A stretch of 32,950 nucleotides of DNA, taken from the NCBI GenBank assembly GCA_020438445.1, contig JAGQUO010000015.1, positions 1 to 32,950 of the forward strand. Direction: 5' to 3'. The stretch is from Solirubrobacterales bacterium. GTDB lineage: Bacteria > Actinomycetota > Thermoleophilia > Solirubrobacterales > 70-9. The notes under the pieces are model-generated. The model worked only from the letters and a program-made list of their open reading frames with translations. It was not told where the DNA came from and did not search any database. How positions within the stretch are numbered: position 1 is the first letter of the stretch; every line of letters starts with the position of its first letter. A program made the position numbers and the translations under genes. Shown here piece by piece: positions 1 to 32,950 of the stretch.

Positions 1-608
1 GTGAACAGCGCGAAGCTGGCGCCACCGAGGGGCACGCCCGAGCCGAAGCGGCCGATCCCCGACAGCGTGTACTCCTTCGCCCCGCGCACCCCGCTGATCG
101 TGATCTTCTGCCCGACCTCGTAGTCCTCCTCGTCGGCCGTGATCGAGTCGATCCCGACCTCGTCCGGGCCCGACGGCGCGGCGCCCTCGACCCAGGTGAA
201 GGGATTGAAGGGCTCGGGCTCGACGCTCGCCGCGATCTGCGGCGGTCCCCCACCGGCGGGGCCGATGCGGTCGCCGTTCTCGTCGAGGATCGCGATCGAG
301 GTCGAATCGGAGATGCCGCCGGCCGCCTTCTCGACGCCGTCGACGGAGGCGACCTTGCGGACGAGCGACTCCGGCAGCGCCGCACCCGACTCGGGCAGGT
401 CGAAACCGGTGTCGAACGCCGTCTTCGGCTGCACCGTCACGTCGATGCCCGCATTGGCCTCGGCGAAGATGTCGTCGAACGCCTTGTCGACGGAGCCCTT
501 CAGCATGAAGGTGCCGGCGACCATCGCCACCCCCAGCATGATCGCCAGGGCGGTGAGCGCCGCCCGGAGCTTCCGTGACGCCAGCCCGCGGAGTGCGAGG
601 CCGAACAT
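1..608 (-). CDS. ABC transporter permease, FtsX/MacB-like (partial)
   Basis: This is the N-terminal 202 codons of a permease whose C-terminus lies beyond the left edge. The reading frame is open from ATG at 608 to base 1. It starts MFGLALRGLASRKLRAALT, followed by a hydrophobic segment (about residues 17-36) that forms the first membrane helix. A long extracytoplasmic region of MacB_PCD type then follows, with the usual periodic Val-Asp-Gly-Val and Gly-Gly-pattern strands. This matches FtsX/MacB/LolCE-family permeases, which couple to a partner ATPase to move or release hydrophobic substrates or to transmit conformational work across the membrane. The start lies 3 nt after the stop of the ATPase gene (612-1367), so the two form one operon and probably one transporter. 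The substrate cannot be told. Family assignment is firm; the truncation is only due to the window edge. Confidence 0.88.
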   Translation of the reverse strand, partial: MFGLALRGLASRKLRAALTALAIMLGVAMVAGTFMLKGSVDKAFDDIFAEANAGIDVTVQPKTAFDTGFDLPESGAALPESLVRKVASVDGVEKAAGGISDSTSIAILDENGDRIGPAGGGPPQIAASVEPEPFNPFTWVEGAAPSGPDEVGIDSITADEEDYEVGQKITISGVRGAKEYTLSGIGRFGSGVPLGGASFALF

Positions 609-611
609 CGG

Positions 612-1367
<756 letters not shown>

Positions 1368-1375
1368 CGCGGGCG

Positions 1376-1381
1376 AGGTTA
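1376..1381 (-). promoter_or_regulatory. Candidate -10 box of the ABC ATPase-permease operon
   Basis: On the minus strand this reads TAACCT, and 8 nt separate it from ATG 1367. It fits the actinobacterial TAnnnT -10 consensus. The spacing implies a transcript that begins at or just before the start codon. No convincing -35 is visible. Confidence 0.4.
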
Positions 1382-1431
1382 GTGGCTTCGACGTGAGAGG
1401 ATCAGCCCGACCCCCGGAAAGGAGAGGGACG

Positions 1432-1725
1432 ATGGCGAGATCAGAAATGGCGGAGCGGGTCCGCAAGCGGGTCCCGGTCAAGGTGATGGGCTTCGAGGTG
1501 AGGGCCGGCACCGCGCGCGGGCCCGCCGTGCTGGGGCCCACCGCGTCCGCGCCGGTCGCGATCGGGGCGCTTGCGATCGGCGCCGTCGCCATCGGTGCCC
1601 TGGCGATCGGCCGCCTCTCGGTCGGGCGCGCTTCTTTCCAGCGCCTCGAGATCGAGGAGCTGGAGGTCGGGACGCTCCGCGTCCGCGAGCTCGAGGTCGC
1701 CGAGGACGAGGGGGAGGCGGCATGA
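1432..1725 (+). CDS. Small pentad-repeat protein of unknown function
   Basis: This 97-residue protein belongs to no family that I recognise. After a basic N-terminus (residues 1-30), residues 31-90 fall into twelve uninterrupted five-residue units. The best of these read PVAIG, ALAIG, AVAIG, ALAIG, RLSVG, then more charged ones such as RLEIE, ELEVG and ELEVA. Positions 2 and 4 of each unit are aliphatic and position 5 is often Gly. This resembles pentapeptide-repeat beta-solenoids in period but lacks the A(D/N)LXX consensus; twelve units would make about three solenoid coils. I start at ATG 1432 because GGAAAGGAGAGG lies just upstream; the frame is open further, to GTG 1393. Its stop overlaps the ATG of the next gene (ATGA at 1722), so it is probably co-translated with the metallophosphoesterase. 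Function is unknown. Confidence 0.75.
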   Translation: MARSEMAERVRKRVPVKVMGFEVRAGTARGPAVLGPTASAPVAIGALAIGAVAIGALAIGRLSVGRASFQRLEIEELEVGTLRVRELEVAEDEGEAA

Positions 1726-2324
1726 AGGTGCTCGCGTTCAGCGACCTCCACCGCGACCTGGCCGCCGCCGCGGATCTCGTCGAGCGGAGCACGGAGGCCG
1801 ACGTCGTCATCGGCGCCGGCGACTTCGGCTCGGTGCACGAAGGAGTCGCCGAGACGATCGCGGCGCTCGCGCCGATCGCGGCGCCGGCGCTGCTCGTCCC
1901 GGGCAACAACGAGACCGAGGAGGAGCTTCGCGCCGCCGTCGCCGACGCCGGCTGGGAGGCGGCGACCGTGCTGCACGGAGAGGGAGCCGAGATCGACGGT
2001 GTCTCCTTCTTCGGCCTCGGAGCCGGCATCCCGGTCACGCCGTGGGACTGGAGCTTCGATCTCACCGACGAAGCCGCGCAGGCGCGGCTCGAAGCGTGCC
2101 CGGAGGGCGCGGTCCTGATCGTGCACTCGCCTCCCGAGGGGCACTGCGATCGCTCGTCCGCAGGCGATCATCTCGGCAGCACCGCAATTCGCGATGCGAT
2201 CACGGCCAAGTGCCCCCCGCTCGTCGTCTGCGGACACATCCACGAGGCCTGGGGGGAGCGGTCGCAGATCGGGGAATCGCGGATCGCCAACCTCGGTCCC
2301 GGCGGTGCCGAGTTCGAGGTCTGA
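1722..2324 (+). CDS. Calcineurin-like metallophosphoesterase
   Basis: This 200-residue protein belongs to the calcineurin-like dimetal phosphoesterase superfamily. The metal-binding blocks occur in order: SDLHRD (D-x-H) at the N-terminus, GAGDFG, PGNNE (GNHE in most relatives), a HSPPEG block carrying the middle His, and CGHIHEA near the C-terminus. The length equals a minimal single-domain phosphoesterase with no signal peptide, so it is cytosolic. The substrate (nucleotide, phosphoprotein or phosphodiester) cannot be read from the sequence. It starts by an ATGA overlap with the pentad-repeat gene and is preceded by GGGGGAGG. A polyphosphate kinase follows 9 nt after its stop. Asn replaces the GNHE His, which is a known variation within this superfamily and does not argue against activity. 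Confidence 0.88.
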   Translation: MKVLAFSDLHRDLAAAADLVERSTEADVVIGAGDFGSVHEGVAETIAALAPIAAPALLVPGNNETEEELRAAVADAGWEAATVLHGEGAEIDGVSFFGLGAGIPVTPWDWSFDLTDEAAQARLEACPEGAVLIVHSPPEGHCDRSSAGDHLGSTAIRDAITAKCPPLVVCGHIHEAWGERSQIGESRIANLGPGGAEFEV

Positions 2325-2333
2325 GGAGAGGCG

Positions 2334-3155
2334 ATGAGCACGACCGAGAAGCTGCCCCGCGACCTCTACGAGGCGAAGCTCTACGAGCTCCAGGTCCAGC
2401 TCGTGCAGATGGTCGACTGGGTCAAGCGCACCGGCGCGAGGGTCGCGATCGTCTTCGAGGGCCGCGACGCCGCCGGCAAGGGCGGCGTCATCAAGCGCAT
2501 CAACGAGTTCGTCTCACCGCGCGTCGTCAGGACCGTCGCCCTCCCGGTGCCCTCGGATCGCGAGCAGACGGAGTGGTACTTCCAGCGCTACATCGCCCAC
2601 CTGCCGGCCGGGGGCGAAGTCGTCCTCTTCGACCGCTCCTGGTACAACCGCGCCGGGGTCGAGAAGGTCCTCGGCTTCTGCACCGAAGACGAGCACCGGC
2701 GCTTCCTCCGGCAGTGCCCGACCTTCGAGCGGATGCTCGTCGACGATGGGATCGTCCTTCTCAAGTACTGGTTCTCGGTCTCGGAGAAGGAGCAGGCGAA
2801 GCGCTTCGAGTCGCGGATCGACGACCCGCTCAAGCAGTGGAAGCTCTCTTCCACCGACCTCTACTCGCGCAGCCGCTGGGTCGACTACTCCCGCGCGAAG
2901 GACGAGATGTTCAAGCACACCGACATCCCCGAGGCGCGCTGGCACGTCGTCGAGTCCGACATCAAGCGGAACGCACGCATCAACTGCATCGCCCACCTGC
3001 TCAAGAGCATTCCCTTCGAGCACGAGGAGCAACCCCGCGTGAAGCTGCCGAAGGTCCAGAAGGACGGCGGCTACGAGCGCCCACCCGAGGACCTCTACGC
3101 CTACGTGCCGGACGTCGCCGGCCGGCTGATCGAACAGGCGAAGGCGAGCTCGTGA
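2334..3155 (+). CDS. ppk2: Polyphosphate kinase 2, class I
   Basis: This 273-residue single-domain PPK2 transfers phosphate between inorganic polyphosphate and nucleotides, typically making GTP or ATP from NDP in the cytosol. The P-loop is FEGRDAAGKGG (Lys49) and the Walker B/lid start is LFDRSWYNRAGVE (Asp100), both diagnostic of PPK2. YWFSVSEKEQ, RWVDYSRAKDEMF and the lid region KQWKLSSTDLYS also match the family. Length and a single domain fit class I. RBS GAGGAGAGG precedes ATG 2334. The stop overlaps the GTG of the downstream acyl-CoA dehydrogenase-like gene (GTGA, 3152-3155), which indicates an operon. The NDP preference of this enzyme is inferred from class only. Confidence 0.93.
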   Translation: MSTTEKLPRDLYEAKLYELQVQLVQMVDWVKRTGARVAIVFEGRDAAGKGGVIKRINEFVSPRVVRTVALPVPSDREQTEWYFQRYIAHLPAGGEVVLFDRSWYNRAGVEKVLGFCTEDEHRRFLRQCPTFERMLVDDGIVLLKYWFSVSEKEQAKRFESRIDDPLKQWKLSSTDLYSRSRWVDYSRAKDEMFKHTDIPEARWHVVESDIKRNARINCIAHLLKSIPFEHEEQPRVKLPKVQKDGGYERPPEDLYAYVPDVAGRLIEQAKASS

Positions 3156-4864
3156 TCCTCGATCCCAACGCTCCCGGCTTCGACCATCTCGAACCGCGCG
3201 ACCGCGAGGCGATCGAGGCGACGATCGCGTGGTTCGAGGACCGCGGGAAGGTCGCCCTCAAGGACGCCGACCGCGAGCACCGGTGGTACTCCGACTACCT
3301 CGCCTTCCAGGCGAGCGAGGGGATCTTCGCCCGCTTCCTCACCCCCGCCCGCGACGGCGGCGGCGACCCGGAGCGACGCTGGGACACACAGCGGATCTGC
3401 GCGTTCAGCGAGGTCTCGGCGTTCTACGGGCTCGCCTACTGGTACACGTGGCAGGTCACGATCCTCGGGCTCGGGCCGATCTTCATGTCGGAGAACGAGG
3501 CGGCGCGGGAGCGCGCGGCGCGCCTGCTCGCCGGCGGGGAGATCTTCGCGTTCGGCCTCTCCGAGCGCGCTCACGGCGCCGACATCTACTCGACCGACAT
3601 GGTGCTGACGCCGGACTCCGGCGACGGCTGGCGGGCGAACGGCGGCAAGTACTACATCGGCAACGGCAACGAGGCGGCGATGGTCTCGGTCTTCGGGCGG
3701 ATCGAGGGGGTCGAGGGCGCCGACGGCTACGCGTTCTTCGCCGCTGACTCGCGGCACCCGGACTACGAGCTGGTCCGCAACGTCGTCAACTCGCAGAACT
3801 ACGTGAGCCAGTTCGAGCTCCACGACTACCCGGTCGAGCCCGGCGACATCCTCCACCGGGGTCCCGCCGCCTTCGACGCCGCTCTGAACACGGTCAACAT
3901 CGGCAAGTTCAACCTCGGCTTCGCCTCGATCGGGATCTGCGAGCACGCCCTGCACGAGTCGATCACCCACGCCGACTCGCGGATCCTCTACGGGATGCGG
4001 GTGACCGATTTCCCGCATGTCCGTCAGGCGTTCGCCGACAGCTACGCCCGGCTGGCCGCGATGAAGCTGTTCGCGAACCGGGCGATCGACTACATGCGGA
4101 CGGCGTCACCCGACGACCGCCGCTACCTGCTCTTCAACCCGCTGACGAAGATGAAGGTGACGACCGAGGGCGAGCGGGTGATCGACGAGCTCTGGGACGT
4201 GATGGCCGCCAAGGGATTCGAGCGCGACATGTTCTTCGAGATGGCGGCCAAGGACATCCGCGGGCTGCCGAAGCTCGAGGGCACCGTGCACGTGAACATG
4301 GCGCTGGTCCTCAAGTTCATGCCTGCCTATTTGTTCGACCCCGACCCGGGGCTGGCCCCGCCGGAGCGCGCGCTCGCCCCCGGCGACGACGAGTTCCTGT
4401 TCCGACAGGGTCCCGCCCGCGGCCTCTCGCGGATCCGCTTCGGCGACTGGCGCGCCGCGTTCGAGCCGTTCGCCACGGTCCCCAACGTGGCCCGGTTCGC
4501 GGAGCTCGCCGAGTCGTTCAAGCGGCTGCTGATCGACGCCGCCCCCGATGCCGAGCAGCAGAAGGACCTCGATTACCTGCTCACGCTCGGCGAGCTGTTC
4601 ACGCTGATCCCGTACGCACAGCTGATCCTCGAGCAGGCGAAGCTCGTCGATTTTCCGGCCGACACGCTCGATCAGATCTTCGACGTCCTGGTCCGCGACT
4701 TCTCCGCCTACGCGGTCGAGCTGCACGGCAAGACCTCGGCCACCGCGGCGCAGGCCGACTGGGCGCGGGGCGCGATCACGCGGCCGGTGGTCGGCGGCGA
4801 GCGCTTCGACTCGGTCTTCGCGACGGTGCGAGGGCTGGCGGGGCAGTACGAGATGCGTAGGTAG
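3152..4864 (+). CDS. Acyl-CoA dehydrogenase family protein (divergent, 570 aa)
   Basis: This is a flavoprotein of the acyl-CoA dehydrogenase superfamily, about 170 residues longer than a classical enzyme. The central part shows the FAD/substrate region FAFGLSERAHGADIYSTDM and GGKYYIGNGNEAAM. The C-terminal helical domain contains KDIRGLPKLEGTVHVN, which aligns with the RD..-I.EGT.EI block that supplies the catalytic Glu in many members. After that block come about 170 extra residues, mostly helical, with no motif I recognise. The start is GTG 3152, overlapping the PPK2 stop; the same frame is open to 1571, but that part is antisense/out-of-frame shadow. The acyl substrate is unknown, and a non-dehydrogenase role (as in AidB-like proteins) is possible. 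Linkage with PPK2 and a phosphoesterase is unusual. Confidence 0.82.
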   Translation: MILDPNAPGFDHLEPRDREAIEATIAWFEDRGKVALKDADREHRWYSDYLAFQASEGIFARFLTPARDGGGDPERRWDTQRICAFSEVSAFYGLAYWYTWQVTILGLGPIFMSENEAARERAARLLAGGEIFAFGLSERAHGADIYSTDMVLTPDSGDGWRANGGKYYIGNGNEAAMVSVFGRIEGVEGADGYAFFAADSRHPDYELVRNVVNSQNYVSQFELHDYPVEPGDILHRGPAAFDAALNTVNIGKFNLGFASIGICEHALHESITHADSRILYGMRVTDFPHVRQAFADSYARLAAMKLFANRAIDYMRTASPDDRRYLLFNPLTKMKVTTEGERVIDELWDVMAAKGFERDMFFEMAAKDIRGLPKLEGTVHVNMALVLKFMPAYLFDPDPGLAPPERALAPGDDEFLFRQGPARGLSRIRFGDWRAAFEPFATVPNVARFAELAESFKRLLIDAAPDAEQQKDLDYLLTLGELFTLIPYAQLILEQAKLVDFPADTLDQIFDVLVRDFSAYAVELHGKTSATAAQADWARGAITRPVVGGERFDSVFATVRGLAGQYEMRR

Positions 4865-4884
4865 CCCGGGGGATGCAGCGCACC

Positions 4885-4922
4885 GGGTGCGTTCGAGCAA
4901 CCTCTGGTTGCCGAGATGCACC
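4885..4922. repeat. Intergenic hairpin element, copy A
   Basis: An imperfect palindrome lies between two convergent genes. The outer arms are GGGTGC (4885-4890) and GCACCC (4917-4922), and the inner arms are GCAACC (4897-4902) and GGTTGC (4906-4911) around a TCT loop. It overlaps a second small hairpin, CGCACC-G-GGTGCG (4879-4891). The core matches copy B at 28966-29011. It may act as a bidirectional terminator or as a REP-like repeat; no T-tract is present. Confidence 0.6.
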
Positions 4923-5002
4923 CAGCAACGGGACCTCCCCCTCACTGCCGGGCCTCCGCGCAACCCCGGGTGTGAGATCGGCGCGAGCCGAATGCCCCGG
5001 CC

Positions 5003-6337
5003 CTAGAGGAAGCGGTCCTCGGCGGGCACCTTCGGCATCTCGCTCGTGATCCTCTGCATCGTGCCGAGGAACCGGTGAACCTCGGGGTAGAGCACCGGCT
5101 TGCCGTTGTTGAGGACCGCGACCGAGATCGCGCGCTCGGGATCGGCCCACGCGAGCATGTTCGTGAAGCCGAGATGCCCGAAAGCGTGCTGGGTGTCGAG
5201 GCCGTAGAGGCTCAGCACCCGCGCCCCGAGCATCAGCCCGTATGAGAACCGGGTCGGGAAACCCAGCGAGAGATCGACCTCGAGGTGCGCGCGCTGGAGG
5301 AGGGCGCGCCGGATCGTGTCGGTCCCGATGACCCTGACGCCGTCGAGCTCACCGCCGCAGCGCATGATCTCGAAGAAGCGCGAGAGCTCGTTCGCCGTGG
5401 TGATCGTGTTCGCGGCCGGGACGATGCCGGTCAGATAGCGCGGGTCGTTGGTGGTCTCGACGAGGTCGTCGAGACCGGTACCGAGCGCGCGGCTGAGGAG
5501 CGTCGACAGCGGCGGGGCCGTTCTCGGCCCGGTGATGTAGTTGACCGCCACCTCGCCGAGATCGCCGGGATCGACCCCGTAGTTGGTCCAGCGGAACCCG
5601 AGCGGGTCGAGGAACTCCTCGGCGAGCACCGTTCGGATGTCCTCACCGGTGACGCTGTGGACGACCTCGCCGAGGATGAAGCCGCCGGAGACCGCGTGGT
5701 AGGCGAGCTGGGTCCCAGGCAGCGTCGCCGGCCGGGCGTCGCAGAGGACCTCACGCAGGTAGTCGCGATCGGAGATGTACCGGAGGTCGAGGGCCTCGCG
5801 CGGCAGGTTCGGAACGCCCGCCTTGTGAGCGAGGACGTGACCGACGGTGATCGAGCGCTTCCCGTGCCGTTCGTAGCCGGGGATGTGCTCGGCGATCGGG
5901 TCCTCGAGGTGCAGGAGCCCGCGCTCGCAGAGCTTGTGGACCACGAACGCCGTGATCGCCTTCGAGGTCGAGTAGACGCAGAACGGAGTGGCGGTCGTGG
6001 CGAGCACCTTCTCGCCGTCGGCCGGGTCGCGGGGTCCGTTGCCGCGGGCGTGGCCGATCGCCCGGTCGAGGACGACCGCGCCGTGGCGGCGGACGCAGAC
6101 CTGCAGCGCCGGGTGGACGCCGCTGCGGTACCAGTCGGTCGCCGCCTTCCAGATCGCCTCGACGTTGCGGCGCTCGACCCCGCCCGCGTCCGGCTCCGCC
6201 TCCTCGCCGATCGTGGTGACCGCATCGAGGTCCTTCGGGATCCGGGCCCGGCGCAGCGGGTCCGGCCCGATCGGGAGCCGGGGGACCGTCGGCAGCCGGT
6301 CGAGCGCCGTGAGCCCCGGGGGGAGCGTCGGTAGCAA
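5003..6337 (-). CDS. Serine hydrolase of the beta-lactamase/EstB family
   Basis: This 444-residue protein belongs to the serine beta-lactamase-like (class C/EstB/esterase) family. The nucleophile motif S-T-S-K (Ser123, Lys126) sits in YSTSKAITAFVVHKL. It is followed by ITVGHVLAHKAGVPN, the second motif Tyr in LAYHAVSGGFILGEV, and the third region GHLGFTN near the C-terminus. No signal peptide or lipobox is visible, so it is probably a cytosolic esterase or peptidase; similar proteins in actinobacteria are annotated as lipases or esterases. The likely start is TTG 6337, because the frame has no ATG or GTG nearby that keeps the N-terminus; this start is uncertain. It lies 29 nt downstream of the short-chain dehydrogenase gene, and the two are probably co-transcribed. 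Confidence 0.85.
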   Translation of the reverse strand: MLPTLPPGLTALDRLPTVPRLPIGPDPLRRARIPKDLDAVTTIGEEAEPDAGGVERRNVEAIWKAATDWYRSGVHPALQVCVRRHGAVVLDRAIGHARGNGPRDPADGEKVLATTATPFCVYSTSKAITAFVVHKLCERGLLHLEDPIAEHIPGYERHGKRSITVGHVLAHKAGVPNLPREALDLRYISDRDYLREVLCDARPATLPGTQLAYHAVSGGFILGEVVHSVTGEDIRTVLAEEFLDPLGFRWTNYGVDPGDLGEVAVNYITGPRTAPPLSTLLSRALGTGLDDLVETTNDPRYLTGIVPAANTITTANELSRFFEIMRCGGELDGVRVIGTDTIRRALLQRAHLEVDLSLGFPTRFSYGLMLGARVLSLYGLDTQHAFGHLGFTNMLAWADPERAISVAVLNNGKPVLYPEVHRFLGTMQRITSEMPKVPAEDRFL

Positions 6338-6366
6338 GCCGGTCCGGCCCGTGGTCGCCCGGCCCC

Positions 6367-7248
6367 TCAGCCGTTGGTCGTGGTCCGCTCCGCCTCCGAG
6401 GACTCGGACGTGCTCTTCGACGCCCGGTCCTCGTATGCGGCGCGCTCCTGCTCGTCGACCTCGGCCAGGACCTTGTCGGCCTTCATGAACCGCGCGATCG
6501 CCTCACGGCCGCTGCGCGGGACGAGGCTGAGGATCACGGAGATGCCGGCGCTCGACTTCGGCACCCAGACGTCGAAGCGGTTCGTCTCGATCGCCTCGAC
6601 GATCGCCTCCGCGACCTCCTCCGGCTCGAGCTTCTTGACGCCGCGGGTGTCGGTCAGGCCGCCGCCGAGCTCGGTGTTGACGACGGCCGGCATCACGCAG
6701 GACACCTCGATCCCCCTGCCGACGTTCTCCAGCCGAACCGCCTCGCTGAGGCCGACGACGGCGTGCTTGGTGGCACAGTAGGTCGCGCCGCCCGGCAGCC
6801 CGGCCTTGCCGGCCTGGCTGGCGATGTTGACGATGTGCCCACTCCCGCGGGGAAGCATCCGCTCGAGCGCCAGCTTGGTCCCGAAGATGACGCCGTGGAG
6901 GTTGATGTCGACCATCGTCCTCGCGGTCTCGTCGGTCTCATCCACGAACGGGCCGACCGGCATGATCCCGGCGTTGTTGACGACGACGTCGATCGGGCCG
7001 AGCTCCTTCTCCGCATCGTCGAGGAAGCGCTTGAACGACTCGCGGTCGGTGACGTCGAGCTCGAAGGCGACGCAGTTGCCGCCGAGCTCGGCCGCCGTCT
7101 TCTCGGCGAGCCCGGCGTCGAGATCGCCGATCGCCACGCGCGCCCCGCGCCGGATCAGCGCCTGCGCAGTGCACTTGCCGATCCCACGGGCGCCACCCGT
7201 GATCGCAACGACCTTCCCAGCTACCGACTTGACCTGCTTACGCGCCAC
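6367..7248 (-). CDS. Short-chain dehydrogenase/reductase
   Basis: This is an NAD(P)-dependent classical SDR of 293 residues. The cofactor motif TGGARGIG is near the N-terminus, followed by VVNNAGIMPVGP, the Ser-containing NIASQAGKAG block and the catalytic YCATKHAVVGLSEA (YxxxK). The C-terminal 60 residues extend beyond the Rossmann core, ending in a charged, Ser/Thr-rich tail. I chose GTG 7248 because CGGAGAGGAG (7257-7266) lies 8 nt upstream; an in-frame ATG at 7296 has no ribosome-binding site. Substrate is unknown: an alcohol, steroid or ketone is equally possible. It precedes the EstB-like hydrolase in the same operon. Confidence 0.88.
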   Translation of the reverse strand: MARKQVKSVAGKVVAITGGARGIGKCTAQALIRRGARVAIGDLDAGLAEKTAAELGGNCVAFELDVTDRESFKRFLDDAEKELGPIDVVVNNAGIMPVGPFVDETDETARTMVDINLHGVIFGTKLALERMLPRGSGHIVNIASQAGKAGLPGGATYCATKHAVVGLSEAVRLENVGRGIEVSCVMPAVVNTELGGGLTDTRGVKKLEPEEVAEAIVEAIETNRFDVWVPKSSAGISVILSLVPRSGREAIARFMKADKVLAEVDEQERAAYEDRASKSTSESSEAERTTTNG

Positions 7249-7256
7249 GACCCCGG

Positions 7257-7266
7257 CTCCTCTCCG
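7257..7266 (-). promoter_or_regulatory. Ribosome-binding site deciding the SDR start
   Basis: Reads CGGAGAGGAG on the minus strand, 8 nt before GTG 7248. It supports that start over the upstream ATG at 7296. The upstream flank contains a short TTGG-A-CCAA palindrome of unknown meaning. Confidence 0.6.
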
Positions 7267-7313
7267 TTGGAAGTTGTTGGACCAATCATCCCGCAACCGC
7301 GTCCCCGGCGCGG

Positions 7314-8459
7314 TCAGGGGGCGAGGATGGCCAGCGCGAGCGCGAGCGCGACGGCGGCGCGATCCTCCAGCGAGTCGACGAGGAGGTGCTCGGCCGGCGA
7401 GTGCGCGGCTCCACCGAGCGGGCCGAGGCCGTCGATCGCGAGTGGAAGATGGGGCGCCAGGTTGCTCGCATCGCTTGCCCCGCCGCGCGAGACGGCGGCG
7501 ATCGGGCGGCCGAGGAGCCGGGAGGCCCGTTCGAGCGGGCCGGCGGCGGCGGCGCCCATGTCCATCCCGGGCCAGAGGCGGAGTCGCTCGGTCGTCAGCG
7601 ACACGCCGTCGATGTCGCCGGGGATGGAGCCGATCACCGCCCCGAAGCTCGCCTCGTCGTCCGCCCGCATGTCGACCGAGAGCTCGCCGGAGCCGGGCAC
7701 GACGTTGATTCCCTCACCGGCGCTGATCATCGTCGGCACGACGCTGAGCGCCTCGTCCCCGTGCGGGTCGTGGAGCCCCGCCAGGGACGTGGCGACCGCG
7801 GCCAGGGCGAGGAGGGCGCTGCGGCCGGAGTCGGGCTGAGCTCCCGCGTGGGCGGCGACACCCGCCGCCTCGACGCGGATCGCGGCAGCCGCCTTCCGGC
7901 GCACGACGACCGCCTCCTCCCCGGCCGCGGTCCGCTCACCTCCCTCGAAGCACAGGCAGGCATCGAAGCCGGAGAAGCGGGGACCGTGGGCGAAGGGCTC
8001 GGTCCGGAACTCCTCGTCGTTGACGAGGAGCAGCACCACCTCCGCGTACCGTTCCGGAACCTCGGCGAGCGCGCGGAGGACGCCGAGGGACAGCGCAACC
8101 CCTCCCTTCATGTCGATCGTGCCGGAGCCGAACAGGGTGTCGCCGTCGCGCGTCGTCGCCCGGTGGGCGTCGTGGGCGACGACGGTGTCGAGATGCCCGA
8201 CCAGGAGCAGCCGCCCTTCGCCGGCCCCGGCCAGCCGCGCGACGAGGTCCGGCGCATGGGCCGGCGATGAACACGGCACCCGCTCCGTGCCCGCGTCCGC
8301 GGGGAGCATGCTCACGACGAGGTCGACGATCTCCTCCGCCGCGCGGGCGTCCCCGGACGGAGTCGAGACGGCGACGAGCCGCTCGACCTCGGGGAGGGCG
8401 CGGGCGGCGATCGCCGCCGCCCAGCGGTTGCGCCACTCGGTCTCGTCCCCTGCGGCCAT
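7314..8459 (-). CDS. M20-family metallopeptidase (CPG2/ArgE-like)
   Basis: This is a 381-residue zinc peptidase/deacylase of the M20 family. Metal-binding blocks are visible in order: LLVGHLDTVVAHD (His and catalytic Asp), GTIDMKGGVAL (bridging Asp), LLVNDEEF (catalytic Glu and metal Glu) and CFEGGE. The dimerisation domain has AGVAAHAGAQPDSGRSALLAL, and the last metal His is in GGAAHSPAEHL. The arrangement is closest to carboxypeptidase G2 and related N-acyl-amino-acid hydrolases. I start at ATG 8459; the frame stays open upstream to 9347, but only as a shadow of the MBL gene. A TAGGTT -10 lies 11 nt upstream. The substrate is not predictable. The gene is divergent from the MBL-fold hydrolase and 65 nt upstream of the SDR. 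Confidence 0.9.
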   Translation of the reverse strand: MAAGDETEWRNRWAAAIAARALPEVERLVAVSTPSGDARAAEEIVDLVVSMLPADAGTERVPCSSPAHAPDLVARLAGAGEGRLLLVGHLDTVVAHDAHRATTRDGDTLFGSGTIDMKGGVALSLGVLRALAEVPERYAEVVLLLVNDEEFRTEPFAHGPRFSGFDACLCFEGGERTAAGEEAVVVRRKAAAAIRVEAAGVAAHAGAQPDSGRSALLALAAVATSLAGLHDPHGDEALSVVPTMISAGEGINVVPGSGELSVDMRADDEASFGAVIGSIPGDIDGVSLTTERLRLWPGMDMGAAAAGPLERASRLLGRPIAAVSRGGASDASNLAPHLPLAIDGLGPLGGAAHSPAEHLLVDSLEDRAAVALALALAILAP

Positions 8460-8470
8460 GACGGTCGCTG

Positions 8471-8492
8471 AACCTACAGGCGCTGATAGCTT
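8471..8492. promoter_or_regulatory. Divergent promoter pair (M20 peptidase / MBL hydrolase)
   Basis: Two TAnnnT boxes face apart: TAGGTT on the minus strand (8471-8476) for the M20 gene and TAGCTT on the plus strand (8487-8492) for the MBL gene. They are 10 bp apart, so the two promoters must overlap and probably compete. No clear -35 is visible. Confidence 0.4.
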
Positions 8493-8496
8493 GGAC

Positions 8497-8518
8497 GCGC
8501 CCCGCGGCGGCGGGGCGC
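8497..8518 (+). promoter_or_regulatory. GC hairpin at the predicted 5' end of the MBL transcript
   Basis: Perfect 9-bp arms GCGCCCCGC and GCGGGGCGC flank the loop GGCG. If the TAGCTT box at 8487-8492 is the -10, transcription starts at about 8499, so this hairpin is the 5' terminus of the mRNA. The RBS (GAGAGGAG) follows directly. It could stabilise the RNA or modulate translation. Confidence 0.5.
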
Positions 8519-8537
8519 AACGAGAGGAGCGCGCGAG

Positions 8538-9593
8538 ATGGGCACGCGGATCGGGGAGAGGACCACGCTCGGCGACGTCGCCGAGTTCGACGGCGGGCTC
8601 GTCGCGGTGGCGGACCGGACCTGGGCATGGATCCAGCCCAACGGCGGTCTCGGCGAGTCGAACGCCGGGCTGGTCGTCGGCGAGGGGGCGGCACTGCTGA
8701 TCGACACCCTGTGGGACGAACGGCTGACCGCGGCGATGCTCGAGGCGGTCGTGCCGGTCTGCGAACGCGCCCGCGCCCCGCTGACCGACCTGTTCAACAC
8801 CCACGGCGACGGCGACCACTGGTACGGCAACGGCCTTCTCGGCGCCGGGGTCGAGATCGTCGCTTCCGCGCCCGCGGTCGCGCAGATGCGCACCGAGCCG
8901 CCGTCGATGCTGACCCGCCTCGCGCCGGTCGGCACGCTGCTCGGCATCGCCGGCCGGATCCCGGGGCTGCCCGGCGCCGACCACTTCCGGGGCCTCGGCG
9001 GATTCAGCTCGATGCTCGGTGCCTACGAGTTCGGTGGCATCGAGCCGCGGGTTCCGGAGCACTCGTTCGACCGGGAGAGGACGCTCGAGATCGGCGGTCG
9101 CACCGTCGAGCTGCTCTTCGTCGGTCCCGCGCACACGACCGGCGACGCGATCGCATGGGTGCCCGACGCCCGGGTCGTCTTCGCCGGCGACATCCTCTTC
9201 AACGACGTCATGCCGATCATGTGGGCCGGGCCGGTCGGCACCTGGATCGCCGCGCTCGAGCGGATCGAGGCGCTCGACCCGGTCGCCGTGGTCGGCGGCC
9301 ACGGCCCGGTCGGAGGTGTCGCCGACTGCGTCGCCCTCCGCGAGCACTGGACCTGGCTGCGGGAGCAGGTCCTAACGGCCGGGCCCGATGCCGACAGGCT
9401 CGCGCTCGCAGAGCGGCTGATCCGTTCCTCCGAGTTCGAGCCGTGGCGCGGGTGGAGGGGCCCCGAGCGGACCCTCGTCAACATCGCCCGGATCGAGGCG
9501 ACGGAGCACGGCGGCTCGAGCGAGATCGGAACCGCCGAGCGGCTCAAGCTGATCGCCGCGATGGGAGCGCTGGCGGAACGGCTGCGGCGCTAG
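8538..9593 (+). CDS. Metallo-beta-lactamase-fold hydrolase
   Basis: This 351-residue protein has the MBL fold. The zinc motif is THGDGDHWYGN (His89, Asp91, Asp93, His94); relative to the canonical HxHxDH, Asp replaces the second His, a variant seen in some MBL subgroups. Further metal ligands appear in VGPAHTTGDAIAW (His), FAGDILF (bridging Asp) and GGHGPVG (His). A helical C-terminal region of about 100 residues follows the fold. No signal peptide is visible, so it is cytosolic. Substrate is unknown; related proteins include lactonases, glyoxalase II-like enzymes and sulfatases. ATG 8538 is preceded by GAGAGGAGCGCGCGAG. It shares its promoter region with the M20 peptidase and converges on the P450 gene. 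Confidence 0.88.
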   Translation: MGTRIGERTTLGDVAEFDGGLVAVADRTWAWIQPNGGLGESNAGLVVGEGAALLIDTLWDERLTAAMLEAVVPVCERARAPLTDLFNTHGDGDHWYGNGLLGAGVEIVASAPAVAQMRTEPPSMLTRLAPVGTLLGIAGRIPGLPGADHFRGLGGFSSMLGAYEFGGIEPRVPEHSFDRERTLEIGGRTVELLFVGPAHTTGDAIAWVPDARVVFAGDILFNDVMPIMWAGPVGTWIAALERIEALDPVAVVGGHGPVGGVADCVALREHWTWLREQVLTAGPDADRLALAERLIRSSEFEPWRGWRGPERTLVNIARIEATEHGGSSEIGTAERLKLIAAMGALAERLRR

Positions 9594-9598
9594 TCGGA

Positions 9599-9612
9599 GC
9601 GACGGCCGTCGC
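9599..9612. terminator. Possible bidirectional terminator between MBL and P450 genes
   Basis: A 14-bp perfect palindrome, GCGAC-GGCC-GTCGC, lies in the 37-nt gap between two convergent genes. It is short and lacks a T-tract, so the call is tentative. Confidence 0.3.
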
Positions 9613-9630
9613 CGATCTCGGTGAGGTGAG

Positions 9631-10965
9631 CTAGGCGGGGGCCGGTGCGGGCTTCTTCGACCGTGCCGTCAGGATCGCCTTCGCCCCCTTGCCGGGAACG
9701 ACCGTGATGCTGCGGCGCCGGTGCGCCTCGAGGGCACCGTCGCCGCCCGGGCGAACCTCCATCCTCGCGAGGACGGCGCGGAGGACGATGCCCATCTCGA
9801 GCAGGGCGAAGCTGGCGCCGACGCAGCGGCGGCGACCGCCGCCGAACGGGATCCAGGTGTAGGTGCCCGGCTCGTTCTCCAGGAAGCGCTCGGGCCGGAA
9901 CGCGTAGGGCTCCGGGTAGATGTCGGGGTCGTGATGGACGAGGTAGATGTTCGCGACGACGTGGCATCCCGGCGGGTAGGTGCGCCCGCCGATCGCCGTC
10001 TCGGCGACGACGCGCCGTGGTGCGGCGATCGCCAGGACCGGCCGGCGGCGCAGCGTCTCGCGGATCGTCGCCGTCAGGTACTCGTCGCCGCCGGCGTCGA
10101 CCTCGGACACGAGCGTGCCGAGCGAGGCGGGATTGCGGACGAGACGCTCGAACGCCCACGACAGCTCGGTGGCCGTCGTCTCGTGTCCGGCCACGAGCAG
10201 CGTCATCAGCTCGTCGCGGAGCTCGAGGTCGGACATCGGCGAGCCGTCCTCGTGGCGCGCCAGGAGCAGCATCGAGAGGACGTCGTCGCGATCGCGGTCG
10301 TCGCGCCGGCGCTCGTCGATCAGGGCCCGGATCTCCTCGTCGGTCTGCTCGCGCACCCGCTGGAAGTCGGCCAACGTCGGATGCAGCCGCCCGAGCCGCT
10401 GCGCCTGCGGGATCAGGCTCAGCGGGCTCATCCCGAACCTGAGCATCCTCGCCAGCAGGCCGCGGAGACGGTCGAGGCGCTCCCCCTTCTCGAGGCCGAA
10501 GACGGCGCGGAGGATGACCTCCATCGTCAGGCTCTGCATGTACGGGTGCAGCGGGACCGGCGCCCCGGTCGTCCAACCGTCGACCTCGGACTCGGCGGTC
10601 TCGGTGACGAGGCCGCGCAGGGCCTCCATCTTCTCTCCGTGGAACGCGGGGAGCAGGAGCTTGCGCTGCGTCATGTGGCGTTCCTCGTCCAGGAGCAGGA
10701 TCGAGTTCGGGCCGACGACCGGCAGCAGGATCGATGCGCCCTCACCCGGGTGGAGGACCTCGGGAGGCGCCGTGAAGACCTCCTTGACGTCCTCGGGGCG
10801 GGACATCATCACGAACGGATCGACGCCGAGCAGCCTCAGCGTGAACGTCTTGCCGTACCTGGCCCGGCAGCGCTCGAGATACGGGATTGGCCGGGTCTGC
10901 CACGCGAGCGACTGCCAGACGCGCGGTGCGCCGGGCCCCTTCGGCAGTTCGCTTGCCGCTCCCAT
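9631..10965 (-). CDS. Cytochrome P450
   Basis: This is a soluble bacterial cytochrome P450 of 444 residues (start ATG 10965). The I-helix oxygen-activation motif is LLVAGHETTATE, the K-helix ExxR is RETLRRRP, and the heme loop is PFGGGRRRCVGASFA with the proximal thiolate at Cys381. It looks most like the mycobacterial CYP135/137/138-type group, which is recalled resemblance, not a search. Redox partners are not encoded nearby. The alternative start GTG 10986 lies inside a perfect operator-like palindrome, and a TACCCT -10 ends 8 nt before ATG 10965, so I prefer the ATG. A short Lys/Pro/Ala tail follows the conserved core. Substrate is unknown; linkage to a divergent VOC gene is the only clue. 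Confidence 0.93.
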   Translation of the reverse strand: MGAASELPKGPGAPRVWQSLAWQTRPIPYLERCRARYGKTFTLRLLGVDPFVMMSRPEDVKEVFTAPPEVLHPGEGASILLPVVGPNSILLLDEERHMTQRKLLLPAFHGEKMEALRGLVTETAESEVDGWTTGAPVPLHPYMQSLTMEVILRAVFGLEKGERLDRLRGLLARMLRFGMSPLSLIPQAQRLGRLHPTLADFQRVREQTDEEIRALIDERRRDDRDRDDVLSMLLLARHEDGSPMSDLELRDELMTLLVAGHETTATELSWAFERLVRNPASLGTLVSEVDAGGDEYLTATIRETLRRRPVLAIAAPRRVVAETAIGGRTYPPGCHVVANIYLVHHDPDIYPEPYAFRPERFLENEPGTYTWIPFGGGRRRCVGASFALLEMGIVLRAVLARMEVRPGGDGALEAHRRRSITVVPGKGAKAILTARSKKPAPAPA

Positions 10966-10973
10966 GCCCGTCC

Positions 10974-10979
10974 AGGGTA
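10974..10979 (-). promoter_or_regulatory. Candidate -10 box of the P450 gene
   Basis: TACCCT on the minus strand, 8 nt before ATG 10965, implies a near-leaderless mRNA. The corresponding -35 region falls inside the palindrome at 10982-11005. Confidence 0.4.
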
Positions 10980-10981
10980 CC

Positions 10982-11005
10982 CGCACTGGCTGACCAGCCA
11001 GTGCG
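10982..11005. promoter_or_regulatory. Operator-like perfect palindrome between P450 and VOC genes
   Basis: The arms CGCACTGGCT (10982-10991) and AGCCAGTGCG (10996-11005) are exact reverse complements around GACC. The size and 4-bp spacer suit a homodimeric repressor such as a TetR-family protein. It overlaps the predicted -35 of the P450 promoter and sits just upstream of the VOC promoter, so one regulator could control both. No regulator gene lies adjacent. Confidence 0.6.
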
Positions 11006-11029
11006 ACCTCGTCACACTTGCCACGCGGT

Positions 11030-11035
11030 TAGGCT
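11030..11035 (+). promoter_or_regulatory. Candidate -10 box of the VOC gene
   Basis: TAGGCT ends 6 nt before ATG 11042 and no RBS is present, which fits a leaderless transcript. Confidence 0.4.
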
Positions 11036-11041
11036 CGGTCG

Positions 11042-11410
11042 ATGCGCCTCAACCACTTCACCCTGCCGTCGCGCGACGTCGAGCGTGCCGCGAAGTTCTA
11101 CCGACGCCTGGGCCTGACCCAGATCGTCGCGAGCTATCCCGACTACGCGCGGTTCGTCGCCGAGGGGGACGTGACGCTCTCGCTCCACCGCGACGAGGTG
11201 GCGGTTCCGGGAGCGAGCGTCCATTTCGAGGTGAGTGACGTCGACGCGACCGTCGCCGGCCTGCGCGACGCGGGTCTCGAGATCGAGTCCGAGCCGGTCG
11301 ACCAGCCCTACCTCTGGCGCGAGGCGACCCTGCTCGACCCGGACGGGAACCGGGTCTTCGTCTACCACGCGGGTGAGATGCGGCTCAACCCGCCGTGGCG
11401 GATCGCCTGA
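11042..11410 (+). CDS. VOC/glyoxalase-bleomycin resistance superfamily protein
   Basis: This 122-residue single-module vicinal-oxygen-chelate protein is dominated by two beta-alpha-beta-beta-beta repeats. It begins MRLNHFTLPSRDVERAAKFY, where the early His and the SRDVERAAKFYRRLG block are typical. It continues with HFEVSDVDATVAGL and ends with ATLLDPDGNRVFVYH, the usual second module with the acidic/aromatic metal-site region. It probably functions as a dimer, as a lyase, isomerase, dioxygenase or binding protein; the reaction cannot be specified. It is preceded by a leaderless-type -10 box and shares the palindromic control region with the P450. It converges on the SnoaL-like gene with only 10 nt between stops. 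Confidence 0.85.
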   Translation: MRLNHFTLPSRDVERAAKFYRRLGLTQIVASYPDYARFVAEGDVTLSLHRDEVAVPGASVHFEVSDVDATVAGLRDAGLEIESEPVDQPYLWREATLLDPDGNRVFVYHAGEMRLNPPWRIA

Positions 11411-11420
11411 GGACCGCTGA

Positions 11421-11822
11421 TCAGCCGGACGCGGGCACGACCTCCGCGAACTTCGCCGTATCGATGAACTGACGGAAGCGGGCGATCTTGTCGCCTTCGA
11501 GGTCCATGACGTGGACGGCCGTCAGATCCAGGGGCTTTCCGGTGGCCTTGCCGGTGCCGGTGTAGCGGACGACGATGGCGACGCTGTCTCCGGATGCCAT
11601 GAACTCCTCCGGCGTGACGGCGAAGCCCTCGACGTCCTCGGTGATCGGGCCGAAGACGTTCTGCGCCACCGCCTCGCCCCCGCGGTGCAGGCCCCCGTAG
11701 GGCATTCCCTCGGCCTCGTACCACTCGATCTCGTCGGTGAACGCTCCCAGCACGCCGGGCACGTCGCCTCGCGCGAACGCCGCGTAGACGCCCTTGACCA
11801 CTTCGACGCTGTTGTCGCCCAT
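11421..11822 (-). CDS. SnoaL-like/NTF2-fold protein
   Basis: This 133-residue protein has the SnoaL-like polyketide cyclase/ketosteroid-isomerase (NTF2-like) pattern. The N-terminal helix VVKGVYAAFARGDVPGVLGAF is followed by the conserved EIEWYEAEGMPYGGLHRGGEAV, then central strands with VAIVVRYTGTGKATGKPLDL and the end HVMDLEGDKIARFRQFIDTAKF. Members include isomerases, cyclases and binding proteins, and this one has no clear substrate signature. AAGGGGAG lies before ATG 11822, and a TAGGTT -10 is at 11854-11859. It stands alone, transcribed toward the VOC gene. Confidence 0.82.
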   Translation of the reverse strand: MGDNSVEVVKGVYAAFARGDVPGVLGAFTDEIEWYEAEGMPYGGLHRGGEAVAQNVFGPITEDVEGFAVTPEEFMASGDSVAIVVRYTGTGKATGKPLDLTAVHVMDLEGDKIARFRQFIDTAKFAEVVPASG

Positions 11823-11853
11823 GACTCCCCTTCGGCTCGACGTTTCCGGAAGG

Positions 11854-11859
11854 AACCTA
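11854..11859 (-). promoter_or_regulatory. Candidate -10 box of the SnoaL-like gene
   Basis: TAGGTT on the minus strand, about 30 nt before ATG 11822, leaves a short leader that carries the RBS AAGGGGAG. Confidence 0.35.
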
Positions 11860-11880
11860 CCGGATCCGCAAAGCGGGGAT

Positions 11881-12288
11881 TCAGTCTCCTGAGGTCGCGC
11901 GCTCGTCGGCGTCGTTCAGCTCGATCAGCTCGATCCGGTAGTCGTCGGGATCGCGGACGAAGCAGAGGCGCGAACCGCCCTCGCGAACCGTGTACGGCGG
12001 CTTCTCCGGCTCGATGCCGAGCTCGGCGAGTCGCGCCAGGGTGCCGTCCATGTCACCGACGGTGATCGCGATGTGGCCGTATCCGGTGCCGATCTCGTAC
12101 GGATCGGTGACGTCGTGGTTGTGGGTCAGCTCGAGCCTGGCACCGTCGCCGGGCAGCCCCATGAATATGTTGGTGGCGTCGTCGCCGATCGGCATCCGGT
12201 GGAGCACCTCGAAGCCGAGCTTCTCGTAGAAGTCGACCGACGCCTCCGGGTCGAGGATCCGATAGCAGGTGTGGATCAGCTCGCTCAT
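11881..12288 (-). CDS. Lactoylglutathione lyase-like (glyoxalase I) VOC protein
   Basis: This 135-residue VOC protein resembles glyoxalase I. It opens with IHTCYRILDPEASVDFYEKLGFEV (first His ligand region). RLELTHNHDVTDPYEIGTGYGHIAITV supplies a Glu and the second His, and YRIELIEL supplies the last Glu. This full set of ligands fits a metal-dependent GloA-type enzyme, which converts the hemithioacetal of methylglyoxal and a thiol to a thioester. Actinobacteria usually lack glutathione, so a different thiol such as mycothiol, or another substrate, is likely. A TAGGCT -10 ends 7 nt before ATG 12288, with no RBS, so a leaderless mRNA is likely. Confidence 0.85.
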   Translation of the reverse strand: MSELIHTCYRILDPEASVDFYEKLGFEVLHRMPIGDDATNIFMGLPGDGARLELTHNHDVTDPYEIGTGYGHIAITVGDMDGTLARLAELGIEPEKPPYTVREGGSRLCFVRDPDDYRIELIELNDADERATSGD

Positions 12289-12295
12289 GCGACGG

Positions 12296-12301
12296 AGCCT
12301 A
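12296..12301 (-). promoter_or_regulatory. Candidate -10 box of the glyoxalase-I-like gene
   Basis: TAGGCT on the minus strand, 7 nt before ATG 12288. The hexamer is identical to the one before the VOC gene at 11042. Confidence 0.4.
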
Positions 12302-12369
12302 GCGCCGACCCGCAGCGCACCGAAGGCCGAACGGGGTCGGGGCGGCCTCTCGCCCCCGAGGCGAGCGGC

Positions 12370-13635
12370 CTAGAAGCCGGCGGGATGGACCGCGGTGAAG
12401 CTCTGGGACTGCTCCCAGGAGCTCGAATAGTCCGCCCAGCTCGGTCCGTCACCGCCGGAGTCGGAGGTGTCCCAACGGAGCCCGGCGATGACCGCGTAGG
12501 CGTGGCCGGAGTTGGCGTAGACGGTGATCCAGTTGCCGACGCCCGGCTCGCCCCAGCTCATGAAGCCGGTCGAGTCGAGTGGGCTCGACAGGAACCCGCC
12601 GCCGTGGAGGGCGTAGCTCACCGCACCCGAGCAGTCGTAGCCCGACGACTCGAAGCTGCCGTGGCCGCCGCCCCAGACGTATGGCCTGTCGCGGATCGCG
12701 TTGGCGGCCGCGATCACGTCCTTCACCTGCTGCGGGGCGTCGGCGGGCGCGGTCGCGCTGCCGTCGGGATTGAGGGTGGCGGTGCTGCCGTTGGGCGCCG
12801 GGACGCTGGGGGCCGGGGCGGCGACGTTCGGGTCGGCCGGCTCGGCCGCCGCTGCGGCCGCGGCCTGACGGGCCTGGGCGCTCGCGATCCCGTCCTCGAG
12901 GCTCCCCTCGCGGGCGGCGAGCTGCCGCAGCGTCTCGCGTCGCGCGGCCCGGGCGGCATAGAGCTGCTGCTCCTGCGCCTCGAGCGACGCGCGCTGGTCG
13001 GCGAGCGCCTGGTGCTTCGCGGCGAGATCGTCGCGGGCGGCGGCGATCCGCTCCTTCGTGCCCGCGAGGCGGGCGACGGTGGCCTCGACCTCGGAGCGCA
13101 GGTCCTTGACCCTTGCGACCGTGTCCTCCTGGTACTCGTGGACCCGGTCGAGGTAGGTGGCGTCGACCGACGCGTCCTCCCAGTTCGAGGACTCGATCAG
13201 AAGCTCGACCATGTCGGGGTCGTCCGACTTGTAGACGCCGACGAGGATCTTCGAGAGCTCCTTGACGGCGGCGCGGAGATGCTCGCGGACGCGGGCCAGG
13301 TGCTCGCGTCCGGCCTCGAGCTCGTCCTCCGCGGCGGCGAGCTCCTGCTCCTTCGCGCGGAGCTCCTCGGCGGCGGCCTCCTCGGCCTGCCGCGCCTCCG
13401 AGACCTGGCCGATCAGGGCATTGATCTGCTGGTTGCTCTGGTCGAGCTCGTCGGAGATCGCGGTCTGGCGGTCGCGAACGTCGGCGAGGGCCGCCTGCCG
13501 CTCGGCGATCGTCGCGTCGGCCGGCGCCGCGCGCATGACGACGGCCGCGCAGACGGCGATCAGAAGCAGCGCGGCAGCCGCGAGCAGACGGGAGGAAGGA
13601 GTCCCGGACCGGTTGTCGAAGAGGTTCGGTCGCAT
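12370..13635 (-). CDS. Secreted coiled-coil NlpC/P60 peptidoglycan hydrolase
   Basis: This 421-residue exported cell-wall hydrolase has an N-terminal hydrophobic signal or anchor at about residues 16-40, ending PADA. Residues 43-262 are a long coiled coil rich in Ala, Glu, Arg and Gln, similar to the CwlO/RipA N-terminal domain. An Ala/Pro linker follows (about 263-302). The C-terminal NlpC/P60 domain has PYVWGGGHGS, the catalytic Cys335 in YDCSGAVSYAL and His378 in NSGHAYAVI. Such enzymes cleave peptide cross-bridges and are often activated by FtsEX-type complexes. The downstream neighbour is unrelated. Start ATG 13635 lies in a 313-nt intergenic region with a candidate promoter at 13896-13902. 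The NlpC domain is shorter at its C-terminal end than in RipA, and the third catalytic residue is not obvious. Confidence 0.9.
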   Translation of the reverse strand: MRPNLFDNRSGTPSSRLLAAAALLLIAVCAAVVMRAAPADATIAERQAALADVRDRQTAISDELDQSNQQINALIGQVSEARQAEEAAAEELRAKEQELAAAEDELEAGREHLARVREHLRAAVKELSKILVGVYKSDDPDMVELLIESSNWEDASVDATYLDRVHEYQEDTVARVKDLRSEVEATVARLAGTKERIAAARDDLAAKHQALADQRASLEAQEQQLYAARAARRETLRQLAAREGSLEDGIASAQARQAAAAAAAEPADPNVAAPAPSVPAPNGSTATLNPDGSATAPADAPQQVKDVIAAANAIRDRPYVWGGGHGSFESSGYDCSGAVSYALHGGGFLSSPLDSTGFMSWGEPGVGNWITVYANSGHAYAVIAGLRWDTSDSGGDGPSWADYSSSWEQSQSFTAVHPAGF

Positions 13636-13680
13636 CGGTGTCGGACGTGAGGTTCGGAACCCCAGTCGGGACGCGGCAGG

Positions 13681-13839
13681 CTAGAGCGCGATCCTCCTTT
13701 TGCTAGCGGCCGCTAACAGATCTGCAAGGGATCTTGCGGCGCCTCCCCGCAATGCCGCTTGCAGAGCGACGTCCGGCGCGGCGGCGTGGTCCCTTCCGGA
13801 TCGGAATCCGGCGCTTGCGGCCCGTCCGTGATCGTCCAT
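13681..13839 (-). CDS. Possible 52-residue leader peptide upstream of NlpC/P60 gene
   Basis: This small ORF begins at ATG 13839, directly behind a very strong Shine-Dalgarno (GAGGAGGAGA, 13841-13850), and ends at TAG 13681, 45 nt before the NlpC/P60 start. The product begins MDDHGRAASAGF and ends SLADLLAAASKRRIAL, a basic amphipathic C-terminus. There is no homology that I recognise. Against it: third-position GC is only about 65%, well below that of neighbouring genes, and it includes rare TTA, CTT and AGA codons. The palindromes of the leader overlap its 3' part. It may be a regulatory leader peptide or chance. Confidence 0.35.
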   Translation of the reverse strand: MDDHGRAASAGFRSGRDHAAAPDVALQAALRGGAARSLADLLAAASKRRIAL

Positions 13840-13895
13840 CTCTCCTCCTCGGCGCTCCGGGGACGACCTGCTCGCCGCCTCCCGGATTGTTAGGG

Positions 13896-13902
13896 ATCTA
13901 TA
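13896..13902 (-). promoter_or_regulatory. Candidate -10 box for the NlpC/P60 transcript
   Basis: TATAGAT on the minus strand in an A/T-rich patch. Transcription from here would give a leader of about 250 nt containing the small ORF. No clear -35 is visible. Confidence 0.4.
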
Positions 13903-13948
13903 AGGACGCTAATGGATTCCTCGCAGGAATGTCGCAGCCGGATCCGGG

Positions 13949-14854
13949 TCAGGCGGGCGGAGAGAGCTCGCCCGCCAGATGCAGCGGACGTTCTCGACCG
14001 CTGCCGCGGACCGCGAACGCGAGATCGCGGCCGCGGGCGGAGGCCGCGAAGCGCACCGTTCCCGGTAGGAGGACGGGCCGGCGAAAGCTGACCGCGACCC
14101 GGAACGCGGAGGGGATCCGGCCCTCGAGTTGAGCGAGCGCGCGGGCCTTCGTCCACATGCCGTGGGCGATCGGCCGGGGAAAGCCGAGGGCGCGCGCGGC
14201 GAGCGGGTGGAGGTGGATCGGGTTGCGGTCGCCCGAGACCGCCGCGTAGCGGCGGCCGAGATCGCCCGGCAGGCGCCATTCGGCGGAGTCCGGGACATCG
14301 TCGCCTGGTGGGTCGGGGCCGGCTTCCGGCTCGGCGCCGGGATCGCCGGCGCCGCGATGGAGGATCGTGCCGCGCTCCTCCCAGACGTCCTCACCGCCCA
14401 CCCTCGCGCGGACGAGCAGCGAGAACGCCCTCCCCTTCGGATGGGGCCGGAGGCCGGTGGCCCGCACCTCGAGGTCGAGACGCTCGCCGAGGCCGACGGG
14501 GCGGCGCTGGACGATCTCGTTGTCGAGATGGACGAGGCCGATCAGCGGGAAGGGAAAAGAACCCGCGGACATCAGCGCCATCTGCAGCGGGAACGAGAGG
14601 ACGTGCGGCCAGGTCGCCGGGATCTCGTTCCTCAGCGTCAATCCGCAGGCCCGGCAGTAGGCGGCGAGCGCGGAAGCGTCGGTGGCGACGCCGGCCACGC
14701 TCAGGCCCTCGGGCGGAAGCTCGCGGCCCCGCGGCCCCGGGACCAGCGGCAGCCGGCCGAGCAGCCCCGTCCCGGGAACGGCGGCGAGGCCGGCCCGCCC
14801 GTAGAGGGGCAGAAGCGACGGCATCCGATCGAGGGTCCGGACTCCGCCGGGCAC
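13949..14854 (-). CDS. MaoC-like (R)-specific enoyl-CoA hydratase, double hotdog
   Basis: This 301-residue protein has two hotdog halves. The second half carries the hydratase 2 motif YAAVSGDRNPIHLHPLAA (Asp209, His214) and continues with GFPRPIAHGMW. It resembles the mycobacterial HtdX/MaoC-type dehydratases, which interconvert (R)-3-hydroxyacyl and trans-2-enoyl thioesters. The N-terminal half lacks the catalytic dyad, as in other double-hotdog hydratases. I start at GTG 14854, 2 nt past the stop of the FabG4-like gene with GGAG upstream; ATG 14824 is an alternative. It is the last gene of a five-gene acyl-CoA operon. Adjacency to a FabG4-like gene matches the htdX-fabG4 pair of mycobacteria. 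Confidence 0.88.
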   Translation of the reverse strand: MPGGVRTLDRMPSLLPLYGRAGLAAVPGTGLLGRLPLVPGPRGRELPPEGLSVAGVATDASALAAYCRACGLTLRNEIPATWPHVLSFPLQMALMSAGSFPFPLIGLVHLDNEIVQRRPVGLGERLDLEVRATGLRPHPKGRAFSLLVRARVGGEDVWEERGTILHRGAGDPGAEPEAGPDPPGDDVPDSAEWRLPGDLGRRYAAVSGDRNPIHLHPLAARALGFPRPIAHGMWTKARALAQLEGRIPSAFRVAVSFRRPVLLPGTVRFAASARGRDLAFAVRGSGRERPLHLAGELSPPA

Positions 14855-14856
14855 CT

Positions 14857-16263
14857 TCAGGCTCCGATCAGGCTCTGGCCGCAGACCCGGATCACGTTGC
14901 CGTTCAGGCCGGTCGAGTCCGGCGCGGCGAGCCAGGCGATCGTCTCGGCGACGTCGACCGGCAGCCCACCCTGCGACAACGAGTTCATCCGCCGCCCGGC
15001 CTCGCGCGGCCCGATCGGCATCGCCGCCGTCATCGCGGTCTCGATGAACCCGGGAGCGACCGCGTTGATCGTGGCATCGCGAGCGGCGAGCACCGGCGCC
15101 ATCGATTCGACCATGCCGATCACACCCGCCTTCGAGGTCGCATAGTTCGTCTGACCGGCGTTGCCGGCGATCCCGCTCATCGACGAGACGCAGACGATCC
15201 GTCCGCCGGCACCGAGCAGCCCATCGCGCGCGAGGAGCTCGTCGTTGATCCGCTCCTCGGCCGTCAGGTTGATCGCGATCGGGAGCTCCCAGCGCTCCTC
15301 GTCCATGCCACCGAGGGTCTTGTCCCGCGTGACGCCGGCGTTGTGGACGACGACGTCGACTCGGCCGTGCTCGTCGGCGAGGTGCTCGCAGATCGCCCTC
15401 GGTGCGCCGGCGTCGGTGATGTCGGCAGCGACCGCCGAGCCGCCGATCCGGGCGACCACGGCCTCCAGGTCCGCCCGCAGCGCCGGAACGTCGAGACCGA
15501 CGACGTGTGCGCCGTCACGGGCGAGCACCTCCGCGATCGCCTCGCCGATGCCGCGGGAGGCGCCGGTCACCAGCGCGACCCGGCCGCGAAGGGGATGGTC
15601 GCGGTCGACCTCTGTCACCGCGACGCCGGCACCGACCCGTGCCACCTGTCCGGACACGTAGGCGGAGCGCGGCGAGAGGAAGAAGCGCAGGCTGGATCCG
15701 AGCCGGCTCTCGTGCCCGTCGGCGACCCGGATCAGCTGGGCCGTGGCACCGCGGCGGAGCTCCTTGCCGGCCGAGCGCACGAAGCCCTCGAGCGCCCGCT
15801 GCGCGGTCGCTGCGGCCGGCTCGGAGCACTCCGCCGGCTCGCCTCCGAGGACGATCAGCCTTCCGCTCGGCCCCAGCCGCCGGATCGTCGGATGGAAGAA
15901 CCGCCAGAGCTCCCGGAGATCGGAGCTGGACGCGATGCCGGTGGCGTCGAACACGAGGCCCTGCCAATGCTGTGCCGCGGGTGCCTCGTCGTTCCAGATC
16001 CCGGCGTCGATCGACGCGTCGCCGAGCGCCTCGCGGATCTCGTCCCCGAGCCGGCTGTCGACTTCGGCTCCCGCCTCGGCGAGCACGACGGCCGCGGCCG
16101 TCCCGCAGCGGCCACCGGGGGCGGCTCCGATGAGGACGCGCCCGTCGATCAGCGGCGCGCCCCGGCGCCACCGCTCGAGCTCGACGGGCTGCGGAAGGCC
16201 GAGGTTCCTGGCCACGAAGCCACCGACCGGGTTGTTGACGAGCTGCGTGTAGGCGTCGGTCAC
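14857..16263 (-). CDS. fabG4: 3-oxoacyl-thioester reductase, FabG4-type (two Rossmann domains)
   Basis: This 468-residue protein is about twice the length of ordinary FabG and matches the high-molecular-weight FabG4 type (mycobacterial Rv0242c). The C-terminal SDR domain has the NAD(H) motif TGASRGIG (233-240), HNAGVTRD, catalytic Ser361, Tyr374 and Lys378 (in NYATSKAG), and the PGFIETAMTA loop. The N-terminal domain (residues 1-225) is Rossmann-like but lacks a usable cofactor motif and has the degenerate GAAPGGRCG. FabG4 enzymes reduce 3-oxoacyl-CoA with NADH, or run in reverse on (R)-3-hydroxyacyl-CoA. ATG 16263 starts 3 nt after the thiolase stop and the MaoC gene follows 2 nt downstream, so the reductase and hydratase are coupled. 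Confidence 0.9.
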   Translation of the reverse strand: MTDAYTQLVNNPVGGFVARNLGLPQPVELERWRRGAPLIDGRVLIGAAPGGRCGTAAAVVLAEAGAEVDSRLGDEIREALGDASIDAGIWNDEAPAAQHWQGLVFDATGIASSSDLRELWRFFHPTIRRLGPSGRLIVLGGEPAECSEPAAATAQRALEGFVRSAGKELRRGATAQLIRVADGHESRLGSSLRFFLSPRSAYVSGQVARVGAGVAVTEVDRDHPLRGRVALVTGASRGIGEAIAEVLARDGAHVVGLDVPALRADLEAVVARIGGSAVAADITDAGAPRAICEHLADEHGRVDVVVHNAGVTRDKTLGGMDEERWELPIAINLTAEERINDELLARDGLLGAGGRIVCVSSMSGIAGNAGQTNYATSKAGVIGMVESMAPVLAARDATINAVAPGFIETAMTAAMPIGPREAGRRMNSLSQGGLPVDVAETIAWLAAPDSTGLNGNVIRVCGQSLIGA

Positions 16264-16266
16264 GGC

Positions 16267-17541
16267 TCAGGCCTCGAGGATTGCGACGACTCCCTGCCCG
16301 CCGGCGGCACAGACGGAGATCAGCCCGCGACCGCCGCCGCGCTCGTGCAGGAGCTTGGCGAGGTTGCCGACGATCCTGCCGCCCGTGGCGGCGAACGGGT
16401 GCCCGGCTGCCAGCGAGCCGCCGCGGACGTTCAGCTTCTCGCGGTCGATCGATCCCAGCGGCTCATCGAGGCCGAGGCGCTCGCGGCAGAAGACCGGGTC
16501 CTCCCAGGCCGCCAGGGTGCAGAGGACCTGGGCGGCGAACGCCTCGTGGATCTCGTAGAGGTCGAAGTCCCGGAGGCCGATCCCGTGTCGCGCCAGCAGC
16601 CTCGGGACCGCGTAGGCGGGCGCCATCAGCAATCCCTCACGGGCGGTCACGTGGTCGACCGCGGCGGTCTCGGCGTCGACGAAGCGGGCGAGCGGCGTCA
16701 GCCCGTGCCCCTCCGCCCAGCCGGCCGTGCCGAGCAGGACCGAGGCGGCGCCGTCGCTCAGCGGGGTCGAGTTGCCGGCCGTCATCGTCCCGTCCTCGCC
16801 GCCGAACGCCGGCTTCAGCTTCCCGAGCGAATCCACCGTCGAGTCCGGGCGGAGGTTCTGGTCCCGCTCGAGGCCGAGATAGGGAGTCACCAGGTCGTCC
16901 TCGAACCCGGAGTCGTAAGCGGCGGCGAGGTGGCGGTGGCTCGCGGTTGCGAGCTCGTCCTGCGAGCGCCTCGGAATGCCCCACTCACGAGCCATGATCG
17001 CCGTGTGCTCTCCCATCGAGAGACCCGTGCGCGGCTCGGAGTTGCGCGGGATCTCGGGAGCCAGCTGCCCCGGACGGAACCTCGCAAGCGCGCGAACCCG
17101 ATCGAGGGTCGAGCGCGCGGAGTTCGCCTCGAGGAGGATCTCGCGCAGGTCGTCGTTGACCGCGATCGGCGCGTCGGAGGTGGTGTCGGTCCCGCAGGCG
17201 ATCCCGGACTCGATCTGGCCGAGCGCGATCTTGTTCGCGACCAGGATCGCCGTCTCGAGGCCGGTGCCGCAGGCCTGTCCGACGTCGTAGGCCGGCGTCT
17301 CCGCGGCGATCCGGGTGCCGAGCAGCGACTCGCGCGTCAGGTTGAAGTCGCGGCTGTGCTTGAGCACCGCCCCGCCGGCGACCTCGCCGAGCCGCTCCCC
17401 GGCGATCCCGGTGCGGTCGATCAGCCCGTCGAGCGCCGCGGTCAGCAGGTCCTGGTTGGACGCCTTCGCGTACGGGCCGTTCGAGCGCGCGAAGGGGATC
17501 CGATTGGAGCCGAGGACGTAGGCGGGCTCGGGAACGGCCAC
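16267..17541 (-). CDS. Acetyl-CoA C-acyltransferase (thiolase, FadA2/FadI-like)
   Basis: This is a 424-residue thiolase. Catalytic Cys91 lies in VGQACGTGLE, the active-site His332 in IHEAF, His381 in AAGHPFAATGGR, and the second Cys411 in SVCAAGGQG. The set is complete. It catalyses thiolytic cleavage of 3-oxoacyl-CoA, or the reverse condensation. Length and the NSTPLSDGAAS block resemble the FadI/FadA2 long-chain group rather than short-chain PhaA. GTG 17541 starts 4 nt after the stop of the upstream acyl-CoA dehydrogenase gene. Placement before fabG4 and MaoC mirrors the mycobacterial fadA2-fabG4-htdX neighbourhood, though orientation differs (there fadA2 is divergent, as I recall). Confidence 0.92.
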   Translation of the reverse strand: MAVPEPAYVLGSNRIPFARSNGPYAKASNQDLLTAALDGLIDRTGIAGERLGEVAGGAVLKHSRDFNLTRESLLGTRIAAETPAYDVGQACGTGLETAILVANKIALGQIESGIACGTDTTSDAPIAVNDDLREILLEANSARSTLDRVRALARFRPGQLAPEIPRNSEPRTGLSMGEHTAIMAREWGIPRRSQDELATASHRHLAAAYDSGFEDDLVTPYLGLERDQNLRPDSTVDSLGKLKPAFGGEDGTMTAGNSTPLSDGAASVLLGTAGWAEGHGLTPLARFVDAETAAVDHVTAREGLLMAPAYAVPRLLARHGIGLRDFDLYEIHEAFAAQVLCTLAAWEDPVFCRERLGLDEPLGSIDREKLNVRGGSLAAGHPFAATGGRIVGNLAKLLHERGGGRGLISVCAAGGQGVVAILEA

Positions 17542-17545
17542 GGCG

Positions 17546-18757
17546 CTACTTCAGCTCGGCGGAGGTCAGGCCGAGGAGCTGGCGAGCGATCACGAGCAGC
17601 TGGATCTGCTGGGTGCCCTCGAAGATGTCGAGGATCTTCGCGTCGCGGGCCCACTTCTCGAGCAGCTCGTCCTCGCCGAGCCCGGCGGACCCGCAGAGGG
17701 CGACGCAGCGCAGCGAGATGTCGACGCAGGTCCGGCCGGCCTTCGCCTTCGCGTAGGAGGCGTGAAGCGAGTTCGGCTTGCCGTTGTCGGCCATCCAGGC
17801 GGCCTCCAGGGTCAGCAGCCGTGCCGCCTCGTACTCGGCCTCCATCGCGAGCAGATCGGCGGCGGCGGCGCTCTGCCGCCCGCCCGGCCGATCGTGATCG
17901 ACTTCGACGCCGGCCTCGGAGAGCAGCTCGGTGGTCCGCTCGAGGCAGGCGCGGGCGAGGCCGACGGCCATCGCGGCGACCAGCGGCCGGGTGTTGTCGA
18001 ACGTTCGCATCGCGCCCGCGAAGCTCTTCTCGGTGTCGATCTCGGGACTGCCCAGCAGGTTCTCCCTGGGAACCCGGCAGTCGTCGAGGATGAACGCCGC
18101 CGTGTCGGAGGCACGGATCCCGAGCTTGTGCTCCAGCCGATCGAGCTTCAGACCGGGATTCGAGCGCTCGACGACGAAGGACTTGATGGCGGCCCGCCCC
18201 TGCGCGGGGTCGAGGCTGGCCCAGACGACGACCAGGTCCGCGCGCTCGCCCGAGGTGACGTAGATCTTCTCGCCGTTCAGCACGTACTCGTCGCCGTCGA
18301 GCACCGCCGTGGTTCGGATCGCGGCCGAGTCCGAGCCGGCCTCGGGCTCGGTGATCGCCATCGCAGCCCACTTCCCCTGGAAGCGCTCCTTCTGCTCGTC
18401 GTCGGCGACCGCGGCGATCGCGGAGTTGCCGAGCCCCTGGCGCGGCATCGAGAGCAGGAGACCGACGTCCCCCCAGCACATCTCCATGATCCCGAGCACG
18501 GACGCGAGGTTGGAGCCGTTGCGATTGCCGCCGTCGCCGTCGCCGCCCGCTCGGCTCACTCCCGCCGCCCCGGCGCCCCCGGATGCACCTCCCTCGTCGA
18601 GCCCGTCGATCATCGCCGCGAGCATGTCGAGCTCCTTCGGATACTCGTGCTCGGCGAGGTCGTACTTGCGCGAGATCGGCCGCAGGACCTCCGTGGCCAC
18701 CATGTGGGCCTGCTGGACCAGCGGCTGCATCTTCTTGGGGATCTCCAGGTCGATCAA
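17546..18757 (-). CDS. Acyl-CoA dehydrogenase, FadE23-like
   Basis: This is a 403-residue FAD-dependent acyl-CoA dehydrogenase with a full set of motifs: AITEPEAGSDSAA for flavin/substrate, GEKIYVTSG, TFDNTRPLVAAMAVG, and KILDIFEGTQQIQ with the catalytic Glu380. It starts with TTG 18757, whose codon overlaps the preceding gene's TGA (TTGA). ATG 18730 would leave a truncated N-terminus. MIDLEIPKKMQPLV and the ISRKYDLAEHEYPKELD block recall mycobacterial FadE23. A Gly/Ala-rich insert (about residues 55-82) precedes the conserved GDVGLLLS. Its partner is the FadE24-like protein encoded directly upstream; paired actinobacterial ACADs are known to form heterotetramers. Both carry a candidate catalytic Glu, unlike the steroid pairs where one site is lost. 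Confidence 0.9.
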   Translation of the reverse strand: MIDLEIPKKMQPLVQQAHMVATEVLRPISRKYDLAEHEYPKELDMLAAMIDGLDEGGASGGAGAAGVSRAGGDGDGGNRNGSNLASVLGIMEMCWGDVGLLLSMPRQGLGNSAIAAVADDEQKERFQGKWAAMAITEPEAGSDSAAIRTTAVLDGDEYVLNGEKIYVTSGERADLVVVWASLDPAQGRAAIKSFVVERSNPGLKLDRLEHKLGIRASDTAAFILDDCRVPRENLLGSPEIDTEKSFAGAMRTFDNTRPLVAAMAVGLARACLERTTELLSEAGVEVDHDRPGGRQSAAAADLLAMEAEYEAARLLTLEAAWMADNGKPNSLHASYAKAKAGRTCVDISLRCVALCGSAGLGEDELLEKWARDAKILDIFEGTQQIQLLVIARQLLGLTSAELK

Positions 18758-20061
18758 ACCAGCAGCCCTCCCTCGACGACGCCCGCCGCGCGCAGATCGC
18801 GGTACCAGCGCTCGACCGGATACTCCTTCACGTAGCCGTGGCCGCCGAGGAGGCCGACGGCGTCCGAGCCGACCTTCATGCCCTTCGCGGCGGCCAGCTG
18901 CCGGGCAACCGCCGCAGCCCGGGCGACGTCCTCGCCGCGGTCGGCGAGGGAGGCGGCGCGGTAGGTGGCCAGTCGCATCCCCTCGATCTCGAGCGCGAGG
19001 TCGGACATGTTGAACGCGACCGCCTGGCGGTGGCTGATCGGCTCGCCGAACGCCTTGCGCTCGTTCACGTACGGGATCAGGAAGTCGAGGGCGCCCTGGG
19101 CGGTTCCGACCGTCATCGCCGCCCAGGCGATCCGGGCGAGCCGGACGCATTCGGCGAAGGCGTCGGCGTCGCCGAGCCGTGCACCGGCCGGGAGGCGAAG
19201 ACCGTCCAGCCGGAGCCTGCCGGTCGCGGCGGCGCGGAGGCCGATCGCGGGCTCGGGCCTGACCTCGAGTCCGGCCCCGGCGGGCTCGACGACGAAGAGG
19301 CCGGGGCCGTCCTCGGTCGCGGCGGCCACGACGAAGAGCTCGGCCGCAGCCGCTCCCGGCACCAGCGACTTCTCGCCGTCGAGGACCCAGCCGTCGCCCG
19401 ACCGCCGTGCCGTGGCCGCGAGGTCGAAGGGATCGAAGAGGGGTCCCGGCTCCTGCACGGCGAGGGCCGCCGTGGGCAGGTCGTCACCGGTGAATGCCGG
19501 CAGGTAGGTCGCCTGCTGCTCGGCGTCGCCCCAGAGGCCGATGGCTGTGCTGACCGCCGCCGGGGCGAGGACGGCGAAGGCGATGCCCATGTCGCCGCCG
19601 GCGAGTGCCTCGGTGATCAGGGCGGACGTGACCGCCGATCGCTCCTCCACCGCCCCACCGAGCTCCTCGGGCACGCCGAGGGATCCGACGCCGAGCTCGG
19701 CGCTCTGCGCGAGAACCTCGGCAGGCGCCGCGCAGTCGGCATCCGCCTGCTGGGCGGCCGGGCGCAGCCGCTCGCGCGCGAAGCCGCCGAAGGCCTCGAT
19801 CATCATCTGCTGCTCATCGGTCGGCTCGAGGTCGAAGAGGACCGGCGTCTCACGCCGGCGCTGGCGCGCCGGGGCCGCGAGCCTCTGGGCCGCCGCGAAG
19901 CGCCTGCCCGCGGCGTTGGCCGCACGGAAGCCGTTCCTGGTCCCGCCGTGGACCAGCCGCTCGGTCAGGTCCCGCAGGCCGATCCGGTCCAGCAGCTCGG
20001 AGCCGGCGAGCCGGTTCAGTGCCCGAAGGCCGGCGCTTGTTCCTTGTTCGGCGAGGTTCAT
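18754..20061 (-). CDS. Acyl-CoA dehydrogenase, FadE24-like partner subunit
   Basis: This 435-residue acyl-CoA dehydrogenase begins with an extension of about 72 residues (MNLAEQGTSAGLRALNRLAG and an Arg/Ala-rich stretch) before the conserved FDLEPTDEQQMMIEAFGGFARERL. The middle domain is degenerate around AVQEPGPLFDPFDLA, where typical members have TEP.AGSD. The C-terminal domain has RKAFGEPISHRQAVAF, LLGGHGYVKEYPVERWYRDLRA and the final VVEGGLLV. Glu430 in this last block takes the place of the usual EGT Glu. Short C-termini of this kind are typical of FadE24-like subunits. ATG 20061 is the first gene of the five-gene operon, behind a good promoter (20095-20122). The degenerate middle motif suggests a structural or weakly catalytic role. 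Confidence 0.88.
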   Translation of the reverse strand: MNLAEQGTSAGLRALNRLAGSELLDRIGLRDLTERLVHGGTRNGFRAANAAGRRFAAAQRLAAPARQRRRETPVLFDLEPTDEQQMMIEAFGGFARERLRPAAQQADADCAAPAEVLAQSAELGVGSLGVPEELGGAVEERSAVTSALITEALAGGDMGIAFAVLAPAAVSTAIGLWGDAEQQATYLPAFTGDDLPTAALAVQEPGPLFDPFDLAATARRSGDGWVLDGEKSLVPGAAAAELFVVAAATEDGPGLFVVEPAGAGLEVRPEPAIGLRAAATGRLRLDGLRLPAGARLGDADAFAECVRLARIAWAAMTVGTAQGALDFLIPYVNERKAFGEPISHRQAVAFNMSDLALEIEGMRLATYRAASLADRGEDVARAAAVARQLAAAKGMKVGSDAVGLLGGHGYVKEYPVERWYRDLRAAGVVEGGLLV

Positions 20062-20084
20062 CGCGTGGGGACGATCCCGCGTCA

Positions 20085-20094
20085 GGGGATCCCC
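20085..20094. promoter_or_regulatory. GGGGATCCCC palindrome at the acyl-CoA operon start site
   Basis: This perfect 10-bp palindrome covers the predicted transcription start, just past the -10 box at 20095-20100. It is a candidate operator, but the sequence is short and may be chance. Confidence 0.3.
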
Positions 20095-20122
20095 AAGATA
20101 ACACAGCTTCGTGGCACATCAA
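20095..20122 (-). promoter_or_regulatory. Promoter of the acyl-CoA operon
   Basis: Minus strand: -35 TTGATG (20117-20122), 16-nt spacer, -10 TATCTT (20095-20100), and the start about 27 nt before ATG 20061. It is the best sigma-70-like promoter in the window. An inverted repeat GCACA-n6-TGTGC (20114-20129) overlaps the -35 and could be a repressor site. Confidence 0.55.
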
Positions 20123-20226
20123 CCTGTGCAAGCTCCTGTGGCCCGTTGCGATTCTGATCCGATCACGCCGGCGCTTCGAAGGTGGTGGTGACGGGACGAA
20201 ACCAACCAAGCAAGGAGCAATCAACC

Positions 20227-20895
20227 ATGACTCGCAGGGGACCAATCGCCAGGATCGGCGCCGTCTTCGTGATGATCGCCGCGCTGGCATTCGCGGTCGC
20301 CGCTTGCGGCGACGACGACAGCACGAGCGATCAGACCGGGCCCGAAGACGTCAAGCCGGTCGCGCAGATCGACAACCTGACCGGCGTCGACACCCAGGTG
20401 ACTCTCGACTCCGGATTCGTCGACGCGCTCACCAAGCTGAAGGTGACGCCCGGCCCGGTGGGCGACGCCACGATCAGCAATGACGGCGTCGCCACCTTCC
20501 CGATCACCGGCGGCAACGTCACCTACTACGACCCGGCCTCGCCGGTCCGGCCCTACGTGCAGGGCGTGATCGACCACGAGGGCAGCGGGCTCAGCCTGAC
20601 GGCCGGCAAGACCGAGGTCGAGCTGACCGACTTCGTGATCGATCCGGGCACCTCGGAGCTGACCGGCACGGTGTCGGCCAACGGCAAGGAGGCGGCCACC
20701 GACGCGGTCCTGTTCGACCTCGACGGTTCGACGCTGAAGCCGCTCGAGACGAATCCGGACGGCACCGCCACGCTCGAGGGCACGACGGTGAAGCTCTCCG
20801 ACGACGCGGCGGGCCTCCTGAACGACACGTTCGGGATCAACGACCTCGAGGGCGGACTGGTGGTCGGAATCTCGGCCATCACCGTCAAGGGCTAG
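20227..20895 (+). CDS. Exported lipoprotein, HtaA-like/unknown
   Basis: This 222-residue lipoprotein has a basic start (MTRRGPIARI), a hydrophobic helix and a lipobox ending AVAAC (Cys27) followed by GDDDST. The mature part is beta-rich with repeated Asp/Thr/Gly and blocks such as GVATFPITGG, SGLSLTAGKTEVELTDF and GTSELTGTVSANG. This recalls HtaA-type or related actinobacterial surface domains built of beta-strands, but I cannot assign it firmly. RBS AAGGAG lies 9 nt before ATG 20227; an in-frame GTG at 20182 is unlikely because it lies upstream of the signal. It is divergent from the acyl-CoA operon and followed by a strong terminator. Function is unknown; it is probably on the outer face of the membrane. 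Confidence 0.82.
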   Translation: MTRRGPIARIGAVFVMIAALAFAVAACGDDDSTSDQTGPEDVKPVAQIDNLTGVDTQVTLDSGFVDALTKLKVTPGPVGDATISNDGVATFPITGGNVTYYDPASPVRPYVQGVIDHEGSGLSLTAGKTEVELTDFVIDPGTSELTGTVSANGKEAATDAVLFDLDGSTLKPLETNPDGTATLEGTTVKLSDDAAGLLNDTFGINDLEGGLVVGISAITVKG

Positions 20896-20913
20896 CCAGG
20901 GAAAGGCGACCGA

Positions 20914-20953
20914 CGCCGGAGGCCGGGGGGCCGTTTCGCCCCGGTCTCCGGCG
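20914..20953. terminator. Bidirectional hairpin terminator
   Basis: A 15-bp stem (left arm 20914-20928, right arm 20939-20953) with one G-T position and a 10-nt loop lies in the 68-nt gap between convergent genes. The arms begin CGCCGGAG and end CTCCGGCG. It has no T-tract, as in many high-GC terminators. Confidence 0.7.
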
Positions 20954-20963
20954 GTTCGCGTCT

Positions 20964-21854
20964 TCAGCCGCGCGGCTTCCGGAGCAGTGCGAGCTGGCGC
21001 GACTGGGCGAGGAGCCGGCCGTTGCGGTCCCAGACCTGGCCCTGCTCCTCGAACAGGCCGTCGATCGCGGCGTCCGTCCAGAAGCGGACGAGTGCGAGCG
21101 TGTCGGACGGATCCGGCTTCGCACGGAAGTGGATGGTCAGCTCGAGCGTCGGTGCGGGAGCGAAGGTCGTCATTGCACCGAAGGGAGCGGGCCACCACGC
21201 GTCCGTGTAGAGGGCGACGAGCTCGGAGGTCATCGCGTCGTCACCCGGGGACCGCAGCCAGCCGCCGGTGACCGGGTCCGACTCACCCGTGAACGGCATC
21301 GCTCCCCAGACCGGCCGGGTCTCGAGCTGCTCGAACAGCGGCGGTGCACCCGGTCCGGAGCCGAGCACGTCGATCTCATCGGCCGCGGGAGCGGGCGGTG
21401 CCTCCGGCGACAGGCTCCACGCGGGCTCGAAGTCGGTGCTGAGGACACAGAGGGCGAGGGTCACGGTCCTGCCCTCCTCGATCAGGCGTGCCGAGCAGGT
21501 GCTCGCGGATCCGCCCGTCCGCTCGACGGTGACATGGATCTCGGCCTCGCCGGCGGACGGCGGCGAGAGGTAGTGGAGGGTCAGCGAGCGGGGCAGCCGG
21601 GAGGGGTCGCCGACCTCGGCCCGGATCGCCCTCAGGATCAGTGCGGCGATGAAGCCGCCGTTGGGCCCGGGCGGCCCGAACCACTCGGGCACGATCCGGC
21701 CGCGATACAGCCCTGCCCCGAGGCGGGTCACGGCCGTGTCGCCGGCGAAGCTCCTGTGCGCGGCCGCTGACACGGGCGGCAGTCTCGCATCCGCGGCCGC
21801 TCCGATGTGTGCGCCCGGCACCGGATCGGAGGCGGCGAGCCGATTCCGCTGCAT
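20964..21854 (-). CDS. Double-hotdog acyl-CoA thioesterase family protein
   Basis: This is a TesB/4HBT_3-type double-hotdog thioesterase. The N-terminal hotdog contains YRGRIVPEWFGPPGPNGGFI and AALILRAIRAE with SLTLHYLSPPSAGEAEI, and the C-terminal hotdog has MTTFAPAPTLELTIHFRAK and DGLFEEQGQVWDRNGRLLAQS. These match TesB-like proteins, which hydrolyse acyl-CoA thioesters. The TesB Asp-x-Gln/Thr triad is not identified with certainty. I give ATG 21854; GTG 21773, right before the conserved core, is a good alternative that leaves more room for the divergent promoter, and the frame is open to 21887. Possible substrate link: the nearby acyl-CoA operon. It converges on the lipoprotein gene with the terminator between. 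Confidence 0.8.
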   Translation of the reverse strand: MQRNRLAASDPVPGAHIGAAADARLPPVSAAAHRSFAGDTAVTRLGAGLYRGRIVPEWFGPPGPNGGFIAALILRAIRAEVGDPSRLPRSLTLHYLSPPSAGEAEIHVTVERTGGSASTCSARLIEEGRTVTLALCVLSTDFEPAWSLSPEAPPAPAADEIDVLGSGPGAPPLFEQLETRPVWGAMPFTGESDPVTGGWLRSPGDDAMTSELVALYTDAWWPAPFGAMTTFAPAPTLELTIHFRAKPDPSDTLALVRFWTDAAIDGLFEEQGQVWDRNGRLLAQSRQLALLRKPRG

Positions 21855-21913
21855 CCGCGTAGGATTCCGGCGTTCGCGTTTCCCCAAACGGACGTTCCCG
21901 CCCGGAGGTCGTC

Positions 21914-22792
21914 GTGTCCAATTCCCGAATCCTCAAGCCACTGCTGCTGACGCTGATGCTCGGCGCGGCCCTCGCGGTCGCCGCCTGCGGCAGCTCCGAC
22001 TCGACCGATTCGAGCGCGGGCGATGCGACGGTCGCGTCGCTGGACGACTGCACCCCCGACACGCTCGACACGCTGACGGCGGGAACGCTGACGATCGGAA
22101 CCGACAAGCCCGCCTATCCGCCGTACTTCGAGGACAACGACCCGACCAACGGCAAGGGCTTCGAGAGCGCCACCGCCTACGCGATCGCCGACAAGCTCGG
22201 CTTCAGCGAGGACCAGGTCGAGTGGACGGTCGTGCCGTTCAACTCGTCCTACGCGCCCGGCCCGAAGGACTTCGACTTCGACATCAACCAGATCTCGATC
22301 ACCCCGAAGCGGGCCCAGCAGGTCGACTTCTCCTCCCCCTACTACACGGCCGACCAGGCGGTCGTCGCCCTCAAGGGCTCCGATTACGCCGACGCGACCT
22401 CGCTCGAGGAGCTCAAGGGCGCGAAGTTCGGCGTCCAGATCGGCACGACCAGCCTCGACGCCGTCAACGAGGTGATCCAGCCGGACGAGGACCCGAGCGT
22501 CTTCCAGAACTCCAACGACGTCGTCAGCGCCCTCAAGCAGGGCCAGGTCGACGCGGTCGTCGTCGACACGCCGACCGCCCTCTACCTGACCGCGGTCCAG
22601 GTGCCGGACGGGACGATCGTCGGCGAGTTCCCCGCACCGGGCGGCGACGAGTGGGGCGCCCTGCTCGCCAAGGACTCCTCGCTGACGGCCTGCGTCTCGG
22701 CCGCCGTCGACGAGCTCAAGAGCTCGGGCGAGCTCGACGAGATCCAGCAGGAATGGATCAACAGCGCCGGCGGCGTCAACGAGCTGCAATAG
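21914..22792 (+). CDS. Amino-acid ABC transporter substrate-binding lipoprotein
   Basis: This is a 292-residue family-3 extracellular solute-binding protein for polar amino acids. A signal peptide ends in the lipobox AVAAC (Cys25). The mature domain starts LTAGTLTIGTDKPAYPPY and includes DFDINQISITPKRAQQVDFSSPYY, GAKFGVQIGTTS, VVSALKQGQVDAVVVDTPTA and a terminal IQQEWINSAGG. The Arg of TPKRAQQVDF is the usual carboxylate anchor. The ligand (Glu, Gln, His or other) is not fixed by visible residues. GTG 21914 sits behind GGAGG. The permease and ATPase follow in one operon. Confidence 0.93.
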   Translation: MSNSRILKPLLLTLMLGAALAVAACGSSDSTDSSAGDATVASLDDCTPDTLDTLTAGTLTIGTDKPAYPPYFEDNDPTNGKGFESATAYAIADKLGFSEDQVEWTVVPFNSSYAPGPKDFDFDINQISITPKRAQQVDFSSPYYTADQAVVALKGSDYADATSLEELKGAKFGVQIGTTSLDAVNEVIQPDEDPSVFQNSNDVVSALKQGQVDAVVVDTPTALYLTAVQVPDGTIVGEFPAPGGDEWGALLAKDSSLTACVSAAVDELKSSGELDEIQQEWINSAGGVNELQ

Positions 22793-22815
22793 CCGCGCTG
22801 TGAAAACCTGAGGCA

Positions 22816-23676
22816 GTGGAGGCGAACGCGGCCAAGGCCGACCGCCGCGCCGAGCGGGCTGCGGTCCGGCGCCGCCGCGACCGCCGCGGGGTGGCGATCG
22901 CCGCCCTCTCGACGGTAGTCGTCATCGGCGGCCTGACCGCGCTGGTGCTGACCAGCAGCGGCTGGCCTGCGGTCCGCGAGACCTTCTTCAACGCGACCGT
23001 CTTCAAGGAGTCCTTCCCGGACGTCGCCAAGGCGTTCTGGCTCGACATCCGGGTGTTCATGATCGTCGAGGTCGCCGTCCTGGCGCTCGGCCTGATCGTC
23101 GCGCTCATCCGCACGTCGGTCTCGCCGGCGATGTTCCCGGTGCGGCTGCTCGCCGTCGTCTACGCCGACATCTTCCGTGGGATCCCGACGATCCTGCTCG
23201 TCTACCTCGTCGGCTTCGGGGTCCCGGCGCTCGCGAACTCGACGGCCGAGGGCAGCTCGTCGCTGTCGTGGCTGCCGACCGAGCCGGTCGTGCTCGGTGC
23301 GATCGCGCTGACGCTCTCCTACGGCGCCTACGTCTCCGAGGTCTACCGCGCCGGCCTGCGATCGGTCCACCCCGGTCAGCGCGACGCAGCGCTGGCCGTC
23401 GGCCTGACCGAACGGCAGGCGATGCGGCACGTCGTCATCCCCCAGGCCGTCCGCAACGTCGGGCCGCCCCTGCTGAACGACTTCATCTCACTGCAGAAGG
23501 ACGTCGCCCTGATCTCGATCATCGGCGTCACCGGTGAGGCCTTCCAGGTGGCGCAGATCCAGGCGTCGAGCGACTTCAACTACACGCCGCTGCTGTGCGC
23601 CGCGCTGCTCTACATGGCGGTGACGATCCCGCTGGCGCGGATGCTCGATCGCTGGGACCGGGGGCGGGTGCGATGA
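22816..23676 (+). CDS. Amino-acid ABC transporter permease
   Basis: This is a 286-residue HisMQ-type permease. A basic N-terminus and a first hydrophobic segment (ALSTVVVIGGLTALVL) precede an extra extracytoplasmic stretch, then at least four more membrane segments. The EAA loop that contacts the ATPase is DAALAVGLTERQAMRHVVIPQAVRN. DIFRGIPTILLVYLV is the family's conserved FRGTP.L block. GTG 22816 starts 23 nt after the binding-protein stop; its stop overlaps the ATPase start (ATGA). A single permease gene implies a homodimeric channel. Confidence 0.93.
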   Translation: MEANAAKADRRAERAAVRRRRDRRGVAIAALSTVVVIGGLTALVLTSSGWPAVRETFFNATVFKESFPDVAKAFWLDIRVFMIVEVAVLALGLIVALIRTSVSPAMFPVRLLAVVYADIFRGIPTILLVYLVGFGVPALANSTAEGSSSLSWLPTEPVVLGAIALTLSYGAYVSEVYRAGLRSVHPGQRDAALAVGLTERQAMRHVVIPQAVRNVGPPLLNDFISLQKDVALISIIGVTGEAFQVAQIQASSDFNYTPLLCAALLYMAVTIPLARMLDRWDRGRVR

Positions 23677-24422
23677 GCGCGCCGGTCATCGAGTTCGAGG
23701 GGGTAACCAAGGCCTTCGGCGACCGGGAGGTGCTGAACGGGATCGACCTCGTCGTCGAGGAGCACCAGGCGGTGGCCCTGATCGGAGCATCCGGATCGGG
23801 CAAGTCGACGCTGCTGCGCTGCGCCGACCTCCTGCTCGACATCGACGACGGCGACATCTACCTCGATGGCGAGGTGATCACCGATCCCGCGGTCAGCGCG
23901 GTCGACGTCCGCCGCCGGCTCGGGTTCGTCTTCCAGGCCTACAACCTGTTCCCGCACCTGAACGTGATCGACAACGTCACCCTCGGGATGCGGCGCGCCG
24001 GCGGGATGTCCCGGGCCGAGGCCGAGGACTCGGCCCGGAGGATGCTCGCCCGCTTCGGGCTCGAGGGTCGTGAGAACGAGAGCTCGTCGAACCTCTCCGG
24101 CGGCCAGCAGCAGCGGGTGGCGATCGCTCGCGCCTTCGCCGCCCGCCCGCGGGCGATGCTGCTCGACGAGGTCACCAGCGCCCTCGACCCCGAGCTCGTC
24201 GGCGAGGTCCTCCGCGCGGTCCGCGACCTCAAGGAGGAGGGTGTGACGATGCTGATCGCCACCCACGAGATGGGCTTCGCCCGCGAGGTCGCCGACAAGG
24301 TCGGGTTCCTCCACGGCGGCCGCCTGGCCGAGGTCGGCCCACCCGAGCAGGTGCTCGAGGACCCGCAGGACCCGAACACGCAGAAGTTCCTCCGCCGCCT
24401 CCTCGAGGCCGGCCGCGCCTAG
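23673..24422 (+). CDS. Amino-acid ABC transporter ATP-binding protein
   Basis: This 249-residue GlnQ/HisP-type ATPase energises the amino-acid importer. Motifs are Walker A GASGSGKSTL, Q-loop FVFQAYNLFPH, signature NLSGGQQQRVAIAR, Walker B MLLDEVTSALDPE and H-loop IATHEMGFAREVADKV. The EVTSALDPELVGEVL string is the GlnQ hallmark. ATG 23673 overlaps the permease stop; the same frame is open upstream to 23595 as a shadow. It completes a three-gene importer and converges on the histidine kinase. Confidence 0.95.
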   Translation: MSAPVIEFEGVTKAFGDREVLNGIDLVVEEHQAVALIGASGSGKSTLLRCADLLLDIDDGDIYLDGEVITDPAVSAVDVRRRLGFVFQAYNLFPHLNVIDNVTLGMRRAGGMSRAEAEDSARRMLARFGLEGRENESSSNLSGGQQQRVAIARAFAARPRAMLLDEVTSALDPELVGEVLRAVRDLKEEGVTMLIATHEMGFAREVADKVGFLHGGRLAEVGPPEQVLEDPQDPNTQKFLRRLLEAGRA

Positions 24423-24442
24423 CCGCGCCGCGCGCGGGGCGG
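24423..24442. terminator. Weak GC hairpin between convergent operons
   Basis: CCGC-g-CCG pairs with CGG-g-GCGG around a CGCG loop in the 22-nt gap between the importer ATPase and histidine kinase stops. It is short and interrupted, so tentative. Confidence 0.35.
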
Positions 24443-24444
24443 GG

Positions 24445-25893
24445 TCAGAGCGGGAGCTTCGCCTCGAAGCGGGCGCCGCCGCCGGGGGCGTTCCCGGCCC
24501 GGGCCGACCCGCCGTGAGCCGCAGCGACCTCGGCGACGATCGCGAGTCCGAGGCCCGCGCCCCCGGTCGCGCGGCTGCGCGCCTCACCGCCGCGCCAGAA
24601 CCGGCCGAAGATCTCAGCGCCGGCGCCGTCGGGAAGCCCGGGGCCGTGATCGCGGACGCCGAGGACCGCATCGCCGCCGGCAGCGCGGACGCTCACGTCG
24701 ATCGCACCGTCGCCATGGGCGATGGCATTGGCGAGCAGGTTTGCGACCAGCCGGCGCAGCTGGTCCGGGTCGCCGGAGACGACGACGCCGGCGGCGGCCT
24801 CGAGCCCGACCTTCCGGTCCGGGGCGGCGATCGCCGCGTCGGCCACTGCATCCGCCGCGAGCGCGGTCAGGTCGACGCGCTCGCGGCGCGGCTCGCGGAG
24901 CTCGTCGAGGCGCGCGAGGGTGAGGAGATCATCGACCAGGACGCTCATCCGCTCCGACTCCTCCTCGATCCGGCGCATCGAGCGCTCGAGATCGCCGGGC
25001 TCGGCCCCGGCCCCGAGGCGGAAGACCTCGGCATAGCCGCGGATGGAGCTGAGTGGCGTCCGCAGCTCGTGGGAGGCGTCGGCGAGGAACTGCCGCAGCC
25101 GCTCCTCGCTCGCCCGCTGCTCGTCGAAGGCCTGCTCGAGCCGCCCGAGCATCGAGTTGAAGGCGATCCCGAGCCGTCCGGCCTCGGTCCGCTCGTCGAC
25201 GTCCTCGACCCGGTGCGACATGTCGCCTGCGGCGATCTCCCCCGCGGTCTCCTCGATCCGCGCCAGCGGCCGGAGGCCGACGCGGACGGCCCACCAGCTG
25301 AGGGCGGCGAGCGCCGCCAGCGTTGCGAAGCCGACCACGAGCTCGATCGCCCGGACCCGGGCGAGGGTGTCGTCGAGATCGGTGAGCGGGATCGCGGCGG
25401 CCACGGTCTCTCCCCCGGGGCCCGAGAGGGTCGCGACCCGGAACCCGCTGCCGCCCGACGACGACGGGACGTCGACCAGCGGCTCGCCCTCGAAGCCGGC
25501 GTTCCCGGGCAGGTCGCCGGGCAACTCGGGAATCGGCGTCTCGCCGGTCTCCCCGTCGCCGCGTCCGGGATCGTCGCTGACCGTCCGGGCCGCCAGGACC
25601 GTTCCGTCGGGCCCGCTGATCTGCCCGTACGTGCCGGCGGGCAGCTGCGGCCCGATCGGCCCGCCGTCGCTCGGGCCGCCGCCGGGGTCGCCCGCCTCAT
25701 CCGGCGGGAGCGGCAAGCCGGCTCCCTGGGGCCCGAGGAAACGAACCACGAGCGGCACCGCGTCGCGCGCCTGCTGATCGACCCGGTCCGACAGATACGA
25801 GCGCAGGGCCAGGTAGGAGACCACGCCGAGCGTCAGCAGCCCGAGCGCGGAGATCGCGACGAGGATCAGCACCAGCCGGCGGCTGAGCGGCAT
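24445..25893 (-). CDS. Sensor histidine kinase (HAMP, EnvZ/OmpR class)
   Basis: This is a 482-residue membrane kinase. The first membrane helix is at about residues 8-30, then a periplasmic-side loop (31-183) rich in Gly, Pro and Asp, then the second helix at about 184-204. HAMP follows with RPLARIEETAGEIAAGDMSHRV. The H-box is FLADASHELRTPLSS with phospho-accepting His275. The N-box NLLANAIAHGD, G1 DHGPGLP, F-box FGRFWRG and G2 GGAGLGLAIV complete the ATPase. It starts 1 nt after the response regulator stop and is the last gene of the permease-ATPase-regulator-kinase run. The Pro/Gly-rich sensor loop has no recognised domain; sensing of envelope stress or a drug is inferred. Confidence 0.93.
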   Translation of the reverse strand: MPLSRRLVLILVAISALGLLTLGVVSYLALRSYLSDRVDQQARDAVPLVVRFLGPQGAGLPLPPDEAGDPGGGPSDGGPIGPQLPAGTYGQISGPDGTVLAARTVSDDPGRGDGETGETPIPELPGDLPGNAGFEGEPLVDVPSSSGGSGFRVATLSGPGGETVAAAIPLTDLDDTLARVRAIELVVGFATLAALAALSWWAVRVGLRPLARIEETAGEIAAGDMSHRVEDVDERTEAGRLGIAFNSMLGRLEQAFDEQRASEERLRQFLADASHELRTPLSSIRGYAEVFRLGAGAEPGDLERSMRRIEEESERMSVLVDDLLTLARLDELREPRRERVDLTALAADAVADAAIAAPDRKVGLEAAAGVVVSGDPDQLRRLVANLLANAIAHGDGAIDVSVRAAGGDAVLGVRDHGPGLPDGAGAEIFGRFWRGGEARSRATGGAGLGLAIVAEVAAAHGGSARAGNAPGGGARFEAKLPL

Positions 25894-25894
25894 C

Positions 25895-26602
25895 TCAGGG
25901 CCTCGGGAGCCGCAGCGAGTAGCCGACGCCCCGGACCGTGTGGATCAACGGCCGCTGGGGCCGGTCGACCTTGCGGCGCAGGTAGCTGACGTAGGTCTCG
26001 AGGATCCTCCCGTCGCCCCCGAAGTCGTAGTTCCAGACGTGGTCGAGGATCTGAGCGCGCGTCAGCGCCCGCCGCGGGTTGAGCATGAGGTAGCGCAGGA
26101 GGCGGAACTCCGTGTCGGTCAGATCGACGGGCTCGCCGTCGCGAAAAACCTCCCGGGTGTCCTCGTCGAGCTCGAGCCCGTCGAAGACGAGCCTGCCGCC
26201 CTCGGCGGAGACGCCGGTCCGGCGCAGGATCGAGCGGATCCGCGCGACCAGCTCCTCGACGCTGAAGGGCTTCGTCACGTAGTCGTCGCCGCCGAGCGTC
26301 AGGCCGCGCACCTTGTCCTCGGTCGTGTCGCGGGCGGTCAGGAACACGACGGGCACCGCGGACCGCTGTTCGGCGAGTCGCTTGGCGACCTCGAACCCGT
26401 CGAGCCCCGGCATCATCACGTCGAGGACGACGAGGTCGGGGCGGAACCGGGGGAAGCGATCCAGGCATTCGGCTCCGTCCGCGGCAGTCTCGACCTCGAA
26501 GCCCTCGTAGCGGAGGGCCATCGCCAACAGCTCGACGATGCTCCGCTCGTCGTCGACGACGAGAATCCGCGCCGGATCGTCGGCTTGCCGGGTGGGTGCC
26601 AC
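25895..26602 (-). CDS. OmpR/PhoB-family response regulator
   Basis: This is a 235-residue response regulator. The receiver domain has the acidic pair VVDDER, phospho-acceptor Asp61 in VVLDVMMPG, FLTARD and the Lys of YVTKPFS. The winged-helix C-domain has FRDGEPVDLTDTEFRLLRYLML and VRGVGYSLR. It should be phosphorylated by the kinase encoded 1 nt downstream and binds direct repeats. GTG 26602 is the start. Two CTCAGG/CCCAGG-like boxes at 11-bp spacing lie just upstream (26624-26643), and similar boxes precede the permease gene, suggesting autoregulation. Confidence 0.94.
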   Translation of the reverse strand: MAPTRQADDPARILVVDDERSIVELLAMALRYEGFEVETAADGAECLDRFPRFRPDLVVLDVMMPGLDGFEVAKRLAEQRSAVPVVFLTARDTTEDKVRGLTLGGDDYVTKPFSVEELVARIRSILRRTGVSAEGGRLVFDGLELDEDTREVFRDGEPVDLTDTEFRLLRYLMLNPRRALTRAQILDHVWNYDFGGDGRILETYVSYLRRKVDRPQRPLIHTVRGVGYSLRLPRP

Positions 26603-26623
26603 GCCGAGATCATCGCGCGCGAG

Positions 26624-26643
26624 CCTGGGAGTTTCCTGAGAAA
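26624..26643 (-). promoter_or_regulatory. Candidate response-regulator box before its own gene
   Basis: Minus strand reads TTTCTCAGG, then ACTCCCAGG exactly 11 bp later, within the 56-nt gap between the ATPase stop and the regulator start. The half-site resembles TTCTCAGCC at 28935-28954. Eleven-base spacing is typical of OmpR-family direct-repeat sites. Confidence 0.45.
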
Positions 26644-26658
26644 CGTCCCGGCCGGACG

Positions 26659-27426
26659 CTAGCCGACGCCGGCCAGCGGCTCCCGGTCCTCGCCGGCGAT
26701 CCGCCCGTCGGCGAGGCGGATCACCCGCGGCGAGTCGGCGGCGATCGCCGGATCGTGGGTGACGAGCACGATCGTCATCCCGCTCTCCCGCCAGAGTTCG
26801 CGGAGCAACCCGAGGATCTGCTCGCCGGTCGCCGAGTCGAGGTTCCCGGTCGGCTCGTCCGCCAGCAGGACCTCGGGCTCGTTGACGAGCGCCCGCGCGA
26901 TCGCGACCCGCTGCTGCTCACCTCCCGACAGCTCCGAGGGCAGATGGCCGGCCCGGCCCGCAAGCCCGACCCGGTCGAGCATCGCGGCGGCGCGGTCGCG
27001 GAGGGTGGCGCCGTCGAAGCCGAGCGGTGCCGCTGCCACCTCCACGTTCTCCCCGGCCGTCAGGGTCGGGATCAGGTTGAACTGCTGGAAGACGAAGCCG
27101 ATCGTCCGCAGCCGGATCGCGGCCAGATCGGCGTCGCCGGCGCGTCCGAGCTCGAGGCCGCCGAGAGCGAGCCTCCCGGCCGATGGCCGGTCGAGGCCGC
27201 CCAGGAGCTGCAGCAGGGTCGACTTGCCGGAGCCCGAGGAGCCGACGATCGCGACCAGCTCGCCGGACGCGATCCCGAGGTCGACGCCCTCGAGTGCCGT
27301 GACCGCGGTCGCGCCCGACCCGTAGACCTTCGTCACCGAGTCGAGCCGGTAGATCGAGTCGTTTTCGTTACCACTCATCGTGTCTCGCTTTCCGTTCGTG
27401 TCCGTGCCTGAGGTCACTGAGGTCAT
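26659..27426 (-). CDS. ABC transporter ATP-binding protein (MacB-like)
   Basis: This is a 255-residue ATPase with Walker A VGSSGSGKSTL, Q-loop FVFQQFNLIPT, signature LSGGEQQRVAIAR, Walker B VLLADEPTGNLDS and H-loop LVTHDPA. It belongs to the MacB/LolD/FtsE group and serves the permease encoded upstream. I chose ATG 27426, which overlaps the permease stop (ATGA) behind GGAG; ATG 27378 is an internal alternative giving 239 residues. It is followed 56 nt later by the response regulator. No fused permease domain is present, unlike E. coli MacB. Confidence 0.92.
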   Translation of the reverse strand: MTSVTSGTDTNGKRDTMSGNENDSIYRLDSVTKVYGSGATAVTALEGVDLGIASGELVAIVGSSGSGKSTLLQLLGGLDRPSAGRLALGGLELGRAGDADLAAIRLRTIGFVFQQFNLIPTLTAGENVEVAAAPLGFDGATLRDRAAAMLDRVGLAGRAGHLPSELSGGEQQRVAIARALVNEPEVLLADEPTGNLDSATGEQILGLLRELWRESGMTIVLVTHDPAIAADSPRVIRLADGRIAGEDREPLAGVG

Positions 27427-28868
27427 CCGAGGCTCCGCAGTGCCTCGGCGGGCCGTAGCCGCGCCGCCCGCATGCCGCCGAACACCCCGGCGATCAGCCC
27501 ACCGGCCACGGCCAGGCAGATCGCGGTCAGCGCCACCCCCGGGCTGACGGGGGCACCGAGGGTCACGGTGCTCGCGACCGACGCCGCCGCGTCGGCGCCG
27601 GGAGGCCCGCCGATCCCCGGAGGCGCGCCGCCGCCGGGCGGCGAGGGCATGCCGGAGGCCGGGGCGAGCGACGCATCGAGGCTGATCCCGGCCGCTCCGA
27701 TCGCGGCGGCCGCCGCCAGGCCCACGGCGACGCCGAGGAGACCTCCGATCAGGCCCTGGAGGACCGACTCGCCGGCGACCTGGCGGACGACGAGCCACTG
27801 ACGCCAGCCGATCGCCTTCAGCGTCCCGAGCTCGCGGGTGCGTTTCGCCACCGACGAGAGGGTCACCAGAGTCGTGATCCCGAAGGCACCGATCAGGGCG
27901 ACGACGGCGAGCGCCGTGCCGAGCTTGCCCGAGAGGTTCTTCGCGTCGACGAGCGAGCCGCTGACCTGGTCGGCGAGGTCGGAGGACGTCGTCACCTCGG
28001 AGCCCGGGAACGCGCTCTCGATCCGCCCGGAGACGGCGCCGACCTCGCCGGCGCTCGAAGCCCGGACCTCGACCGAGTTGACGCGGCCCTCGAGGTCGGC
28101 CAGCTTCTGGAGCCGGCCGAGCTCGACGTAGACATCGGAGGGCTGGCCGCCGACGGCCCCGGAGGAGATGCCGACGACGTCGAAGTCCTTGCCGCCGACC
28201 TCGACGGTGTCGCCGACCGCGAGGTCCTCCTGGGTCGCGTAGGACTGCGAGACGACCGCATCGCCGGTACCCGCGATGTAGGAGCCGTCGGTGATCTGCG
28301 AGGCCGTCAGCAGTCCCAGGTCCGGGTTCGACGTGTCGACGCCGGAAACGATCGTCGTGTCGAAGTTGATCGAGTCCGGCGGGCCGCCGGAAGCCGAGGA
28401 CCCGGTCGGCGGAGCTCCCGCCGCCGGCGACGATGCGGATGCGCTCTGCTCCGGGACCACGCCCGAGACGTGGGCGACGCTCAAAGTCAGCCCGACGGCC
28501 GTGGCGTCCACCCCGTCGACCGCCGCGACCCGCTTCCGCTTGGCTGCGGGGAAGCTCGTGTCGGTGGAGACGTACCGGTAGGTGTCGAACTTCTCACCGG
28601 CCCGGCCGAGGTCGTCGAGGCCGATCGGCCCGCCGCCGGCGTCCGGCGGCGCGCCACCCTGCTCGATCTCCATCGGCCGGGACACCGACATCTCGGTCCC
28701 GACGCCGGTCAGCGGCTCGAGCACCTCCGATTGCGCCTCGTCGAGCCCGGCCGAGAGCGCCGTCACGGCGACGACGAGGCCGACGCCGAGCGCGAGGCAG
28801 GTCGCGGTCAGGACGGTGCGGCCCTTGCGGCGGCGCAGCTCGGCGCCGAGGTAGCGGAAGTAGAACAC
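27423..28868 (-). CDS. ABC transporter permease, MacB-like
   Basis: This 481-residue permease has one N-terminal membrane helix (residues about 18-44), a large MacB_PCD-type extracytoplasmic domain and three C-terminal helices. The C-terminal FtsX part shows VALIGAFGITTLVTLSSVAKRTRELGTLKAIGWRQW, the coupling motif of the family, and ends MRAARLRPAEALRSL. Pro/Gly-rich loops (residues about 415-435) are lineage-specific. GTG 28868 is the start, behind GAAAGG. It is the first gene of the four-gene unit with its ATPase and a two-component system. Export of an antimicrobial peptide or lipid, or a signalling role, is inferred by analogy. Confidence 0.9.
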   Translation of the reverse strand: MFYFRYLGAELRRRKGRTVLTATCLALGVGLVVAVTALSAGLDEAQSEVLEPLTGVGTEMSVSRPMEIEQGGAPPDAGGGPIGLDDLGRAGEKFDTYRYVSTDTSFPAAKRKRVAAVDGVDATAVGLTLSVAHVSGVVPEQSASASSPAAGAPPTGSSASGGPPDSINFDTTIVSGVDTSNPDLGLLTASQITDGSYIAGTGDAVVSQSYATQEDLAVGDTVEVGGKDFDVVGISSGAVGGQPSDVYVELGRLQKLADLEGRVNSVEVRASSAGEVGAVSGRIESAFPGSEVTTSSDLADQVSGSLVDAKNLSGKLGTALAVVALIGAFGITTLVTLSSVAKRTRELGTLKAIGWRQWLVVRQVAGESVLQGLIGGLLGVAVGLAAAAAIGAAGISLDASLAPASGMPSPPGGGAPPGIGGPPGADAAASVASTVTLGAPVSPGVALTAICLAVAGGLIAGVFGGMRAARLRPAEALRSLG

Positions 28869-28924
28869 GGGGTGGCCTTTCGGTCGCTTGCGGGGCGCAT
28901 CGAATCGGCCGCGGATGGGAGCTC

Positions 28925-28954
28925 AGCGGGAATCGGCTGAGAATGGGCTGAGAA
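28925..28954 (-). promoter_or_regulatory. Response-regulator binding repeats before the MacB-like operon
   Basis: On the minus strand TTCTCAGCC occurs twice, exactly 11 bp apart (28946-28954 and 28935-28943). A third, degenerate copy TTCCCGCT follows at 28925-28932. Tandem 11-bp direct repeats are the usual OmpR-family site, and they lie about 70-80 bp before the permease start. Confidence 0.6.
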
Positions 28955-28965
28955 CCGTCGCCCAC

Positions 28966-29011
28966 GGGTGCCGGGCGCATTCCGCCGACCACTGGTTGCC
29001 CTGACGCACCC
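28966..29011. repeat. Intergenic hairpin element, copy B
   Basis: GGGTGC (28966-28971) and GCACCC (29006-29011) flank an internal CCGACCACTGGTTGCC. The 21 bases at the right end match copy A (4903-4923 region) at about 18 positions. It lies downstream of the YbdK-like gene and upstream of the MacB-like operon promoter. The minus-strand RNA can form a GGGTGCGT/ATGCGCCC stem with two G-U pairs. It may serve as a terminator of the YbdK operon. Confidence 0.55.
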
Positions 29012-29072
29012 ATCGGCGGTGAGCCCGCGGAACCGGGCGGCGACGCCGGAGGATTCCGCCGGAGGTGCCGGG

Positions 29073-30218
29073 CTACTCGCCGAAGCGGTCGGCGAGGCGC
29101 TCGACCAGCCGGCCGAGCGAGGGGGCGTTCCGCGCCGTCTCCAGCTGACGTTTCGCCGGCGGATCGGCGAGGAGGTCGACGACGCCGGAGAGCTCGGCGT
29201 CGCAACCGATCTCCTCGGCGTGCCCGCGGCAGGCGTCGAGGAGGTCCGGAACGAGCCGGGCGACCGGTACGCGGACCTCGCGATCGGGATCGATCAGCTC
29301 GGCGTCGACGCCGTCGCGGGCGGCGAGGAACCGGTTCTCGGCGATCACCTCCTGGGAGGCGATCGCGGTCTCCGTCGCGTAGCCCTCCTCGGCCTCGAGC
29401 TTGACGATCGCGGCGGCGAACGCGACGAGCGCGGCGGTGTCGCCGCAGCGGGTCTGGGCGTCCATGATCCTGATCTCCACCGTCCCGAGAGCCGGCTGCG
29501 GCCGCACGTCCCACCACAGGAAGGTGGACTCGGGGACGGCCTCGGTCCGGATCAGCAGGTCGACGGTCTCCACGTAGCTCGAGTAATCGCCGAACGCACG
29601 CGGGATCCCGACCCGCGGAAAGGCCTGGAAGAGCGGCGTGCGGGCCGATGCCAGGCCGGAGTCCCGGCCCTGCCAGAAGGGGGAGTTCGCCGACAGGGCG
29701 AGGAGGACCGGGAGGTGGGTCCGGATCCTGTCGCTGACCCTGATCGCGGTCTCGGGATCGGGAATGCCGACGTGCACGTGCAGGGCGAAGGTCGGCTCGC
29801 GCCGCGCGAGCTCGCGCATCGACCCGTAGACGAACTGGTAGCGCTCCCCCCCGGAGACGGCTATCTCCTGCCAGATCGCGAATGGATGGGTCCCGGACAC
29901 CGCAGCCCGGAGGCCGAGGGTTCCGAGGGTCCGCTCGAGCTGCCGCCGGAGCGCCCGCAGCTCCGAGACCGCGTCGGCCACCGTGGCCGCGACCCCGGTC
30001 TGGACCTCGAACGCCGACCCGTGGGTCTCCGCCGACACCTTCTCCTGCGTCTCGGCGGGGAGCCGCGGGAGCAGCTCGTCGATCCGGTGAGCGAGCGCCC
30101 ATGTCCGGGGGTCGAGGAGCATCGCCTCCTCCTCCACCCCGAGGGTGTAGGGGCCGAGCGCGTGCCCGCCGGCCCATTCCGACCAGGCCGGACCGGTGCG
30201 CTCGGCGACCTCGCTCAT
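29073..30218 (-). CDS. GCS2-family carboxylate-amine ligase (YbdK-like)
   Basis: This 381-residue enzyme belongs to the GCS2/COG2170 family, which has the glutamine-synthetase-like fold and makes an amide from a carboxylate and an amine, using ATP. Family motifs are LGVEEEAMLLD (metal-binding Glu residues), FALHVHVGIPDPE, SANSPFWQGRDSGLASART and GTVEIRIMDAQT. E. coli YbdK has only weak gamma-glutamyl-cysteine ligase activity, so the substrate here is open; a mycothiol-making organism would not need glutathione. The ATG at 30218 overlaps the stop of the GATase-like gene (ATGA). It ends the three-gene operon. Confidence 0.9.
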   Translation of the reverse strand: MSEVAERTGPAWSEWAGGHALGPYTLGVEEEAMLLDPRTWALAHRIDELLPRLPAETQEKVSAETHGSAFEVQTGVAATVADAVSELRALRRQLERTLGTLGLRAAVSGTHPFAIWQEIAVSGGERYQFVYGSMRELARREPTFALHVHVGIPDPETAIRVSDRIRTHLPVLLALSANSPFWQGRDSGLASARTPLFQAFPRVGIPRAFGDYSSYVETVDLLIRTEAVPESTFLWWDVRPQPALGTVEIRIMDAQTRCGDTAALVAFAAAIVKLEAEEGYATETAIASQEVIAENRFLAARDGVDAELIDPDREVRVPVARLVPDLLDACRGHAEEIGCDAELSGVVDLLADPPAKRQLETARNAPSLGRLVERLADRFGE

Positions 30219-31027
30219 CCCAGGGTCCTACCCGGTGAACGCGCCGCTGACTCCGCCGCTGCGGCCGCGACGAAAGCGCCGAACAGCGCCTGCTCCTCCG
30301 GCCGGTCGATCAGCAGCTCGGCGTGCCACTGGACGCCGATCAGAAAGCTGCGACCGCGGTCCTCGACGGCTTCGATCGTTCCGTCCGCCGCTCTCGCCGT
30401 CGGCACGAGGTCACGACCGAGGCGGTCGATCGCCTGATGGTGGAAGGAGTTGACGCCGACCGAGTCCGTGCCGATCGTCGCGGCGAGCAGGCTGTCGGGC
30501 TCGATCGCGACGGAGTGCGAGGGCTCGCTCCCCTTCGCGGTCTGCCGGTGCGGCACGCCGTCGCCTTCCGCCCGATCCCGCAGGGCCGGAAGGTGCTGCA
30601 CCAGGGTGCCGCCGCGAACGACGTTGAGCGCCTGGGTACCGCGGCAGATCGCCAGCATCGGCATGTCGCGCTGATCGGCGGCGCTGGCGATCGCCAGCTC
30701 GAACCGGTCGAGGTCGGGCTCGGTGGGTCCGAGGTGCTCGTCGGGCTCCTGTCCATACGCCTCGGGGTGGAGATCCGGGCCGCCCGAAAGGCAGATTCCG
30801 GCCAGGCGATCGAGCAGGGGCCCGATCAGCTCGAGGCGCAGCGGCGGGATCACCACGGGCATCCCGCCGGTGGCCTCGATCGCCCGCAGGTAGGTGAGGC
30901 CGAGCGCCATCTCGTGCATCGGCGGCTCGCCCTCGGGGATCGACGAGATCGTCTCGGCCCTCCTCACCTCGGAGGTGGTGACGCCGATCAGCGGTGCCCC
31001 GGCGAGCTCGCCGCTCAGAGAATCCAT
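30215..31027 (-). CDS. Class I GATase-like gamma-glutamyl hydrolase (PuuD family)
   Basis: This 270-residue protein is of the peptidase C26/PuuD type, which hydrolyses gamma-glutamyl amides such as gamma-glutamyl-GABA. Catalytic Cys128 is in LAICRGTQALNV, and His235 and Glu237 are in GVQWHAELL (HxE of the triad). VNSFHHQAI and GGPDLHPEAYG are family blocks. No amidotransferase synthetase domain is fused. ATG 31027 lies 13 nt inside the end of the ATP-grasp gene, and its stop overlaps the YbdK-like start, so the three are tightly coupled. It may act as a proofreading or recycling hydrolase for a gamma-glutamyl product made by its two partners. Confidence 0.9.
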   Translation of the reverse strand: MDSLSGELAGAPLIGVTTSEVRRAETISSIPEGEPPMHEMALGLTYLRAIEATGGMPVVIPPLRLELIGPLLDRLAGICLSGGPDLHPEAYGQEPDEHLGPTEPDLDRFELAIASAADQRDMPMLAICRGTQALNVVRGGTLVQHLPALRDRAEGDGVPHRQTAKGSEPSHSVAIEPDSLLAATIGTDSVGVNSFHHQAIDRLGRDLVPTARAADGTIEAVEDRGRSFLIGVQWHAELLIDRPEEQALFGAFVAAAAAESAARSPGRTLG

Positions 31028-32400
31028 GTGTCCTTCGCTCCTCCGCCCAGGCGGCTGTTGACGACCATCTCTCCCGCGCCGGGGGCGAACCTGCTGAGGC
31101 CGCCGGCGGCCACGCTCACCCGGTCTCCCGCGGTGACCACGAACGGTCGCAGGTCGACGTGACGGGGTGCCAGCCCGGTGCCGGCGACGGTCGGATGGAC
31201 GGAGAGCTCGACCGGCTCCTGTGCGACCCAGCTCCCCGGGTCCGCGCGAACGGCGGCGGCCGCCTCCGCGAGCTCCGCGGCGCCGGCGAGCGGCCCGATC
31301 GTCACCCCCCTTCCCCCGAACTCCGAGCGCGGCTTGATCACGAGCTCGCTCAGCCGCGGCAGCGCCGCCTCGAGCTGAGCCGGATCGCCGAGGTCCCAGC
31401 CCGGGACCGAGGGGATCAGCGGCTCCTCTCCCAGGTAGAAGCGGATCATCGCCTCGGTGTAGACGTGCACCCCTTTGTCGTCGGCGATGCCGGTGCCCGG
31501 TGGGTTCACGCAGGCGAGCCCGCCCGCCCGCAGCGGACGCGCGATCAGCTCGCCGAGCTCCGTCGGCCTCCCATCACCGGTCTCGAGGCGCTCGTCGTCG
31601 ACCCGCCGGTAGAGGACGTCGACCGGCTCGTCGCCGAGCAGCAGGCGATCGCCGCGCCGGCGCAGATCCGCGGTCGCCGCCACCTCCATCCCGATCAGGC
31701 GCGCGAGGAGGCGGTGCTCGAAGGCGGCGCCGGCACCGGGCCCGTCGTTGACCAGGACGATCCGGGGCCGGCCCGAGCCGCTGGGGTCGGCGCCCCTGAG
31801 CGCGGCCCCGAGAGCCGCGACCGCGGGCTCGAGCGGACGCGGCTCGAGGCCGCACGACTCCGCGAGCGGCGCCAGGGCCGAACGCGCCGCGAGGAGATAG
31901 GCGAGGCCGGAGGGCGCGCGCATGTTGTCCTCGAGCACACGGAACCCTCCCCCGGGGCCGCGGACGAGGTCCGGCCCCGCGACCGCGGCGACCACCGGCC
32001 GGTCCACCGAGCCGGCCAGGGACCGCTCGTACCAGTCGGCGGTCTCGAGCAGCCTGCCCGGAACGACTCCGGCGCCGACCGCGCGCCGTTCGCCGTAGGC
32101 GTCGGCGACGAAGGCGTTCAGCGCCCGGATCCGCTGCTCGAGCCCGGCGACGAGCGGATCCCACTCGGTGGCCGGGATGATTCGCGGAACCGGGTCGACC
32201 ACGAACGGCGCCGCGCCGAAGCTGACCCCGTCCGCGGCGATCCGGCGATCGAGCCGTTCGCGCTCGGCGACGAGCTCGGCGGGCCCGAGCCGTGCGAACA
32301 GCGCTTCGTACGCCTCCGGTGCGGCTCGCCGCTCGTCGTAGGCGCCGGATCCGAACCGGTTCCCGATGCCGTCCAGCTGCCGTGCCATCGCGACATCCAT
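31015..32400 (-). CDS. Circularly permuted type 2 ATP-grasp protein
   Basis: This 461-residue protein is of the circularly permuted ATP-grasp family (DUF404/DUF407 type). Diagnostic blocks in order are VLEDNMRAPSGLAYLL, DVLYRRVDDERLE, ACVNPPGTGIADDKGVHVY, LVIKPRSEFGGRGVTIGP (ATP-binding Lys/Glu) and GGGAKDTWIL at the very C-terminus. ATP-grasp ligases join a carboxylate to an amine or thiol through an acyl-phosphate; in this family the product is unknown. I start at ATG 32400, with TACCGT 6 nt upstream (leaderless); GTG 32406 is possible, and the frame stays open to 32709 without homology. Most relatives sit with alpha-E and transglutaminase genes; here the partners are GATase and GCS2. Confidence 0.9.
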   Translation of the reverse strand: MDVAMARQLDGIGNRFGSGAYDERRAAPEAYEALFARLGPAELVAERERLDRRIAADGVSFGAAPFVVDPVPRIIPATEWDPLVAGLEQRIRALNAFVADAYGERRAVGAGVVPGRLLETADWYERSLAGSVDRPVVAAVAGPDLVRGPGGGFRVLEDNMRAPSGLAYLLAARSALAPLAESCGLEPRPLEPAVAALGAALRGADPSGSGRPRIVLVNDGPGAGAAFEHRLLARLIGMEVAATADLRRRGDRLLLGDEPVDVLYRRVDDERLETGDGRPTELGELIARPLRAGGLACVNPPGTGIADDKGVHVYTEAMIRFYLGEEPLIPSVPGWDLGDPAQLEAALPRLSELVIKPRSEFGGRGVTIGPLAGAAELAEAAAAVRADPGSWVAQEPVELSVHPTVAGTGLAPRHVDLRPFVVTAGDRVSVAAGGLSRFAPGAGEMVVNSRLGGGAKDTWIL

Positions 32401-32406
32401 GCTCAC

Positions 32407-32412
32407 ACGGTA
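32407..32412 (-). promoter_or_regulatory. Candidate -10 box of the ATP-grasp operon
   Basis: TACCGT on the minus strand, 6 nt before ATG 32400, with no RBS. The pattern matches the leaderless boxes at 11030 and 12296. Confidence 0.4.
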
Positions 32413-32504
32413 GGCACGCACCCGCAAAGGGTCTTTGTCCCCGTGGCCAAACAGCGGCGTCCGGAACGCTCCCTCGATTGCCGACGGGGCGGACCCGGTT
32501 GCCG

Positions 32505-32510
32505 TACCCT
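32505..32510 (+). promoter_or_regulatory. Candidate -10 box of glutamate synthase
   Basis: TACCCT in the 200-nt gap between the divergent ATP-grasp and glutamate synthase genes. It would give a leader of about 84 nt with weak hairpins but no recognised riboswitch. No good -35 is present. Confidence 0.3.
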
Positions 32511-32600
32511 TTGCAGGCCGCCGTGCGGTCCCGAACCGGGCTGCCAAGGGGCCCACGCGTCGGCGGGCAAGGATCCGCGAGAGCGACGCGGTGCACTTCG

Positions 32601-32950
32601 ATGACTCCCGAGAACCACAACGCCGCACCCATCCCGGCCACCTCCGCGGAGGACGGCTTCGACGGGATCCACGATCCGTCGTTCTTCCGCGACGGATGCG
32701 GCGTCGCATGCGTCGCCCGCCTCGACGGCCTCGCCATCCACGAGACCATCGACAGGGCGCTCGTCGCGCTCGACCGGCTCGAGCACCGGGGAGCCGCCGG
32801 CGCCGACGAGTCGACCGGCGACGGTGCCGGAATCATGTTCGGCCTCCCCCACGAGTTCTTCCGTTCCCGAACGGCCGAGATCGACACCAAGCCGGTCGTG
32901 CTGCCGCCGCCGGGCCGCCTCGCCGTCGCGATGTGCTTCATGCGCCGCGA
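32601..32950 (+). CDS. gltB: Glutamate synthase large subunit (partial, N-terminus)
   Basis: This is the first 116 codons of the glutamine-dependent NAD(P)H glutamate synthase large subunit, running off the right edge. The class II GATase start is visible: DGCGVACVARLDG, with Cys33 as the likely N-terminal nucleophile exposed after removal of a propeptide of about 32 residues. LEHRGAAGADESTGDGAGIMFGLPHEFF is the family's conserved glutamine-site block. The enzyme makes two glutamates from glutamine and 2-oxoglutarate. Most members have CGVGF, here CGVAC. ATG 32601 has no clear RBS. It is divergent from the ATP-grasp operon, which may use glutamate. Confidence 0.9.
   Translation, partial: MTPENHNAAPIPATSAEDGFDGIHDPSFFRDGCGVACVARLDGLAIHETIDRALVALDRLEHRGAAGADESTGDGAGIMFGLPHEFFRSRTAEIDTKPVVLPPPGRLAVAMCFMRR

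What the first reader, a model, noticed from the sequence alone, without database searches (positions are those of the whole stretch)
10974..11035. Perfect operator-like palindrome controlling a divergent P450 and VOC pair
CGCACTGGCT-GACC-AGCCAGTGCG covers the predicted -35 of the P450 and abuts the VOC promoter. Both genes have leaderless-type -10 boxes (TACCCT, TAGGCT). It also overlaps an alternative GTG start of the P450, arguing for the ATG. One dimeric repressor, probably encoded elsewhere, could switch both genes, hinting that the two enzymes act on related substrates.
Basis: partly seen in the sequence, partly recalled or inferred. Interest (0 to 1): 0.55.

Follow-up and report, generated by a model that had tools for sequence, protein, structure and literature searches.

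The report
Operator of a lipid-oxidation gene network
The palindrome beside this P450 gene is one of many copies of a DNA switch that soil actinobacteria of the order Solirubrobacterales place in front of fat- and sterol-type oxidation genes, and its likely controlling repressor can be named, while the neighbouring VOC gene looks like a late bystander.

Summary
It abuts the P450 -10 box. It is not a private switch of a P450/VOC pair. The core, consensus MCTGGCYRNNYRGCCAGK, recurs in the same genome upstream of a second P450, a diiron-SCP2 protein and an aldehyde dehydrogenase. Across Solirubrobacterales it recurs upstream of P450s, diiron oxidases, acyl-CoA dehydrogenases, thiolases, FMO, GMC oxidoreductases and rubredoxin: 91 of 121 distinct sites lie within 120 bp of a start codon. 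The best regulator candidate is a TetR protein, G000:C166:3059-3649. Its orthologs co-occur with the sites: 212 sites in 89 genomes that have it, 15 in 72 that lack it. The association fails in family f3. In 8 of 44 orthologs examined an operator-like palindrome abuts the TetR gene's own -10 region. The P450-VOC pairing is not conserved: Conexibacter sp. QR_Bin.2 keeps the palindrome with its P450 but lacks this VOC, and for the VOC promoter the operator lies 27 nt from the -10. I read it as a KstR/FadR-like repressor regulon with its own operator. All of this is comparative genomics; no bench test.

The parts
10982..11005 (.). perfect 24-bp palindrome, 11-nt arms, centre AC
   Evidence: conserved with a changed centre base in L119 (Conexibacter sp. 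QR_Bin.2)
10985..11002 (.). 18-bp operator core ACTGGCTGACCAGCCAGT, consensus MCTGGCYRNNYRGCCAGK
   Evidence: position matrix from 46 upstream sites; exact copies elsewhere
10974..10979 (-). TACCCT, proposed -10 of the P450, 5 nt from the operator core and 8 nt before the ATG (leaderless type)
   Evidence: same spacing class in 18 of 21 targets with a TANNNT within 9 nt of the site
9631..10965 (-). cytochrome P450 gene (ATG start), main target of the operator
   Evidence: Pfam PF00067 7e-65; orthologs 84% and 76% in the same genus with the same start
11030..11035 (+). TAGGCT, proposed -10 of the VOC gene, 27 nt from the operator core
11042..11410 (+). VOC/glyoxalase-fold protein, divergent neighbour; membership in the regulon doubtful
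   Evidence: Pfam PF00903 2.8e-14; no close relative in 60 related genomes

Best explanation
The palindrome is the operator of a TetR-family repressor that controls an order-wide set of lipid- or hydrophobe-oxidising genes in Solirubrobacterales. A dimer of the TetR encoded at G000:C166:3059-3649 (197 aa, recognition region VSRGLLHYYF) binds the 18-bp core. The core occupies the spacer/-35 region of the P450 promoter, so RNA polymerase cannot bind. A ligand, most likely an acyl-CoA or other lipid-derived intermediate, releases the dimer and the leaderless P450 mRNA is made. Shown by computation: the recurrence of the site, its position against -10 boxes, the kinds of target gene, the co-occurrence with this TetR group, and operator-like sites before the TetR gene itself in eight genera. 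Inferred: binding, repression, the ligand, and any effect on the VOC gene.
For: Exact or near-exact sites elsewhere in the same genome lie before another P450 paired with an FMN reductase, a diiron-SCP2 protein (L195) and an aldehyde dehydrogenase (L118). Of 121 distinct exact consensus sites in fetched loci, 91 have a start codon within 120 bp downstream: 27 sites before P450s, 17 before RNR-R2-like diiron proteins, 6 before acyl-CoA dehydrogenases, others before thiolase, 3-hydroxyacyl-CoA dehydrogenase, MaoC, FMO, GMC, ALDH, SDR, rubredoxin (Pfam). The core lies 0-9 nt upstream of TANNNT in 21 of 36 hand-picked site-target pairs. Co-occurrence: family f1 112 sites in 25 TetR+ genomes, 6 in 25 TetR-; f2 81 in 39, 4 in 36; backward-pattern controls 10/22 and 37/20. 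Within genus g8, G009 has neither. Five of the six f1 TetR- sites were fetched and all five lie inside genes. In 8 of 44 TetR orthologs an operator with 0-2 of 14 mismatches abuts the TetR gene's own -10 region, in eight genera. In 9 of 25 f1 TetR+ genomes the TetR gene lies 1.5-12.5 kb from a site (places). The same-genus relative keeps the full 24-bp palindrome.
Against: Family f3 shows no association (17 sites in 21 TetR+, 5 in 10 TetR-, p 0.51), and 24 of 89 TetR+ genomes have no exact site. In f1, including the window's genome, the TetR gene itself has no correctly placed operator. Only 2 TetR groups were profiled over genomes, out of 21 TetR_N matches in this genome, so a co-inherited regulator is not formally excluded. 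Genomes are related, so genome-level p-values overstate (genus-level p 9e-6). In f2 the backward control is also somewhat higher in TetR+ genomes (p 0.07). Thirty of 121 sites are not within 120 bp upstream of a called gene start. No binding, expression or ligand data exist here.
Confidence: 0.82

Rival explanations
1. A local switch that co-regulates the divergent P450 and VOC so that both enzymes act on related substrates.
For: The palindrome lies between both promoters; divergent pairs do share a site elsewhere, e.g. thiolase/3-hydroxyacyl-CoA dehydrogenase and SDR/aminotransferase-like genes.
Against: The pair is not conserved: G002 keeps palindrome and P450 with another gene in the VOC's place; the operator is 27 nt from the VOC -10 against 0-9 nt elsewhere; the VOC has no close relative in 60 related genomes.
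Confidence: 0.15
2. The operator belongs to a different regulator that is co-inherited with the L169-type TetR, for example one of the other TetR proteins or a non-TetR factor.
For: A second TetR (TetR-B) has an operator-like site just upstream in two species; most regulators of the genome were not profiled.
Against: TetR-B is absent as a close ortholog from g1, g9 and g2, which carry the sites, present in G009, which has none, and has the site in only 2 of 15 orthologs. The L169 type carries operator-like sites on its own promoter in eight genera.
Confidence: 0.13
3. Chance inverted repeat, terminator or RNA hairpin without a protein reader.
For: In this G+C-rich window perfect 11-bp repeats are not extremely rare (3 observed, 0.3 expected).
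Against: The same bases, not just complementarity, recur in front of functionally related genes in many genera; no terminator and no Rfam match; it lies upstream of the proposed transcription start.
Confidence: 0.02

Closest known systems
KstR (Rv3574) lipid/cholesterol-degradation regulon of mycobacteria
   Same: TetR-type repressor; short palindrome with a 2-nt centre overlapping the -10 region; many scattered lipid-degradation genes plus its own promoter (PMC1995591, passages read).
   Different: KstR operator core is TnnAACnnGTTnnA; here MCTGGCYRNNYRGCCAGK. The gene set here is rich in P450s and RNR-like diiron proteins, and the order is different.
TetR-type FadR regulators of fatty-acid degradation (Bacillus, Thermus, Sulfolobus)
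   Same: TetR fold and beta-oxidation targets such as acyl-CoA dehydrogenase and thiolase (a Sulfolobus case, PMC6449355, seen only as a listing and abstract start; the rest recalled).
   Different: Operator and ligand not compared; PDB entries named fatty acid metabolism regulator are only distant sequence matches (E about 1e-6 to 4e-5).
MbdR and the pksA-related TetR structure 2gfn
   Same: Closest solved sequences to the L169 TetR (E 5e-12 and 2e-12).
   Different: Distant; MbdR is a methylbenzoate-pathway regulator (recalled), with no link to P450 regulons known to me.
Escherichia coli FadR
   Same: Its operator (recalled: AACTGGTCNGACCAGTT) shares the ACTGG...CCAGT ends.
   Different: GntR-type protein and a shorter centre; the protein here is TetR-type.

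Membership tests
TetR-family regulator with palindromic operator | TetR N-terminal HTH domain | tested here: met
   L169 TetR: PF00440 44.8 bits over cut-off, plus TetR_C_31 and TetR_C_6
TetR-family regulator with palindromic operator | palindromic operator overlapping core promoters | tested here: met
   0-9 nt from TANNNT in 21 of 36 hand-picked site-target pairs
TetR-family regulator with palindromic operator | autoregulation site at own gene (common, not universal) | tested here: inconclusive
   8 of 44 orthologs, all in f2/f3; none correctly placed in f1
TetR-family regulator with palindromic operator | dimer binding and ligand release | not testable with these tools
   needs protein work
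KstR regulon | operator TnnAACnnGTTnnA | tested here: not met
   the core here lacks AACnnGTT (motif)
KstR regulon | many scattered lipid-degradation targets | tested here: met
   acyl-CoA dehydrogenase, thiolase, 3HCDH, MaoC, P450, GMC
KstR regulon | regulator orthologous to KstR | not tested
   no direct comparison with the KstR sequence was made; no chain named KstR among the 60 shown of 81 PDB matches
E. coli FadR | GntR-type protein | tested here: not met
   only TetR families matched

The most novel reading that the evidence does not exclude
A previously undescribed TetR repressor is the master switch for oxygenase-led breakdown of sterol-like or long-chain hydrophobic compounds across Solirubrobacterales. 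It acts on leaderless promoters in which the operator itself fills the -35/spacer, and one sensor couples five or more P450 types, RNR-R2-like diiron oxidases fused to SCP2 sterol-carrier domains, and beta-oxidation.
Probability: 0.4. Interest if true: 0.62.

Novelty: new member of a known kind. Interest (0 to 1): 0.47.

Why it matters
It turns one palindrome into a testable operator-regulator pair for an order of common, poorly cultured soil actinobacteria, in which five literature searches showed me no described lipid regulon. It gives a rule for finding which of the many P450 and diiron-oxidase genes are part of lipid or hydrophobe catabolism, and it shows that the eye-catching divergent VOC partner is probably incidental.

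Tried and rejected
TetR-B (L204:4039-4707, L088:4085-4777) looked like the regulator because a site lies just upstream, but close orthologs occur only in g11 and g8 and the site is present in 2 of 15. The TetR next to the rlmN-P450 locus (L090, L136) was set aside: its best match in this genome is only 41-42% identical (L176). A weak site 315 bp upstream of another TetR (L161) was judged too far and too degenerate. A LysR gene next to a P450 in L086 was seen once only. Terminator, sigma-70 consensus and Rfam scans were empty. Literature searches for the motif string and for Solirubrobacterales/Thermoleophilia/Conexibacter regulators gave nothing relevant (also 59 and 74 on TetR regulons in general); most subscription papers are not held. 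misread the strand of minus-strand TetR hits and was redone; one search crashed and was redone. The gene caller used in scripts is a simple GC-by-codon-position scorer of my own, so gene starts are approximate (it called the L119 site 'inside' a gene because of an overlong start).

Full report
Observation. The stretch 10982-11005 reads CGCACTGGCTG-AC-CAGCCAGTGCG, a perfect inverted repeat with 11-nt arms. In the window there is no second copy with up to 3 mismatches. Three perfect repeats with arms of 11 or more occur in the window against 0.3 on average in 20 shuffles, and a random 76-bp stretch holds one (spacer 4 or less) in 10 of 17,320 cases. So length alone is mildly unusual for the window, and rare for this gap. 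The ATG start is also the start of the two same-genus orthologs.

Where it comes from. The window is contig C77 of a 2.69-Mb genome in 259 contigs. The P450's closest named relatives are MAGs of Conexibacter sp. QR_Bin.2 (84%), Actinomycetes bacterium BroJett022 (76%), an Actinobacteria bacterium (69%), a Thermoleophilia bacterium and a Solirubrobacterales bacterium (59% each). I therefore call the group Solirubrobacterales, an inference from these names.

Other copies in the same genome. With up to 3 mismatches to the 20-mer, one further place appears, C259:9327-9346. It lies between another P450 (PF00067) and a divergent NADPH-dependent FMN reductase (PF03358). With the refined consensus two more exact sites appear (4 in this genome). 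One is before an RNR-R2-like protein carrying an SCP-2 sterol-transfer domain (L195), the other before an aldehyde dehydrogenase (L118).

A regulon. The pattern ACTGGCYGNNCRGCCAGT was sought in 50 family genomes, the surroundings of listed sites were fetched, and the consensus was refined to MCTGGCYRNNYRGCCAGK. In all loci held there were 121 distinct exact sites. Of these, 91 have a called start within 120 bp downstream. By homology to reference proteins (most typed by Pfam, the rest by resemblance), 27 sites precede P450s, 9 diiron-SCP2 proteins, 8 short diiron proteins, 6 acyl-CoA dehydrogenases, 4 ALDH, 4 SDR, 3 thiolases, 3 penicillin amidases, 3 alpha/beta hydrolases, 2 each of 3-hydroxyacyl-CoA dehydrogenase, MaoC, FMO, GMC and FMN reductase, and 1 each of rubredoxin and an AMP-forming ligase; 29 sites have at least one unlabelled target. 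Thirty sites have no such start: some lie inside genes, others near contig ends or miscalled starts. The same kinds of target recur in a second family, f2.

Promoter geometry. In 36 hand-picked site-target pairs, 22 have a TANNNT between site and start. In 21 of them it begins 0-9 nt after the 18-bp core, and in 18 of those 21 it lies 6-9 nt before the start codon (leaderless type); three diiron genes have leaders of 37-58 nt instead. For the window's P450 the offset is 5 nt; for the VOC it is 27 nt, the only outlier. In 14 of the 36 no TANNNT was found. The operator thus sits where it would block the P450 promoter.

The P450-VOC pair. Of five P450 relatives checked, the closest (L119 = L079) keeps the entire 24-bp palindrome with one changed centre base. 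L120 (G001) has only a degenerate palindrome at the same place, and L121-L123 have none. In L079 a different gene follows the palindrome. The VOC itself has no close relative in the two same-genus genomes, and its best hit outside its own genome is 44% identical among 60 relatives. The operator therefore goes with the P450, and the VOC is probably a later neighbour; whether it is regulated is open.

The regulator. The genome has 21 TetR_N matches. A first candidate, TetR-B, was rejected (see Tried and rejected). A second, the L169 TetR (G000:C166:3059-3649), was noticed because its ortholog in G033 lies near two regulon sites. Its orthologs (39-99% identity, E 4e-36 or better) are clearly separated from other TetRs (best remaining full-length hits E about 3e-19; a 69% fragment in G027 apart). 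Against exact site counts, one search gives: f1 TetR+ 25 genomes 112 sites, TetR- 25 genomes 6 sites (Mann-Whitney 1.5e-8); f2 39 genomes 81, 36 genomes 4 (8e-10); f3 21 genomes 17, 10 genomes 5 (0.51, no association); f4 4 genomes 2, 1 genome 0. The backward-pattern control does not separate the groups overall (0.47), though f2 leans (0.07). At genus-by-status level (32 against 24 groups) p is 9e-6. Genomes are related, so these numbers describe, they do not prove. One search scored at most 20 candidates per genome and did not list 33 matchless genomes by name, which I took as TetR-. In genus g8 the one genome without the TetR (G009) has no site while the other two have 7 and 3. Five of the six sites in f1 TetR- genomes were fetched and all five lie inside genes.

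Autoregulation. Upstream stretches of 45 orthologs (25 of 25 in f1, 20 of 64 in f2-f4) were taken; one (G021) was too short. Of 44, eight have an operator with 0-2 mismatches in 14 positions abutting the -10 region of the TetR gene: G103 and G135 (0), G038, G055, G094, G104 (1), G049, G079 (2), in eight genera of f2 and f3. At most 1.5% of shuffles did as well in any of these. A ninth, G027, has 2 mismatches but lies far from the start. No f1 genome has a correctly placed one, the window's genome included. In f1 the TetR gene instead lies 1.5-12.5 kb from a site in 9 of 25 genomes (G001, G019, G020, G023, G029, G031, G033, G072, G073; places), often with the diiron gene in the neighbourhood; this shared synteny is not nine independent events.

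Function. The target list (P450s, FMO, diiron proteins with SCP-2 domain, GMC oxidoreductase, rubredoxin, ALDH, acyl-CoA dehydrogenases, 3-hydroxyacyl-CoA dehydrogenase, thiolase, MaoC) is that of an oxygenase-led route feeding beta-oxidation. The window's P450 has as its best solved sequence matches the CYP51 sterol demethylases (E 6e-33), a distant relation only. The ligand is unknown; an acyl-CoA or steroid-CoA is the natural guess by analogy with KstR and FadR systems.

Known systems. KstR of mycobacteria works in the same way: a 14-bp palindrome TAGAAC-N2-GTTCTA overlapping the -10 and a large lipid regulon (PMC1995591, passages). The operator sequence is different, so this is not the KstR regulon. 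PMC4482099 (passages) says that palindromes separated by a small number of bases are the classical form for TetR proteins. Searches for the motif string and for the order found nothing that describes it (listings only).

Verdict. It is a new operator-regulator pair of a known kind.

Noticed in passing
L195:2276-3547 (G000:C144), L193:5475-6761, L085:4066-5337: RNR-R2-like diiron protein of about 425 aa, fused to an SCP-2 sterol-carrier domain in the member typed (L195), common in the order and a frequent regulon target; substrate unknown.
   Followed up: partly
L204:3261-4707, L088:3457-4777: Tandem TetR genes of an expanded subfamily (up to 41 matches per genome in genus g11) with an operator-like site upstream in two species only.
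   Followed up: partly
L327:2877, L339:2902: Operator-like sites between the TetR gene and a downstream membrane-protein gene (MMPL-like by eye) in two f3 genomes; a possible transporter target.
   Followed up: no
L260, 64-47 bp upstream of the diiron gene: A different perfect palindrome TGTCATCGATTGATGACA before the diiron gene in genus g12, perhaps another regulator.
   Followed up: no
window 11881-12288: A second VOC/glyoxalase gene, unlike the one at 11042, is kept next to the P450 in both same-genus genomes.
   Followed up: partly
window 24853-24888 and 5453-5476: Two other long perfect inverted repeats (13-nt arms with 10-nt spacer; 11-nt arms with 2-nt spacer), not examined.
   Followed up: no
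G000:C236:4800-4817 and G002:C150:29487-29504: An identical site ACTGGTTGACTGACCAGT in both genomes, in G002 19 bp before an acyl-CoA dehydrogenase gene; two substitutions from the consensus but symmetrical, so the motif may be broader.
   Followed up: partly
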